From assembly GCA_947479455.1 (NCBI GenBank), contig CANJZE010000010.1:57696-121695 (forward strand): a DNA stretch of 64,000 bases, read 5' to 3'. A program made the position numbers and the translations under genes. The DNA comes from Bacteroidota bacterium (lineage in GTDB: Bacteria > Bacteroidota > Bacteroidia > Chitinophagales > LD1). Positions 1 to 64,000 of this stretch are shown one piece after another (position 1 is the first letter of the stretch; the number at the start of each line of letters is the position of its first letter). Below the pieces are notes generated by a model that was not told where the DNA came from, made no database searches, and saw nothing but the letters and a program-made list of their open reading frames with translations.

Positions 1-1
1 T

Positions 2-178
2 AAACTTCCCGAAGAGCAGAAGAGCAGAATTGTGCTCATGATGCTGACTACTTCGCTCAACCCCGATGACGAAACTATGGCGCACAACACGCCTGATGTT
101 TCAGGCTTTTATTTTAAACCCTTAAGTACCGAAATGCTCGATGAAATTTTGACAAAGCATTTTGCAGCAAACCTTTAA
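2..178 (+). CDS. Response regulator receiver domain protein, C-terminal fragment (5' truncated by window edge)
   Basis: Frame 2 reads ...SRIVLMMLTTSLNPDDETMAHNTPDVSGFYFKPLSTEMLDEILTKHFAANL*, with the receiver-domain-like 'FxxKPL' ending. Confidence 0.6.
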   Translation, partial: KLPEEQKSRIVLMMLTTSLNPDDETMAHNTPDVSGFYFKPLSTEMLDEILTKHFAANL

Positions 179-268
179 AAGTTTCGCTCTTGTTTTTTAA
201 AAAGCACGAAATTATAATTGCAACCAGTTTTATTAAATGTGCATCTCACTTCCATTAAAATTATAGTT

Positions 269-1699
269 ATGAAAACGAATTTTCTTTTGCTTGCCTTTCT
301 TCTTTACAGTTTTAACGGATTCAATCAAACTACTATTACTCTACAACCTGGTAGTAGCGGAGTTGATGCTCATATTGATAACTATTCGCCAAATGCTACA
401 GACAATGCATATCCGGTTATCAATGCCGGTTATAACACAGTGGGTGGTACACCAACGCTCAGTCACAATTTTATGCGTTTCGATTTGTCGGCAATTCCAG
501 CGGGGTCAATCATTGTTTCGGCAACGCTTTCATTATGGCATTCACCTGCTTTTAATCATTCTAATTCTTCTGCTAATGAAGAGTTGTTTGCCAAAGTAAA
601 TCAGGCTTGGAATGAAAGCACAATTACCTGGAATACTCAACCAAGTTTTTCTACTAGTGATACTCTACATATAGGCAATACAAATGTTGGCGATGACAAG
701 TTGAACATCAATTTGCAAGCATTCGTACAAGATTGGGTAACTACTCCTGCCAATAATTTTGGAATGGTGATGCACTTAGTAGATGAGCCGGGAACGCTCG
801 GAAGATTTCAGACTTATGTTTCAAGCGATGGTTCTGACTCTGCTATAAGACCTAAACTCGTAATTACTTTCAACCCACCATGCACTACTGAAACATTGGT
901 TTTACAACCGGGCATTAAAAATGGAATTGATGTTCATATAGATAATTTGCATCCGGATTTAACCGATAATTTAACGCCAATTATGAATGCCGGATATAAT
1001 ACCGTGGGAGGCACACCTACACTCAGCCACAATTATCTGCAATTTGATTTGACCTCAATACCCGCAGGTTCAACTGTAGTGTCAGCTACTTTGTCGCTTA
1101 CACACTCTTCAACGGTTACGCATTCTACCTCTACAGATAATGCAGAACTGCTTGCGAAAGTGACACAACTTTGGTATGAGAATACAGTTACCTGGAATAA
1201 TCAACCATCCTATTCTGCAATGGATACCGTACATATTGGAACCACCAATATTGGTGATGACAAACCGAACATCAACCTGCTTTCATTTGTTCAGGACTGG
1301 GTTAATAATCCGTTGAATAATTTTGGAATGGTGATGCATTTGGTAGATGAGCCGGGTCTATTGGGTCGATACCAAAGCTATGCTTCAAGTGACAATCCAG
1401 ATTCTTCTGCTCGACCGAAGTTGGTAGTGCAATGGCTTTTGTGTACCACCGATGTGAATGAAATTTCTGCAACTAATTTTTTAGTGAATGTTTATCCTAA
1501 TCCGGTTACCGAAGAATTGCATTTTACAACAGCCGATGGAGGCGCAATAAATGCTATCATCTACGATATGCTCGGCAACAAAATTTCAGAAACGAAAAAT
1601 ATAAACGTAGTAAATGTGAAATCGCTTGCAGCCGGGTTTTATCTGGTGAATGTTTCCGAAAACGGAGTTTCTAAAACATTGCGTTTTATTAAGCAATAA
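269..1699 (+). CDS. Secreted DNRLRE-type domain protein (two tandem copies) with T9SS type A C-terminal sorting domain
   Basis: Signal peptide MKTNFLLLAFLLYSFNGFNQ; duplicated block 'YNTVGGTPTLSHN...FDL..IPAGS..VSATLSL'; C-terminus 'VYPNPVTEELHF...GFYLVNVSENGVSKTLRFIKQ'. Start refined from 218 to 269. Confidence 0.8.
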   Translation: MKTNFLLLAFLLYSFNGFNQTTITLQPGSSGVDAHIDNYSPNATDNAYPVINAGYNTVGGTPTLSHNFMRFDLSAIPAGSIIVSATLSLWHSPAFNHSNSSANEELFAKVNQAWNESTITWNTQPSFSTSDTLHIGNTNVGDDKLNINLQAFVQDWVTTPANNFGMVMHLVDEPGTLGRFQTYVSSDGSDSAIRPKLVITFNPPCTTETLVLQPGIKNGIDVHIDNLHPDLTDNLTPIMNAGYNTVGGTPTLSHNYLQFDLTSIPAGSTVVSATLSLTHSSTVTHSTSTDNAELLAKVTQLWYENTVTWNNQPSYSAMDTVHIGTTNIGDDKPNINLLSFVQDWVNNPLNNFGMVMHLVDEPGLLGRYQSYASSDNPDSSARPKLVVQWLLCTTDVNEISATNFLVNVYPNPVTEELHFTTADGGAINAIIYDMLGNKISETKNINVVNVKSLAAGFYLVNVSENGVSKTLRFIKQ

Positions 1700-1719
1700 T
1701 ACTTTTCGGTTTATCATGT

Positions 1720-1758
1720 AATTCCGTTACGTCTATTGAAGTAACGGAATTGTTTTTT
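1720..1758 (+). terminator. Rho-independent terminator
   Basis: aattccgttac-gtctattgaa-gtaacggaatt followed by gttttttta. Confidence 0.8.
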
Positions 1759-1822
1759 TAGAAGCGGATTTCTTTAAAAGTTTTTATCAATCTACTTTCG
1801 CAGTATTCTTTAAACTTGTAAC

Positions 1823-2860
1823 ATGAAAAAATATTTGTTTGCCGTTTTTGTTTGTATCGGATTTCACTGTAATGCGCAGCAGGCAGGTGAAGAAACTTCG
1901 ATGGTGAAATGGATGAAGTTGGAAGATGCCATGAAGGCTTACGACAAACAACCCAAGCCCATCATTATTGATTTTTACACCGACTGGTGCGGTTGGTGCA
2001 AACGAATGATGGCTACTACTTATTCTAACCCGGGATTAGCGAGTTATATCAATCAAAATTTTTATGCCGTAAAATTTGATGCAGAAGGTAAAGACACCGT
2101 TGAATTTCTTGGTAAAAAGTATACACCGCTTGGTGTGGGGCAGCGAATGACACATGCACTTGCAGCAAAACTTTTGCAAAACAAAATGATGTATCCCACT
2201 ACACTTTTTTTAAACAACCTCGATAAAACAAAAAACGAATTTGCGTTGAGCATGTTAGCCGCGGGTTATTTGGACGACAAAAAAATTGAACCCATGTTGG
2301 TATTTTCTCTCGAAAATGCTTTTCGTAATTCAAGCTATGATGATTTCAATGCGGCCTTTCAAAAAGCGTTTTACGATTCTACCACCGATAACAAAATCAA
2401 TAAATTGAAATGGCAAACTCCCAAAGAATATTTTTCGAAAACCGAAAAGCACAGCAAAAAAGCCTTGGTTTACATTGGCACGGAGTGGTGCAACTCGTGC
2501 AAGGTAATGAAGCGCACAGCGTTTATCGATGACTCCAGCGCAGCTTTCATAAAAGAAAAATTTGATCTGGTAGATTTTTCTCCGGAGAATGCAGACACAC
2601 TTTTTTATAAGGGACAGTTATTTTCTAATCCTCACCAACCGCAGTTTCCGTTTCATCAATTGGCGCTGGAGTTAACACGCAGAAACTTTGTTTTGCCGAG
2701 TTTGGTCATACTGGATGAAGAGATGACCATTGCCGATGCCATTCCATTCTACATCAGTCCCGTTTTTATGAAAGACATTTCTCGTTTCTACGGCAACGAT
2801 GTTTACAAGAAAAAATCATGGAAAGATTTTCAGGAATCTATCCATCCTTTGCGCAACTGA
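1823..2860 (+). CDS. Secreted thioredoxin-family protein with two Trx-like domains
   Basis: Signal peptide; DFYTDWCGWCKRM and IGTEWCNSCKVMKR active-site motifs. Confidence 0.85.
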   Translation: MKKYLFAVFVCIGFHCNAQQAGEETSMVKWMKLEDAMKAYDKQPKPIIIDFYTDWCGWCKRMMATTYSNPGLASYINQNFYAVKFDAEGKDTVEFLGKKYTPLGVGQRMTHALAAKLLQNKMMYPTTLFLNNLDKTKNEFALSMLAAGYLDDKKIEPMLVFSLENAFRNSSYDDFNAAFQKAFYDSTTDNKINKLKWQTPKEYFSKTEKHSKKALVYIGTEWCNSCKVMKRTAFIDDSSAAFIKEKFDLVDFSPENADTLFYKGQLFSNPHQPQFPFHQLALELTRRNFVLPSLVILDEEMTIADAIPFYISPVFMKDISRFYGNDVYKKKSWKDFQESIHPLRN

Positions 2861-2946
2861 TTCGAAATGTTTTATGGAGAGTGAAGCAACTACTTGGTTC
2901 AAAAAATAATCTTCATATTCGAACTCCAATTTTAAAATAGGAACCA

Positions 2947-5181
2947 ATGAAGAAAATCTACACAGCATTATTCACGTTATTTTTCATTTCTTCTTTTGCC
3001 CAAAACAACGTAGGCATTGGTATAGCGGTACCCGATGCCAGCGCCATCCTTCATCTCGATGCTACCGACAAAGGTTTTATTGCACCACGAATTACCAGCG
3101 CACAGCGCATAGCTATACCTGCTCCGGCAAATGGGTTATTGGTTTATGACCTAACCGTAAATTGTTTTTACTACTACGCCTCGCCATCGGGTTGGCTTTC
3201 ACTTTGTCAATTAAGCGGACCTACGGGACCTAGCGGTGCTAACGGAACAATAGGTGTTGATGGTGTAACCGGTGCTACAGGACCAACCGGACCTCTTGGA
3301 CCAGCAGGTGGAGATTTATCGGGAATTTATCCTGACCCAACAGTTACTGGCTTACAAGGAAACCCTGTTTCAAATACTGCTCCTACTGCAGGAAATGTTT
3401 TGACTTGGGACGGTACGCAATGGATAGCTACAATACCTCAAGGAGATTTTTGGAAATTGACCGGCAATGCAGGAACAACTCCTGCAACAAATTTTGTGGG
3501 CACAACCGATAATCAGGATTTGGTTTTGAGAACCAACAGTACCGAAAAAATGCGAGTGACCAGCATAGGTGCTGTAGGTATCAATCAACCTGCGCCTAAC
3601 GCTACATCTATTCTCGATATACAAAGTACAACCCTCGGAGTTTTATTTCCTTCCATGACAACTGCGCAGCGCGATGCTATTGCAGGTCCTGCAGTTGGGC
3701 TTACTGTTTACAACAACCTACTAAACGTGCATCAATTTTGGAATGGCACTTGTTGGGTAAACGTAGGTCAAACGGTTTGTTCGTTTGCTTATACAACTTC
3801 GCTCAGTCATCCCGATGATTGTTTGCAACGTTCAAACTTTGCTTCGGTTTCGGACACCATAACAGTATCGCTTGTATCGGGAACGGCATCGCCAGTAATA
3901 CTTTCAGCATCGGGAGTTCCTGCGGGTATCTTGGTCAACTTCTCAAATAGCTATGTAACACCAACGGCTACTTCTATTGTAACGTTTACGGCTTTGCCAA
4001 CAGCTGCCTTAGGCACATTTACAATAACCATTCTTGCCACTTCTGGTTCTACTATTCAAACCTTAACTTATACTCTCACTGTTTATGATTTCAATCTAGC
4101 AGTAGGCCCTCTTACTGGTACAGTTAACGAAATAAACATTGCGCCTAATACAACGTTTGCCACAACTACTGTTACAATCGGCAACCCGGGTACTTGTGCA
4201 TCGAGTGGGGCTACGGCTTTGCTCTCTGTAAATGGATTGCCAGTGGGAGTAACGGCTGCCTTTGGTACAAGCAATCTTCCTATACCTGGAAGTACAAATC
4301 TTGATTTTACCTCTACCTCATGTGCTGTGCCTGGAACGTATCAAATCAATGTGGTGGCAACTATTGGTGTTCTTTCAACAACCACCATTTACACGCTTAC
4401 CGTTGCGCCTTCGGTGCTGAACATTACAGTATCGGCAACTAATGTAAACTTGTGGAATTTGGCGGGAAATCCGAGTTGCCCAGTTGATATTACTTACAAT
4501 GTTTCGGCTGGTGTTGTTATTAGTAGTTCATTAACCAGTCAGGCAGCATTGTTTAGCGGTACATTTGCAGGTGGTTCAAACATAGTATTGAATAATGCAG
4601 GAATTATAGCCGGAAGAGGCGGTGATGGCGGAAGCGATTCGCTGCATGGGGTATTTACAACGTGCCTTTATATTGACGGATTGCCGGGTGGAAATGCAAT
4701 TGACATTAGCTGTCCCGGAGTTTCTATAAATAATAGTGGTACCATCGGAGGCGGAGGCGGAGGCGGAGGAGCAGGCGGTGCACTAGGTGGTGGTAATCCT
4801 TGCTTTACTTATTATTCTGGAACTGGTGGAGGAGGGGGTGCAGGCTATTCTCCTGGTGCTGGGGGAATGGACGGTGGTGGTGGAGCTTGCTCTGCAGGTA
4901 ATCCAGGAACTAATATAGCCGGAGGCACTGGTGGTCCTAATGGAGGTTGCGGAGTGAGTTGTTTCCTAAGTTTTGGTACTACTTACAGGCCTGGTGTAGG
5001 AGGAACCGGTGGTGCTTTGGGACAACCGGGTGCGGGCGGTGGAGCAGCCCAAGGATTTATTAGTGCGAGCTTAGGCGTATGCACACAAGGTAACGGTGGT
5101 GCAGCCGGCTGTGCTATTAAAACAAATGGCAACGCTTATACCATCAGCGGAACTCCGGTTCTTGGTCCCGTTTGTCCGTAA
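2947..5181 (+). CDS. Large surface protein: collagen-like GPTGP segment, 'AGGDLSGIYPDPTV' motif, glycine-rich C-terminal domain
   Basis: Signal peptide MKKIYTALFTLFFISSFAQ; 'GPTGPSGANGTIGVDGVTGATGPTGPLGPAGGDLSGIYPDPTV'; C-terminal GGGGGGGGAGGALGGG... region. Confidence 0.7.
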   Translation: MKKIYTALFTLFFISSFAQNNVGIGIAVPDASAILHLDATDKGFIAPRITSAQRIAIPAPANGLLVYDLTVNCFYYYASPSGWLSLCQLSGPTGPSGANGTIGVDGVTGATGPTGPLGPAGGDLSGIYPDPTVTGLQGNPVSNTAPTAGNVLTWDGTQWIATIPQGDFWKLTGNAGTTPATNFVGTTDNQDLVLRTNSTEKMRVTSIGAVGINQPAPNATSILDIQSTTLGVLFPSMTTAQRDAIAGPAVGLTVYNNLLNVHQFWNGTCWVNVGQTVCSFAYTTSLSHPDDCLQRSNFASVSDTITVSLVSGTASPVILSASGVPAGILVNFSNSYVTPTATSIVTFTALPTAALGTFTITILATSGSTIQTLTYTLTVYDFNLAVGPLTGTVNEINIAPNTTFATTTVTIGNPGTCASSGATALLSVNGLPVGVTAAFGTSNLPIPGSTNLDFTSTSCAVPGTYQINVVATIGVLSTTTIYTLTVAPSVLNITVSATNVNLWNLAGNPSCPVDITYNVSAGVVISSSLTSQAALFSGTFAGGSNIVLNNAGIIAGRGGDGGSDSLHGVFTTCLYIDGLPGGNAIDISCPGVSINNSGTIGGGGGGGGAGGALGGGNPCFTYYSGTGGGGGAGYSPGAGGMDGGGGACSAGNPGTNIAGGTGGPNGGCGVSCFLSFGTTYRPGVGGTGGALGQPGAGGGAAQGFISASLGVCTQGNGGAAGCAIKTNGNAYTISGTPVLGPVCP

Positions 5182-5208
5182 TTATTTTTCGAAAAAAATT
5201 AATGAATG

Positions 5209-5238
5209 CCTTCTGTAGAAATGCAGAAGGTTTTTTTT
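5209..5238 (+). terminator. Rho-independent terminator at convergent gene end
   Basis: ccttctgt-agaa-atgcagaagg followed by tttttttt. Confidence 0.6.
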
Positions 5239-6394
5239 AGTGATGCGGTAAGTGAGGATGCCAACCCATTACTGCAATTAGAATGAAGAATGAAATTACA
5301 TAAGCTAATGCAATATGCCAGCCGCTAAGTATCCAATCTTTCACACTCTTTGTTTCGGGATATAAGGTGGAGATAGCCACACCTGCGCTGGAGCCAAACC
5401 AAATCATACTGCCGCCAAAGCCAACACAATAAGCAAGCACACCCCAATCGTAACCGCCTTGTATAAGTGCCAGTTTTGTCAGCGGAATGTTATCAAACAC
5501 ACTCGAAACAAAACCAAGACCAAAAGCTGTTTGCCAACTGGCACTAGGCAATTCTTCTACCGGCATCATTGAGGCACAAAGCACCAAAGCGAGTAAAAAC
5601 ACACTTCCGGGCAAAGCGAATTTTAATTCGTTCCATTCGGTTTTAATAATAAACGAACTAAGGATAATTGCCAGCCAAACCCCTGCAGCGGGAAATTCGA
5701 TAACAATATTTGCAACAATTGTTCCGGCTAAAATCATGGCGCACACACCAATTCTTTTCCAACTTATTTTTGCTCCGGCAATTTCATCTTTCAAAATAGG
5801 CTGGTGTTTGTGCTGTTGACGCGAAGCAATAATTCCGAAAATGAAAAGTGCAGGAATAGCTGCTGCATAAGCATGAAGAACATCCACGGCATTCACACCA
5901 TCAATCCACATCATAGTGGTGGTGGTATCGCCTACCACGCTGCCGCTACCGCCTGCATTACTTGCTGCGACTATAGCAGCAATGTAACCGAGATGAACTT
6001 TCTTTTTGTAAATAACATGTGCTACTCCACCGCCAATCATGGCTGCGGCAATGTTGTCAAGAAACGAAGAGAGAACAAAAACGAGAAGCAATAAAATAAA
6101 ACCTCCCTTCCAATCATCGGGTAAATAATTTGGAAGTTTAGCAGGCACGCCTGAGTGCTCAAAATGTTTTGCAAGAATGGCAAAGCCTAGAAGCAATCCG
6201 AAGAGATTCAACAAATCTTTCCATTCGTGCTGGGCATGTTGAACCAAATTGAAATCAGTAAAGAAAAATTTGTAAGCGAGAATAAGTGCCAAGCCCGTTA
6301 ACGCTACTTGTAAAGTGCGGTGGTGAAAAACCGCCACACCAATTAGTGTAATCGCAAAAATGAAGAATGCTAAATCAATTCCGAAGACTTGCAT
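5237..6394 (-). CDS. Sodium:proton antiporter / ArsB-NhaD-like ion transporter
   Basis: Multiple TM helices; 'SSFLDNIAAAMIGGGVAHV', 'SSVFDNIPLTKLALIQGG' motifs of the NhaD/IT superfamily. Confidence 0.7.
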   Translation of the reverse strand: MQVFGIDLAFFIFAITLIGVAVFHHRTLQVALTGLALILAYKFFFTDFNLVQHAQHEWKDLLNLFGLLLGFAILAKHFEHSGVPAKLPNYLPDDWKGGFILLLLVFVLSSFLDNIAAAMIGGGVAHVIYKKKVHLGYIAAIVAASNAGGSGSVVGDTTTTMMWIDGVNAVDVLHAYAAAIPALFIFGIIASRQQHKHQPILKDEIAGAKISWKRIGVCAMILAGTIVANIVIEFPAAGVWLAIILSSFIIKTEWNELKFALPGSVFLLALVLCASMMPVEELPSASWQTAFGLGFVSSVFDNIPLTKLALIQGGYDWGVLAYCVGFGGSMIWFGSSAGVAISTLYPETKSVKDWILSGWHIALAYVISFFILIAVMGWHPHLPHH

Positions 6395-6420
6395 GCAACA
6401 ATGATAAACGATAAATAGTT

Positions 6421-6903
6421 CTAAGGATAATTGATGGGTGGATTATTTGAAAAGACAGGAATCGCAAGAAAACATTTTTTCTTGTTGAAGAAATAACTTA
6501 CTACTGCTTCTCCTTTTACTCTAAACGGGTTTGAAACATCCTGCAATTTTTCAAAATCATCGGGGTGTTGTCGCAAGCCATCATCATGAAAACTTCCACC
6601 AATAATTTCGAAAAAAGTATTGGTCGAAGAAGTTTTTGTTTTCACCTGCAAAGAAAATGCAGAGTGATTTTCTTCCTGTTTCAATCCGTAAGTGCCTTCG
6701 GTTTTAAACCAAACACTATCGAGTTCAATTTTGTATTTGCTTGAAAAACGCAATTCCAAATTATAATTGGAGCCATGCCTGCCAGCAACACCACCTGCCC
6801 ATTCGGTTCTGGTAGCAGAAATCAATTTTAGCGGAGAACATTTTTTTGCATCACAAAAGGAAAGCATAACTACATGAACCGCAAGAGCTAAAACACGTTT
6901 CAT
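6421..6903 (-). CDS. Hypothetical secreted protein
   Basis: 160-aa ORF with N-terminal hydrophobic segment. Confidence 0.45.
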   Translation of the reverse strand: MKRVLALAVHVVMLSFCDAKKCSPLKLISATRTEWAGGVAGRHGSNYNLELRFSSKYKIELDSVWFKTEGTYGLKQEENHSAFSLQVKTKTSSTNTFFEIIGGSFHDDGLRQHPDDFEKLQDVSNPFRVKGEAVVSYFFNKKKCFLAIPVFSNNPPINYP

Positions 6904-7024
6904 TTTTTTGAATTTCTAGGAAGACGCAACTTTACAATAATTCCACATCAGATTCCTGAAAAACCTTTCGTTGTAGTTTTGCGTAAAAGCCAGATGAATT
7001 GAACCTCTTTCAAACGAACCATTC

Positions 7025-8824
7025 ATGATATACCTTCAGCAGAAAGAAGCGGAGCAAATGCTGGCCGATGGACGCCAAATGATAACGGATAAAAACCGTA
7101 GTGCCATTCATCTCATCAGCGATGCTTACAATCAATTTCTGTTCAATCTGGACATGAAGAATGCCGCCTTTGCCTTGCTGGCAAAAGCTAACTATTACGC
7201 GTTGGTTACGCATGATACCGATGCCGCTATTCAGCAATTGAATGATTGTGCCGAACTAATGGATGAAGAAGATTTAAGTTTATCTGCTCACTATTTAGCC
7301 AGTTGGGGAGTGGTGCAACACTTGAAAGGGAATATTACCGAAGCGCAAAAAAACTATCAAAGTGCTATCCGGAAATTGGAAAGCATTCCTGCCAAAACAA
7401 AATTTGATATAGAGCGAATGCCTACGCTTTATTACAATCACTTTATTCTGTTCACTTACTCCGAAGATTTGTTTGGCAATATTGAACATCTCAATAGAGC
7501 TATTGAGTTATATGAATTGCTGGATAACAAACGAGGTGTAATCAACTGCCTTACGGCTTTGGCTAATCACCAGCATAATCGCTTAAAAGAAAATGACGCA
7601 GCTATTGAAACTGTTCAAAAAGCGTATGCAATGGCAGTGGAACTAGGTGACCCTTCTACGATAGGTTCGTGCTGCAACAATGCCGGTTTGTATTTGGCGC
7701 GGACCGAAAAATTTGAAGAGAGTTTAAAATATTTGACGGAAGCAAAAGTGATGTTCGCCAAGGTGGATAATCCTTACCAGAACGCGAGTGTATATCATCA
7801 AACCGGCTTGGCGTTTTTGTGCATGAAACGGTATGAAGATGCAATTGAAGAATTTAAAGTGGCCGAAAAAATTTATGGAGAAAACAAAATTCTTACAGAA
7901 CTTGAAAAACTTCCCGAGTTAATGGCGGATGCTTATTCGGCCTTGGGCGATTACGAAAATGCTTTTGATTGTGAACGCAGGTTTAGATTATCGATTGCAG
8001 AAAAGGCAAACAACGAAAGGCTGAATATTTTGGCGCAAGCAAAAAATCAGTTTGAAACAGAAATAAAAGAACGCGAAGCAAAATTGCTGCGCGAAAAGAA
8101 TGAAGAGATTAAGAAGTATGTGCTTCGTTTAGAAAACTCGAACAATGAGTTAAAACAATTTGCCCATGTGGCTTCGCACGATTTGCGCGAACCACTACGC
8201 ATGATAAACAGCTATATGAAGTTGTTGCAAAAAAGTATGCGCGAAAACATTTCAGAGCAACAACAGGAGTTTATTGGCTTTGCTTTGGATGGTGCGCAAC
8301 GAATGGATAAGTTGATTCAAGACCTGCTTCGGTTGGCAAAGGCCGATGCCAATCCTAGAATTGAAAAGGTGAAACTGCAGAATGTAGTAGAGGAAATAAA
8401 ATTGAATTTAGATACACTGCTCACCGAAAAAAATGCGGCCATTGTGTTTAGCGATTTACCCGAAATTACTGCCGACCTCACACAAATTCTTCAACTTTTT
8501 CAAAACTTAATTACTAACGGAATCAAATACAACGAAAACGAACAACCGCTTGTAAAAATTAAAGCCTTCAACCGAAAGGAAGAAATAGAAATTACTGTTA
8601 CGGATAATGGAATCGGGATTCCGGAGAATTACCGCGAAAAGGTTTTTCAAATTTTTCAGCGGGTACAAACTAAAAAGGAATATTCTGGTTCGGGAATTGG
8701 TTTAACCATTTGCAAAAAAATTGTGGATGGAATGAGCGGTAAAATTTCTATTTCAGGAAACCCAAGTGGTGGGACTATTTTCAAAATTTGTTTGCCTATT
8801 AACACGGTTTGCCAATCGGTTTGA
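7025..8824 (+). CDS. TPR-repeat sensor histidine kinase
   Basis: N-terminal TPRs; HisKA 'QFAHVASHDLREPLRMI'; HATPase 'NLITNGIKYN', 'DNGIGIP', 'GSGIGLTICKKIV'. Confidence 0.9.
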   Translation: MIYLQQKEAEQMLADGRQMITDKNRSAIHLISDAYNQFLFNLDMKNAAFALLAKANYYALVTHDTDAAIQQLNDCAELMDEEDLSLSAHYLASWGVVQHLKGNITEAQKNYQSAIRKLESIPAKTKFDIERMPTLYYNHFILFTYSEDLFGNIEHLNRAIELYELLDNKRGVINCLTALANHQHNRLKENDAAIETVQKAYAMAVELGDPSTIGSCCNNAGLYLARTEKFEESLKYLTEAKVMFAKVDNPYQNASVYHQTGLAFLCMKRYEDAIEEFKVAEKIYGENKILTELEKLPELMADAYSALGDYENAFDCERRFRLSIAEKANNERLNILAQAKNQFETEIKEREAKLLREKNEEIKKYVLRLENSNNELKQFAHVASHDLREPLRMINSYMKLLQKSMRENISEQQQEFIGFALDGAQRMDKLIQDLLRLAKADANPRIEKVKLQNVVEEIKLNLDTLLTEKNAAIVFSDLPEITADLTQILQLFQNLITNGIKYNENEQPLVKIKAFNRKEEIEITVTDNGIGIPENYREKVFQIFQRVQTKKEYSGSGIGLTICKKIVDGMSGKISISGNPSGGTIFKICLPINTVCQSV

Positions 8825-8830
8825 TTGGCT

Positions 8831-10864
8831 TCATTTTTTCAACCCTTCTAACGCATTTATTCCGCAATCTAAAAATGAAGCGTACTCATTTACATCGGGT
8901 GTGTAACCGCGAGGGTTGGCTAATAGCTGTTCATCGGGAGAAACCAAAACGTAATAAGGTTGAGTATTCGCGCCAAAATATTTCGCTTGCATTTCGCTGA
9001 ACTTGTTACCGAGTGTTTTGATTTTCTTTCCCTGAAAAATTTCACTGATGTGTTTTTCGTTTTCGGGCAATTCTTTTTTGTCATCTACATACAGCGAAAC
9101 AATCACGTACTTTTCACTCAATCGTTTCAAGACTTCTACATCGGGCCATACGTTCTCTTCCATCTTGCGGCAATTGACGCAAGCCCAACCCGTAAAGTCA
9201 ATCATCAACGGTTTGTTTTCTGCTTTTGCTTTTGCGAGTGCACCTTCATAATCATTCTTGATTGGCTCAATCGCAGATTCTGTTTTGAGCAACGAATAAA
9301 ATTTTGGCGGAGGAAAACCGCTAAAGAAATGCAAATCGTTTCCGGGAATTCCGTAAGCAGTATAGATGGTGAAGAACAAGGCAAGAGCCGCTGCTGAAAT
9401 TCTTACTGAAGAAAGTTTTTGTAAAGGCGAGTCATGAGGAAATTTTAATTTGCCAATGAGATACACAAACAATCCTGCTCCGCACAAAAACCACAAACCA
9501 AGAAACACTTCGCGTTTTAAAATTCCCCAATGCGCAACAAGGTCGGCATTCGATAAAAATTTTATCGCAAAAATTAATTCTACAAAACCCAAAACCACTT
9601 TTACCGAGTTTAACCATCCCCCAGATTTGGGAAGTGATTTCATCATGTTCGGGAACAGCGCAAACAAACCAAACGGAAGCGCGAGTGCAAAGCCGAAAGA
9701 AGTCATTCCTGCAACTAGATTTAATTTTCCGCTTGAAGAACTTAACGCGCCAACCAATAACGAACCGATAATTGGTCCTGTGCAAGAGAAAGAAACAATA
9801 GCAAGCGTTAATGCCATAAAAAATATTCCCACCATTCCTCCAACGTTTGAAGCGGAATCCGCTTTGTTGGCGATGAAACTCGGCAATTCAATTTCATAAT
9901 AACCGAAAAACGAAAACGCAAAGATGACGAAGATGAGAAAGAAGAAAACGTTCAAAGGTGCACCGGTAGAAATTTCGTTGAGTGTATCAGGAGAAATGTT
10001 GAAGATGAGAAAAGGCACCGCGAGCAAAAAATAAATAAACACAATGCTGAACGCATAAAAGAACGCTTCGAACTTTCCTTTGGTATTGCTCTCACTGCGT
10101 TTAGTAAAGAATGAAACCGTTAGGGGAATCATAGGAAAAACACAAGGTGTAACCAAAGCTACCAAACCACCGAGGAAGCCAAGAATGATAATGGCAAATA
10201 AACTTTTGTCTTCTGTTTCGCTATTTGCACCGCAATCTTGCAATGGTTTTCCAAATCTGTTTTCAGAAGAAACAATAGCAGCTTGTTGCGAAGAATCTTG
10301 AGCTACTTCTGTTTGAATAACCGCCTGAATGGCTGAATCAAATTTCCGTTGGTCAGAATTAATTAAGCCACGAATTTTTACGCTGTCAGTTTTTTTTTGA
10401 GGGTCTGCTGAAAGTTTCAAGTCGAATGCAAATTCTTTGTCATCAGGAGGCAAACAGCGCGAATCATCGCAAGCCATGTATTCTAATGTTCCTTTCAATT
10501 TGGTATCGCGCAGTAATCTTACTTCTTGAACAATTGTCAAATCATTTTCAAAATATTTCAAATCCATATCAAACACCGGGTCGTGACCGCTGTGAACTTT
10601 TGTTCCGCTTTCAGTTGGCTTTCCAATGAACTGTATGTCGTTATTTGTTTTATCGAAGGCGAGTGAAGTAGGAACAGGACCATCGGCTCCTATAAACTGC
10701 GAATAAGTGTGCCACTTGGCATCAATCTTTGCTGTGAAAATTAACTTGAAATCCTTCTTGCCGGTTTGCTCTGCTTTCCAAGTCCATTTTACCGGATCAA
10801 GAATTTGCCCGAACGAAAACTGAATCAATACAATGGTGAAAAGCGAAATGAAAAATTTCTTCAT
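8831..10864 (-). CDS. dsbD: Protein-disulfide reductase DsbD family
   Basis: N-terminal DsbD-alpha-like domain, 'VTPCVFPMIPLTVSFF' TM domain, C-terminal thioredoxin domain 'DFTGWACVNCRKME'. Confidence 0.88.
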   Translation of the reverse strand: MKKFFISLFTIVLIQFSFGQILDPVKWTWKAEQTGKKDFKLIFTAKIDAKWHTYSQFIGADGPVPTSLAFDKTNNDIQFIGKPTESGTKVHSGHDPVFDMDLKYFENDLTIVQEVRLLRDTKLKGTLEYMACDDSRCLPPDDKEFAFDLKLSADPQKKTDSVKIRGLINSDQRKFDSAIQAVIQTEVAQDSSQQAAIVSSENRFGKPLQDCGANSETEDKSLFAIIILGFLGGLVALVTPCVFPMIPLTVSFFTKRSESNTKGKFEAFFYAFSIVFIYFLLAVPFLIFNISPDTLNEISTGAPLNVFFFLIFVIFAFSFFGYYEIELPSFIANKADSASNVGGMVGIFFMALTLAIVSFSCTGPIIGSLLVGALSSSSGKLNLVAGMTSFGFALALPFGLFALFPNMMKSLPKSGGWLNSVKVVLGFVELIFAIKFLSNADLVAHWGILKREVFLGLWFLCGAGLFVYLIGKLKFPHDSPLQKLSSVRISAAALALFFTIYTAYGIPGNDLHFFSGFPPPKFYSLLKTESAIEPIKNDYEGALAKAKAENKPLMIDFTGWACVNCRKMEENVWPDVEVLKRLSEKYVIVSLYVDDKKELPENEKHISEIFQGKKIKTLGNKFSEMQAKYFGANTQPYYVLVSPDEQLLANPRGYTPDVNEYASFLDCGINALEGLKK

Positions 10865-10934
10865 TAAACAATGATTTTATACTCGGACGAAAATAGAAGA
10901 ATAACCTTTCAGAGGTAGGTATGCTTAACGTGCC

Positions 10935-11417
10935 TTAACGATTCTTCCAGTCTTCAAGATTTCTTTTCATCTGGCGTAGGTGAACAGGCACATGCTCTTC
11001 ATAAACTTTGAGCCATTGCTCAAAACTCATCACTCCGTTTTCGGAATGATTTACTGTGGCGGTTTCCCATGTTTTGTCATCAACCGTTTTTATCAAATCG
11101 TAAGAAGCTTTGCGAAGCAGTTTGAAAAGTTCCAATGAATCCTCAACACTTTGCGAATGATAGTCAAGATGCTTTGCCCATTTATTTTCATCGTAACCAT
11201 AAACTCCGCTGCCTGGTTCTGCAACAAATCTGCGGCAACGCACAAATGAATTTACTTCACTGTCAGCAATGTGAATGATGATTTCATGAATGCTCCATTT
11301 TTCGGGAGTGGGCTTCCACTGCCACATTTCTTTCGGAAATTCTTTTAGCGCTTCAATTAAGATATTGTAAGCGTTGCCGTAAGATTCAATAAGCGCGTTG
11401 CGTTCTTGTGTAGTCAT
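10935..11417 (-). CDS. DinB family protein
   Basis: 'WQWKPTPEKWSIHEIIIHIADSE...EHVPVHLRQM' DinB/YfiT fold pattern. Confidence 0.85.
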   Translation of the reverse strand: MTTQERNALIESYGNAYNILIEALKEFPKEMWQWKPTPEKWSIHEIIIHIADSEVNSFVRCRRFVAEPGSGVYGYDENKWAKHLDYHSQSVEDSLELFKLLRKASYDLIKTVDDKTWETATVNHSENGVMSFEQWLKVYEEHVPVHLRQMKRNLEDWKNR

Positions 11418-11420
11418 AAA

Positions 11421-12146
11421 CTACGCGTTGCTGTATAGCACAGTCATCTCCAGCACTTTGCTGATGAGGGATTCGAAAATAATTTTGCCATCGGTGTTGA
11501 ACAAAGCTTTCTCCGAAGCACGCTCAGGATGCGGCATCATACCAAAAACATTTTTTTGTGTGTTGCAGATTCCTGCAATGTTGTCGAGTGAACCATTCGG
11601 ATTTGATTCTTCATTCACTTCACCGTTTTCATCGCAGTATTTGAAAAGGATTTGGTCGTTATCGTAGAGTGATTGCAACGTGGTTTCATCGCAGTAGTAT
11701 CTGCCTTCACCGTGTGCAATTGGAATTTTCAGCACGGCTTCTTTATCAATTTTGCAAGTCAATAATGCTTTGGAAGTTTGCGGAGTGAGGTAAACATTTT
11801 TGCATTCATACTTCATGCTTTCGTTGCGAAGTAAAGCGCCAGGTAATAAATGACTTTCACACAAAATCTGGAAACCGTTACACACACCTAAAACCTTTCC
11901 GCCATTGTTAGCGAATTGTATTACCGCTTCCATTACTGGTGAAAAACGTGCAATGGCTCCGGTGCGTAAATAATCGCCATAACTAAAACCACCGGGAAGA
12001 ATAATGCAATCTTCTGTGGTGAACTCTGACAAGTCAGTGTCTTTATGCCAAATGTAACGCGCCTCGCAGCCCATTACTTCTTTTACTACATGATACATGT
12101 CTTTGTCGCAATTGGAACCGGGGAAAACAACTACTCCGAATTTCAT
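11421..12146 (-). CDS. purQ: Phosphoribosylformylglycinamidine synthase subunit PurQ
   Basis: '[17 protein letters not shown]', '[20 protein letters not shown]', 'GVCNGFQ', 'MPHPERA'. Confidence 0.95.
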
Positions 12147-12156
12147 AGAATATGGT

Positions 12157-13164
12157 TTAGATGATTTTGAATAGTGGAAGAAACTGCATGCTTAACACAA
12201 ACAAAATTAAAATTATGTGGATGACTTCGGGTATCCAGTTTCGTTTTATGTGCATTAAAATCATGGCTACCATAATTGCCAATGGCAAACTGAACAAAAT
12301 GAAATGGCTGAGGTGGATGCTTTGCTGCAGTAACATAGCAATGGCAGTGAGAACTATAAACAAAATAAGGGTGTTTGAAAATTTTCGCACCTGAATGAGC
12401 GATGAGTAAAGGGCAGATGGTAGAAGCACCAACGATGTTGCTATGCAAGCCGTTATAGCCGCAATTTCGATTTTGTCTTTAGGCGATAAGTTGATACCGA
12501 GCAGCCATCCTTCACTATGAATGTTTGCCAAAGCCAAGAACATTTCGACACTACGGTTATTCCAGAAATAATAAGTGAAGGTCAGAAACAAAGGGGCAAG
12601 AAAGCCAACCAGTACTCCCAACCATTCGCGTAGTTTAAACGGCCGCACAGTAGCCAAACCGATGTATGCAAATACAATGAAGATGATGCTGGGGAAATAA
12701 AAAAGAGTAGCAATTGCTGCTAAAAATCCAATGTCGAAAATGTCTCCGTATGCTTTTTCTTTTCGGATAAGCGCAAAAATGCGCGCAGTGCAAATAATTA
12801 AAAAGGTAAGTGCTATTGATGCAGGCGATAGCAACAAACTTTCTTTAAAAAACGATGCAAAAATGATGAAGACCGCTCCTGCCATGTAATTTTTCTTGGG
12901 CAGCATTTTGTTTTCGTTTACAATGTTGTTAATGAACAATGCCTGCATAAAACAAAGCACCCCACCCAGTGACAAACTCAGGATTCCGAAATTGAGAGAG
13001 TTGGTTTTTAAGAAATCAAACAAGGCGCTGCTTAAAGGTTCGTGGTAATGAAAGACAAACTCGACTTCGGGAACTGTGAAAAAGAAAATGAGCCGGAACA
13101 ACACCAGATAAATGATGTAGAAAACAACTACTGCAGGATTATTGGATTTGAAAAACGAGAGCAA
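12157..13164 (-). CDS. Multi-pass integral membrane protein (DUF6427-like)
   Basis: 335-aa hydrophobic ORF on same strand directly upstream of purQ. Confidence 0.6.
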
Positions 13165-13206
13165 GGCAGCGGGTTAATAGTGAATAGTTAATAGAGAAAT
13201 CGGTTC

Positions 13207-13299
13207 TGTCATTCTGAGCGAAGGTTTCCGTAGCGAAGAATCCTGTATTCAGGTAACGCAAATTTAAAAATACAAGATGCTTCCTTCGTCAGCATGACA
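13207..13299. repeat. Small palindromic intergenic element with inverted termini
   Basis: TGTCATTCTGAGCGAAGG ... CCTTCGTCAGCATGACA; the two ends are near-perfect inverted repeats about 93 bp apart. Confidence 0.65.
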
Positions 13300-13307
13300 G
13301 CCATAGC

Positions 13308-14747
13308 TCAAAAAGTAATTTTTACCAATCGCAACGAACCGCCTTTGTAACTAGGTAGAACTACTTCATCAGGCGCAGTTTGTTTTCCCAACTTGGGCAT
13401 AAGCATGATATCCTGTTCTTCCTGATAGGTTAACAATTTTTTATCCTGTGTGCCTGTGCTGGTAATAGAATATTCGTTTAAAGAACCGGTGATGGTTGGG
13501 TCATCGAGATACAGAAAATGCAGCTTGTCTTTTTCGTTCAACATTAAATACGAAGAATAAATTCCGTTGTCATCTTCACTCGCTTGTTTTTTGCGAAGCA
13601 CCGAATGCCATTCCATTTCACCGGAAGGATTCAAAGAGAAAGTTACAATGTCGTTGAATTGAAAAATATCGGTTGATCGGTAGGAATTATAACCCGGCTG
13701 TACACCTAATGGAACAGACTGTTCGCGCGAATCTTTAATGTACGACTCAGCCATGAGCAATATGCCACCATCGTTGCGTAAAAGAATTTTGCGAATGGTG
13801 AACGTGTATAAACTTTTGTTGGTTATGTTTTCTCTTCCTGTAAGCTCTGCAATAAACTCGTTCGAAAACTCGGTGTAGTTGGTGTGCAGTGCAATGCCGT
13901 TATCCGGGTCGAAACTGGAATAGAGAAAACCGTTGGCTACATTTTCGTTCGTTCGTTTTTTATCATCATAAAAAGCACTCATCACCATGTTGCCATTTTT
14001 GTTGTCAATTTCAAACAATGGCTCATCAAAAACTTCTTTCTCGGTGAGCAGATTGTAGAAAGCAAAGCCGCCATTGTTGCTTAAATGCAGAACATTATAC
14101 GCGCTGCCTTCGCCTTTGATCTCGGGTTTAAGAATTAAAAACGCATTGCCTTTATTATCTATCAGCGCTTTCGATTGTTCCAGCTCGGCTTCATCGCGGT
14201 TGAGCGGAACAGTTTTGTTGTAAAGCATATTGAGCGTGCGGTCAAGGCACATAAACTTAATGCTCTCTACTTTTGACCCGCTGAAAAACGGATAATAAAC
14301 CATTAAGTAGCTCTGATCAACCGAAGCTTTAAAGCGCAGATTCTGTGACACCAGCTCTTTGCGGTCGTAAATGGTATCTATAGAAACGGCTTTGCCTATT
14401 TCAATAAATTTTGAATTAACGGGCTGCGCCAGCAGCACCGAATATTTTTTTTGCTGCTCTAAATAAAAAATTACCGCGCCCGTCTTATTGAGCATAATGT
14501 ATTGCAGCTGTCCGTCTTCATTTTTGTAATCAATAATTTTATTGGTAACCAAGCGAAGCGAATTATCATACACGCTAATCACATCCTCACTGCCGTAGAG
14601 GCGCACCACAATGCCATCGTTGTTTTTGCCTACAATTTTAAACTTGCTTGTTTTAGCGGGCAGCTTGGTGGCATTTGAAATTTCTACCGATTGCGCTCCC
14701 GAACCAAGCACCAGAAGAAATAAAAAAGAAGCGAAGAGAAATTTCAT
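13308..14747 (-). CDS. Hypothetical secreted protein
   Basis: 479-aa ORF with signal peptide MKFLFASFLFLLVLGSGAQS. Confidence 0.55.
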   Translation of the reverse strand: MKFLFASFLFLLVLGSGAQSVEISNATKLPAKTSKFKIVGKNNDGIVVRLYGSEDVISVYDNSLRLVTNKIIDYKNEDGQLQYIMLNKTGAVIFYLEQQKKYSVLLAQPVNSKFIEIGKAVSIDTIYDRKELVSQNLRFKASVDQSYLMVYYPFFSGSKVESIKFMCLDRTLNMLYNKTVPLNRDEAELEQSKALIDNKGNAFLILKPEIKGEGSAYNVLHLSNNGGFAFYNLLTEKEVFDEPLFEIDNKNGNMVMSAFYDDKKRTNENVANGFLYSSFDPDNGIALHTNYTEFSNEFIAELTGRENITNKSLYTFTIRKILLRNDGGILLMAESYIKDSREQSVPLGVQPGYNSYRSTDIFQFNDIVTFSLNPSGEMEWHSVLRKKQASEDDNGIYSSYLMLNEKDKLHFLYLDDPTITGSLNEYSITSTGTQDKKLLTYQEEQDIMLMPKLGKQTAPDEVVLPSYKGGSLRLVKITF

Positions 14748-14799
14748 CGGATGCTAATTTAGTTTTTAGCGGATATATGCGAGCAGGTAAAAAGGTTAC

Positions 14800-15090
14800 T
14801 CATATCAATTTGCCGCCCCAAACAAAACGGTAAACACGAAACTCTTTGTCGGAGTATTTAAAAGCAATTACCCAATTGTCCTTAAACACTATACAACTGT
14901 AATGGTGCTTTGCTAATATTTCGCTCTTACGGAGCGGATGAGAAATTTTGAGCGAGGCATATTCTAACCAGAAATCAATTATTTCATGAATGAATTTTTC
15001 ACCTGTTTCTGGAAAGGATTGTGAGGCACGGTATTGAGCAACTTTGTAAATCGCATTTTCTGCGCGCTTCATAATGACGAGGTCACGCAT
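14800..15090 (-). CDS. ParE/RelE-superfamily toxin-like protein
   Basis: 'AENAIYKVAQYRASQSFPETGEKFIHEI...HHYSCIVFKDNWVIAFKYSDKEFRVYRFVWGGKLI', typical size and layout. Confidence 0.65.
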   Translation of the reverse strand: MRDLVIMKRAENAIYKVAQYRASQSFPETGEKFIHEIIDFWLEYASLKISHPLRKSEILAKHHYSCIVFKDNWVIAFKYSDKEFRVYRFVWGGKLI

Positions 15091-15095
15091 GCCGT

Positions 15096-15377
15096 CTATT
15101 TTTTAGTAGAAAATTCTTTGTGTAGCTTTTTTACCAGCCGCTTGCGCACGGTTTCGGCAGAACAGCCTTTGTCTTTATCGGGGCGGGTGAGCCATTGTTC
15201 CAACTCTTTGCGGTTTGGTTTTTTGCCGAGAGGCAAAGCCATTTCTTCATCGGTGAAGTGGTATTTCCTTTTCGGGTGCTTTTCTTCACTTCGAATCTTC
15301 ACATACTTCAAGGTGCGCAATTGCGCAATCAGCGATTTTGATTCGGGCGTTTCTTTTATTTCTATGAAGTAAGTCAT
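15096..15377 (-). CDS. Putative antitoxin of a type II TA pair
   Basis: 93-aa charged ORF ending 5 bp before the ParE-like start, same strand. Confidence 0.5.
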   Translation of the reverse strand: MTYFIEIKETPESKSLIAQLRTLKYVKIRSEEKHPKRKYHFTDEEMALPLGKKPNRKELEQWLTRPDKDKGCSAETVRKRLVKKLHKEFSTKK

Positions 15378-15528
15378 ACGTTATTTTTGTTTTCGAAAAT
15401 ACGGAGAATTTACGAGGGCATAGAACGGAAAAATTTTGCTTTACTCTTTCGCAGGGTTCGAGGCGAAACCCACTGGAAAAAAAACCTTTCGCATACAGTT
15501 TTTTCTTTTGAGCTGAAGCGAACTTCTC

Positions 15529-16794
15529 TCACCCAATCTTCTTAAACCCTGTATAAGCCTGCAAAGCCGCAGGTATATTAATGCCATCGGCTGTTTGGTG
15601 GTTTTCTAAAAGCGAAGCCACTATACGCGGCAGCGCCAGCGCACTGCCGTTGAGCGTGTGAGCTAAGCGTGTTTTTTTGTTCTCATCTCTAAACCGCACC
15701 TTCATACGGTTGCTTTGAAAGGTTTCAAAATTAGAAACCGAGCTTACCTCAAGCCAGCGTTTTTGTGCCGCGCTGTAAACTTCAAAATCGTAAGTAAGGG
15801 CGCTGGCAAAACTCATATCACCCCCACACAGGCGCAAAACACGGTAAGGCAGTTCGAGTTTTTGCAGCAGCACTTCCACATGCTTCGCCATTTCTTCGAG
15901 CACTTCGTAGCTTTTATCAGGGTGCACTATCTGCACTATCTCCACCTTGTCAAACTGGTGCACACGGTTAAGCCCGCGCACATCCTTGCCGTAGCTGCCC
16001 GCCTCTCTTCTAAAGCAAGGTGAGTAAGCGGTGAATTTGGCGGGAAGGGTATCTAAAATTTCATCGCGCACAATATTGGTTACCGGCACTTCGGCTGTAG
16101 GTATCAGGTAGAAACCTTCTTCTTTGGTTACATACATCTGCCCTTCTTTATCGGGCAATTGCCCCGTGGCAAAAGCACTGGCTTCGTTCACCATGTGCGG
16201 AGGAATTACTTCCATATATCCCGCTTCAACGGCATGGTCTAAAAAGAAACTAATCAGCGCGCGCTGCAGTTTGGCTCCCTGTTTTTTGTAAACGGGGAAA
16301 CCCGCACCGGTAATTTTTACTCCGAGTTCTAAATCAAACAGGTCGTATTTCTTCGCCAAATCCCAATGCGGTTGCGCGCCTTCGTGCAGCGTTGGAATTT
16401 CACCCACCGTTTTCACCACTTCATTTTCTTCAGGCGTTTTACCTAGCGGCACAGAACTGTGTGGTGTATTCGGAATGCGCACGAGAATATCTTTTATCTC
16501 GTCTTCGGCTTTGGCTAAATCAATTTCAAATTGTTTAGAGTCTTCTTTCAGTTTAGCGGTTTCGGCTTTTTTGCTTTCGGCATCTTCATTTTTGCCCTGT
16601 TTAAAAAGCTCGCCTACTTCTTTGGCTATCACATTTTGCTTCGCCAGGTTTTCATCGAGTTTGGTTTGCGTGGCTCTGCGCTGCTCGTCTAACTGCAATA
16701 CTTCGTCAATAAGATTCAGCTCTTTAAAATTCTTTACAGCCAGGCGTTGTTTAACGGCTTCTGCATTATTTCTGATGGCGGCAATTTCTAACAT
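15529..16794 (-). CDS. serS: Serine--tRNA ligase
   Basis: 'MLEIAAIRNNAEAVKQRLA', 'GAKLQRALISFFLDHAVEAGYMEV', 'TAEVPVTNIV', 'CFRREAGSYGKDVRGLNRVHQFDKVEIV', 'HTLNGSALALPRIVASLLENHQ'. Confidence 0.97.
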   Translation of the reverse strand: MLEIAAIRNNAEAVKQRLAVKNFKELNLIDEVLQLDEQRRATQTKLDENLAKQNVIAKEVGELFKQGKNEDAESKKAETAKLKEDSKQFEIDLAKAEDEIKDILVRIPNTPHSSVPLGKTPEENEVVKTVGEIPTLHEGAQPHWDLAKKYDLFDLELGVKITGAGFPVYKKQGAKLQRALISFFLDHAVEAGYMEVIPPHMVNEASAFATGQLPDKEGQMYVTKEEGFYLIPTAEVPVTNIVRDEILDTLPAKFTAYSPCFRREAGSYGKDVRGLNRVHQFDKVEIVQIVHPDKSYEVLEEMAKHVEVLLQKLELPYRVLRLCGGDMSFASALTYDFEVYSAAQKRWLEVSSVSNFETFQSNRMKVRFRDENKKTRLAHTLNGSALALPRIVASLLENHQTADGINIPAALQAYTGFKKIG

Positions 16795-17030
16795 GGTTCA
16801 AAAATTTTGAATGGCGAATATAAAAATTGCAAGCCGCTGTTTACTAAGCACAATAACCAATCAGTCTATTCGTCTTTACCACAAGCGGTTTGTATTTTTT
16901 AAGCAATAAATATTCAATCTGCTATTGCCTTTTTAGGTTTCTAATATTACCTTGCTTGTATATCGTAAAGAATTTTATTTTCGCGTTCCGTTAAAAACGG
17001 ACGCTCTTACCAAATAAACCCTGATTTATA

Positions 17031-17900
17031 ATGAGACAGCTAAAGATTTCGAAATCCATTACCAACCGCGAGAGTCAATCTATTGAGAAATACTTGCAGG
17101 AAATTGGCAAAGAAGACCTGTTAACCCCGGAAGAAGAGGTGCATTTGGCGCGGAGAATTCGTGCCGGAGACCAGACTGCTTTGGAAAAACTAACCCGTGC
17201 GAATCTTCGTTTCGTGGTGTCGGTGGCAAAGCAGTATCAAAATAATTCGCTTTCACTAAACGACTTGATTAACGAAGGAAACTTAGGACTGGTGAAAGCC
17301 GCCCAGAAGTTTGATGAAACACGTGGATTCAAATTCATTTCGTATGCGGTGTGGTGGATTCGTCAGTCAATCATTCAGGCATTAGCCGAGCACTCCCGTA
17401 TGGTTCGTTTGCCGCTTAACAAAGTGGGTTCATTGACCAAAATCAATAAAGTGTTTTCTGAACTGGAGCAAAAATATCAGCGTGAGCCGACCCCTGAGGA
17501 AGTGGCAATGGTATTGGAAATTACCGTAGAAGAAGTAGAAGCTACTTTGGGAATTTCTGCCCGCCACGTATCCATGGATGCTCCGTTTACCGATGGAGAA
17601 TCAAACGCTTTGATTGATGTGTTGGAAAACTTCAATGCCGATAAAACCGATAGTCATCTTGATTACAAAGATTCGTTGCGCATTGAAACGGAAAGAACAC
17701 TCGCTTCGTTGACCGAAAGAGAGAAAGAAGTTATCAAGTTATTCTTCGGTATAGGTGTTGAGCATCCAATGACTTTGGAAGATATTGGTGACAGCTTAGG
17801 AATTACCCGAGAGCGTATTCGCCAAATAAAAGACAAAGCAATTACCAAACTTCGCTCGCAAAGCCGCAGCAAAGCATTGAAAGCATACTTAGGTCAATAA
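17031..17900 (+). CDS. rpoD: RNA polymerase primary sigma factor RpoD/SigA
   Basis: '[27 protein letters not shown]', '[57 protein letters not shown]', '[20 protein letters not shown]'. Confidence 0.96.
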
Positions 17901-17921
17901 GAAAATTGGTCTGAAAATTTT

Positions 17922-17957
17922 AACCCCGCTAGGGATTTGTCAGCGGGGTTGTTTTTT
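17922..17957 (+). terminator. Rho-independent terminator
   Basis: aaccccgct-agggatttgtc-agcggggtt followed by gttttttt. Confidence 0.85.
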
Positions 17958-18081
17958 TAAATCAAGTGCCTTAACGATAGCTACCGTACGCAGCTATAAA
18001 TTGAACAAGGTATAAAACTGGAATGGCTAACAGCAAAGAAATTTCATACTGTTAGCCATTGTCGTTTTTATTGAAAATAAA

Positions 18082-18276
18082 CTAGGCGTCTTTTTTCTTA
18101 GCGGCTGCTTTTTTTGCAGGTGCTTTTTTAGCTGCGGGCTTTTCTGCCTTTACTGCTTTTTCTTTTTTAGGAGCCGCTGCTTTAGGAGCCGCTGCCTTTA
18201 CTTTGTGAGGTCTTGAATTACCAAACGAACCTTTGAATCTTTTTCCTTTTGCTGTTCTTTTATCTCCTCTTCCCAT
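18082..18276 (-). CDS. 30S ribosomal protein THX with Ala/Lys-rich C-terminal extension
   Basis: 'MGRGDKRTAKGKRFKGSFGNSRP' THX core followed by a KAPAKKAAAKKK tail. Confidence 0.8.
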   Translation of the reverse strand: MGRGDKRTAKGKRFKGSFGNSRPHKVKAAAPKAAAPKKEKAVKAEKPAAKKAPAKKAAAKKKDA

Positions 18277-18337
18277 AATAAGTTTTGTTTTTTGTGTGGT
18301 GCGAAAGTAGAAATTCGATTTACATTTTCAACAATAA

Positions 18338-18370
18338 AAAACCCCGATAGGTTTTAGCTATCGGGGTTTT
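18338..18370 (-). terminator. Rho-independent terminator downstream of HU gene
   Basis: aaaaccccgata...tatcggggtttt perfect 12-bp stem. Confidence 0.85.
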
Positions 18371-18385
18371 ATTCTCTGAAGAAAA

Positions 18386-18661
18386 TTATTTGTTTACTTT
18401 TTTTGCAAGCTCGGTGCCGGCTTTAAACTTGGCAACCTTCTTTGCTTTGATATTGATTTCTTTTCCGGTTTGCGGATTGCGACCTTTGCGAGCAGAGCGT
18501 TTAGAAACAGAAAATGTTCCGAAACCAACCAACGTTACTTTGCCGCCCTTTGCCAGCGTTCCCGTTACAGCACTAAGAAAAGAATCAAGTGCATCGCCTG
18601 CTTGTCCTTTTGTAACTTTTGCATCTTTCGAAATCTTGTCGATGAGTTCACCTTTGTTCAT
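18386..18661 (-). CDS. HU family DNA-binding protein
   Basis: 'MNKGELIDKISKDAKVTKGQAGDALDSFLSAVTGTLAKGGKVTLVGFGTFSVSKRSARKGRNPQTGKEI'. Confidence 0.96.
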   Translation of the reverse strand: MNKGELIDKISKDAKVTKGQAGDALDSFLSAVTGTLAKGGKVTLVGFGTFSVSKRSARKGRNPQTGKEINIKAKKVAKFKAGTELAKKVNK

Positions 18662-18762
18662 GTGTAATTTTTTAGAGGGGTTAAAAATTTGTTCAACAAA
18701 TATAGTAGCAGTTCCATTTTATGCAAACACAAAAAAAATGATGTGTTCGAGCATCAAAAAAA

Positions 18763-20691
18763 TTACTCCAGCATCTCTTCCTCTTCGTTCAACGGTGCAG
18801 CGAGCGAATCGTTTGGCAAAATAAAATGCAAGGCAGCGCCTTTTAATTTTACATCGGCTTTTAAACCAATGGTATCATTGGCAGTAAGCCATCCTTTATA
18901 CAACATGCGCTGCGAAAGAATTCTGAAATAATCATTCAGCGTTGGTCTAATTTTTCCGGCTTTATCAAACTGATACTTGAAAAATTTTGGATGCGGAATT
19001 AAGCTCGCCAGAAAAATACTCTCCTGCAAATTCAACTGCTGCGGATTTTTATTGAAATAAAAACGTGATGCTTCGTGAATGCCATACACGTTCGGTCCCC
19101 ACTCAATAACGTTCAAATAAATTTCGAGCATACGCTCTTTGCTGACGAGCGAAAGATTTTCAATGAGGTAAACAATCAAGGCTTCTTCGGCTTTGCGCGA
19201 AATGGTTTTGTTGCGGCTCAGAAAAACATTTTTAACCAGTTGCATACTAATGGTGCTGCCGCCACGCGCAAAACGCTTCTCTTTGTAGTTTTTGATAATT
19301 GATTCGCGAAATGATTCGGTTAAAAAACCGCGATGCAACATAAACGATGGGTCTTCTGACTGCAGCACGCTGTGAACCAAGAACGGATTAATTCGCTGAA
19401 GCGAAACAAATTCCGGGTTCTCTTCTCCTACTATTATCTGGCGAACCAATCGCTCACCATCGTAAGCGTTATAGGTGAACGAAGAATTAACTCGTTCAAA
19501 ATTTTCTTCACCATAATGATTGATGCGAAAATTCTTTCGCTTCAAACCCGAAAGAAAAGTAAGCGAGTCGGGCTGTTGTGTATTGATGTTGAATTTTAAA
19601 TCGTAAGCGAGTGTACCGCTACACGAAATTCCTTTGACTGTACGAAACATACCACTTGGCAACGAATGAAAAAATGAGTCTGAAACAGTTTCGGGCATAG
19701 CGATGCTGAGCGAAAAAATTTCTTGTGGTGAATTGCTGTAAAACAAATAGGGATGCACCGAAATTTCCTGTAACTGTAAAACCGATGCTGAATCCAGCTC
19801 AATGGATTGCGGGGAAATTTTCCAAGCACCTTTGAAGGTGGAATTGAAGAATACCACATCTTCTTTTGCCAATCGCCAATGGTTAAGAAAAAAATTTTCT
19901 GCTTTCACATCAGTGGAGATTTCAAAACTCTTGCCTTTCTTCTGCAACAAAACATTGACTGCTATCGATTTGAATTTACACTTCAATCCATGTGTAGCAT
20001 TTAGAAACGGCAAATAGGAATTATTTGTCGTTTGAGTTATCTGAAACTGATACTGCTTCTTCTTCTCTATCACATTTCCGGCAAGTGAAATAGTATCGTT
20101 TGAAAGTTTGTTGATGACAGAGCCGCTGAATTTCTCAAGGTTGTAATTCATTTCAGGAATGAAAACATTTTGTGTGCTTGCTGTGTCGGTATAAGTAAGA
20201 CTTACATTCTTCACAGAAAGCGAAGTGTGCAAAGCGCGAAACATTTTTGCCGTTAATCCATTTGCTGTTTCAAAAAAGTTGTGGGTTGAAGTTGTTTTAT
20301 GCGTTGTGTCTTTACTCACCCCTTTTAAAAACCGGATGTTGTTGTTTTCGATTTCGTTGCGAATTGTAATTGCTCCGCCATTGATTTTTACTTCATCGAA
20401 ACCGATTTTGCCGGTGAGTAAATCGAGTATTGAAAGATTCAACTCTGCTTCATTTAATCTCAAAAGTGTATCGGCATCAAGAGGTTTTATTGACAGATTT
20501 TGGAGCGCAATACAATCAAAAGAAGAAAACCAAACATCGCTTACAATTAAGTTGACACGATATTTTTCTTCTATTCGTTTCTCAGCTCTTTCGAAGAAAA
20601 AATGAAGCAATGCATTTCTGAAAAGAAAATAAACGATGAATAGCAAAGCGGCAATCGCCACATACTTCATCTGCTTTCGCTCCAGGTTCAT
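18763..20691 (-). CDS. GT51 transglycosylase-domain protein with long N-terminal region
   Basis: 'QSEDPSFMLHRGF' and 'RFARGGSTISMQLVKNVFLSRNKTISRKAEEALIV' GT51 motifs; single N-terminal TM segment. Confidence 0.85.
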   Translation of the reverse strand: MNLERKQMKYVAIAALLFIVYFLFRNALLHFFFERAEKRIEEKYRVNLIVSDVWFSSFDCIALQNLSIKPLDADTLLRLNEAELNLSILDLLTGKIGFDEVKINGGAITIRNEIENNNIRFLKGVSKDTTHKTTSTHNFFETANGLTAKMFRALHTSLSVKNVSLTYTDTASTQNVFIPEMNYNLEKFSGSVINKLSNDTISLAGNVIEKKKQYQFQITQTTNNSYLPFLNATHGLKCKFKSIAVNVLLQKKGKSFEISTDVKAENFFLNHWRLAKEDVVFFNSTFKGAWKISPQSIELDSASVLQLQEISVHPYLFYSNSPQEIFSLSIAMPETVSDSFFHSLPSGMFRTVKGISCSGTLAYDLKFNINTQQPDSLTFLSGLKRKNFRINHYGEENFERVNSSFTYNAYDGERLVRQIIVGEENPEFVSLQRINPFLVHSVLQSEDPSFMLHRGFLTESFRESIIKNYKEKRFARGGSTISMQLVKNVFLSRNKTISRKAEEALIVYLIENLSLVSKERMLEIYLNVIEWGPNVYGIHEASRFYFNKNPQQLNLQESIFLASLIPHPKFFKYQFDKAGKIRPTLNDYFRILSQRMLYKGWLTANDTIGLKADVKLKGAALHFILPNDSLAAPLNEEEEMLE

Positions 20692-20844
20692 TTACTTTTT
20701 GCTCTTCGTTGGTTAGACAATGAGCGCAAAACTAATTGAATTTGCTGCTTAGTATTTCTATAATGCGTGTTCCATTTGAGACTAATTATATCTTTACCAA
20801 AATTTTTAAACAATCAAAAACAGATTGCTTTTAAAATTTAAAAA

Positions 20845-21759
20845 ATGCTACTTCAAATTTTTAAAAATGTAGACCCGCTCACCGACCCGGTGACATACGC
20901 CATTCCATTTTTTCTTATTACCATAGGCACTGAACTATACATTAGCTGGAAGGAGAAACTGGATTTGTATGAAAAGAAAGAAGCACTGTCATCTATAGGC
21001 ATGGGGCTTGGTTCTTTGGTGATTGATATTTTAACGAAGGGTTTGGCTTTCGGCACTTACACAATCATTTTTAATCACTTTCACTTTTTCAATATTGGCT
21101 GGCATTGGTGGGCATGGGTGCTTATTTTGTTTGCCGATGATTTTACTTTTTACTGGCATCATCGCTTAAGCCACGAAATAAGAATTTTATGGTCGGCACA
21201 TGTCAATCACCATTCTTCACAAACGTTGAATTTTGCCACAGCACTTCGTCAAAGTTGGGGCGAGCAGTTTTATAAATACATTTGGTGGTGTTGGATGCCA
21301 CTCTTTGGTTTCGAGCCGCTGATGATGTTAATGATGATGAGCATTTCGCTTATTTATCAATATTGGACACACACGGAATTGATTAAAAAATTACCGAAAT
21401 GGTTTGAGTTTATTTTCAATACGCCATCGCATCACCGCGTGCATCACGCATCAAATATTCGTTACTTAGACCAAAATCACGCGGGTATTTTAATTATTTG
21501 GGATAGAATGTTTGGAACATTTGCAGCAGAAAGAGAAGATGAAAAACCTCTTTACGGAATCACAAAAAACATAAACACTTATAATCTTTTCAAAATTGCT
21601 TCACATGAATTGGTCGATGTGTTGCACGATGTAAAACGCGCTCCGAAATTTTCAGATAAACTAAAATACATTTTCTATCCACCGGGTTGGAGCCACGATG
21701 GTCCCGATTTGAGAGCAAAAACATTGCGTAGGCAAATGCATTCAAAGAACAAATCGTAA
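20845..21759 (+). CDS. Sterol desaturase / fatty acid hydroxylase family protein
   Basis: Histidine boxes 'HHRLSH', 'HVNHHS', 'HHRVHH'. Confidence 0.9.
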   Translation: MLLQIFKNVDPLTDPVTYAIPFFLITIGTELYISWKEKLDLYEKKEALSSIGMGLGSLVIDILTKGLAFGTYTIIFNHFHFFNIGWHWWAWVLILFADDFTFYWHHRLSHEIRILWSAHVNHHSSQTLNFATALRQSWGEQFYKYIWWCWMPLFGFEPLMMLMMMSISLIYQYWTHTELIKKLPKWFEFIFNTPSHHRVHHASNIRYLDQNHAGILIIWDRMFGTFAAEREDEKPLYGITKNINTYNLFKIASHELVDVLHDVKRAPKFSDKLKYIFYPPGWSHDGPDLRAKTLRRQMHSKNKS

Positions 21760-21791
21760 AAATTACTTTCGCTCCTGAAAAAATTTTTGCA

Positions 21792-22307
21792 ATGAAAAAA
21801 CATGCGCTTGTATTTTCTATCGTCTATTGTCTCTTATCTATAGTCTCCTCCTGCAAATACAGCAACCAATATCAAGCTATCAATGCGGCTAATAAATTTT
21901 CAATCTCTGTTCCAAGTTGGATGAAAGAAGATAAAAGTTTGAAAGAAGGAGCCGATTTTCAGTACGCGAATCATTTTCGTAACTTTTATGCAATAGGAGA
22001 GGCAATTTCTAAAGGCGAGTTAAAACGGACGAACGGAGAACTCATGTACGACAATTTAAAGGTGCTTCGCAAAGCTATGGCGGGCGCACAGGTTTCGGAT
22101 TCTACCGAAGTTAATGCAGGCGAACTAAAAGGAACGCGGGTAGAAATTTTTGGCAAAATGAACAACGAGAATATTTATTTCAGCGAAGTAATTTTTGAAG
22201 GCAGCAAAAATATTTACCACCTCAGTATATGGACCCGAAGCGAAGACCGCAAACTTCATTTCAAAGAAGACATCAATAAAATCATCGGCTCGTTCAAAGA
22301 GATTTAG
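21792..22307 (+). CDS. Hypothetical lipoprotein
   Basis: N-terminal 'MKKHALVFSIVYCLLSIVSSCKYS' lipobox-like. Confidence 0.6.
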   Translation: MKKHALVFSIVYCLLSIVSSCKYSNQYQAINAANKFSISVPSWMKEDKSLKEGADFQYANHFRNFYAIGEAISKGELKRTNGELMYDNLKVLRKAMAGAQVSDSTEVNAGELKGTRVEIFGKMNNENIYFSEVIFEGSKNIYHLSIWTRSEDRKLHFKEDINKIIGSFKEI

Positions 22308-22391
22308 CTTCATTTTTCGCAGTGCCGAAGCTCCAATTGTCATAGAATTGTCAAAATTTCAAGAAAACCGTCACAAAAACTTGAGTTTATG

Positions 22392-22420
22392 TTGCAAAGT
22401 TTATTGGGTTTATACATTTG
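22392..22420 (+). promoter_or_regulatory. Bacteroidota-type promoter (TTG -N18- TAnnTTTG)
   Basis: ttg at 22392-22394 and tacatttg at 22413-22420, upstream of ORF 22458. Confidence 0.6.
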
Positions 22421-22457
22421 CGCGCACAAAAATTTTTAAACAAAAAACAAAATTAAG

Positions 22458-23354
22458 ATGAAAGCAAAATTTACTCTTTTCGTTCTTTTTGTTGCCGCTT
22501 TCTTTGCAGCCAGCGCACAACAAGTTCCCAATTCAAGTTTCGATTCATGGACTACAGATACTCTAGCTCCCGATGGTTGGGCTACATACGAAAGCGTTTT
22601 CGGATTTCCACTAGGACTTTCGGGCAAGGACGGAGTTGATAAAATCGTAGGACCATATTCTTTAAAATTGGAATCCGATTCAATTCCTGGTCAACCAGCT
22701 TACGGTGTTGTGGCAGGTGGAGTAGGACTAGGTAAAGGTGTTATGACCGGGCAAGGACCTCAATTTGCAGGAATTGCCTTTGCGTTTAAACCAGATACCT
22801 TGTTTCTAGGTTATAAATATACAAGTCCTGCAAGCGACACAGCCTTAATGGCTTTAACTATGACAAAAAATGGTGCAGGTGCCTTTACCGGTGGTGCAGC
22901 AACATTGGCACTTCGTTTAGATGCTACCAGCCAATGGAGTTTGCTTTATACAATACTCACTTCATTTTATACAGCTACTGTACCTGATACATTAGGGGTG
23001 GAGTTTTATGCAAGCGCGGGAAATGCAGTAAAGGGCTCTACTTTGCACTTGGATGCTGTTCTTTTTGGTTATGTAAATCTTCCAAGCGCTTTGCAAGAAG
23101 TAGCTGATAAATTAAACGTAAGCGTTTATCCAAATCCTGCCTCTGACGTAATTACTATTTCAACCGACATTAACACAACCGGTTTCCGCGCAGTAATTTC
23201 AGACATCAATGGCAAACTTGTTTCGGTAAATAATTTAGAAGGACAAAAAACCATTATTAATGTTTCTGAATTTTCAAACGGCACATACATTTATCGTATA
23301 GCCGATGCACAAGGAAATATCTTGAAACAAAACAGATTTAATGTGGTGAAATAA
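22458..23354 (+). CDS. Secreted PCMD-like domain protein with T9SS type A sorting domain
   Basis: Signal peptide; C-terminal 'VYPNPASDVITIST...GTYIYRIADAQGNILKQNRFNVVK'. Confidence 0.8.
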   Translation: MKAKFTLFVLFVAAFFAASAQQVPNSSFDSWTTDTLAPDGWATYESVFGFPLGLSGKDGVDKIVGPYSLKLESDSIPGQPAYGVVAGGVGLGKGVMTGQGPQFAGIAFAFKPDTLFLGYKYTSPASDTALMALTMTKNGAGAFTGGAATLALRLDATSQWSLLYTILTSFYTATVPDTLGVEFYASAGNAVKGSTLHLDAVLFGYVNLPSALQEVADKLNVSVYPNPASDVITISTDINTTGFRAVISDINGKLVSVNNLEGQKTIINVSEFSNGTYIYRIADAQGNILKQNRFNVVK

Positions 23355-23378
23355 TTTTTCACTTCACTTAAATAATAG

Positions 23379-23416
23379 AACGCCTTTCGGAAAATTTTCG
23401 AAAGGCGTTTTTGTTT
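23379..23416. terminator. Bidirectional terminator between convergent genes
   Basis: aacgcctttcg-gaaaatttt-cgaaaggcgtt followed by tttgtttt. Confidence 0.8.
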
Positions 23417-25924
23417 TCATACATTTCTTCGCTTCGATTTTCGTTTATCATCCCACTCCTTCATTTGCTGATAATCTAAATAGCAAACAAGTTTAACGGA
23501 AACTGAATTTGTCTGTGGTGTATTAAAAGTCTTGCGCACATTTTGAAAATAATTTCCATGCTCGTCATTATCACTTTTGTAAACAAATTGTTTCCAGGTT
23601 ACAATTAAATCGCTGCCGGGTGCAAACCGCCAGTCATAAACGAAATCAATATTCCAACTGTTGAAATTGCGGTTGGTTTCAGGTATTAACTCACGCTCGT
23701 GAATCTTGCCTTCATCATCTAGCAGGTAATGATTTAAATAAACAGCTTTGCTCCAATAATGCCGTGCAGAAAAGCTCGCGAACATATTGGGTGTTATGGT
23801 GTATTGGGCGGTGAATGTATTAGTAGTGACATACGTTTGCCTCGCGCCAATAACAGGATTGCCATCATTATCCCAAGTGGCAAAACCAAAATTTTTCCAA
23901 TCCTTGCTTACGAAAGAAGAAAGTGAAAGAGTAACCCGATCTTTAATTCTGACTTTAGGTGTGAGACTTCCTTCAAAATAGGGGTCGTTAGGCACTGGCG
24001 ATTCACCAAATCCAAAACTTGCAGCTAGCGTAAATCGCTTCCGGTAATCGCTCCCTATATTCAGATTCATGTAACCAAATAAGGGATGATGGAATTTCAT
24101 TCCTTCTACACGGGGCTCATAGTAATCATAATACTTAACGGGCTTGGTTTGTGCAAACGCGCTGATGTACCAAAAATTTTTAAACGTAAAATCGGCTCCC
24201 ATATTAATGGTGAAATCTTGAAAGGCGTATGGTTTATAAAGAGAAGTGTATTGAACACTAGCGTATAAATCCCAATTATTCAATTTCATTTTCGGTTCAA
24301 AATCAAAATATTTTAAACCCAGAAAAGTAGAAACTTCATTACCATGAAACAAAACTCCCAAATCGTTTTGGTCATATTTATCGGTAATTAAATACTGTTC
24401 AAAGTCGTAACGCCAGTTACCACTTATTTTGCTCGCAATAAAATCGGCATAGCCGCCAAACAAAGGTTTTGCAGCAATTGTTTTGTCATACACTTGCGAA
24501 AAATTCAGAAAGCCGCTATAGGAATACGTGTTAGAGTTATCGCGTAAGTCAAACAAAAATTGCGATACGTTTGCATTGCGCCAACCTTTTGGGCGCACCA
24601 CAGAAGTATTTGAAAACCCAACGCGCGAATTATTTTTCAGCGATTGATCGAACACAATCATATTGTAATTAGCCAAAGGTTCTGTTAACTCTTTGCGCGT
24701 TGAATTATCATTTGTGTTTTTTATAACCGCATACATAGGTGCAGCTATTGAATTCAAAAACCCTAAGCCAAAACCATTTTTTGTTCGGCCCGAAATTTTT
24801 GTGGCGTTATAAAGTTGAGTGGAGGACGGATTGGAAATTATTTCTTCGTTCTCTGCTATGGTGTAGGGAATGTCATAGTAACGTGTAGGCGTTTGTCCAA
24901 TTCTACGCGAATAAAAAAGTTGACCCGGAGACAACCCAACTTTGCGGTTAAACAATTCTGTTCCTTCCGTAAAAAATGGTCTGCGCTCCTGAAACGTTTG
25001 TTCAAAAGGAGAAAGATTTAAAACCTTGCTATCACTTTGCACTTGCCCGAAATCGGGAACAAGAGTAGTATTCAACGTAAAACTTTCATTGATTCCCCAA
25101 TTAATATCAAGTCCGCCATTCAAAATTCTGTGGTTATCAAAAGTGTGGTTTGCTACAGAAAGCGGTTCGCGCAAAAAACCTACCGTTAAATAAGGAACAA
25201 AAGAAAGCCGCAAAGGTGGATTCAGATTTTTTAAGTGCGCCAGCTCCCCCCATTGATTTACAATGCCTTCTGTTTGTGGATTGACAGGACTCCAAGACGA
25301 AATTTCATTTAGTCTTTGCACGTAACGCGAGAATTGTAAGCCCCAAGTTTGGTCCGTTGCTTTAGGAAAACGAAGTGCGGAATATGGAATTTTGATTTCT
25401 GCCACCCAGCCATCGGCTTTTAAACTCGTTTTCGAAAACCAAACTGCATCCCAGTTCAAATCAAAACTGCCCGGAGATAAACGTGCATCGCTCTGCACAT
25501 TAGCGGCACTTAACTGAAAACGAAAACCGTTGATGTTATCGTTGTAGGTATCAAAGCCCACCGAAAACCAGTCGGCATTCCCATTGTCGTCTCGCGCGGT
25601 GAGTAAACGTTGTATTTTCTTCGGCTCATTATCGTAGCAATGTGCAACTATGTAAATTGCGTTGTCGTCATAAATAATTTTCACTTCGGTTTTAAAAGCA
25701 GATGGCTTACCGAATGTTGGTGTACTGATTATAAAATTGGTATTCACAGCAACGTTGCTCCAGCTTTCATCATCCAAATTTCCGTCAATTTTAGGTGCTG
25801 GAGAATTGGCAGTGGTTAAAACCTTTATTGTTTCAAGAGAGCGAACCGGTGCCATGTTTTTTTCTGCGGGTTGGCTAAAAACAGTTGAAACTGCAAGAAG
25901 TTGAAGAAGTAAAAGTTTGCGCAT
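23417..25924 (-). CDS. DUF5916/CBM9-like outer-membrane-associated protein
   Basis: Signal peptide MRKLLLLQLLAVSTVFSQ; 'PKIDGNLDDESWSNVAVNTNFI' CBM9-like N-terminus; beta-rich remainder. Start refined from 25999. Confidence 0.8.
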   Translation of the reverse strand: MRKLLLLQLLAVSTVFSQPAEKNMAPVRSLETIKVLTTANSPAPKIDGNLDDESWSNVAVNTNFIISTPTFGKPSAFKTEVKIIYDDNAIYIVAHCYDNEPKKIQRLLTARDDNGNADWFSVGFDTYNDNINGFRFQLSAANVQSDARLSPGSFDLNWDAVWFSKTSLKADGWVAEIKIPYSALRFPKATDQTWGLQFSRYVQRLNEISSWSPVNPQTEGIVNQWGELAHLKNLNPPLRLSFVPYLTVGFLREPLSVANHTFDNHRILNGGLDINWGINESFTLNTTLVPDFGQVQSDSKVLNLSPFEQTFQERRPFFTEGTELFNRKVGLSPGQLFYSRRIGQTPTRYYDIPYTIAENEEIISNPSSTQLYNATKISGRTKNGFGLGFLNSIAAPMYAVIKNTNDNSTRKELTEPLANYNMIVFDQSLKNNSRVGFSNTSVVRPKGWRNANVSQFLFDLRDNSNTYSYSGFLNFSQVYDKTIAAKPLFGGYADFIASKISGNWRYDFEQYLITDKYDQNDLGVLFHGNEVSTFLGLKYFDFEPKMKLNNWDLYASVQYTSLYKPYAFQDFTINMGADFTFKNFWYISAFAQTKPVKYYDYYEPRVEGMKFHHPLFGYMNLNIGSDYRKRFTLAASFGFGESPVPNDPYFEGSLTPKVRIKDRVTLSLSSFVSKDWKNFGFATWDNDGNPVIGARQTYVTTNTFTAQYTITPNMFASFSARHYWSKAVYLNHYLLDDEGKIHERELIPETNRNFNSWNIDFVYDWRFAPGSDLIVTWKQFVYKSDNDEHGNYFQNVRKTFNTPQTNSVSVKLVCYLDYQQMKEWDDKRKSKRRNV

Positions 25925-25986
25925 GAGTATCATATTTGTGTATAAGGGAAAAAGTAAAAGACAAAATTTTACTTTCGAAAAAGGAA

Positions 25987-26097
25987 GGCGGTGCGGCACT
26001 TAAGGGCAAGTACGATTTTGCGATAACCTATAGCTTGCTGATTTTGATTGATGAAAGAACGATGTAAGCAAGCATCTTAACCCAAAGTCCGCACGCC
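25987..26097. repeat. Nested imperfect inverted repeat, intergenic
   Basis: outer ggcggtgcgg / ccgcacgcc, inner gcttgct / agcaagc. Confidence 0.45.
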
Positions 26098-26132
26098 ACC
26101 TATATTTTTGTTTCTTCAAATTTTTTATCCTT

Positions 26133-27254
26133 TTAATACAGCGTTTTAAAACTCATTGGCTTTACAATGTGTTCAATGGCTTTGAACAAAAAGTCGGTGA
26201 AACCGTTTTGCGCAGGCGCAGTGTGGGTACTGAACACGACACCATACCACATCACAAAAAATGAACTAAGCAACAACAGGAGAAACAAAGCGTTTAAATC
26301 CATCGACATTTTTATAGTGCATCGTTCGTAGCTTTCATTTCCCTGTTCACCAGAAATTTTGAAACCGATACTTTCATATAGTTTCATTGCACCTTCCAGT
26401 TTTCTGCTGGTGTCTAATTCTATCGAATTTGCTTTTTTCTTTTTTGCATAGTCAATTGCTTTGTTCATTAAAAGTCTCCCAACTCCCTTCGATTGAAACC
26501 TTTCTGTTACCGCCATTTTGAGTAACTCATAGGTTTTAGGAGCGCATTTTTTTACTGCTACAGTTCCAACAACTTCATCTTTATAAATCGCAAAAAATAT
26601 TTCGCCTTCTTTATTGATGATTTCCTTTTTCGGGTTGTTTAATACCCGTTCATCAATTGCTTCTACCACAAAATATTTTTTTAGCCACTCTACATTCAAT
26701 CGCTTGAAATCCTCCTTATACTTCGAAGAATATCCTTGTAACTCAATTTCATTGATAAAATTTTTTACTAATCGTTCATTCACTCGCTTATACATACTCT
26801 TTAGTTCGAGTTGCTTTTCCATCTTCTCAATAGTTCCCAGGACATCAGCGCCTGATTCTCGAAGAAACTCACGATTTGCAATTTCTATTTCGTGAAGAAT
26901 AGGTTCTATGCCTTCGAAAATATTTTTGCCTTTAGTTGTAAGCTGAATCAGTTTTTTTCGTGCATCGGTTTTATCCTTGATAAATGTTACCAATTTTTTC
27001 TCTTGCATTTGTTCAGCAAACTGAATGATGGCAGGATGCGTAAGTCTCAAAAGATTGGAAAGTTCAATCACGCTCATTGTTTCGTTATGGTAGAGTGCGT
27101 ATAACATGGTGAACCATTTTGGTTCAAAGTCCACCTTCATTTCGCGGTAAATTCTACCAACATCTGCTTGCAATGATTCTGCTAATCTTTTTAAGCGAGT
27201 CGCAAATGCTAATTCGCCCAAATGCTTAATTAAATCGGTTCCTGTTTTGCTCAT
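26133..27254 (-). CDS. MarR-family HTH fused to GNAT acetyltransferase, with hydrophobic C-terminal extension
   Basis: N-terminal 'ALYHNETMSVIELSNLLRLTHPAIIQFAEQMQEKKLV' wHTH; 'RFQSKGVGRLLMNKAIDYAKKKK...LYESIGFK' GNAT; tail 'LNALFLLLLLSSFFVMWYGVVF'. Confidence 0.8.
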   Translation of the reverse strand: MSKTGTDLIKHLGELAFATRLKRLAESLQADVGRIYREMKVDFEPKWFTMLYALYHNETMSVIELSNLLRLTHPAIIQFAEQMQEKKLVTFIKDKTDARKKLIQLTTKGKNIFEGIEPILHEIEIANREFLRESGADVLGTIEKMEKQLELKSMYKRVNERLVKNFINEIELQGYSSKYKEDFKRLNVEWLKKYFVVEAIDERVLNNPKKEIINKEGEIFFAIYKDEVVGTVAVKKCAPKTYELLKMAVTERFQSKGVGRLLMNKAIDYAKKKKANSIELDTSRKLEGAMKLYESIGFKISGEQGNESYERCTIKMSMDLNALFLLLLLSSFFVMWYGVVFSTHTAPAQNGFTDFLFKAIEHIVKPMSFKTLY

Positions 27255-27411
27255 GGGGCTAATATAAAAGTATTTATGTAAGTGGTTACATACTTTTTCA
27301 GCAACGTTTTTTTCAAGGGAAATGCGAAATGAATGGAATGTTGAAATAAATACCGCGGCAAATCCACCGTTTCATCATTCTATCATTCCACCGTTCTTCT
27401 ATCTTGCAGCC

Positions 27412-28746
27412 GTGCAGCAACCGGAACGTATTCCTCTTCGCAAATTAATTTACTACGGCATAGGCGGTTTTGGTTGGAGTTTATCCATCAATATCATCAC
27501 CGTTTATTTGCTTTACTTCTATCTGCCCCCTTCCAATTCAGGCATGAAAAATTTAGTATCGCAAACGGTTTACTTAGGGGTGTTCAACATCATCGCTATT
27601 ATTCTTGCTAGTGGGCGATTGTTTGATGCCGTGGTAGACCCATTGATTGCACAGTTTAGCGATAAGAGCAAACATGCATTGGGCAGAAGAATTCCTTTGA
27701 TGCGGTGGGCGGTGCTACCCATGAGTGTTTTCGGTGTACTTCTTTTTTTTCCACCGGTGCAGGGCGAAGCTACCATCAATATTTTTTGGTTGAGTGGCAT
27801 ACAATTGTTTTACTATTTCTGTTTTGGTTTGTATGTAATACCGCATAATGCGCTCATTGCCGAACTGGGGCATTACGAAGGAGGCAAAATGCATGTGAGC
27901 ACGGCACAGGCGGTTGGCTTCATTATTGGTGCCGCGTTCAGTTCAGTTACACCTGTGTTTGCCGATGTGTTCGAACATTTTATGATAACTACTTCGCGCA
28001 TGCAAAGTTTGCAGTATGCCATAATTGTAATGAATTGTATTGGTGCATTTGCTATGGCGCTACCTGCTTTCGCCATTGATGAAAAAAGATATTGCGCGCT
28101 TTCTGTAAATGAAGAATCTATTTGGCAATCGTTAGGCAAAGCACTTCGCAACAAAAATTTTTTAGTCTTCGCCATTACTGACTGTTGTTATTTTATGAGC
28201 ATTGGCATTATTACCACCGGCTTGATGTATTATACCAAATCATTGCTGTTGCAAGAAGAAAGCACAGGAACAATTTTGATGGGGGTTATGGTGATAGTCA
28301 CACTCATCTTCTATCCCATTGTTAACATGGCCGAGAAAAAGTTCAGTAAAAAGCGAATAATGATTTTGTGTTTTATGGCTATGGCAGGAGTGTTCGGAAA
28401 TATATTTTACCTTGGCAAATTTCCCTTTTCGCTTTTTATGCAGGGTGTAATGTTGATGGTGGTATTTGGAATTCCCGATTCGTTTCTTGGTATTTTACCT
28501 AATACGGTTATTGCTGATATTGCCCAAGCTGATGCAAAACGAACAGGACAAAATAATGAAGGAATGTATTTTGGAATGCGCGCACTGTTTCAAAAACTAG
28601 GGCAAACTATGGGCATAATGATTTTTGCCATGCTTACACTTTACGGTAAAGACCCTGGTCATGATTTTGGTTTGCGATTGAGTGGAATTGTTGGCGCAAT
28701 GTTGTGTTTGAGCGCAGCATTGGTTTACACACAGTATAAAGAATAA
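27412..28746 (+). CDS. MFS transporter (GPH-like)
   Basis: Multi-TM; 'SGRLFDAVVDPLIAQFSDKSKHALGRRIPLMRWAVLPM'. GTG start at 27412 proposed; the ATG ORF begins at 27322. Confidence 0.8.
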   Translation: MQQPERIPLRKLIYYGIGGFGWSLSINIITVYLLYFYLPPSNSGMKNLVSQTVYLGVFNIIAIILASGRLFDAVVDPLIAQFSDKSKHALGRRIPLMRWAVLPMSVFGVLLFFPPVQGEATINIFWLSGIQLFYYFCFGLYVIPHNALIAELGHYEGGKMHVSTAQAVGFIIGAAFSSVTPVFADVFEHFMITTSRMQSLQYAIIVMNCIGAFAMALPAFAIDEKRYCALSVNEESIWQSLGKALRNKNFLVFAITDCCYFMSIGIITTGLMYYTKSLLLQEESTGTILMGVMVIVTLIFYPIVNMAEKKFSKKRIMILCFMAMAGVFGNIFYLGKFPFSLFMQGVMLMVVFGIPDSFLGILPNTVIADIAQADAKRTGQNNEGMYFGMRALFQKLGQTMGIMIFAMLTLYGKDPGHDFGLRLSGIVGAMLCLSAALVYTQYKE

Positions 28747-28768
28747 CCCAAGTTTTTATTTTCACCCC

Positions 28769-29542
28769 ATGGATTACAGCATTGAAATATTTACGCATCC
28801 CGCTACCTGGATTAGTTTGCTCACGCTTACCTTCCTTGAAATTGTATTAGGCGTTGACAATATTATCTTCATTTCGTTAGTGGCAAATAAACTGCCGCAG
28901 CATCAACGCAAAAACGCACGAAACATAGGTTTAGTGGTGGCCTTAGGAGTGCGTTTAATTTTACTGATGTGTCTCTCATACATTATTGGACTTACGCAAC
29001 CCTTGTTTCATTTGCCTATTGAAACTATTTTGAAAGAAATGGGTTCTGCAGAACCCGAAGCATCGGCCGCTGTAAGTTTTAAAGATTTGATTTTGATTAT
29101 AGGTGGGTTCTTCCTTATTTATAAATCAACTTCTGAAATTCATGAAAAGGTGGAAGGCAGCCATCACGAACACTCCGCTGGACCGGCAACAGCGGCATTC
29201 TCTGCTGTTATTCTGCAAATTGTAATGGTAGATGTGGTGTTCTCTTTCGATTCAATTCTTACCGCTATAGGATTAACACAACACATTGCGGTAATGATGG
29301 CAGCTGTAGTTATTTCCATGTTAGTGATGATGCAATTTAGTGCTGCTATAAGCTCCATTATCAATAAATATCCAACCCTGCAAATGCTGGCTCTTTCGTT
29401 TTTAATTCTAATTGGATTTACATTAATAATGGAAGGACTAGACATACACATCAACAAAGGTTTTGTGTATGTGGCGGTGTTGTTTTCCCTAGTGGTGGAA
29501 TTCATTAACATTCGATTGCGGAAAAGAATCCCGCATGCTTAA
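28769..29542 (+). CDS. TerC family integral membrane protein
   Basis: 'LTFLEIVLGVDNIIFISLVANKLP', 'VDVVFSFDSILTAIGLT'. Confidence 0.9.
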   Translation: MDYSIEIFTHPATWISLLTLTFLEIVLGVDNIIFISLVANKLPQHQRKNARNIGLVVALGVRLILLMCLSYIIGLTQPLFHLPIETILKEMGSAEPEASAAVSFKDLILIIGGFFLIYKSTSEIHEKVEGSHHEHSAGPATAAFSAVILQIVMVDVVFSFDSILTAIGLTQHIAVMMAAVVISMLVMMQFSAAISSIINKYPTLQMLALSFLILIGFTLIMEGLDIHINKGFVYVAVLFSLVVEFINIRLRKRIPHA

Positions 29543-29645
29543 TTCTAAAGCGACCCTCCAGTGTATTAGAAAAAACAACTTTACTGACAAGTTTACTGAA
29601 ATTTCAATTCCAAAATCTTTTCCCAATCGATAAACCTATAGGAGC

Positions 29646-31103
29646 ATGAAAAAAATTCTATTCTCTTTTCTATTCGTTTTTTTGTTGCTGGTGGTTACGC
29701 TTTTTATAAAAACGGCATCGTTTAAGTCAAAACAAATTTCAACGGCAGAGGGTATACGAATTGATTATCCAATAGACGAAGCAGCTGTAAAACACTTAAG
29801 CGATGCGGTAAAAATAAATACCGTTTCGTTTGATGATACCACTATCGTAAATCAATTAGCGTCCGACTCTTTTTTTGCTTTTTTAAGAACCGAATATCCT
29901 TCTGTGTTCGAAAACCTTGAGGATACTATTATCAATAAAAGAAGTTTGCTGCTTAAATGGAAAGGCAAAAACGAAAGCATTAATCCGGTTATTTTTTATG
30001 CGCATTTAGATGTAGTGCCTATTGAAGAAAGCACCAAAGCAAAGTGGAAGTACGCTCCTTTCAGTGGTAATGTAGCCGATGGTTTTATTTGGGGGCGCGG
30101 CACTTTAGATGATAAAGGAAGCTTGATTGCAATTTTTGAAGCATTGAAAAAGATGCAACATAACCAATTCATTCCCTCGCGAACCATCTATTTTGCCTTT
30201 GGTAGCGATGAAGAGATTGGTGGGAGCAATGGAGCGAAAGTCATAGCCGAATACTTTAGACAGCAAAAAACAAGATTTGAATTCTACCTAGATGAAGGAG
30301 GAATGGTGTCGAGAGGATTGGTGCCTAACATGACACGCCCAGTTGCATTAATTGGCACAGCCGAAAAAGGGTACATCACTCTTGACCTTACCGTGAACGC
30401 AAAAGGTGGCCATAGCAGTCATCCGGATAAAGAAACCGCGTTAGATATTTTGGTAAGTGCGGTTAAAAAAGTTCATGATAATCCCGAAGAGCGAAGAGCT
30501 GTTGCTACCGTTAACGAGTTCATGAATTTTGTTGGTCCCGAAATGTCGTTTCCTTTAAAAACAGTTTTTGCAAACAGATGGTTGTTTGAACCCCTTATTT
30601 TAAATGAGTACGAAAAATCGGCCGAAGGACTAGCGCTTTTGCGTACTACTTCGGCTTTAACTATAATGAATGCAGGGCTAAAAGAAAACGTAATCCCTTC
30701 GCTGGTAAATGCAAAAATCAATTTCCGAATTCTCCCTGACGAAAATAGTGATCAGGTGCAGCAACGAGTTGTCAAAATTGTGGACGATGACCGCGTAAAA
30801 ATTACCCGAGGCGAAGTTTATGAACCCTCTAAACAATCAAGTACCACAGCGCTTGGTTTTAACTTGCTTCAAAAAACTTGCGCAACAATCTTCCCCGATG
30901 CCATCGTATCGCCCTTTTTAATGCTCGGTAGCACCGACTCCAAACACTTTCAGGATTTAACCGATAACACCTACCGGTTTTTTCCGGTAAGAATGGATGC
31001 TGAGTTACTCGAAACCGTTCATGGTATTAATGAGCGCATAGGCGTGAAGGATTATATGGAGACAATAGCCTTTTATGAAAGCCTTTTTCAATCGCTAGAA
31101 TAA
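29646..31103 (+). CDS. M20 family metallopeptidase (carboxypeptidase S-like)
   Basis: 'YAHLDVVPIEE', 'GRGTLDDKGSLIAIFEAL', 'FGSDEEIGGSNGAK', 'GGHSSHP'. Confidence 0.92.
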   Translation: MKKILFSFLFVFLLLVVTLFIKTASFKSKQISTAEGIRIDYPIDEAAVKHLSDAVKINTVSFDDTTIVNQLASDSFFAFLRTEYPSVFENLEDTIINKRSLLLKWKGKNESINPVIFYAHLDVVPIEESTKAKWKYAPFSGNVADGFIWGRGTLDDKGSLIAIFEALKKMQHNQFIPSRTIYFAFGSDEEIGGSNGAKVIAEYFRQQKTRFEFYLDEGGMVSRGLVPNMTRPVALIGTAEKGYITLDLTVNAKGGHSSHPDKETALDILVSAVKKVHDNPEERRAVATVNEFMNFVGPEMSFPLKTVFANRWLFEPLILNEYEKSAEGLALLRTTSALTIMNAGLKENVIPSLVNAKINFRILPDENSDQVQQRVVKIVDDDRVKITRGEVYEPSKQSSTTALGFNLLQKTCATIFPDAIVSPFLMLGSTDSKHFQDLTDNTYRFFPVRMDAELLETVHGINERIGVKDYMETIAFYESLFQSLE

Positions 31104-31143
31104 TTATTGAAGAAAGTTTTCTGAAAATATTTTTCCTACTTCT

Positions 31144-31172
31144 TTGGTAATTCAAAACCTTTTGTAGTTTTG
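31144..31172 (+). promoter_or_regulatory. Bacteroidota-type promoter (TTG -N18- TAnnTTTG)
   Basis: ttg at 31144-31146; tagttttg at 31165-31172, 30 bp before the PorP/SprF ATG. Confidence 0.6.
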
Positions 31173-31202
31173 AAACAGATTCACTAACTAACTTCAGACA
31201 TC

Positions 31203-32282
31203 ATGAGATTTTTTACCTCTATCGCAAAGCGCGGGTTCATTGTTATCGCTACAATGGCAACTTTTGCAGCTCAATCGCAAGATTTACACTTTGCCCAATA
31301 CTACACACACGCTTCGTGGCTCAATCCATCCTTAGTTGGCAATTACGATGGAAGTTACCGTTTAGCTGCTATTTACCGCGATCAGTGGTCAAGTGCTTTA
31401 GGCAAAAACGGGTTTCATTCAGTAGGCGCTGATGTGGACTTTTGCTTGCTCGAAGGATATTTAAGAACGGATAAACTAGCCATTGGTGTTGGCTTTTTCA
31501 ATGACCGTTCAGGCGCGGCCGGACTATCCGTTTTAAATGCTAACCTTACGGTAGCTTACCATAAAGGATTTGGAAAAGATGGACAACACCGTTTGTCTAT
31601 TGCTCTACAGGGAGCCATTCTTCAAAAAAGAGTAGAAGATCCAATTTTTGGAGATCAATTTTTGGGGCATAATGCAACACCTTCAAATGCTTCAAAAGAA
31701 AATTACAGTCGTGGTTTCCTCCGTGGTGATATGAATGTTGGTTTATATTGGCGCTCAAATTTCAAAGACAAAGTGAAACTTGGAATTGGTGTGGGTGCTT
31801 ACCATTTAATTGAGCCTAAACAATCAATCGTAAAAGACACCTTGACCAATGCGTTGAACAAAAGCAGCGTTCTTCCCCGCAAATTCAACGTTGACTTAAG
31901 CATTGAAGCTTTCTTAGGTGCCAAGAAAAAAGTTTCTATCAGCCCAGAATTTTTGTTGATGTATCAAGGTCCGTTCATGGAACTTCTTCCGGGGTTATCG
32001 GCTACCTATTATTTCAACACCGGTTTCAGAACTAACAATAGTGTTAGCGTGGGTCTACGTTATCGTTATGCCGGAATTACCGGAGGAACATCTGACGCAA
32101 TTATACCAATGGCTAATGTGGAATTTCGTAACGTTCGTTTAGGATTTGCTTATGACACTAACATTTCGTCTTTAAAATCATCTACGACAAACCGCGGTGC
32201 CTTTGAAATTTCATTGGCTTACGTGGGTGAAACCGTAAAATCATTCAAAGCGAACAAATCATTGCCAAGCCGCAGATTTTAA
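31203..32282 (+). CDS. PorP/SprF family type IX secretion membrane protein
   Basis: 'QDLHFAQYYTHASWLNPSLVGNYDGSYRLAAIYRDQWSS'. Confidence 0.9.
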   Translation: MRFFTSIAKRGFIVIATMATFAAQSQDLHFAQYYTHASWLNPSLVGNYDGSYRLAAIYRDQWSSALGKNGFHSVGADVDFCLLEGYLRTDKLAIGVGFFNDRSGAAGLSVLNANLTVAYHKGFGKDGQHRLSIALQGAILQKRVEDPIFGDQFLGHNATPSNASKENYSRGFLRGDMNVGLYWRSNFKDKVKLGIGVGAYHLIEPKQSIVKDTLTNALNKSSVLPRKFNVDLSIEAFLGAKKKVSISPEFLLMYQGPFMELLPGLSATYYFNTGFRTNNSVSVGLRYRYAGITGGTSDAIIPMANVEFRNVRLGFAYDTNISSLKSSTTNRGAFEISLAYVGETVKSFKANKSLPSRRF

Positions 32283-32369
32283 TTTGCAGCCGTAGATTTT
32301 ATTCATAAAATAAACCTGCATTACACTGTGCGGGTTTTTTTCAATAAAAAGGAAACTAAACACACCACG

Positions 32370-34739
32370 ATGAAGAAGATTTTAACCCTGGCCACTATTG
32401 CTTTACTCATAAGCACCTCTTTTTCTTTTGCCCAAAAAAATCGGGTTCCTTCGCGAAGTGCCGGAACCGAGTTAAAACTTGCCGATAATTTTTATGCGCA
32501 GTCTTACTATTATACGGCTGCAGAATATTACAAAAATGTGGTGCGCGATGATTCAACTAACCGATATGCGCATTTTTGGTTAGGAATGTCTCTGCTTCAG
32601 GCACGCGATTATGAAAATGCGGAAGTATTTTTCAAAAAATTCTACGAAATTAAACCAGGCGAAAAAACTAAACTTAAGAAATGGGAAGAGGAAGACCGTG
32701 TGCTCTTTAGTACCGGAGGATATTATTATGGTCAAGCACTTCATCGCAATGGAAAGTTTGATGAAGCAATAACGTATCTCAATAAATTTAAAAAGACCTA
32801 TACTCCTAAAAATGAAGCCGACATTTTACCAAAACTGGCAGCGCTTGAACTAGCCGGAAGCGAATTTGCTAAGACAAGTAAGAAGGCAAAAGTAAAAGTG
32901 TTAAGTGTAGGAACCGGAATTAATAAGTCGTATACTGAAGCCTCTCCTTATGGTATAGGTGAAGACCAACTTTATTATTCTTCTCTAAAGATAGACGGAC
33001 TGTCATCGGGCGATACCTTGATTTTTGTAAATGGACACAAGTCTAAGAGATACTATAATATCTACCATGCAACCAAGGGAGGCAATGATTGGGGAAAGGG
33101 AAAAGCAATTGACAACGAAGAGGTAAATGAAATAGGCTACACGATAGGTAACGGTACTTTTAATAAAGCACTTACACGTTTTTATTTTACTAAATGTTTG
33201 GAAGTAGATGATGACCGTCCTCTTTGTAATATTTTTGTGGCTGATTTTAATGCCGGCAAATTTTCTAACGTTCAACGCTTGCCTGAACCTATTAACGAAA
33301 AAGAAAACCATACTTCTACCCAACCTAGCGTTAGAACTTCTGACGATGGAATGGAGATTATTTATTTCACTTCGGATCGCGAAGGTGGACCGGGAGGAAT
33401 GGATGTTTGGTATTGCTTAAGAACGCAGAATGGTGAGTTCAAGGGACCAAAATTATTGAAAGGACCTATTAATACAACGGCAGATGAAGAGACTCCTTTC
33501 TTTGATGATAGCACTAAAACACTTTATTTTAGTTCAAACGGACATCCAGGCTTTGGAGGTTTTGATGTTTTCAAAAGCTCCGAAGGGGCTGATTTAACCT
33601 GGGGTGATGTAACTAATATAGGGTCACCTGTGAATTCGGGTGCCGATGATTTGTATTATTCGCGCAGCAGTGATCAAACGAATGGCTTCGTAGTTTCTAA
33701 TAGATTAGGAAGTGTTCCTTTGAACGGAATTAAAACTGCATCGGATGATATTTTCTATTGGACAAATTTCAAATATGCTGTACAAGGTATGGCGTTTAAA
33801 GAAGGCGGAGATGATGGAGGTGTTGCCCTAAAAGGTGCCACATTTAAATTATATCGCAAAGCAGAAGATGGTACCAAAATTTTGGTAGGTGTGGACTCAT
33901 CGAGCAAAGCGGGCGGAAGTTCGGATAAAGGTGGATACTATTTCTTTAAACTTGCTCCGGAATCGGATTATGTAGTGGAAGTGGAAAGAGAAGGATTTCA
34001 AACGAAAGCGGAGAGTATTACAACCAAAGGATTGCCTGGTGAGGACACGTTACAAAACAATGTGGCTGTTCGTAAAGGGGCGTACGTGGTGAAAGGTTTG
34101 ATAACGGAAGAAGGAAAACCAGAAGGATTGAAGGATGCAAACGTAGAATTGATTGAAGTGTATCCAAATGGCATGGAAAAAACTTCCTACTATGTAAAGA
34201 GCGATCCTAATTATGCTTTCGATTTAGAAATGGACAAAGATTACAAGGTAGTGGTGCGCAAGAACGAGTACTTTACCAAAACAGTAAACATAACCACGCG
34301 CGGTCTGGGCTTAATAGATACCTTTCGTAAAGATATTTCAATTGCTAAGTTGGAGTTGAACAAAACTTACACCCTTCAAAATGTGTTGTATGAATTTGGT
34401 AAGGCAACGCTTACCGAAAACTCTAAATTAGTATTGAATAATCTTTATCAAATTATGGTAGAGAATCCGGCATTTATTATTGAGTTGAGCGCGCACACCG
34501 ATGCTATTGGTACCGATAAAGACAACATGAAATTATCGCAGGCACGCGCAGAAAGCTGTGTGAAATATTTGGTAGAAAAGGGAGTAGAGAAGGCAAGAAT
34601 GAAAGCAGTTGGTTATGGCGAAAGCAAACCAAAGGTGCCTAATCAAACGGAGGAAGGTAAGGATGACCCTGCAGGAAGAGCAATTAACCGCAGAACAGAA
34701 TTCCAGATTATAGGAATGAAGAAGGAAGAAGGAAAATAA
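32370..34739 (+). CDS. OmpA family protein with TPR and PD40/WD40-like repeats
   Basis: C-terminal OmpA 'IELSAHTDAIGTDKDNMKLSQARAESCVKYLVEKGV...NRRTEF'; TPR N-terminus; directly downstream of porP/sprF-like gene. Start refined from 32328. Confidence 0.85.
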   Translation: MKKILTLATIALLISTSFSFAQKNRVPSRSAGTELKLADNFYAQSYYYTAAEYYKNVVRDDSTNRYAHFWLGMSLLQARDYENAEVFFKKFYEIKPGEKTKLKKWEEEDRVLFSTGGYYYGQALHRNGKFDEAITYLNKFKKTYTPKNEADILPKLAALELAGSEFAKTSKKAKVKVLSVGTGINKSYTEASPYGIGEDQLYYSSLKIDGLSSGDTLIFVNGHKSKRYYNIYHATKGGNDWGKGKAIDNEEVNEIGYTIGNGTFNKALTRFYFTKCLEVDDDRPLCNIFVADFNAGKFSNVQRLPEPINEKENHTSTQPSVRTSDDGMEIIYFTSDREGGPGGMDVWYCLRTQNGEFKGPKLLKGPINTTADEETPFFDDSTKTLYFSSNGHPGFGGFDVFKSSEGADLTWGDVTNIGSPVNSGADDLYYSRSSDQTNGFVVSNRLGSVPLNGIKTASDDIFYWTNFKYAVQGMAFKEGGDDGGVALKGATFKLYRKAEDGTKILVGVDSSSKAGGSSDKGGYYFFKLAPESDYVVEVEREGFQTKAESITTKGLPGEDTLQNNVAVRKGAYVVKGLITEEGKPEGLKDANVELIEVYPNGMEKTSYYVKSDPNYAFDLEMDKDYKVVVRKNEYFTKTVNITTRGLGLIDTFRKDISIAKLELNKTYTLQNVLYEFGKATLTENSKLVLNNLYQIMVENPAFIIELSAHTDAIGTDKDNMKLSQARAESCVKYLVEKGVEKARMKAVGYGESKPKVPNQTEEGKDDPAGRAINRRTEFQIIGMKKEEGK

Positions 34740-34740
34740 A

Positions 34741-34773
34741 AAAATGTCTCGCTGAAAAGCGGGACATTTTTTT
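34741..34773. terminator. Bidirectional terminator between convergent genes
   Basis: aaaatgtctcgct-gaaa-agcgggacatttt followed by tttg. Confidence 0.8.
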
Positions 34774-34793
34774 GTACGAAAATTGTTTAACGA

Positions 34794-35825
34794 TTAAGCA
34801 TCAAATCCTAAACGGCTTTTGAGTTGATGAGAAAGCTGAGGTAATTTTTGTCGTTCAATTAAAAACGAAGTGAGTTCGGCAAACTCAATAAAAATGTAAT
34901 GTTTGTTGAGTGCTCCTTGTAAATAATCTTTGCCTGTGCTGCCACCTGTTCCTGTTCTGCTGCCTATCATGCGATGCACCATGTTCATGTGCCGGTAACG
35001 CCAAGTAGAAATGCCATTGTCAATTTCTAAAAGTAAATTCAGAAAATGAAAAGGTGCCTGCAATAAAGGATAATCCCGATACAGCATAATGAAAAGTGCT
35101 GCTCGTCTTGCTTTTGAACTTAATGCCCAACCTTCTTTCTTTTCGCTGCTGAACATTAATTCTTCAAAGCGCGTGAGGTTAAATTTTTCGGCTTCTACCA
35201 AACTTGAATCGTAGGCTTGGCTATATTTTTTCCAAAACGGGTGAAGGCCATCTTTCTCCGTTTCGTTGTTCCAGTATTCAGGTTTATCAAAAAATGGCAT
35301 TCGCTCTAACCATTCATTCACCAGGGCTATCAATGGCTTTGTCAATTCTGCATCTTCAATAATTTTTTTGTCTTCGGGTTTTAGCTGACTGGTATAATAC
35401 GATTTGCCATGGCGTTGGTCCATTCGCAAACCTAAATGCGCTTCCAACAATTTGAATTGAATGCTCTGAAAACCCGAAGCCGGACGAAGCATGTTTCTGA
35501 AATCTAGAAAATCGAGCGGTGTCATGGTTTCTAGAATATTCACCTTGTCGACCAGCACATTTAATATGGTAACCACTCTTTTTAACCGATGATTAACCGT
35601 AAATAAATCAGGGGAATTATCGCTGATGTTTGGCTGGCTCATAATATTTAGTACGGAACCTACTTCAAACAATATTTGCTTGAACCAAAGTTCATACGAT
35701 TGATGAATGATGATGAACAACATTTCGTCATGCGCATGTGCACTAGCTTTATCGCTTTCTAATTCTTGTGCGCCTAAAATTTTATCGAGCTGTAAATAGT
35801 CGCTGTAATAAACTCCGTCTTTCAT
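34794..35825 (-). CDS. kynA: Tryptophan 2,3-dioxygenase
   Basis: 'YSDYLQLDKILGAQ...HDEMLFIIIHQSYELWFKQILFE', 'WRYRHMNMVHRMIGSRTGTGGSTGKDYL'. Confidence 0.93.
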   Translation of the reverse strand: MKDGVYYSDYLQLDKILGAQELESDKASAHAHDEMLFIIIHQSYELWFKQILFEVGSVLNIMSQPNISDNSPDLFTVNHRLKRVVTILNVLVDKVNILETMTPLDFLDFRNMLRPASGFQSIQFKLLEAHLGLRMDQRHGKSYYTSQLKPEDKKIIEDAELTKPLIALVNEWLERMPFFDKPEYWNNETEKDGLHPFWKKYSQAYDSSLVEAEKFNLTRFEELMFSSEKKEGWALSSKARRAALFIMLYRDYPLLQAPFHFLNLLLEIDNGISTWRYRHMNMVHRMIGSRTGTGGSTGKDYLQGALNKHYIFIEFAELTSFLIERQKLPQLSHQLKSRLGFDA

Positions 35826-35983
35826 GTGTAAAGATTTTATTTTTTCAAACCTAAGATTAAAACTTTGAAGAAGAAGCGCAGATGATTCGAATCAACGAGT
35901 TAAGAGCAATGCATCTATTTGTTAGCCGTCAATTTCACTACATTCACGCAGCAAAAAGCTGGCATCGTAAAACACCTGCAACA

Positions 35984-37210
35984 ATGTTCGACAAATTATT
36001 TAAGAGAAAGACTTCAGAAGTGAAGCGCGACCCTGCCAAAACAGATTTCTGCTACTATCCTTTTTTTCAAGTGTTGCTCTCTGCCGATGGCAAATATATG
36101 CCGTGTAGCCATCACGATAATTTTATTACGGAAAACGGAAAAGAAATTACTACGGCAAAACATACTATAGAAGATGCGTGGAATTCGGAATACATGCAAA
36201 CGCTTCGAAATAATTTTAAGAATAACATTAGAAGCAAAGGCTGTAACCAATGTTGGAAAGAACAGGCATTAGGCTTGCAACCTATGCGCTACGATTCGTA
36301 TGGCTATAACATTCCCGAAACACAAGTTCAGCATCCTCAATCGCCAATGCGCGTAGAGATAAACGCGAGTAACGTTTGCAATTTGCGCTGCCGCATTTGC
36401 GGACCACATGCTTCATCGCGATGGATTAAAGAAGGAAAAGAATTGTATGGAATGGATGGCGAGATTCATTTCAACATGACTGCCGAGAATCAAGCAATTA
36501 TTCGCACTTGGGTACCCCAGTTTACACAGATTGGTTTTTTTGGAGGTGAGCCACTCATGAGCGATGAGAATATTGAACTGATGCGTTACTGTGTAAAGAC
36601 CGGTCACGCTAAACATATTTCGCTACTGATAAATACCAACACCACTATTTGCAGCGATGAAATTATTTCGCTCTTCCAACAATTCAAAAATGTGTTTCTC
36701 AACTTTAGTATAGATGATATCGGTGAACGTTTCGAATATCAACGCAGCGGGGGTGTGTGGAAGGAAGTGGTAGAAAATTTAAAGCGATACACAGGAGTGG
36801 GAGGGTACACAGGCGATGACCAAATACAATGCAAAATTTGCTGCTCTGTTACAGCCATGAACATTTATTATTTCCCCGAGTATTTTGATTTTATGAACGA
36901 ACACTTTGAAGGCTTGCCGGTGTTTTGGAATTTAGTTTACTCGCCTCCTGAACTTTCCATTCAGGTTTTACCGCAACCAGTAAAAAATTTAATTGCCGAA
37001 AGGTTAAGAACTAAAGTACACACCACTTACGAAATTGAAGAACGCAGAACCAAAACCATCGAAAATTTAATAGCCTACCTCAACGGCACCAACGAAATGA
37101 CCCTGACCGATTTTTTCAAACATATTGAACGGCACGATAAATTCAGATTAGAAAATTTCGCGGAAACATTTCCAGAGTTTTATGCGGTACTAGAAAAGTA
37201 TGTAGGCTGA
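35984..37210 (+). CDS. Radical SAM protein, twitch/SPASM-type
   Basis: 'INASNVCNLRCRICGPHASSRW' CxxxCxxC; 'GFFGGEPLMSDENIELM'; additional Cys cluster 'MPCSHH...GCNQCWKEQ' N-terminal to the core. Confidence 0.85.
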   Translation: MFDKLFKRKTSEVKRDPAKTDFCYYPFFQVLLSADGKYMPCSHHDNFITENGKEITTAKHTIEDAWNSEYMQTLRNNFKNNIRSKGCNQCWKEQALGLQPMRYDSYGYNIPETQVQHPQSPMRVEINASNVCNLRCRICGPHASSRWIKEGKELYGMDGEIHFNMTAENQAIIRTWVPQFTQIGFFGGEPLMSDENIELMRYCVKTGHAKHISLLINTNTTICSDEIISLFQQFKNVFLNFSIDDIGERFEYQRSGGVWKEVVENLKRYTGVGGYTGDDQIQCKICCSVTAMNIYYFPEYFDFMNEHFEGLPVFWNLVYSPPELSIQVLPQPVKNLIAERLRTKVHTTYEIEERRTKTIENLIAYLNGTNEMTLTDFFKHIERHDKFRLENFAETFPEFYAVLEKYVG

Positions 37211-37403
37211 AAAATCTAGCGTTCGTGATTTGCCTCGTTGAAAATATTCGGTATCAGCAAATTTACCATTAGGGCATCTGTTTTTTCAAACGATCAATTT
37301 TTAGCCTAAGTAATAAAATAGAAATACTTCACCAGCCTTTCTGCCCGCATAAAGGCTAAGCATGACTAGGCGTTTCTTTTGTTTTTTCTGAGTAGATCAA
37401 GTC

Positions 37404-40013
37404 CTATTCCTTTTCCTCCTTCTTCTTTTTATTTCCCAGTCGAGCCATTGCATCTGTAGCTTCACTCATGATAAGGTCATAGTTGCTTACATCTTCGAGT
37501 AATTGCGCTTTTACTGCGGCACTTTGTTCGCTGCCGGCATCACCTTGCGCTCTTTTCCTTTTGTCGTCAAATGCTTTTATAATTCTTTTCAGAGAACCCT
37601 TAGCGGCACCAGTTAAATAATGGCTATCGGTTATCAAGCCCCGCTCTTCAATGGTTTTAATGCCCTGCAACACCGTGTTCTTTTCCATGCGCATTAAAAA
37701 ATTAGCATAGAAATAAAATAACCGGTACATGGTGTAGCCTCCTATGCTTTGCAACTTGTTTTCAAAAAAATCTACATAGCTCACATCGCCACTCTTGGCA
37801 TATACATCGGCAACCGCATCTAAAATGTCGTGGTTCTTTTCACTCTCAAAGTTCTTGGCCTTTTCCAAGGCCTTTTTTGAATCCTCATCGTTTAGTGCTT
37901 TAAGCGCTGCGCCTGCCACTTTATACGAAATATCATTCGTAGCATCATCAAACAACAATTTATATGCACTGCCCTTTTCCAAACTAAGTCTGTGAATAGC
38001 CTCTTTGCGCACGGCAGATTCTTTATCGTTTTTTGCCAAGCCTGCAATGGTTTCTAGTACGGTGTCTTTATCGACTCCGTTAAAACTCAATTCTTTTATG
38101 GCGTATTCGCGCAGTGCAGGTGCGTGATCTTTTAAGGCAGCAACTAAAACTGCATTTGCAGCGGTGCTTGTTTTTTTTACTTCTTGCAATTTCTCCATTG
38201 CTTCTAACCGAGGTGCAAAAAGCGTAGCGTGCTGATATTGGAAAATATAATTGTCGGTCGTTTTGTTTTCCTTTTTTTCGCAAAGCACAACACGCTCCGC
38301 ATCAAAATCAATCAGGTCGGGTTTACCGTTTGCCTTAAACGCAAACACCTGCGATTTCTTTTTAAGGGTGGCTTCAAAAATATCTTCGCTATTGCCATAC
38401 CACACAGATACTTTAAAAGGTAACTGGTAAGTAATGTCTTTATCAATATTGCTTTTTTGCTCTATGCTCACATACACACTATCGGCATCGTAACTGTAAG
38501 TAATATCAAGCACAGGGTGACCTGCGTTGAGAAACCACTCGTTGAAAAAGTAATTCAAGTCGGTGCCGGTAACTTCTTCAAATGCCAAACGCAATTGATG
38601 AATTTCAACGGACTTAAACTGATTGGTTTTTAAATACAATTCGAGCGATTTAAAAAATGCATCATCACCAATAATGTAGCGTAGATAATGCAAGAGCAAT
38701 CCGCCTTTCTCGTAACTGTGGCGGTCAAACATATCTTCGCGGTCTTCATAATAAAATCGAACGAGGTCTACATTTGTTCCTGTTGCCTCTGCCAAATAAA
38801 GTGTATAGTTGTTGTGAAGTTTTACATCTGCTGCTGCTCTACCGTATTTGTATTCGTTCCACAAGTACTCACCGTAAGTAGCAAACGATTCGTTGAGCGG
38901 AGTGTTGCTCCAACTTTCGCAGGTAACCAAATCGCCAAACCACTGGTGAAACAATTCATGACTGATAACATCTTCGTTGTTTTCATCGAGCAGTTCGCGC
39001 GCAGTACGCTGTATGCTTTCATGATGCAAGGTGGCGGATGTGTTTTCCATGGCACCGCTTACATAGTCGCGTACGACCACTTGTGCGTACTTCTGCCACG
39101 GATAATCAAAGCCAAGTTTTTGCGAAAAGAATTCCATCATCTCGGGTGTGTTACCAAAAATTTGTTTGGCATAAGGAGCGTATTCTTTTTCTACATAATA
39201 ATTTACGGGCACATCGCGCCACATGTCGTTCGTGATAGCAAAATCGCCAATGGCCATCATGACTAAATAGGGTGCGTGCTTCAAATCCATTTTCCAATAA
39301 TCGGTCACCAGTGAATCGTTAATGGTCACTGATGAAATCAAGGTGCCATTGCTGAGTGAAGAATATTTTTTGAGATGCGTGATGTAAATATCATCAGTGC
39401 ATTTTTGATTTGGTTTGTCGATGGTTGGGAACCAACAAGAGTTTGATTCGGTTTCGCCTTGTGTCCAAATTTGAATTGGTTTGGTAGAATCTTTCCCTAG
39501 CGGATTGATGAAATACAAACCTTTGTCTTCATTTATAGCGGCACTGCCACCGCTTTTTCTTTCTTCGGGTTTGGCCGTGTAGTCCACAAAAATTTTGAGC
39601 ATTTCACCGGCTTCATATTTTTTATCTAACAGAATTTTTAGTTCAAACGAATCGTAACTGTAGTGCAGTGGCAGATGACTACCATCGGTTTTTACCAAAC
39701 TCAATTCATGAATGTCAAACTGCTTGGCATCGAGGGTTAGCGCATACTGCGGATAGAAATGCGGCTGAAGGGTAATGGTAACTTTGCCAAAAAGTTGTTG
39801 CTTGCTGTAATCGAAACTTACTTCGAGTTTGTTGTGCACTAAATCAAAATTTTTAGTAGCAGAAGCACGATACGGATTTTCACGGGAGGCAGTAATTTCT
39901 ATAGTGTCGAGATGGATGGTCTCCATGCCTTTGGAAGTGATTGATTTTTTTGTACTAGTGCACCCAGCTAGACACAGAAAGAAACAAGTTGCCATAAGAA
40001 GACGAGGATGCAT
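37404..40013 (-). CDS. M1 family aminopeptidase, lipoprotein, HEAT-like C-terminus
   Basis: 'SGAMENTSAT', 'DVISHELFHQWFGDLVTCESWSNTPLNESFATYGE'; lipobox 'CFFLCLAGCTS'. Start refined from 40127. Confidence 0.93.
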   Translation of the reverse strand: MHPRLLMATCFFLCLAGCTSTKKSITSKGMETIHLDTIEITASRENPYRASATKNFDLVHNKLEVSFDYSKQQLFGKVTITLQPHFYPQYALTLDAKQFDIHELSLVKTDGSHLPLHYSYDSFELKILLDKKYEAGEMLKIFVDYTAKPEERKSGGSAAINEDKGLYFINPLGKDSTKPIQIWTQGETESNSCWFPTIDKPNQKCTDDIYITHLKKYSSLSNGTLISSVTINDSLVTDYWKMDLKHAPYLVMMAIGDFAITNDMWRDVPVNYYVEKEYAPYAKQIFGNTPEMMEFFSQKLGFDYPWQKYAQVVVRDYVSGAMENTSATLHHESIQRTARELLDENNEDVISHELFHQWFGDLVTCESWSNTPLNESFATYGEYLWNEYKYGRAAADVKLHNNYTLYLAEATGTNVDLVRFYYEDREDMFDRHSYEKGGLLLHYLRYIIGDDAFFKSLELYLKTNQFKSVEIHQLRLAFEEVTGTDLNYFFNEWFLNAGHPVLDITYSYDADSVYVSIEQKSNIDKDITYQLPFKVSVWYGNSEDIFEATLKKKSQVFAFKANGKPDLIDFDAERVVLCEKKENKTTDNYIFQYQHATLFAPRLEAMEKLQEVKKTSTAANAVLVAALKDHAPALREYAIKELSFNGVDKDTVLETIAGLAKNDKESAVRKEAIHRLSLEKGSAYKLLFDDATNDISYKVAGAALKALNDEDSKKALEKAKNFESEKNHDILDAVADVYAKSGDVSYVDFFENKLQSIGGYTMYRLFYFYANFLMRMEKNTVLQGIKTIEERGLITDSHYLTGAAKGSLKRIIKAFDDKRKRAQGDAGSEQSAAVKAQLLEDVSNYDLIMSEATDAMARLGNKKKKEEKE

Positions 40014-40073
40014 GAAATTGTTTTGAGGCGTAAAGATGAAAAAATAACGAAGCGGTTTTGGCCGTTTGTATTT

Positions 40074-40186
40074 GCGGCAGGGATAGAACGGAAATCCTTT
40101 TTTTATTTTTTTTGGTTGCATACACATGCTTAGCGGGGCATCAAAAAATAAAAAAAGATTGAAGTGATAGCCCGTTCTTAGCCGCC
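40074..40186. repeat. Imperfect long hairpin-forming element in divergent intergenic region
   Basis: gcggcagggatagaacggaaatccttttttt ... aaaaaagattgaagtgatagcccgttcttagccgcc. Confidence 0.5.
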
Positions 40187-40292
40187 CTAATTCTAGACAA
40201 CTACCTGCCCAATATTTTACACTTGTAAGCGTTGATGTGTTGAAAGCAGATACGTATTACCCATACACGTGCTTACTTTAGAGTAACCAAAA

Positions 40293-40874
40293 ATGCCCTT
40301 GGTAAAAGAAGACATAACCACGCTTACCGATGAAGAGTTGGTTCACCGCTACCGCAACTCGCATGAAACGACATACATAGGCGCGTTGTATCAGCGATAC
40401 ACGCACTTGGTTTATGGCGTGTGTCTTAAATATTTTAAGAGCGAGGCGGCTGCAGAGGATGCGACTATGCATGTTTTTGAAAAACTGATTACAGACTTGA
40501 AGAAACATCATATCACTATGTTTAAGCCCTGGTTACATACCGTGGTAAAAAACCATTGCATGGAAGTGTTTAGAAAAGAAACGGTGGTGAATAAGCATCA
40601 ATCAAAATTGCGGTATGAGTTAAATCAGGTTGTGGAAAATGACGAAGCTGCGCATCTTGATGAGGTAGAGGACAAAGATTTTGTGCTGCAATATTTAAAA
40701 ACGGGTGTAGAATCGTTGAAAGATGAGCAGCGTACTTGTATTGAATTGTTTTATTTGAAGGAGATGAGTTACAGCGAAATTTCGAACATAACAGGTTATG
40801 ATTTCAAGGAAGTAAAGTCAAATATTCAAAACGGAAAACGCAATTTGAAAAATTTTATACAAGCGCAAAAATGA
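40293..40874 (+). CDS. ECF-type RNA polymerase sigma factor
   Basis: 'HVFEKLITDLKKHHI', 'LKDEQRTCIELFYLKEMSYSEISNITGYDFKEVKSNIQNGKRNLK'. Confidence 0.88.
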   Translation: MPLVKEDITTLTDEELVHRYRNSHETTYIGALYQRYTHLVYGVCLKYFKSEAAAEDATMHVFEKLITDLKKHHITMFKPWLHTVVKNHCMEVFRKETVVNKHQSKLRYELNQVVENDEAAHLDEVEDKDFVLQYLKTGVESLKDEQRTCIELFYLKEMSYSEISNITGYDFKEVKSNIQNGKRNLKNFIQAQK

Positions 40875-42139
40875 TAAGCCGGAAGAAAGAAAAGATGAAT
40901 TTTTCTGAACAAGGAATGCTGAATGAGGAAGCTATGTTGGCTTATCTTAATAATGAATTTACGGCTGAAGAAAAGCAGCAATTTGAATTGCTTTTGAAGG
41001 ATGATGCGTTTGCACAAGAAGCACTTGAAGGATTGCAAACTGTTCAGAACAAAACCTCGATTACAACTTCCGTAGCTAACCTCAATAAGAAAATTAGAGA
41101 GCGCAGCGGGCTTAAGGAGAAAACAGGTTTTCAAATTCAACCGAGGGTGTTTGCCTACGCAGCGGGTTTGGTGGGTCTCCTACTTACCATTGGTTTTTTG
41201 CTCACTACTTTTTTGGGAAATAAAAACGAACAGGTGGCTATGCAAATCGAAAAACTAAACGAACAAAGCTTGCTGGAACAAAAGGTGGAGCAACCAAATT
41301 TAGTTCCTGCAAACGAACAAGTGGTTACTGATTCAGTGGTTAATACTTCTAGTACTGTGATTAATGTAAGTGGTGCTACGGCACCAACAGGAACAATTGC
41401 TGAGGAGTCTGCCTTGCGAAAAAAAGATGAGCCCGTTACGCTTGCTAAAACTACCCAGGGAATAATTAGTAGCACAGGAAGTGCCGGCAAAGCCAATCAA
41501 ACGATTGTGACTAATTCTACTTTAACTGCAACCAGTAATAATGCTGCTTCTCCTGCCGCAATTCCTGCTTCGGTTGCACTTAACGATAAGGGGAAAGCAA
41601 AAGAAGAATTAGCCAAAGATGAAAACAATGCGATTAAGGAAGTTGTGGCTAAGAGCGAGAAGAAAGCGGCCGAGAAAAATGGTTACGCTAAAGACCAAAA
41701 CACAACGAAACAAAATGATGACAAAGCTCCTACCACTCAAAAAGTTGTGAGAGGAAGTATTGTAGAAACGGAAGAACTGGACAAAGCAAATGTGGTGACG
41801 ATAGATGATGCAATGCGAAATTTCAATAGCGGTGATTACAAAAAATCTTCGCAACAGTTTGATGAGATTTTACGTGAAACACCAAAAAGCGCTGATGCAC
41901 TTTATTTTGGAGGTATAAGTGATTACATCAATGGAAACACAAAAAAAAGTGAAAAAAATTTTGACCGATTGCTGAAAGAGGGAACCAAATTTGTTGAAGG
42001 CAGCAAATGGTATAAAGCAAACATACTATTGCAAAAAGGTAAGAAAGACGATGCCAAAAAACTTTTAGACGAACTAACGAATACAGGCGGCTCGTACCGC
42101 GAAAGAGCAGCAAAGAAAAAGGTGGATGCGGGATTGTAA
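40871..42139 (+). CDS. Single-TM protein with anti-sigma-like N-terminus and TPR C-terminus
   Basis: ATGA overlap with sigma gene; N-terminal 'NEEAMLAYLNNEFTAEEKQQFELLLKDDAFAQEALEGLQ', TM, Ser/Thr/Ala-rich linker, C-terminal TPR. Confidence 0.7.
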   Translation: MISRKKEKMNFSEQGMLNEEAMLAYLNNEFTAEEKQQFELLLKDDAFAQEALEGLQTVQNKTSITTSVANLNKKIRERSGLKEKTGFQIQPRVFAYAAGLVGLLLTIGFLLTTFLGNKNEQVAMQIEKLNEQSLLEQKVEQPNLVPANEQVVTDSVVNTSSTVINVSGATAPTGTIAEESALRKKDEPVTLAKTTQGIISSTGSAGKANQTIVTNSTLTATSNNAASPAAIPASVALNDKGKAKEELAKDENNAIKEVVAKSEKKAAEKNGYAKDQNTTKQNDDKAPTTQKVVRGSIVETEELDKANVVTIDDAMRNFNSGDYKKSSQQFDEILRETPKSADALYFGGISDYINGNTKKSEKNFDRLLKEGTKFVEGSKWYKANILLQKGKKDDAKKLLDELTNTGGSYRERAAKKKVDAGL

Positions 42140-42151
42140 ACTCGCCAGAAA

Positions 42152-43183
42152 TTAAACAGCCGAACTAAACTGTTTCAAAAAACGAATATCATTTTCGAAG
42201 AAAAGGCGAAGGTCGTTAATTTGATATTTGAGCATGGTTATTCTTTCAATACCCATGCCGAAGGCGAATCCGGAATATTTTTTAGGATCGAGCTTGCAGT
42301 TTTCCAGCACTGCAGGATCCACCATTCCGCAGCCGCCAATTTCTACCCAACCAGATTGTTTGCAAACGGGGCAACCCTTTCCACCGCACACAAAACACGA
42401 AATATCCATTTCGGCACTTGGCTCGGTGAAAGGAAAAAACGAAGGGCGGAAACGCGTTTCGACATTTTTGCCAAACATTTCTTGCGCAAAATAATACATG
42501 GTCTGTTTTAAATCGGCAAACGAAACGTGCTCGTCAATATACAAACCCTCCACCTGATGAAAAGTGCAATGTGCGCGTGCTGAAATAGTTTCGTTGCGGT
42601 AAACGCGCCCCGGAAAAATATAACGTAGTGGAGGCTTCTCACTTTCCATTTTGCGAATTTGCACCGATGAAGTGTGTGTGCGCAGCATCAGGTTTTTATC
42701 TTCAGTCAAAAAGAAAGTATCCTGCATGTCACGCGCAGGGTGATCCAGTGGCGTGTTGAGCGCGGTGAAGTTGTGCCAGTCATCTTCAATCTCGGGTCCT
42801 TCGGCAACCACAAAACCAATGCGCGAAAAAATGCTGATGATTTTATTGCGGACAATGCTGAGCGGATGTCTCGAGCCCAAAGGGATATCATAACCCGGTG
42901 CGGTTAAATCAGGAATTTCTTTCGATGCAGATTTACCCGAATCGAAATTCAATTTCAATTCTTCGAGTTTTGCTTCGGCAGTCGCTTTCAACGTATTCAT
43001 CAACTGTCCGTATTCTTTTTTGCGCTCACCTGGTAGTTGACCCATTGCTCCAAAAAGGTCTTTCAAAATCCCTTTGGTGCCGAGATATTTAATACGAAAC
43101 TGCTCCGCCTGCTCGGCATTTTCTGCCACTGCGGTTTTAATTTCTTCCAATACCGAATTCGCTTTATCAAAAATTTCCTGCAT
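42152..43183 (-). CDS. pheS: Phenylalanine--tRNA ligase alpha subunit
   Basis: 'GSRHPLSIVRNKIISIFSRIGF', 'RTHTSSVQIRKM', 'TEPSAEMDISCFVCGGKGC', 'FAFGMGIERITMLKYQINDLR'. Start refined from 43351. Confidence 0.96.
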   Translation of the reverse strand: MQEIFDKANSVLEEIKTAVAENAEQAEQFRIKYLGTKGILKDLFGAMGQLPGERKKEYGQLMNTLKATAEAKLEELKLNFDSGKSASKEIPDLTAPGYDIPLGSRHPLSIVRNKIISIFSRIGFVVAEGPEIEDDWHNFTALNTPLDHPARDMQDTFFLTEDKNLMLRTHTSSVQIRKMESEKPPLRYIFPGRVYRNETISARAHCTFHQVEGLYIDEHVSFADLKQTMYYFAQEMFGKNVETRFRPSFFPFTEPSAEMDISCFVCGGKGCPVCKQSGWVEIGGCGMVDPAVLENCKLDPKKYSGFAFGMGIERITMLKYQINDLRLFFENDIRFLKQFSSAV

Positions 43184-43218
43184 GGGGCGAAAATAAAAAT
43201 TGTGAGAGGATATTATTC

Positions 43219-43812
43219 TTAACCAAACAACAACTTCGCTGTTTGAAGCATCGCGAGCAGAATCAACAATCCGCCAATCATTCGATTCAGGAAAATTGCA
43301 TTGAGTTTTAATTGCGACACTAGTTTTTTTCCGGCATAAGAATAAAGCCAAAGCACTGCAATTGTGCCGATACTGCAGAGTAAACTAAAAAGCGCTATGG
43401 AGAAAACTTCCTTTTGTACCCAGCCTTTATCTATCACATAAATTCCCCAAACTAACCAAAATGGAATTTGCAGCGGATTGAAAATGGCAATCAAAACTCC
43501 TCGTTTTATGCCCGAAGAAAATTGTTGGTCGGAATCAGGATTTGCTTTTTGTAGAATACTGAAAATTCCGAGTGCTAAAAAAATTGCCACACCTGCCCAA
43601 TCTAAAACAAGAATTAACTCAGGCTGACGAAGTAAGCGCTCCAACCCTCGCAAACAGAAAAAACAATAAACGAATTCCATTATTGCAGCAAACAGAATGA
43701 ACAACCACACGCGTTTGTGTTTGTCGTTAACCGAAAGCTGAACCACCGTTAGGTTAATATTGCCTACGGGTAGGTATCCGATAAAACCGAGAATGAATCC
43801 GATGAAAATCAT
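43219..43812 (-). CDS. LysE family transporter
   Basis: 'GFILGFIGYLPVGNINLTVVQLSVN' LysE-like N-terminus, 5-6 TM. Confidence 0.75.
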   Translation of the reverse strand: MIFIGFILGFIGYLPVGNINLTVVQLSVNDKHKRVWLFILFAAIMEFVYCFFCLRGLERLLRQPELILVLDWAGVAIFLALGIFSILQKANPDSDQQFSSGIKRGVLIAIFNPLQIPFWLVWGIYVIDKGWVQKEVFSIALFSLLCSIGTIAVLWLYSYAGKKLVSQLKLNAIFLNRMIGGLLILLAMLQTAKLLFG

Positions 43813-43900
43813 TTTTATTCTTTATGGGCGAAAGATGTTTCTTTTACTTTGTTCTCAAAAAACAATTTTATTTGACCGAAGAAATTTCACACCAACGCGT

Positions 43901-45496
43901 ATGTCAGTATTTCAATCAAAAATAAATCGCAACTCCGAAAGCTATCAGCGCAACCTAGCGATGATGAAAGAAAAAATTGTTGAGCTCGAAGCCAAACAAA
44001 AGGAAGCACTTTTTCAAGGCGAAGAAAAATATCTGGCGCGCACTAAAAAAGCCGGTCGCCTTTTAGCGCGCGAAAGAATTGAAATGTTGCTCGATGTAGA
44101 TTCTCCTTTCATGGAGCTTTGTCCGTTTGCCGGTTGGGGCACCGATGGTTTCGGCACTGGTGGAACAGTAGTGGCAGGCATGGGTTTTGTGAGCGGCAGA
44201 ATGAGTATGCTCAACTCAAACGTAGGAACAATTAAAGGCGGAGCAATTGATTATGCCACCTTACAAAAAGGTTTACGCATTGGTGAAATTGCTACTGAAA
44301 ATAAGTTGCCCATGATAAACATGGTAGAGAGCGCAGGTGCCAATCTTCCTGACCAGGCCAAGATTTTTAATTACGGAGGAGCAAATTTCCGTGGCATAAC
44401 ACAGCGAAGCAAACAGGGAATTCCAACCATCAGTATCGTATTCGGAAGTAGTACTGCCGGTGGTGCATACATACCCGGAATGAGCGATTACGTAATTATG
44501 GTGAAGAACGAAGCCAAAGTTTTTTTGGCTGGTCCACCATTGGTAAAAATGGCAACCAACGAAGTTACCGATGAGGAAAGCTTAGGCGGAGCAAAAATGC
44601 ACAGCACTGTTTCGGGCGTTTCTGATTATATGGCCGAAGATGAAATGGATGGAATTCGTTTGGCAAGAGAAATTATTTCTTGTTTAAAGACGGAAGACGG
44701 AAGACAGGAAACAGAAGAAATACAAGAACCAAAATACAACAAGGAAGAAATTCTCGGAGTTGTTTCTGCCGATGTGCGCATTCCCTTCGATCAGCGCGAA
44801 TTAATTGCGCGAATTGTGGATGGCAGCGAGTTCTCTGAATTTAAACCCGCTTATGGAAGCACACTTATCACTGGTTATGCAAAAATCAACGGTTATCAAA
44901 TAGGAATCATTGCTAACAATGGCGTTCTGTTTTCAGAAGCGGCTAATAAAGGTGCGCACTTCATTCAGCTGTGCAATCAAAACAATACTCCGCTTTTGTT
45001 TCTTCAAAATATTACCGGTTTCATGGTCGGAAAAAAATATGAAGAGGAAGGAATTATAAAACATGGTGCAAAATTGATTAACGCGGTGAGCAATTCAACA
45101 GTTCCTGCTATCACCATCATCACCGGTGCAAGTTATGGTGCAGGTAATTATGCCATGTGCGGTCGCGCTTACAAACCACGTTTCCTTTTCAGCTATCCGC
45201 ATTCAAAAATTGCAGTTATGGGCCCCGACCAGTTAGCAGGTGTAATGCAAACCATCGGCAGACAAGCCGCAGAGAAATCTGGAATTCAATACGATGAAGA
45301 GCAGGGCAAAGCAATGTCGGAGTACATGGTTAAAGAAGCAGAGAAACAAAGTAACGCCTGGTATGCTAGCGGGCAACTTTGGGATGATGGAGTTATTGAC
45401 CCACGCGAAACCAGAAATTATTTGAAGTTCTGTTTGGATGTAATTCATCGAACAGAATTTAAAGGAGCCGAAGGGTTTGGTGTGTTTAGAATGTAA
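43901..45496 (+). CDS. Acyl-CoA carboxylase carboxyltransferase (beta) subunit
   Basis: 'GTIKGGAIDYATLQKGLRI', 'FGSSTAGGAYIPGMSDYVIMVK', 'ITGASYGAGNYAMCGRAYKPRF', 'MGPDQLAGVM'. Start refined from 43760. Confidence 0.9.
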   Translation: MSVFQSKINRNSESYQRNLAMMKEKIVELEAKQKEALFQGEEKYLARTKKAGRLLARERIEMLLDVDSPFMELCPFAGWGTDGFGTGGTVVAGMGFVSGRMSMLNSNVGTIKGGAIDYATLQKGLRIGEIATENKLPMINMVESAGANLPDQAKIFNYGGANFRGITQRSKQGIPTISIVFGSSTAGGAYIPGMSDYVIMVKNEAKVFLAGPPLVKMATNEVTDEESLGGAKMHSTVSGVSDYMAEDEMDGIRLAREIISCLKTEDGRQETEEIQEPKYNKEEILGVVSADVRIPFDQRELIARIVDGSEFSEFKPAYGSTLITGYAKINGYQIGIIANNGVLFSEAANKGAHFIQLCNQNNTPLLFLQNITGFMVGKKYEEEGIIKHGAKLINAVSNSTVPAITIITGASYGAGNYAMCGRAYKPRFLFSYPHSKIAVMGPDQLAGVMQTIGRQAAEKSGIQYDEEQGKAMSEYMVKEAEKQSNAWYASGQLWDDGVIDPRETRNYLKFCLDVIHRTEFKGAEGFGVFRM

Positions 45497-45616
45497 ACCC
45501 CTAAATCCCCTAAAGGGGACTTGAATACAAATACAATTAAAGAGCAATCAGAAATTTATGAAGAGCAATTCAAATGATAGTGACAACTCTAAAGCCCCCT
45601 TTAGGGGGTTGGGGGT
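45496..45616. repeat. Pair of oppositely oriented REP-like GC-rich palindromic repeats
   Basis: aacccctaaatcccctaaaggggactt (45496-45522) and aaagccccctttagggggttgggggt (45591-45616). Confidence 0.6.
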
Positions 45617-47582
45617 GATCAAAAAAATATTAGTTGCGAATAGAGGCGAAATTGCCATTCGTGTTATGCGCACCGCAGCGGAAATGGGAATTAAGACTGT
45701 AGCTGTTTTTTCCGAAGCCGATAAAAATGCGTTGTTTGTAAAACGTGCAGATGAGGCTATTTGTATTGGAGGAAATGCCGCGGCAGAAAGTTATTTAGTG
45801 CAGGATAAAATTATTGCGGCTGCCAAACAAACCGGTGCAGACGCGATTCACCCGGGTTATGGTTTTCTTTCAGAAAACGCAACCTTCTCAAAACGTTGTG
45901 CCGATGAAGGCATCATTTTCATTGGTCCATCGGCTGATGTAATTACCCAATTAGGCTCAAAAATTGGTGCAAAAGAAATTGCGATAAAAGCGAAAGTTCC
46001 AACAGTGCCTGGGTATAACGGTAAAGACCAAACTACTGCAACACTTAAAAAAGAAGCGGAGAAAATTGGTTTTCCTGTTTTGATAAAAGCCAGTGCAGGT
46101 GGTGGTGGTAAGGGAATGCGCATTGTAAATTCTGCTAGTGAAAGTGAAACTGCTATTGATGCTGCCAAGCGCGAAGCCGAAAAAAGTTTTGGTGACGGAA
46201 CTGTTTTGATTGAAAAGTATTTTCCGAAAGCTAAGCATATCGAGATTCAAATTTTTGGTGACGCACACGAGAACTACATTCATTTGTTTGAACGCGAATG
46301 CTCCATGCAAAGACGCTATCAAAAAGTAATTGAAGAAAGTCCTTCGCCTTCGCTCACGAATGAGTTGCGCGAACAAATGGGTAAAGCCGCAGTGCAGTTA
46401 GCCGCAGCAGTAAAATACACGGGAGCTGGAACGGTGGAGTTTCTTTACAGTGCCGAGGAAAAATCTTTTTTCTTTTTAGAAGTGAATACACGCTTACAAG
46501 TGGAACATCCGGTTACTGAAGAAACTACAGGATTAGATTTGGTGCGTCTGCAAATTGATGTAGCTCAAGGCAAACCGCTTGTTGTAAAGCAAAATGAAAT
46601 TAAACAGCAAGGGCATTCCATCGAATGCAGAATTTGTGCGGAGGATGCGGAGAATAATTTTTTTCCGGCCACTGGTGAAATTCTTTTTTACAACGAGCCT
46701 TGCTTAAAAGGTTTGCGTTTTGACAGTGGAATGCAAACAGGTTCTGAAGTGCCTGTGCATTATGATTCGATGGTGGCGAAGGTTATTGCTACTGGCAAGG
46801 ACAGAAAAGAAGCCATTCAGAAAATGTTGTTGGGTTTAGATAAATATGCGGTGTTGGGCGTTACCACAAACAAAGATTTTCAAAAAGAACTTCTTCAACA
46901 CAAAAATTTTGTTGACGGAAGTTTTGATACCAAATTGATTGAACGTGATTTCTCTTCTTACAAAAAAACGCCAACCGAATATGAAATAAGCGAAATGGCT
47001 ATTGCTGCTCTTTTGTTTGATTGGTCAAGGAGAAAGCAAAGCGAGCAGGTTTCGCATTCGTTGAATGGCTGGAGAAATATTTTCTACTCCACACAAAATT
47101 TTGAAATTGAATTTGCCGAACAGAGAATAAAGTTGGAGTACCGTTACCGCCAAAATAATCAATTCGATGTTTCGAATAATGGCAAAACCTATTCTGTAGA
47201 ATTGGTGAGCGCGAAAGAGAATCAAGTTGTTTTCTCAATAGAAAATCATCGTCAATCATTTTTTATTGCCCAAAACAGAAACGCTATTTTTATTCAGCAC
47301 CCAACGGCAGGCACTTTTAACTTTACGTTGATTCCACGTTTTATTGAACCGGGAAATGCTGTAGCTAAAGGTGGTTATACTGCTCCAATGCCCGGAGAAA
47401 TTGTGAAAGTTTTGGTGAAAGCAGGAGACAAAATCCAATCGGGCAAAGGACTATTAGTCATGAGTTCAATGAAAATGGAAACCACTATTGAAGCCCACAC
47501 TGATGGAGAAGTGGAAGAAGTTTTTGTTACAGAAAAGGCATTTGTTGAAGCAAATACATTGCTGCTTAAAATGAAAGAGTGA
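45615..47582 (+). CDS. Biotin carboxylase / BCCP (alpha) subunit of acyl-CoA carboxylase
   Basis: '[25 protein letters not shown]', '[13 protein letters not shown]', '[12 protein letters not shown]', '[16 protein letters not shown]', biotinyl '[13 protein letters not shown]'. GTG start at 45615 proposed; the ATG ORF begins at 45558. Confidence 0.92.
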
Positions 47583-47631
47583 GATTTTCTCCGCTGATTC
47601 CAATTCTCAAATTATTTTACTTTCGCCCGCT

Positions 47632-47982
47632 ATGTTTATAACCGTTTACAAATCGAAACTTCATCGCGTTACTGTAACCCAGGCCGACCTCAATTATATT
47701 GGCAGTATTACAGTTGACGAAAATTTAATGGAAGCCGCAAATCTGGTAGAGCACGAGCGTGTGCAAATTGTGAACGTGAACAACGGAGAGCGTTTAGAAA
47801 CTTACGTCATAAAAGGAGAGCGTGGCTCAGGAACTATTTGTTTGAATGGCCCTGCAGCACGTAAAGTTTCTGTAGGTGATATCATCATTGTAATCTCATA
47901 CTGCATGGTGAGTACAGACGAATATAAAACTCACAAACCAGTTACGGTTCATGTAAATTCTTCTAATCAGATTACTGATTAA
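47632..47982 (+). CDS. panD: Aspartate 1-decarboxylase
   Basis: '[55 protein letters not shown]' with GS processing site. Confidence 0.95.
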
Positions 47983-48012
47983 GTATAACGAGATGATTGA
48001 ATTCACAACCCT

Positions 48013-49041
48013 ATGAAAAAGCATCTCGGCAACATTATCAAGCTCGTTGTTTCGCTCGGAATAGGAGTGGCACTTGTGTATTGGTTTATCGGGCAAATGA
48101 GTGTTAGTGATAAGCAACACGTAGCCGATGACATAAAACGAGCAGACTACTTTTGGGTAATACTTCCACCTATTATTGGCTTAGTAAGTAATTATTTCCG
48201 AAGCGAAAGATGGAGATTGCTACTTCGTTCGCTTGGTTACAATCCCGGATTTTGGAACACGTTTTTAAGTGTAATGATTATGTATTTTCTCAATCTCTTT
48301 TTTCCGCGTTTAGGAGAGGTAAGCCGTTGCGGAGTGTTAGCGCGTTACGAAAAAATTCCTTTAGATAAAGCTATAGGCACGATGGTGCTAGAGCGATTGC
48401 TAGATGTAATTTGTTTGGGAGTGGTGGTACTCATACTAATTATTGGTGAGCACGATAAATTCTTTTTGCTCTACGAACAGATAGCTCAAAACTCAAAAAC
48501 AACTTTTGCTGAAATTATTCAGAAAAACCAAATTGATCCGATGCTGAAGTACGGAGTGCTGATAAGCTTATTCCTGGGACTGATAATTTTTATCGGGGCT
48601 CAAATTCGAGCAAAAGGATTTGAAAACATTGTAGCCGATTTGAAAGAGAAACTAAATGGTTTTATGAAAGGTATCATTTCAATCAAAGATGTGAAGAACC
48701 CTTTTCTATTGTTGTTTCATACTATAATGATCTGGACTTTGTATTGGTTAATGGGTTACGTGGGTTTTCAAATCTTTCCCGAAACTGCGGGTTTGAGTTT
48801 AATGGCAGCGGGTGTTTGTTTATTTTTTAGCGGAGTATCTTTTTCACTCACCCCAGGAGGGTTGGGGCTTTACCCCATCTTCATTCAAATTGTTTTAGGA
48901 CTTTATGGTGTAGTAGGAAGTGCTGCTATTTCTTTTGGGCTGGTGCAATGGACCGCACAAACTGCTTTGGTAATGGTAGCGGGTGTAATTTCTTTAATTC
49001 TTCTCGCAATAATGAACCGCGAACCCGCGTTAGAAGAATAA
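48013..49041 (+). CDS. Lysylphosphatidylglycerol synthase TM region / UPF0104 family protein
   Basis: Multi-TM; 'NLFFPRLGEVSRCGVLARYEKIPLDKAIGTMVLERLLDV'. Confidence 0.85.
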   Translation: MKKHLGNIIKLVVSLGIGVALVYWFIGQMSVSDKQHVADDIKRADYFWVILPPIIGLVSNYFRSERWRLLLRSLGYNPGFWNTFLSVMIMYFLNLFFPRLGEVSRCGVLARYEKIPLDKAIGTMVLERLLDVICLGVVVLILIIGEHDKFFLLYEQIAQNSKTTFAEIIQKNQIDPMLKYGVLISLFLGLIIFIGAQIRAKGFENIVADLKEKLNGFMKGIISIKDVKNPFLLLFHTIMIWTLYWLMGYVGFQIFPETAGLSLMAAGVCLFFSGVSFSLTPGGLGLYPIFIQIVLGLYGVVGSAAISFGLVQWTAQTALVMVAGVISLILLAIMNREPALEE

Positions 49042-49096
49042 CCCCGAACTGTAATTTGGGTTATAGACAAGCAATACAATTTTACTTTAGCGTGCT

Positions 49097-49582
49097 ATGA
49101 ACTCAGATTTTATTGAACAAAAAATACTTTCTGCTGATGCATTACAAAAGCGCATTACCTTTTGGCGGATGCTTGGCGATAAGATTGTTTTCACCAATGG
49201 TTGTTTCGATATTATTCATCAAGGTCATGTTCATCTTCTATCTAGCTGCAATGAATTGGGTGACCGTGTAATTGTGGGTTTAAATTCCGATGCTTCGGTG
49301 AAGAGATTGAAGGGAGAATTGCGACCAGTGAATGATGAACAATCAAGAGCTATTTTGCTTGCCGCTTTGCAATTTGTAGATGCGGTTGTTTTGTTTGAAG
49401 AAGATACGCCCGAGAATTTAATCCACTTTATTCACCCCGATGTGCTGGTGAAAGGTGGCGATTGGCAGAAAGACGAAATTGTAGGCAGCGATTTTGTAGA
49501 TGAATATGGTGGCGAAGTAAAAACCGTTCCTTACCTCAAAGGCTTCAGCACCACCGAAATTATAGCAAAGAGCAAAAAATAA
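49097..49582 (+). CDS. rfaE2: D-glycero-beta-D-manno-heptose 1-phosphate adenylyltransferase
   Basis: 'VFTNGCFDIIHQGHVHLLSSCNELGDRVIVGLNSDASVKRLKG', 'HPDVLVKGGDW'. Confidence 0.9.
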   Translation: MNSDFIEQKILSADALQKRITFWRMLGDKIVFTNGCFDIIHQGHVHLLSSCNELGDRVIVGLNSDASVKRLKGELRPVNDEQSRAILLAALQFVDAVVLFEEDTPENLIHFIHPDVLVKGGDWQKDEIVGSDFVDEYGGEVKTVPYLKGFSTTEIIAKSKK

Positions 49583-49795
49583 AATGCTGTTCTTGTTTGT
49601 TTTTGTGCAGCTTCTACCTCAGGATAAAAAATACCGCTAACAGCTGTATAAGGTAACCGAATTCAATGGTCGGCCATATCTTGACTTTCAAAACAATTCA
49701 TTGTCTACCAAGCTTGCTTACGACTTAAGACTCACACCATCATGCACTAATCATTTTAACTCGGTTGTCTTCTCCGTTACTCTGGTGTGATATTT

Positions 49796-51952
49796 CTACT
49801 CGCCTTCCATCATTTTATTGTAGGTCTTAATAAAAATTGCTCCCAGGTTTTTATGCGGAGGAATGTAATCGAGGAATCGTTCGAGCGCTTTTGGATTTTC
49901 TTTTACCCTTTCATTCAAATCAGTCCACAGGCTTTGCCATTCCACATCGCGACCAGTGCGAATATTATCTGCCACTAATTTTAACATCGGGTTATTTACA
50001 AACATGGTTCCTATTTGTTTCGAAGAAATAATACTTGCCTCAGGCGAACGTTCAATAATAGAAGAGATGCTGTGATAACCACCGCAAGAGCCTAGCAGGA
50101 ATATCTGCGTGTTATCTTTTATTTTTTCTATGGTTTTGTAGGCATAGTAACTATGCCCTCGGTGCACCATTACGTTGGCTTCGTAGTCATTGTCCGTAAA
50201 AATTTTTTCAATCATTTCCTGCCCTTCGTATTCATTCTTCGGTTTGTTGGCGTAGATGTTTACGTTTAATCCGGAATCGGATTTAAGGATGACATAAACA
50301 CCTGAATCAATAATTTTCCAGTTAGGGTCAACGAAAGTTTTGGTAAAAGAAGAGAACGAGAAATCTCCATCTTCATCATCATAGAAATAAATGAACCAAC
50401 GGTTCACACTGTCGGGAGCAAACAATTTTCGGTTTGCAATTTTATCAAAACTAGGCAGCGAAAACTGTTTGGCAACAGAAGCAAACCAGTTGGCGTTGGA
50501 AATTTTTCGGTCAACAAACAGATTAGAAAGCAAACCATAAATGGCAGTACCGCGATAGTTTTTTGCCGTGTTTAACCGTAGATATTCATATTTGATAGTG
50601 CCGCGCAGAATTTTTAAAATCAACGAATCGGTAATGCTGCCGAAGGCATCAGCCACTTCTACTGCCTGCGACAAGTCGTTGTATTTCTCTAAACCGGTTG
50701 CAAACTTCACCATCAACATTTGCTGATAAAGCGTTGCCATGCTTTGTAAAAACTCGCCTAACTTTCCAAAGCCAGCACACATTTTTATGAAGGTGCGGAA
50801 ACGGTTATCACCTACTTGATTCAAAAACTCAAAGCCCGAAACAGGTCCAAGTTTTACCATCAATCGTTTGAACAAACCGTTGAAAGAAGAAGTGAAAATT
50901 TCTTCTTCGCTGTAAACCATCAACGTATAAATTTCTTCCGGAGAAAAATCTTCAATGCTGGCGAACCGTGTTTTGTCTTTTTCGTTATGCAAATCATTCA
51001 ATACGCGCACAAATCTTAATGAATAAATTTCCAGCTCGGCTTCGAGCGAATGAACCGCTAAAGGTTTTCGCTTAGCTCTAATTTTGAGCATCATTCGTAA
51101 ATACTTTTCCGGATTGCTTCCAATGGCATCTGCTCTTTCGAGCGATAAATTACCACTTACAATTTCATCGAGCAGCGTAAATGCGTTCGACTTTCGGGTG
51201 TATTTGTTTTTTATCTCCAGAATTATTTGCACTACAGAGTCTTTGCTTCCTTTCAACGCATCGTTGATGTCGCTGCCTGGTATCAAATATTTTTTCACCA
51301 TCACTGGAGCAATCTTTGCAGCTTCTTCAAGCACATGTCGCGCGTAGGGCTCACTATGGTAGTTACCGAAATTGATAAAAACCAAATCGGGCCGATACTG
51401 TGCGGCAAGAATTAAAAAAGAATCGGCACAGCTTTCACTTTTATAAAGGGTGAGGGTATTAAACGACTGTGCAATGTTGTTGATGAGAAAATTGTAAAGT
51501 CGCTTTTGTTTGATAGCGTTCAGTTCGCCCAGCATAAATTTAAACACCGTGTTCCAATGTTTTACGTTCGTGCAGTTGACAGGATTTATTCTGCGCATTT
51601 GCAAATACAGTGCATCGCGAAATCCCTTTCGTTTATTCTCATCAAATTTTTTGTTTTCGATAACGCGTTGAATAGAATCAATCATGCGCAGGTAAACGCG
51701 ATTGGCAAAAGCTGTAAGCGCAGAATCTCCAAGATCAACACGTTGGTCAACCACGCCATCTAACAGATCAATGCGATCCTGATAGTCATCAATAAAATAA
51801 TCGGGTTTGCGAATGTTTGGTGAGGTGATCGTTGAATCAGTAGAACCAAAAACATTTTGAGTTAGCAAAATAGCTATAGCAAAAACATTAGGCTTAAGCA
51901 AAAACTTTTTGCTTGAAACGAAAAACAGAATATTTGCAATCGTCTGCTTCAT
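49796..51952 (-). CDS. Secreted protein: helical repeat domain + putative caspase-like (clan CD) C-terminal domain
   Basis: Hydrophobic N-terminus; 'NVMVHRGHSYYAYKTIEKIKDNTQIFLLGSCGGYHSIS' with His codon at 50153-50155 and Cys codon at 50084-50086 (23 residues apart); paralogous to the upstream gene. Confidence 0.6.
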   Translation of the reverse strand: MKQTIANILFFVSSKKFLLKPNVFAIAILLTQNVFGSTDSTITSPNIRKPDYFIDDYQDRIDLLDGVVDQRVDLGDSALTAFANRVYLRMIDSIQRVIENKKFDENKRKGFRDALYLQMRRINPVNCTNVKHWNTVFKFMLGELNAIKQKRLYNFLINNIAQSFNTLTLYKSESCADSFLILAAQYRPDLVFINFGNYHSEPYARHVLEEAAKIAPVMVKKYLIPGSDINDALKGSKDSVVQIILEIKNKYTRKSNAFTLLDEIVSGNLSLERADAIGSNPEKYLRMMLKIRAKRKPLAVHSLEAELEIYSLRFVRVLNDLHNEKDKTRFASIEDFSPEEIYTLMVYSEEEIFTSSFNGLFKRLMVKLGPVSGFEFLNQVGDNRFRTFIKMCAGFGKLGEFLQSMATLYQQMLMVKFATGLEKYNDLSQAVEVADAFGSITDSLILKILRGTIKYEYLRLNTAKNYRGTAIYGLLSNLFVDRKISNANWFASVAKQFSLPSFDKIANRKLFAPDSVNRWFIYFYDDEDGDFSFSSFTKTFVDPNWKIIDSGVYVILKSDSGLNVNIYANKPKNEYEGQEMIEKIFTDNDYEANVMVHRGHSYYAYKTIEKIKDNTQIFLLGSCGGYHSISSIIERSPEASIISSKQIGTMFVNNPMLKLVADNIRTGRDVEWQSLWTDLNERVKENPKALERFLDYIPPHKNLGAIFIKTYNKMMEGE

Positions 51953-54900
51953 TTACACCCCAAGGATTTTATAAAACGCTCTGATGAAAATAGATTCTAA
52001 ATTTTTGTTTGGCGGAACGTAATCACTGAAATACTGATTGCTGCCGAGCTTGTCTCGCATCTTATCCCAAAAATCGCTCCACACAATATCTTTACCATTG
52101 CGAATATTTTCATTCAATGCCAGCAGCATGGCATCGTTAACGGTTTTTGTGCCCACCTGTTTGGTCGAAATGATGTGGGCATCAGGCGCGTTTACTAACG
52201 CTATTGAAATTTTGTAAAACCCGCCACACGAGCCCACAAAAATAAGTTTAGCTGAGGCAGGAATTTTTTCGAGTGTAGCTTCTGTGTGAAAGCTGTGCCC
52301 GCGGTGAACTATCACTGTCGGCTGTAAATTTCTCTCCTTCAAATACTCGTTAATTGCACTAATTCCGTTTTCCTCAAACTCGGGTTTGTTTGCAAAAATC
52401 TGCACGTCCATTCCGCTTTGCGAATAAATGCGCACGTAACTATTGCGGTCCTCAATTTTCCAATTCGACTGACTTTTATAAGTGTTCATGAAGTTGATGA
52501 ACGAACTTCTGCCGTCATCATCGTTGTAAAAATACATTTGCTCAGTGCAAGAATTAGCCGCGAAAAGTACGGTAGAGGGCAATGACGTTACCGGAGAAAT
52601 CATGAACTGTTTTGCAACCATACGATACCATTTTGATTCGGTGCGCACGGTGCCCGAAATCATACTGCTAAGTACTCCATAAATAGAAATCCCTATTTGG
52701 TCGCTATCATTTTTTACCCGCTCATATTCCGATTTAATATTTTCCTGAAGTGTTGTTAGTAATTGCAAGTCGGTAATGTTGGTGAGAGCCTCCACTACCA
52801 ATACGATGCTTGATAAATCATCCTTCTCTTTTTCAAGATTTGAAACATACGACACAATCAGTTTCTGTTTGTTGACCCCACTTAGCTTTGCCAAAAAATC
52901 TTCGAGTGTTCCAAAATTCGAGCACAGGGAAAGAAAATCGCGAAACTGATTATGGCTGATAGACGCTAAAAAAGCAGCACCATCGCCATTAGCAAGTTTT
53001 TGCATAAACCGATTAAACAAGCCATTGAAAGTAGAGGTGAAAACTTCATCGCGACCATAAAGCATTAGAAAATAAAGTTCAGCTGAGCCAAGTCCTTCAG
53101 CCGAATAAAAAGGTTGTGAACCACCCGAAGCAATCTTATCGTTTATCTCTCTGATAAAGCGTAAACTGTAATCGCGCATCTCATGGTTAATGCTATACAT
53201 GCCTACATATTCAGGTCGCGAAATAATTTTAACCATTGCACTGAACAACTTCGTTGGGTCGTTGCTTATTTCCACGGCCTCTTGCGCGGTCATTGTTTTG
53301 TTCATGATGTTATCGAGCAATAGAAGGGGTTTGCTGCGATAACCAATGGTTGGGTTGATAGCCAGAATCTTTTTCACTACCGAATCAGTACTGTAACTAA
53401 GTATGTAATTGACCGGGTGATTGGGATTGTATAAATATCGTTTGAGCGATACAGGTGCATTGTTCGCGCACAACTCTAAAAGTGATTTACTAAAGCGTTT
53501 GTTCTTGTAGAAATCAATTTTTTTGAAAAGCTCATCGGGTTCTTTTTGCGCAGCATATCGCAACAATTCTTCAGCATAATCCTGATTGATGAACGAAGGA
53601 ATGCTCTGAATAGTTTGCAGAATGTTTTTCTTAAGCTTTAAGGAAGTTTTTGTTTTTTCATCGAGTTCAATTTTCATCGGCTCTACTAGAGGCTCCACTA
53701 TAGGAATAGGCACAACATCTTTTTTATCGAGGTCAGTATTAGTGGAGGATATAGAAGCCGTTTCGTTTATTTCATTTGCCTGTAATTTTTCAGGTTTTGT
53801 GATCGTGGGCTCCTCCAACATATCTTCTGCCACAGCTTTTGGCGGATGCGCTTTCGTAATCTCGTTCATTGAACGGTCTTCGGGTTCTGAGTTGGTCAGT
53901 GGGTTATCTTTTGCAAAGGATTTTAAAGGCGGAAAAAAATTTTCTTTCTCTTCAATGGTGGTAAGTGCCAGCAAATAATCTTTCTTCTCATCATCTACTA
54001 AACTCAGCAGCACATCCAGCATTTGATTCTTATCGCAAAAAATAACAAGGTCTTTCAACTTCGTTTTATCCATAGAGTTAATCATCACACTGCTAATGGA
54101 AATTCCGGTAGATTTTTTTCGCAACTCTTCGAGCAAGGCACGCAGTGTTTTTATTTGTGTTTCCTTATAGCCATAACTAATCAGCACAAACAATTCTTCG
54201 GGCGAATATTTTTTTATATCCTCATAATGGTAGTTTGGATTAGTGGCGTAAAGTGTAGTTTTTCGAATAGCATCCACACAATAAAAATCCATGTAGCGGT
54301 AAATGGAGAACGTAACGTTGGCTTCGTATTTCATGGAAACCTGCACCAACATTTTAAACATCACATCAGGACTGTTGCCTAGAGAATCTGCATGCTCCAC
54401 AGTCATGTTCCCTTTTACAATATCATCTAAAAGTAAATACGCGCGTGATTTCAATCCGAAGCGATTATAGATCTCATACGTTTTGCGCACATAAGCATCG
54501 CGACTGCGGTTTAGAATAATGTTTACAGAATTGGTAGTGGTGAAATATCGTTTGGCTGATTCTGGCGCTAGCTTGACGGCTTTCTCCAATAAGCGTGTGG
54601 CAAATCTGCGGTCATCAAATTCTTCGGCATAACGAAAAATATCATCGGGATGGTCGGCTAAATAATCGGTTAGAAAATCTTCGGCTATCGTATCGCTCGG
54701 AATTAAGCGTGCAGCCTTAATCGAAAAAGAAGAATAACGTTTTATATTTCTAAGTAACTCATCTTTTTGGTCCCATTCAATTAATTCAGGGTAATAACTA
54801 AGCACGGCCAAGTAGGTTCCCGACTTTAAATAGCCATCGGAGTAATAACGGTTTATGTTTTGCAAAAAAGTTTGCAAGCGTGTGAGATATAGGTTCCGTT

Positions 54901-55162
54901 TTTCCTTCGAAACCTTTTGTTCCAGAATGAAATTTGTAACACTGTCAACTAATGAGAATAAACGGCTGTCGGCACTTTTATAATCGCTGCCTATACGCGT
55001 CTTTTCAAAGTCAATACGCTGCATCACCGCGCGTTTCTCAATTTCAAAAATATCATTCGCTACAGAATCGGCAGCAGTGGCAGAAACAGCAAACACTCCT
55101 TTGGCTAAAAGAGTAAAAATGACTACGGTAAATATTCTTTTGAGGTGATTCACTATCTCCAA
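51953..55162 (-). CDS. Secreted protein: two helical repeat domains + putative caspase-like (clan CD) C-terminal domain
   Basis: Signal peptide; 'TVIVHRGHSFHTEATLEKIPASAKLIFVGSCGGFYKIS', His codon 52295-52297, Cys codon 52226-52228 (23 residues apart); stop abuts the ATG of the downstream paralogue. Confidence 0.6.
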   Translation of the reverse strand: MEIVNHLKRIFTVVIFTLLAKGVFAVSATAADSVANDIFEIEKRAVMQRIDFEKTRIGSDYKSADSRLFSLVDSVTNFILEQKVSKEKRNLYLTRLQTFLQNINRYYSDGYLKSGTYLAVLSYYPELIEWDQKDELLRNIKRYSSFSIKAARLIPSDTIAEDFLTDYLADHPDDIFRYAEEFDDRRFATRLLEKAVKLAPESAKRYFTTTNSVNIILNRSRDAYVRKTYEIYNRFGLKSRAYLLLDDIVKGNMTVEHADSLGNSPDVMFKMLVQVSMKYEANVTFSIYRYMDFYCVDAIRKTTLYATNPNYHYEDIKKYSPEELFVLISYGYKETQIKTLRALLEELRKKSTGISISSVMINSMDKTKLKDLVIFCDKNQMLDVLLSLVDDEKKDYLLALTTIEEKENFFPPLKSFAKDNPLTNSEPEDRSMNEITKAHPPKAVAEDMLEEPTITKPEKLQANEINETASISSTNTDLDKKDVVPIPIVEPLVEPMKIELDEKTKTSLKLKKNILQTIQSIPSFINQDYAEELLRYAAQKEPDELFKKIDFYKNKRFSKSLLELCANNAPVSLKRYLYNPNHPVNYILSYSTDSVVKKILAINPTIGYRSKPLLLLDNIMNKTMTAQEAVEISNDPTKLFSAMVKIISRPEYVGMYSINHEMRDYSLRFIREINDKIASGGSQPFYSAEGLGSAELYFLMLYGRDEVFTSTFNGLFNRFMQKLANGDGAAFLASISHNQFRDFLSLCSNFGTLEDFLAKLSGVNKQKLIVSYVSNLEKEKDDLSSIVLVVEALTNITDLQLLTTLQENIKSEYERVKNDSDQIGISIYGVLSSMISGTVRTESKWYRMVAKQFMISPVTSLPSTVLFAANSCTEQMYFYNDDDGRSSFINFMNTYKSQSNWKIEDRNSYVRIYSQSGMDVQIFANKPEFEENGISAINEYLKERNLQPTVIVHRGHSFHTEATLEKIPASAKLIFVGSCGGFYKISIALVNAPDAHIISTKQVGTKTVNDAMLLALNENIRNGKDIVWSDFWDKMRDKLGSNQYFSDYVPPNKNLESIFIRAFYKILGV

Positions 55163-55238
55163 AAATTACATAGCTTGTAACACGTAAGTTTATACGTTAT
55201 ATGTTTCAAAAAGTAATTCACTGCTTAAAGTATTTCAC

Positions 55239-55733
55239 ATGAAAAAAACGGCTGTCCTCTTTTTTGTTTTGGCAATGATATGCAATGGCTGCAATTCAAA
55301 AGCCAAACAGGCCAAACAATACCACGATACTGTTTTAGAATTAACACAAAACGTCATTGACAAATCGCTCGATTTTTCTGATGCCGTTCAATCTTACAAT
55401 AAGCAGCGCGCCACAAAATCATTGGAACAATACACCAATCTGGTAAACGAAACAATTTCAAAAATAGAAGCAGAAGGAAATTTTAAAGAGGATACTACGC
55501 TTCGTTCTTTTGCTTTTGAAATGTTAGGCTTTTACAAAGAAACGCTGAGCAATGATTTTGCACCTTTCTTAAAACAGGTAAAAGGAAATTTATTCAGTGA
55601 AGGCGAAATAACCACAGCCGATGCATTAGTCGCCAACATGACCATGACAGAGAATTCCTATTGGGAAAGATTCAACTGGGCAGAGAAAAAGTTTTTGAAA
55701 GAAAACGGAATTGAAAAGGCAGAAGACAAATAA
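55239..55733 (+). CDS. Hypothetical lipoprotein, helical
   Basis: Lipobox 'MKKTAVLFFVLAMICNGCNSK'; 164 aa, mostly predicted helical by composition. Confidence 0.65.
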   Translation: MKKTAVLFFVLAMICNGCNSKAKQAKQYHDTVLELTQNVIDKSLDFSDAVQSYNKQRATKSLEQYTNLVNETISKIEAEGNFKEDTTLRSFAFEMLGFYKETLSNDFAPFLKQVKGNLFSEGEITTADALVANMTMTENSYWERFNWAEKKFLKENGIEKAEDK

Positions 55734-55741
55734 AAGTTTGA

Positions 55742-56425
55742 CTACGCATCAAACTTATACCCTATTCCCTTAATGGTTTTAATACAATCATCACCAATCT
55801 TCTCACGCAGCTTGCGAATGTGCACGTCAATGGTTCTGTCGCCTACTATCGTTTCATTACCCCAAACACGACTCAGAATTTCTTCACGTTTAAAAACTCT
55901 TCCGGGTTTTGAAGCCAATAGATTCAGCAATTCAAACTCTTTGCGCGGCAATGAAATTTCTTTTTTGTCTTTCACCACCACATAGCGCTCACGGTCAATT
56001 TCAATATCACCCGCCACAATTTTTGCAACGCCTTCATTGGTTTCTAATCTGCGGAGCAGAGCGCGAATACGGCTGATAAAAACTCTTGGTTTAATCGGTT
56101 TGGTGATATAATCATCGGCACCTACTTCAAAGCCTGCTATCTGCGAATAGTCTTCATCGCGCGCGGTGAGAAACGTTATCAAAGTATTTTTAAAATCGGG
56201 AAGCGCGCGCAACTCGCGGCATGTTTCAATGCCATCCATTTTAGGCATCATCAAATCGAGAATAATCAAATGCGGGTTTACTTTTTTTGCCAACTGAATT
56301 CCCTCTAAACCATTCTGTGCAGTGTAAACCCAAAACCCCTCCTTCTCTAAATTATATTTCATAAAATCAAGCACATCAGTTTCATCATCTACCAGTAAAA
56401 TTTTTATGTCATTCTGCTCCATCAC
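55742..56425 (-). CDS. OmpR/PhoB family response regulator
   Basis: 'KILLVDDETDVLDFMKYNLEKEG', 'LIILDLMMPKMDGIETCR', C-terminal winged helix 'LPRKEFELLNLLASKPGRVFKREEILSRVWG...TIDVHIRKLREKIG'. Confidence 0.94.
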   Translation of the reverse strand: MMEQNDIKILLVDDETDVLDFMKYNLEKEGFWVYTAQNGLEGIQLAKKVNPHLIILDLMMPKMDGIETCRELRALPDFKNTLITFLTARDEDYSQIAGFEVGADDYITKPIKPRVFISRIRALLRRLETNEGVAKIVAGDIEIDRERYVVVKDKKEISLPRKEFELLNLLASKPGRVFKREEILSRVWGNETIVGDRTIDVHIRKLREKIGDDCIKTIKGIGYKFDA

Positions 56426-56741
56426 TTTTTATTTACGGCAAACATAGGTTTGCATTGTTAAGTGAAAGTTAAGCATTAGTTGCGTTACTTATAGCCGTTG
56501 TCACAAATCTTTCTATTAGTTACTGTTCCAAACATAAAACTGCCATTTTACTTGTAGACTTTAAACAGCCTTGGTAATTAACTGCATAGTGTGAATCATG
56601 TAACTCTTTGCAAAAGTTATGTAAGGTTTATCAATACCAGCCAATCACCTTTGCAGCGTAACTAAAGCAAACTGACACAGCATAAAAAAGAGTCGCTTCA
56701 AAAAGCTAAATAAGAATTGATAGAAGGGAAAAGAAATTAAA

Positions 56742-56816
56742 ATGACCAATTTAGAATTTACACTACGAATATTAACCGCACTACTAGCCGGATTGAAGAT
56801 AGGGTTTGAAAGATAA
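56742..56816 (+). pseudogene. mgtC N-terminal remnant
   Basis: Reads MTNLEFTLRILTALLAGLKIGFER*, nearly identical to MTNLEFTLRLLTALVAGLMIGFERQ of the intact gene at 58126; the Q codon (caa) is a stop (taa) here. Confidence 0.8.
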
Positions 56817-56857
56817 TGGCTATTGATTTTTTACAAATGATTTAGTATAAACATACA

Positions 56858-58117
56858 ATGAAAAATAGACGGAAAAGAAAAATAATTATAGTAGGTGGTG
56901 GATTAGCTGGTTTGTCAGCGGCTTATCAGTTATCTCAACACGAACGATTCGATATTCATCTAATTGAACAAAACAATCGCCTAGGTGGTAGGGTTGATAG
57001 TTGCGACCTAAATGGGCAGATGGTAGATGTAGGAGGATTTTTGGTGTATCCATGGTATAAAAATTATCATGAACTAATCAAAGAACTCCACCTTTCAGAA
57101 GAGCTGATAAAGGTTCCAATGGCAAGAGATTACTTTACCAGTCATCAAAAATCAAACGACAAATACGACCAAGGTTTGAAATTTTCCTTTAAGGATATGG
57201 TAGAAATTTTTGTGCGCCTTTTCCCAAATCAATTAGTTGATTCCGACCCAACAGAGCCGAAACTTCATGCCTATCATGACTTTACTGTGAAGGATTATTT
57301 GAAGAGTTTGAATCTGGATGCCGATAAAACAAACTACTACTTATGCGTTTTTGATAGCTATCTGCAAGGATATTGCTACGGACCAGTTTCGGAACACAAA
57401 ATGGCATTTATGGCAGCTACTCTTTTTCAAAACATTTTGCACGGAGATATGCATGCTGCCTCTTACCTGCGAAATGGCAGCAAAGTATTTATTGATGCCC
57501 TACAAAAGGAATTGGAAAACAGAGGTGTTCAAATTTACTTCAACTGCTCGCTCGAAAAAATTGACAACAAACAAATAGTAACCAACTTTGGAAAAATGGA
57601 AGCGGATGATTTTATTTTTTGCCACACGGTTGCGGAGGTGCGTTATTCAAAATTCATAACGGCTACAGTTTCTTACAGCGGAACGGCAATGGTAGAAGGT
57701 GATACCGAGTGGGGTTCTTGCTTTTATAAAGAAGATGAGCAATTGTTTCCCATTCTTTCTATTGTGAACCTTGAAAAACTTTACGGCAAAAAAGCGGCTC
57801 AACATCTTAACCTCAACATTAAAGTAAATGACACCAGGTCAACCAATATTAGTTCTCCCGATTTACTGCAAATAATTAATAATGAAATACAGGAGCACTT
57901 TAAGGATATAACAATTTTAGAAATAGTAAATCGAGTGGATTGGGATAAGGCTATGCCTATTGCTACAGAAGATTTTGTTGAGTACACAAGAAGCAAGCAA
58001 GGGCAGAACAATTTTTATTATGCCGGAGATTTTATGGGCTGTCCATCTATGGAAACTGCACTTATGAACGGAAAGAGAGCCGCAGATAAATTAGCACATG
58101 ATTTATTTGTAGAATAA
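56858..58117 (+). CDS. NAD(P)/FAD-dependent oxidoreductase (amine oxidase / phytoene-desaturase-like)
   Basis: 'KIIIVGGGLAGLSAAYQLSQHERFDIHLIEQNNRLGGRV' dinucleotide-binding motif; C-terminal 'FYYAGDFMGCPSMETALMNGKRAADKLA'. Confidence 0.88.
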   Translation: MKNRRKRKIIIVGGGLAGLSAAYQLSQHERFDIHLIEQNNRLGGRVDSCDLNGQMVDVGGFLVYPWYKNYHELIKELHLSEELIKVPMARDYFTSHQKSNDKYDQGLKFSFKDMVEIFVRLFPNQLVDSDPTEPKLHAYHDFTVKDYLKSLNLDADKTNYYLCVFDSYLQGYCYGPVSEHKMAFMAATLFQNILHGDMHAASYLRNGSKVFIDALQKELENRGVQIYFNCSLEKIDNKQIVTNFGKMEADDFIFCHTVAEVRYSKFITATVSYSGTAMVEGDTEWGSCFYKEDEQLFPILSIVNLEKLYGKKAAQHLNLNIKVNDTRSTNISSPDLLQIINNEIQEHFKDITILEIVNRVDWDKAMPIATEDFVEYTRSKQGQNNFYYAGDFMGCPSMETALMNGKRAADKLAHDLFVE

Positions 58118-58125
58118 AATTAGCC

Positions 58126-58545
58126 ATGACCAATTTAGAATTTACACTACGATTACTTACCGCACTTGTTGCTGGATTGATGATAGGTTTTGAAAGACAA
58201 TGGCATCATAAATCGGCAGGGTTAAGAACCAACACGTTGGTTTCAATTGGTGCTGCAGTCTATGTACTGTTATCAATCCTGTTTACCGAAAAAGGCACCG
58301 GTGATGTAACCCGAATTATAGGGCAGGTGGTTACAGGCATCGGATTTTTATGTGCTGGAATTATTTTCAAAGAAGGAATCAATGTGCACGGGCTTACTAC
58401 AGCGGTCACTGTTTGGTGTTGCTCGGCTGTAGGTTGCTTAGCAGGTGGCGGATATTTGATAGAAACCTTCATAGCCACTTTTGTAATTCTTGCTGTAAAT
58501 CTTTTCCTGAAACCTTTAGATGAGTGGCTTCAGCAGAGAAAATAA
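58126..58545 (+). CDS. MgtC/SapB family protein
   Basis: 'LVAGLMIGFERQWHHKSAGLRTNTLVSIGAAVYVLLS', 'GIGFLCAGIIFKEGINVHGLTTAVTVWCCSAVGCLAGGGY'. Confidence 0.92.
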   Translation: MTNLEFTLRLLTALVAGLMIGFERQWHHKSAGLRTNTLVSIGAAVYVLLSILFTEKGTGDVTRIIGQVVTGIGFLCAGIIFKEGINVHGLTTAVTVWCCSAVGCLAGGGYLIETFIATFVILAVNLFLKPLDEWLQQRK

Positions 58546-58546
58546 C

Positions 58547-59416
58547 CTATCCGGGTACATTTTTAAACAACCCTGCTGCATCGCGAACAAATTTCTCCAT
58601 AGAGCCTTTCTGGTAATCGAAAAACAAAAAGGGCTCAATTAATTCAAGTTCCATTAACAGAAATGTTCCGTCTTTTATTATGCCGTCAACGCGGGCATAG
58701 AGGATATCTCCTTTTATACACGATATAATTTTCTCTCCTGTTTCAATCAGTTTTGTATCGGCTTCAAATGATGTAGTTAATCCGCCAAATTCCGCCTGCA
58801 CTCTAAAATCGCCTGGCTTCGGCACTTTAAGCACCGAGTGCGAATACTGCCGGTTAAAAAACAGCATAGATATTTCGCCAAACTCATTTACCTCGGGCAT
58901 AAAAGGCTGTACTAATAATTCACATTCAGAAGCCATAGACGAAAACTCTTTTTCAATGGCAGGCAAATCCTTTGCTTCAAACAAACGGGTATGGTATGCA
59001 TTGGCCGAAACCGCAGGTTTAATCACCATTTTTTGCCAGCCTTTATTTTCAATAGCAGACAGGTTAAGCCGATTGGTCTTTTCAATAAAGACGGTCGGCA
59101 CTATCTCAATTCCGCTTTGCTCTAACTGCCTTAAGTAAAGCTTGTTTTGGTTTTTCCGAACCGCAGCCACAGGGTTAAGTGTGTAAATGTTTTTTGCTTC
59201 CAACATATTAAGCCAGCTGTCAAATTCAGCAGCATGCAAATGATAATCCCAAACGGAGCGAATAAGAACACCATTATAATTTTGCCATTCAACAGCCGGA
59301 TTATTCCAGATAACCGGTTCGGCAGAAATGCCGTGAGTATGAAACAAAGCTATCAGCGGTCTTTCGGTTTCAAACAGGTCAGGTTGCTTTTGGCAAGTGG
59401 CTATGGCGAGTTTCAT
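58547..59416 (-). CDS. ATP-grasp domain protein
   Basis: 'GVLIRSVWDYHLHAAEFDSWL', 'MVIKPAVSANAYHT', 'DFRVQAEFGG', 'ARVDGII...LMELELIEPFLFF'. Confidence 0.8.
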   Translation of the reverse strand: MKLAIATCQKQPDLFETERPLIALFHTHGISAEPVIWNNPAVEWQNYNGVLIRSVWDYHLHAAEFDSWLNMLEAKNIYTLNPVAAVRKNQNKLYLRQLEQSGIEIVPTVFIEKTNRLNLSAIENKGWQKMVIKPAVSANAYHTRLFEAKDLPAIEKEFSSMASECELLVQPFMPEVNEFGEISMLFFNRQYSHSVLKVPKPGDFRVQAEFGGLTTSFEADTKLIETGEKIISCIKGDILYARVDGIIKDGTFLLMELELIEPFLFFDYQKGSMEKFVRDAAGLFKNVPG

Positions 59417-59499
59417 TAGTTGCAAGAATATAAAATGGAAAAGACTTCTGATTACCGCGAGAATCTGTTCAGGTAGTCTTTAGAATTCATGTATGCCCT

Positions 59500-59528
59500 T
59501 TGAAAAAAACAAAAAGCGAATATATTTG
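59500..59528 (+). promoter_or_regulatory. Promoter of tRNA-Asp (TTG -N18- TAnnTTTG)
   Basis: ttg 59500-59502; tatatttg 59521-59528; tRNA begins at 59546. Confidence 0.7.
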
Positions 59529-59545
59529 CGCTCCCTTTGAAAGAA

Positions 59546-59619
59546 GGACCGGTAGTTCAGTTGGTTAGAATGCGTCCCTGTCACGGACGAGGTCGCGGGT
59601 TCGAGTCCCGTCCGGTCCG
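59546..59619 (+). tRNA. tRNA-Asp (anticodon GTC)
   Basis: ggaccgg...ccggtccg acceptor stem, anticodon loop ctgtcac, T-arm gcgggttcgagtcccgt. Confidence 0.96.
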
Positions 59620-59658
59620 CTTAAAGCCTCTCAATAAAATGAGGGGCTTTTTTGTTTT
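59609..59658 (+). repeat. Direct repeat copy 1: tRNA-Asp 3' end + terminator
   Basis: cgtccggtccgcttaaagcctctcaataaaatgaggggcttttttgtttt, identical to 60016-60065. Confidence 0.95.
59623..59658 (+). terminator. tRNA-Asp terminator
   Basis: aaagcctctcaataaaatgaggggctttttt. Confidence 0.8.
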
Positions 59659-59707
59659 TGAAGACCGATAGCCCTAAGTATTTCATTAAATTCGGGGGCT
59701 TTATTTT

Positions 59708-59920
59708 ATGCAGGAATACTACGTCTATATCATCAAGAGTAAAAAGGATAATTCATTTTATGTTGGACAGACGAATGATATTGAACGAAGGTTATTAGAA
59801 CATAATGCAGGACTTTCTTCTTATACTTCTTCCAAAGCACCATGGAATCTACATTATTTAGAAGAAGTGAACACTCGCGAAGAAGCAATGAAACGCGAGA
59901 TGTTTTTGAAGAAGCAATGA
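59708..59920 (+). CDS. GIY-YIG (URI domain) endonuclease family protein, C-terminally truncated
   Basis: 'YYVYIIKSKKDNSFYVGQTNDIERRLLEHNAGLSSYTSSKAPWNLHYLEEVNTREEAMKREMFLKKQ*'; the stop is created by a 29-bp tandem duplication. Confidence 0.85.
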   Translation: MQEYYVYIIKSKKDNSFYVGQTNDIERRLLEHNAGLSSYTSSKAPWNLHYLEEVNTREEAMKREMFLKKQ

Positions 59921-59939
59921 AACGCGAGATGTTTTTGAA
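59882..59939 (+). repeat. 29-bp tandem duplication
   Basis: gaagcaatgaaacgcgagatgtttttgaa x2 (59882-59910, 59911-59939). Confidence 0.97.
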
Positions 59940-60015
59940 GAAGCAACGCAATAGGAACTTCTATGAGAAAATTAAAAACATATAACTGTCTGCGGGTTCC
60001 CCCGAGTACTCGGGG

Positions 60016-60065
60016 CGTCCGGTCCGCTTAAAGCCTCTCAATAAAATGAGGGGCTTTTTTGTTTT
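60016..60065 (+). repeat. Direct repeat copy 2: tRNA-Asp 3' end + terminator
   Basis: Identical over 50 bp to 59609-59658; preceded by gcgggttc + palindrome ccccgagtactcgggg. Confidence 0.95.
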
Positions 60066-60154
60066 CTCCCGAAACCTAATAACAGCAAAATTTTCCTTTG
60101 TCCAGAGAAAGAGCTATGCGCACTTTCGCATCAACTAAACTCAAAACAATGAAA

Positions 60155-61708
60155 ATGAAATCTACACTTATCGCAGCGGTGCTTATTGCCTGTTGCCTTT
60201 TACCAACGCTTATTTATTCACAAGCAGGTTCGCTCGACCTTAGCTTCAACAGCACGGGTATTGTTACCACTGCTGTAGGCACAGGAGAAGACCAGGCGAA
60301 CGCAGTTGCTATTCAAGCCGATGGCAAAATTGTAGTGGTGGGAAACAAAGTTGCCGGCTTTAGCACCGATGTTTCTGTGATTCGATACAACGGCAATGGC
60401 TCTTTAGATAATACCTTCGGCACCGGAGGAAAAACGTTTACCGATTTCGGCACCTATGACGATAATGCCCGCGCAGTGGCTATTCAAACCGATGGCAAAA
60501 TTGTGGTGGCGGGTTATAGCACTATTGTTTCGAAACTCAACTTTACTATTGCGCGCTATCAAACCAACGGCTCTTTAGATTCTACTTTCGGCACTAATGG
60601 AAAACAGAATACTTCCATAGGAATTTATAATGATTATGCTACGGCAATAGCCATTCAAACCGATGGAAAAATTGTAGTAACCGGCTATACCCAAACCAAT
60701 GGAGCGAGTTACTTTACCGACTTTGCCATGGTGCGTTACGATACCAACGGCTCGTTAGATAATAACTTCGGCACAGGCGGAATTGTCACCACCGATTTCG
60801 GAAGTATTTTTGATTATGCCTTTGCGATTGCCTTGCAAACCGATGGCAAAATAGTATTGGCAGGAGAAAGTTCCACCAACCCTGGTGATGTTGATTTTGC
60901 CGTAGCCCGCTACAACACCGATGGAAACCTGGATACTACTTTCGACAGTGATGGAAAACTGATTACCGATTTCGGAGGGCACAATGACGAGGGCATGGGA
61001 GTAGGCATACAGACCGATGGCAAAATAGTAGTGGGAGGATTCACGAATGATAGTGTGACGGTAGCCGGTCTTTTTGCAGTTACTCGCTACAATACTAACG
61101 GAACGCTCGATACCACCTTCGACCACGATGGTCGGGTAAAAACAAATGTAGCCAACAATATTTCTGGAAGCAACGCCATGGTTATTCAACCCGATGGCAA
61201 AATAGTATTGGCGGGTTATAACCGGTTCCCTGGAGATTCTCAGGATTTTGCAGTAGTGCGCTATACGACCAACGGCAGCTTAGATACTTCCTTCGATGCC
61301 GATGGAAAAGTTTTGACCGATGTTGGCAGCACTACCGAAACTGCTCAGGCAATGGCATTGCAAACCGATGGAAAAATTGTAGTAGTGGGAACTACCAACA
61401 ACGGCAGTAACCTCGATGTGGCAATAGTGCGCTATGGTAATTTCGGAACGGTGGATGTGGCTGATGTTCCTGCTGCGCTTACCACCACAACGGTTTATCC
61501 AAATCCATTCTCGGGTGAACTGAAAATAAAAGGCACCACCGAAAAGGGAGAAATTATTTTGTTCGATGTTACAGGAAAAGAAATCATTCGCGAGAGAACA
61601 ACCGATGAGGAAACAAAAATAAATACTCAAAAAATAATATCGGGTTATTATGTGCTCAGCTACATAGAAGAAAACAGAACATCAAATACCAAGCTGCTTA
61701 AATTTTAA
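60155..61708 (+). CDS. Secreted delta-60 repeat (DUF5122) protein with T9SS type A sorting domain
   Basis: Seven 'Q(T/A/P)DGKIV' repeats with 'NGSLD.TFG..G' spacing; C-terminal 'VYPNPFSGELKIKGT...YVLSYIEENRTSNTKLLKF'. Start refined from 60098. Confidence 0.88.
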   Translation: MKSTLIAAVLIACCLLPTLIYSQAGSLDLSFNSTGIVTTAVGTGEDQANAVAIQADGKIVVVGNKVAGFSTDVSVIRYNGNGSLDNTFGTGGKTFTDFGTYDDNARAVAIQTDGKIVVAGYSTIVSKLNFTIARYQTNGSLDSTFGTNGKQNTSIGIYNDYATAIAIQTDGKIVVTGYTQTNGASYFTDFAMVRYDTNGSLDNNFGTGGIVTTDFGSIFDYAFAIALQTDGKIVLAGESSTNPGDVDFAVARYNTDGNLDTTFDSDGKLITDFGGHNDEGMGVGIQTDGKIVVGGFTNDSVTVAGLFAVTRYNTNGTLDTTFDHDGRVKTNVANNISGSNAMVIQPDGKIVLAGYNRFPGDSQDFAVVRYTTNGSLDTSFDADGKVLTDVGSTTETAQAMALQTDGKIVVVGTTNNGSNLDVAIVRYGNFGTVDVADVPAALTTTTVYPNPFSGELKIKGTTEKGEIILFDVTGKEIIRERTTDEETKINTQKIISGYYVLSYIEENRTSNTKLLKF

Positions 61709-61722
61709 TCGGAGACTTTGTT

Positions 61723-61757
61723 TACGCCACTGCCCGAAAGCTTAAGGCAGTGGCGTA
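61723..61757 (+). terminator. Rho-independent terminator
   Basis: tacgccactgcc-cgaaagcttaa-ggcagtggcgta followed by aaaatttt. Confidence 0.7.
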
Positions 61758-61807
61758 AAAATTTTAAAGGCAGGATCACAGTTGAACTGAGTGGCCGCTG
61801 TTCAAGT

Positions 61808-61884
61808 CCTCTCCTTTGTTTCATCCCGATTTTCTTATCGGGGCGGAGCGGATTTTGTTTCATCCCGTTTACGGGAAGGAGAGG
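61808..61884. repeat. Nested palindromic element (outer stem + two inner hairpins)
   Basis: cctctcctt ... aaggagagg enclosing cccgat..atcggg and cccgtttacggg. Confidence 0.6.
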
Positions 61885-62092
61885 TGGTATCTTCTCTTAA
61901 ACAAAATCCCCCAACCCTTTTTTTCTTTCGTCTACTTAAATATATTTGCGCTCCTTTTTAAAGAGTGGCTGATATTAGCTTCGAAATTATGCAAGCCGGC
62001 AGGCGCGAAATCGGACACAGTTCTCAACTCATTAAAGAGCGAAAAGTAGATAGACAATAGCAAATAGCAGAAGCAAAACCCTCAATTGGTTT

Positions 62093-62170
62093 TCATTCAC
62101 TATTCACTATTCACTATTTACTGTTCACCGTTTTTCTGTTGACTATTTACTATTCACTATTAACTATTCA
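62093..62170. repeat. Degenerate short tandem repeat (TATTCAC-like)
   Basis: attcactattcactattcactatttactgttcacc...gactatttactattcactattaactattca, immediately upstream of rpoC. Confidence 0.75.
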
Positions 62171-62174
62171 AACA

Positions 62175-64000
62175 ATGGCATCTTTCAGAAAAGAGAACGT
62201 TAAACGATTCGACTTCTCCAAAATCACCATCATGCTGGCATCACCCGATGCTATTCTTGGTCGCTCGAACGGAGAAATTAAAAAACCAGAAACCATCAAC
62301 TACCGTACGTACAAACCCGAAATGGAAGGTTTGTTTTGCGAGCGTGTGTTCGGGCCTACCAAAGATTACGAATGCTACTGCGGCAAGTACAAAAGAATTC
62401 GCTACAAAGGTATTGTGTGCGACCGTTGCGGTGTTGAAGTAACCGAAAAGAAAGTGCGCAGAGAGCGCATGGGTCACATCAAATTGACCGTGCCTATCGT
62501 GCATATCTGGTATTTCAAATCATTGCCAAACAAAATTGGTTACCTCTTGGGAATTTCTTCTAAGAAACTCGAGAGCATAATCTATTACGAGCGTTACGTA
62601 GTTATTCAGGCGGGTAAAGCGGCTGACGGAGTTGAACTTCAAACAGAAAAAGGACCCGAAGTAAAAAACGTGGCTTACCTCGATTTGTTGACCGAAGAAG
62701 AATACCTCTCGGCTTTCGAAAACGATGCGTTGAAGAACAACCACCTGTTGGAAGATACAGACCCTAATAAATTTATTGCCAAAATGGGTGCAGAAGCAAT
62801 GAAAGAATTGCTTTCGCGCATCAAATTGGATGAACTATCATACCAGCTTCGTCACGATGCGGCTAACGAAACTTCGCGTCAGCGTAAGGCAGAAGCCCTA
62901 AAGCGTTTGAGCGTAGTGGAAATGTTCCGCAGTGCAAACGAACATATCGAAAACCGTCCCGAGTGGATGGTGGTGCAGTTCCTTCCGGTTATTCCGCCTG
63001 AATTGCGTCCGTTGGTACCGTTGGATGGTGGACGTTTCGCATCATCAGATTTGAACGATTTGTACCGCAGAGTAATTATCCGTAACAACCGTTTGAAAAG
63101 ACTTTTGGAAATTAAAGCTCCTGAAGTAATTCTTCGTAACGAAAAACGTATGTTGCAGGAAGCCGTTGACTCTTTGTTCGACAATAGCCGCAAATCAAAC
63201 GCGGTGAAAGCAGAAGGAGGTCGTCAGTTGAAATCACTCAGCGATGTATTGAAAGGAAAACAAGGACGTTTCCGTCAGAACTTGCTCGGTAAACGTGTTG
63301 ACTACTCAGGTCGTTCAGTAATTGTTGTAGGACCCGAATTGAAATTACACGAGTGCGGATTGCCTAAAGATATGGCTGCCGAACTTTTCAAGCCGTTTAT
63401 TATTCGCAAGTTGATTGAGAGAGGAATTGTGAAGACGGTAAAGAGCGCGAAGAAACTCGTTGACAAAAAAGAACCGGTTATTTGGGATATTCTCGAAAAC
63501 GTATTGAAGGGACACCCGATTATGTTGAACCGTGCTCCTACACTTCACCGTCTTTCAATTCAGGCTTTCTTGCCTAAGTTGATTGAAGGTAAAGCGATTC
63601 AACTTCACCCTCTTGTTTGTACCGCGTTCAATGCCGATTTTGACGGTGACCAGATGGCGGTGCACGTGCCATTGAGCAATGCATCTATTCTCGAAGCACA
63701 GTTATTGATGCTCGCATCACATAACATTTTGAATCCTCAAAACGGAACTCCTATCACCCTTCCTTCTCAGGACATGGTTCTTGGTCTATACTATATGACC
63801 AAAGAAAAGAAGAGTACTAAAGAAGTGAAAGTGAAAGGACAGGGCTTGGCATTCTACAGTGTAGAAGAAGCAACTATCGCTTTCAACGAAGGCAAAGTTG
63901 AATTACATGCACCGGTAAGATGCCGTGTTCGATTGATTGAAGGCGGAAAACCCGTTTCTAAATTAATTGAAACTACACTCGGTCGTTTGTTATTCAATCA
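62175..64000 (+). CDS. rpoC: DNA-directed RNA polymerase subunit beta' (3' truncated by window edge)
   Basis: '[90 protein letters not shown]', '[14 protein letters not shown]'. Open to the window end, so absent from the ORF track. Confidence 0.97.

Follow-up and report, generated by a model that had tools for sequence, protein, structure and literature searches.

What kind of mobile DNA leaves a duplicated 3′ end at a tRNA gene when the duplicated ends enclose one small gene and no integrase? Bacterial mobile DNA classically lands at tRNA genes, for which integrases have been accepted as the cause. The question is raised by a tRNA-Asp locus in a 64,000-nucleotide stretch of a Bacteroidota bacterium genome (the window; the genome is referred to here as G000), for which an earlier note had suggested that a lone GIY-YIG nuclease might be the mobility enzyme of a very small, homing-like element.

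The locus, all of whose features lie on the plus strand, begins with an intact host tRNA-Asp (GTC) gene (59546–59620, ARAGORN) that has been kept functional, followed by its terminator, a hairpin with a T-run (59621–59658). This tRNA is identical at 75 of 75 positions to tRNA-Asp in the GIY-YIG-less congeners G004, G015, and G010, and a near-identical terminator lies 3′ of tRNA-Asp in G004 (L122). The final 12 nt of the tRNA together with the terminator constitute the first copy of a 50-bp direct repeat (59609–59658), and a tRNA 3′ end with a second terminator copy constitutes the other (60016–60065). A repeat search bears out the earlier description of this repeat as perfect and spaced by 407 bp, and chance is excluded for an exact 50-base match inside 0.5 kb. 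Also as described, the only gene between the copies is that for a small GIY-YIG protein (ORF 59708–59920; PF01541, E=5.6e-19), and no integrase is present in the element at this tRNA-Asp.

The repeat and the nuclease thus stand; what that description missed are a frameshift in the nuclease gene, a palindrome, and the full length of the second tRNA piece. A perfect 29-bp tandem duplication (59879–59936, units 59879–59907 and 59908–59936), known from one assembly, breaks the nuclease frame. The present stop is at 59918–59920, and the original frame runs to a stop at 59983–59985 with a C-terminal QRNRNFYEKIKNI like that of relatives; taking the ORF list, the PF01541 match, and the C-terminus common to loci L040–L046 together, we assign the broken gene to 59708–59985. 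Because it is frameshifted, the nuclease is probably crippled and, reading from the sequence, this copy of the element is likely no longer autonomous. Alignment to the local tRNA extends the second tRNA-Asp piece beyond the 50-bp repeat: it comprises nt 50–57 (the 5′ T-stem plus TTC, GCGGGTTC; 59992–59999), a perfect 16-bp palindrome CCCCGAGTACTCGGGG that replaces nt 58–63 of the T-loop (60000–60015; compare L200 and L040–L046), and nt 64–75, the 3′ acceptor strand (60016–60027).

Ahead of tRNA-Asp in the window, 59473–59505 was considered as a 5′ remnant of a tRNA and rejected; G004 has the same sequence beside its tRNA-Asp without upstream copies (L152), so it is no evidence of insertion. 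The region 3′ of the element, from 60066 onward, is inverted in G015, where it lies upstream of tRNA-Asp (L123) with 87% identity, and the tRNA-Asp neighborhood has therefore been rearranged. This region includes an ORF (60098–61708) whose product is probably secreted and has repeated units resembling DGKIVVAG and a sorting-like domain at its C-terminus; inside the ORF, 171- to 180-bp repeats span 60223–60869.

The same nuclease family is found at other tRNAs of this genome. A PF01541 search of the 3.76-Mb sequence identified three small GIY-YIG genes, all three beside a tRNA gene on the same strand: tRNA-Asp, tRNA-Leu(CAG), and tRNA-Arg(TCT). A partial copy of the local tRNA with a hairpin in its T-loop lies 3′ of each nuclease gene. 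At Leu and Arg the hairpin is inserted after TTC and before GA, and at Asp it takes the place of nt 58–63; the Leu partial copy reads GTGGGGGTTC[CCTGCCCGACTGACTGCGTTAGCGGTCAGGCAAG]GAATCCCTTCCCGGGCAC. Two larger GIY-YIG proteins of the genome (frames of 626 and 405 aa) have no tRNA close by, and padloc returned weak partial matches only. The Arg element (L003) carries two different partial tRNA copies in succession, each with its own terminator, one having a palindrome as its anticodon arm (TCCCGATTTTTAATCGGGA) and the other a T-loop hairpin.

Congeners in which these loci are empty reveal the geometry of insertion. The Leu locus is unoccupied in G015, with flanks identical at 901/988 positions upstream and 923/999 downstream, and relative to it the element adds 346 bp: the flank ttttcaattagctaattagcc, which in G015 is directly 3′ of the tRNA, lies 346 bp further on in G000, past the palindrome-bearing copy. 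The terminator behind the intact tRNA-Leu came with the element, since it is absent from G015. Similarly, the Arg locus is empty in G004 (flanks 90% and 85% identical), and the element there adds ~445 bp. The native terminator is at the far end in both cases, and the element therefore supplies a replacement tRNA end. Insertion at Leu and Arg is precise, leaves the tRNA intact, and moves the native 3′ end and terminator to the distal side; the geometry proposed for Asp, in which the tRNA is regenerated without an integrase, is thus found at both. The nuclease is also missing at tRNA-Asp in 29 relatives, among which G004 has the same leader, the same tRNA, and the near-identical terminator; the flanks of the empty Asp loci are rearranged or their contigs end, and it is at Leu and Arg that exact junctions are read. 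G007, a more distant relative, has the Leu element in deleted form, and G015 and G004, which are nearer, lack it, such that gain and loss are not separable at this locus; the empty sites could instead be precise losses through recombination between direct repeats.

The association with tRNA genes extends far beyond this genus. In a scan of species genomes, 52 of 80 small GIY-YIG loci lie no more than 400 bp from an intact tRNA, always on its strand, against ~3.7 expected from the background tRNA density in the same 80 loci (0.058 per kb); the query was a four-row alignment, which biases the loci toward relatives of the window nuclease. A larger set, pooled from two partly overlapping collections with identical proteins counted once, contains 213 unique nuclease genes, of which 156 have an intact tRNA no more than 500 bp away, the nuclease lying downstream in 110 and upstream in 46, and every hit with a tRNA at this distance (172/172) is on the tRNA strand. 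The tRNAs adjoining nucleases represent 18 isotypes, counted from the labels on the nuclease tree. Most hosts are Bacteroidota, and named records also include Patescibacteria groups, Chloroflexi, Neomarinimicrobiota, and Desulfatiglandales. Related nuclease genes occur in 103 of 149 Bacteroidia genomes (E<=1e-6), tRNA presence having been checked for part of these hits. Viral contigs yielded two matches only, with one sub-lineage as query, and there is therefore no sign of phages as the vehicle. In G190 (L259, L260), a larger island seems to have inserted in the 3′ end of a tRNA-Asn, so that the GIY-YIG unit is now separated from its tRNA and this one tRNA-Asn serves elements of two kinds.

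Across the family, the element measures ~350–460 bp, with 407 bp in the window, and consists of one nuclease gene, a palindrome-interrupted tRNA segment, and usually a terminator. The partial tRNA copies are of the local tRNA, as 5′ pieces upstream of the intact gene and 3′ pieces downstream; the controls for partial copies are few, with 2 of 10 control tRNAs positive, some of which may represent similar units that lack a nuclease. In 103 loci we examined 188 interrupted copies, 88% of which contain a hairpin with a perfect stem of 6 bp or more, compared with 6% of matched controls (64% and 2%, respectively, for stems of at least 7 bp). Of 124 interruptions, 53 are in the anticodon arm, 21 at the D/anticodon junction, 20 in the T-arm, and 15 in the D-loop, and the other 15 cover a wider span. 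Near-identical units also form tandem arrays: G140 has ten 457-bp units at tRNA-Met and four 379-bp units at tRNA-Asn, and G129 has three 345-bp units at tRNA-Leu. Most of the genomes are drafts, in which further arrays may hide where repeats meet contig ends.

The palindromes vary in their letters and retain their stems. At an orthologous tRNA-Asn locus in one genus they read TCCCGTTCGAACGGGA, TCCCGATGGGTCGGGA, and TCCCGTTTAAACGGGA, and stem mismatches comprise 10 G·T and 10 A·C, with no G·T excess, which favors a DNA-level palindrome over RNA pairing. We think it highly improbable that the nuclease acts on tRNA or tRNA-like RNA, with the palindrome-bearing copies serving as decoy or antitoxin RNAs and movement being secondary. 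Isotype specificity, tandem tRNA-like units, and the invariable strand would all suit such a role, but the lack of a wobble-pair excess argues against selection at the RNA level, including that for a Type III-like RNA antitoxin, and the geometry of insertion and regeneration would be left unexplained. Moreover, the partial copies cannot fold as full tRNA mimics, because one acceptor strand is usually missing; that in the window keeps only the T-arm and the 3′ acceptor fragment.

The palindrome is linked to the nuclease lineage and travels with it. The nucleases closest to that of the window (58–66% identical; Flavobacteriaceae and other Bacteroidota) are all at tRNA-Asp, where a 5′ copy is interrupted at the D/anticodon junction by TCCCGAGTACTCGGGA or a palindrome nearly identical to it; the palindromes of L040–L046 share the core of that in the window. 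In L200, from another family and with a nuclease only 48% identical, exactly CCCCGAGTACTCGGGG occupies the same T-loop position as in the window, joined to the acceptor end of its own tRNA. The core CCCGAGTACTCGGG thus accompanies Asp-lineage nucleases (48–66% identical) at two tRNA positions and in different orders.

Similar palindromes and units are also found without the nuclease. TCCCGN(2-12)CGGGA palindromes number 119 in the whole of G000, compared with 9 for a reversed control pattern, or ~one per 32 kb, and most are away from tRNAs, so the palindrome of the element may be a borrowed one. Nuclease-free tandem units, three at each site, lie upstream of an intact tRNA-Val (L175) and another tRNA-Leu (L179) in G000, each unit being composed of a leader, a 5′ tRNA part, and a TCCCG...CGGGA palindrome; tRNA-Asp in G007 (L131) likewise has three nuclease-free tandem units (tRNA leader, 5′ tRNA part, and palindrome) directly upstream. 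Host recombination can therefore at least copy units. Could it account for everything, with tRNA duplications made and decayed by the host in the manner of the tail repeats at Escherichia coli tyrT, the nuclease hitch-hiking, and dispersed palindromes landing in nonfunctional copies? The nuclease-free arrays, the scattered palindromes, and the suitability of direct repeats for unequal crossing-over are consistent with this, but we judge it very unlikely. It does not anticipate the enrichment at tRNAs and strict co-orientation (172/172), the tie between palindrome and nuclease lineage across orders, the presence of palindromes in most partial copies in spite of their sparseness genome-wide, or an element that brings its own terminator. 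It is also at odds with selection on the protein, as dN/dS is ~0.1–0.2 in the Asp lineage where dS is measurable, indicating that the nuclease is maintained by purifying selection.

The nuclease itself is a bare, single-domain GIY-YIG protein of ~80 residues with no recognizable DNA-binding domain. Active-site-type residues—Y, Y-x-G, R, H, E, and K—are invariant in alignments of 16 and 40 rows, which include the Tyr, Tyr, Arg, and Glu conserved in GIY-YIG domains. Its profile matches UPF0213 (1zg2; 7e-16), SLX1 (1.5e-8), and, more weakly, I-TevI (2.7e-3), and an AF2 model (pLDDT 95.7) has 1zg2, SLX1, and I-TevI as its nearest folds, in agreement with the profile ranking. On the nuclease tree, tRNA isotype changes 58 times, compared with 114 in shuffles (0 of 200 were that low), and tRNA-Asp accounts for 2 changes among 11 rows; the tree is built from 80 columns, many of its forks are unresolved, and near-copies in related hosts contribute to the signal. 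The window nuclease is 66% identical to Flavobacteriaceae proteins, compared with 42% to a congeneric nuclease at tRNA-Asp (G012), whose element has a different palindrome, which argues for horizontal movement.

A match between nuclease lineage and target is a homing trait, and free-standing GIY-YIG homing genes of the I-TevI and Seg type similarly lie beside a conserved target. In the strictest form of homing, the nuclease would cut the intact tRNA gene, repair would proceed from the element-bearing copy, and the palindrome would destroy the cut site. The tRNA segment is indeed missing exactly at the palindrome, there are weak matches to homing endonuclease profiles, and repair from a sister would also yield tandem arrays. 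However, the target is unaltered: occupied and unoccupied tRNA genes are identical, both for the window tRNA-Asp and for that of L042, which equals its GIY-less counterparts in G140 and G099 (75/75) and is the stronger case because the window nuclease is broken. Homing would thus need some other protection of the host. The nearest relatives of the nuclease, UPF0213 and SLX1, are structure-specific, with I-TevI well behind, and homing genes of these types differ further in that the elements described here have palindrome-bearing copies of the target and no recognizable DNA-binding domain. We regard cutting of the tRNA gene itself as unlikely; as an interpretation, then, the tiny homing-like element is supported overall, each of the three checks listed in the earlier note (enrichment beside tRNAs, empty loci in relatives, and other tRNAs of this genome) having turned out in its favor, and its simplest form is disfavored.

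We consider it fairly probable that these are minimal, integrase-free mobile elements that live in tRNA genes and whose nuclease acts on the palindrome. A circular unit, or one released from an array, would integrate when its palindrome-interrupted tRNA segment undergoes a single crossover with the host tRNA gene, whereby one tRNA copy stays or becomes intact and the other receives the palindrome. A crossover 3′ of the palindrome would give the order intact tRNA, terminator, nuclease, and partial 3′ copy; one 5′ of it would give partial 5′ copy, nuclease, and intact tRNA. The nuclease may act on the palindrome as a duplex or cruciform, making breaks or resolving junctions and so promoting integration and tandem growth, and the direct repeats would permit both array growth and precise loss. 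SLX1 processes branched DNA (PDB titles), which makes structure-specific action on a cruciform or junction the natural guess. The released intermediate, cleavage of the palindrome and its role in movement, and the nuclease as a cause of movement beyond host recombination are what we infer from these patterns; host recombination alone seems insufficient because of the strict co-orientation, the selection on the nuclease, and the link between palindrome and nuclease lineage.

How do these elements relate to known systems? They resemble integrase elements and prophages at tRNA 3′ ends in inserting into the tRNA, providing a replacement 3′ end, and displacing the native end and terminator, and the interruptions in the anticodon arm and T-loop are positioned much like known integrase sublocations. 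Unlike those, they have no integrase or other gene and span ~350–460 bp rather than kilobases, with no tyrosine or serine recombinase in the single-gene units of 345–457 bp; they also have a palindrome in the partial copy, tandem arrays, and a mirror-image version at the tRNA 5′ end. UPF0213 single-domain proteins and SLX1 share the fold and are closest in sequence, but they occur as stand-alone proteins of the chromosome or, in eukaryotes, as repair nucleases, and we know of no such protein that is the sole gene of a tRNA-inserted element. The tyrT tail of Escherichia coli has tandem repeats (rtT), each with a tRNA 3′ tail; to our knowledge, these are at a single locus and have neither a nuclease gene nor a palindrome-interrupted tRNA. 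The terminal inverted repeats and short target duplications that mark insertion sequences or MITEs were not found, the repeats being direct and tRNA-derived with no inverted ends around the unit. For the Rickettsia palindromic elements, we are aware of no associated nuclease and no tRNA regeneration. They are alike in having palindromes inside genes, with RPE-1 lying within one (PMC3733652). REPtrons of the TnpA-REP/RAYT type (PMC8266576, PMC2817692) share a small nuclease gene flanked by palindromes, an arrangement also found here, and dispersed palindromes elsewhere, but here the enzyme is GIY-YIG and not an HuH Y1 transposase, and the palindromes are inside tRNA copies. In action the element resembles an integrase element and in appearance a REPtron with another enzyme, and the defining enzyme of each is missing.

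tRNA gene fragments derived from integrating elements have been described by van der Gulik et al. 2023 (PMC9897764), with GIY-YIG unmentioned. Searches of open-licence papers yielded no account of small GIY-YIG genes beside tRNAs, a scope in which absence is not proof, and this widespread kind of mobile element is apparently undescribed. If the proposed mechanism is true, a one-gene element of less than 500 bp that enters a tRNA gene, spares the tRNA, and multiplies as tandem units would rank with the smallest known autonomous mobile elements, would account for many of the tRNA gene fragments in these genomes, and would offer a clean model of how a nuclease with no recognizable DNA-binding domain finds its target.

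There is a second group of small GIY-YIG genes that is tRNA-free (e.g., L012, L016, L022, L030, L036, L159, and L170), with shared REP-like dispersed repeats on both sides. Shared dispersed repeats flank 9 of 13 tRNA-free small GIY-YIG genes, compared with 2.7% of controls, and this group hints at a wider principle. We tentatively raise the possibility, plausible if short of likely, that a broad, unrecognized class of palindrome-based mobile DNA in Bacteroidota and other phyla has small GIY-YIG proteins as its enzymes, with one branch entering tRNA genes without an integrase by processing a palindrome-interrupted tRNA segment and other, tRNA-free branches spreading REP-like palindromes. If so, the GIY-YIG fold would be a third enzyme solution for integration at tRNA sites and palindrome mobilization, besides tyrosine/serine recombinases and HuH nucleases. 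The repeats that flank the tRNA-free genes are of the types GTCATGCTGAGC...CGAAGCAT and GTCATTGCGAGG...GAAGCAATCT.
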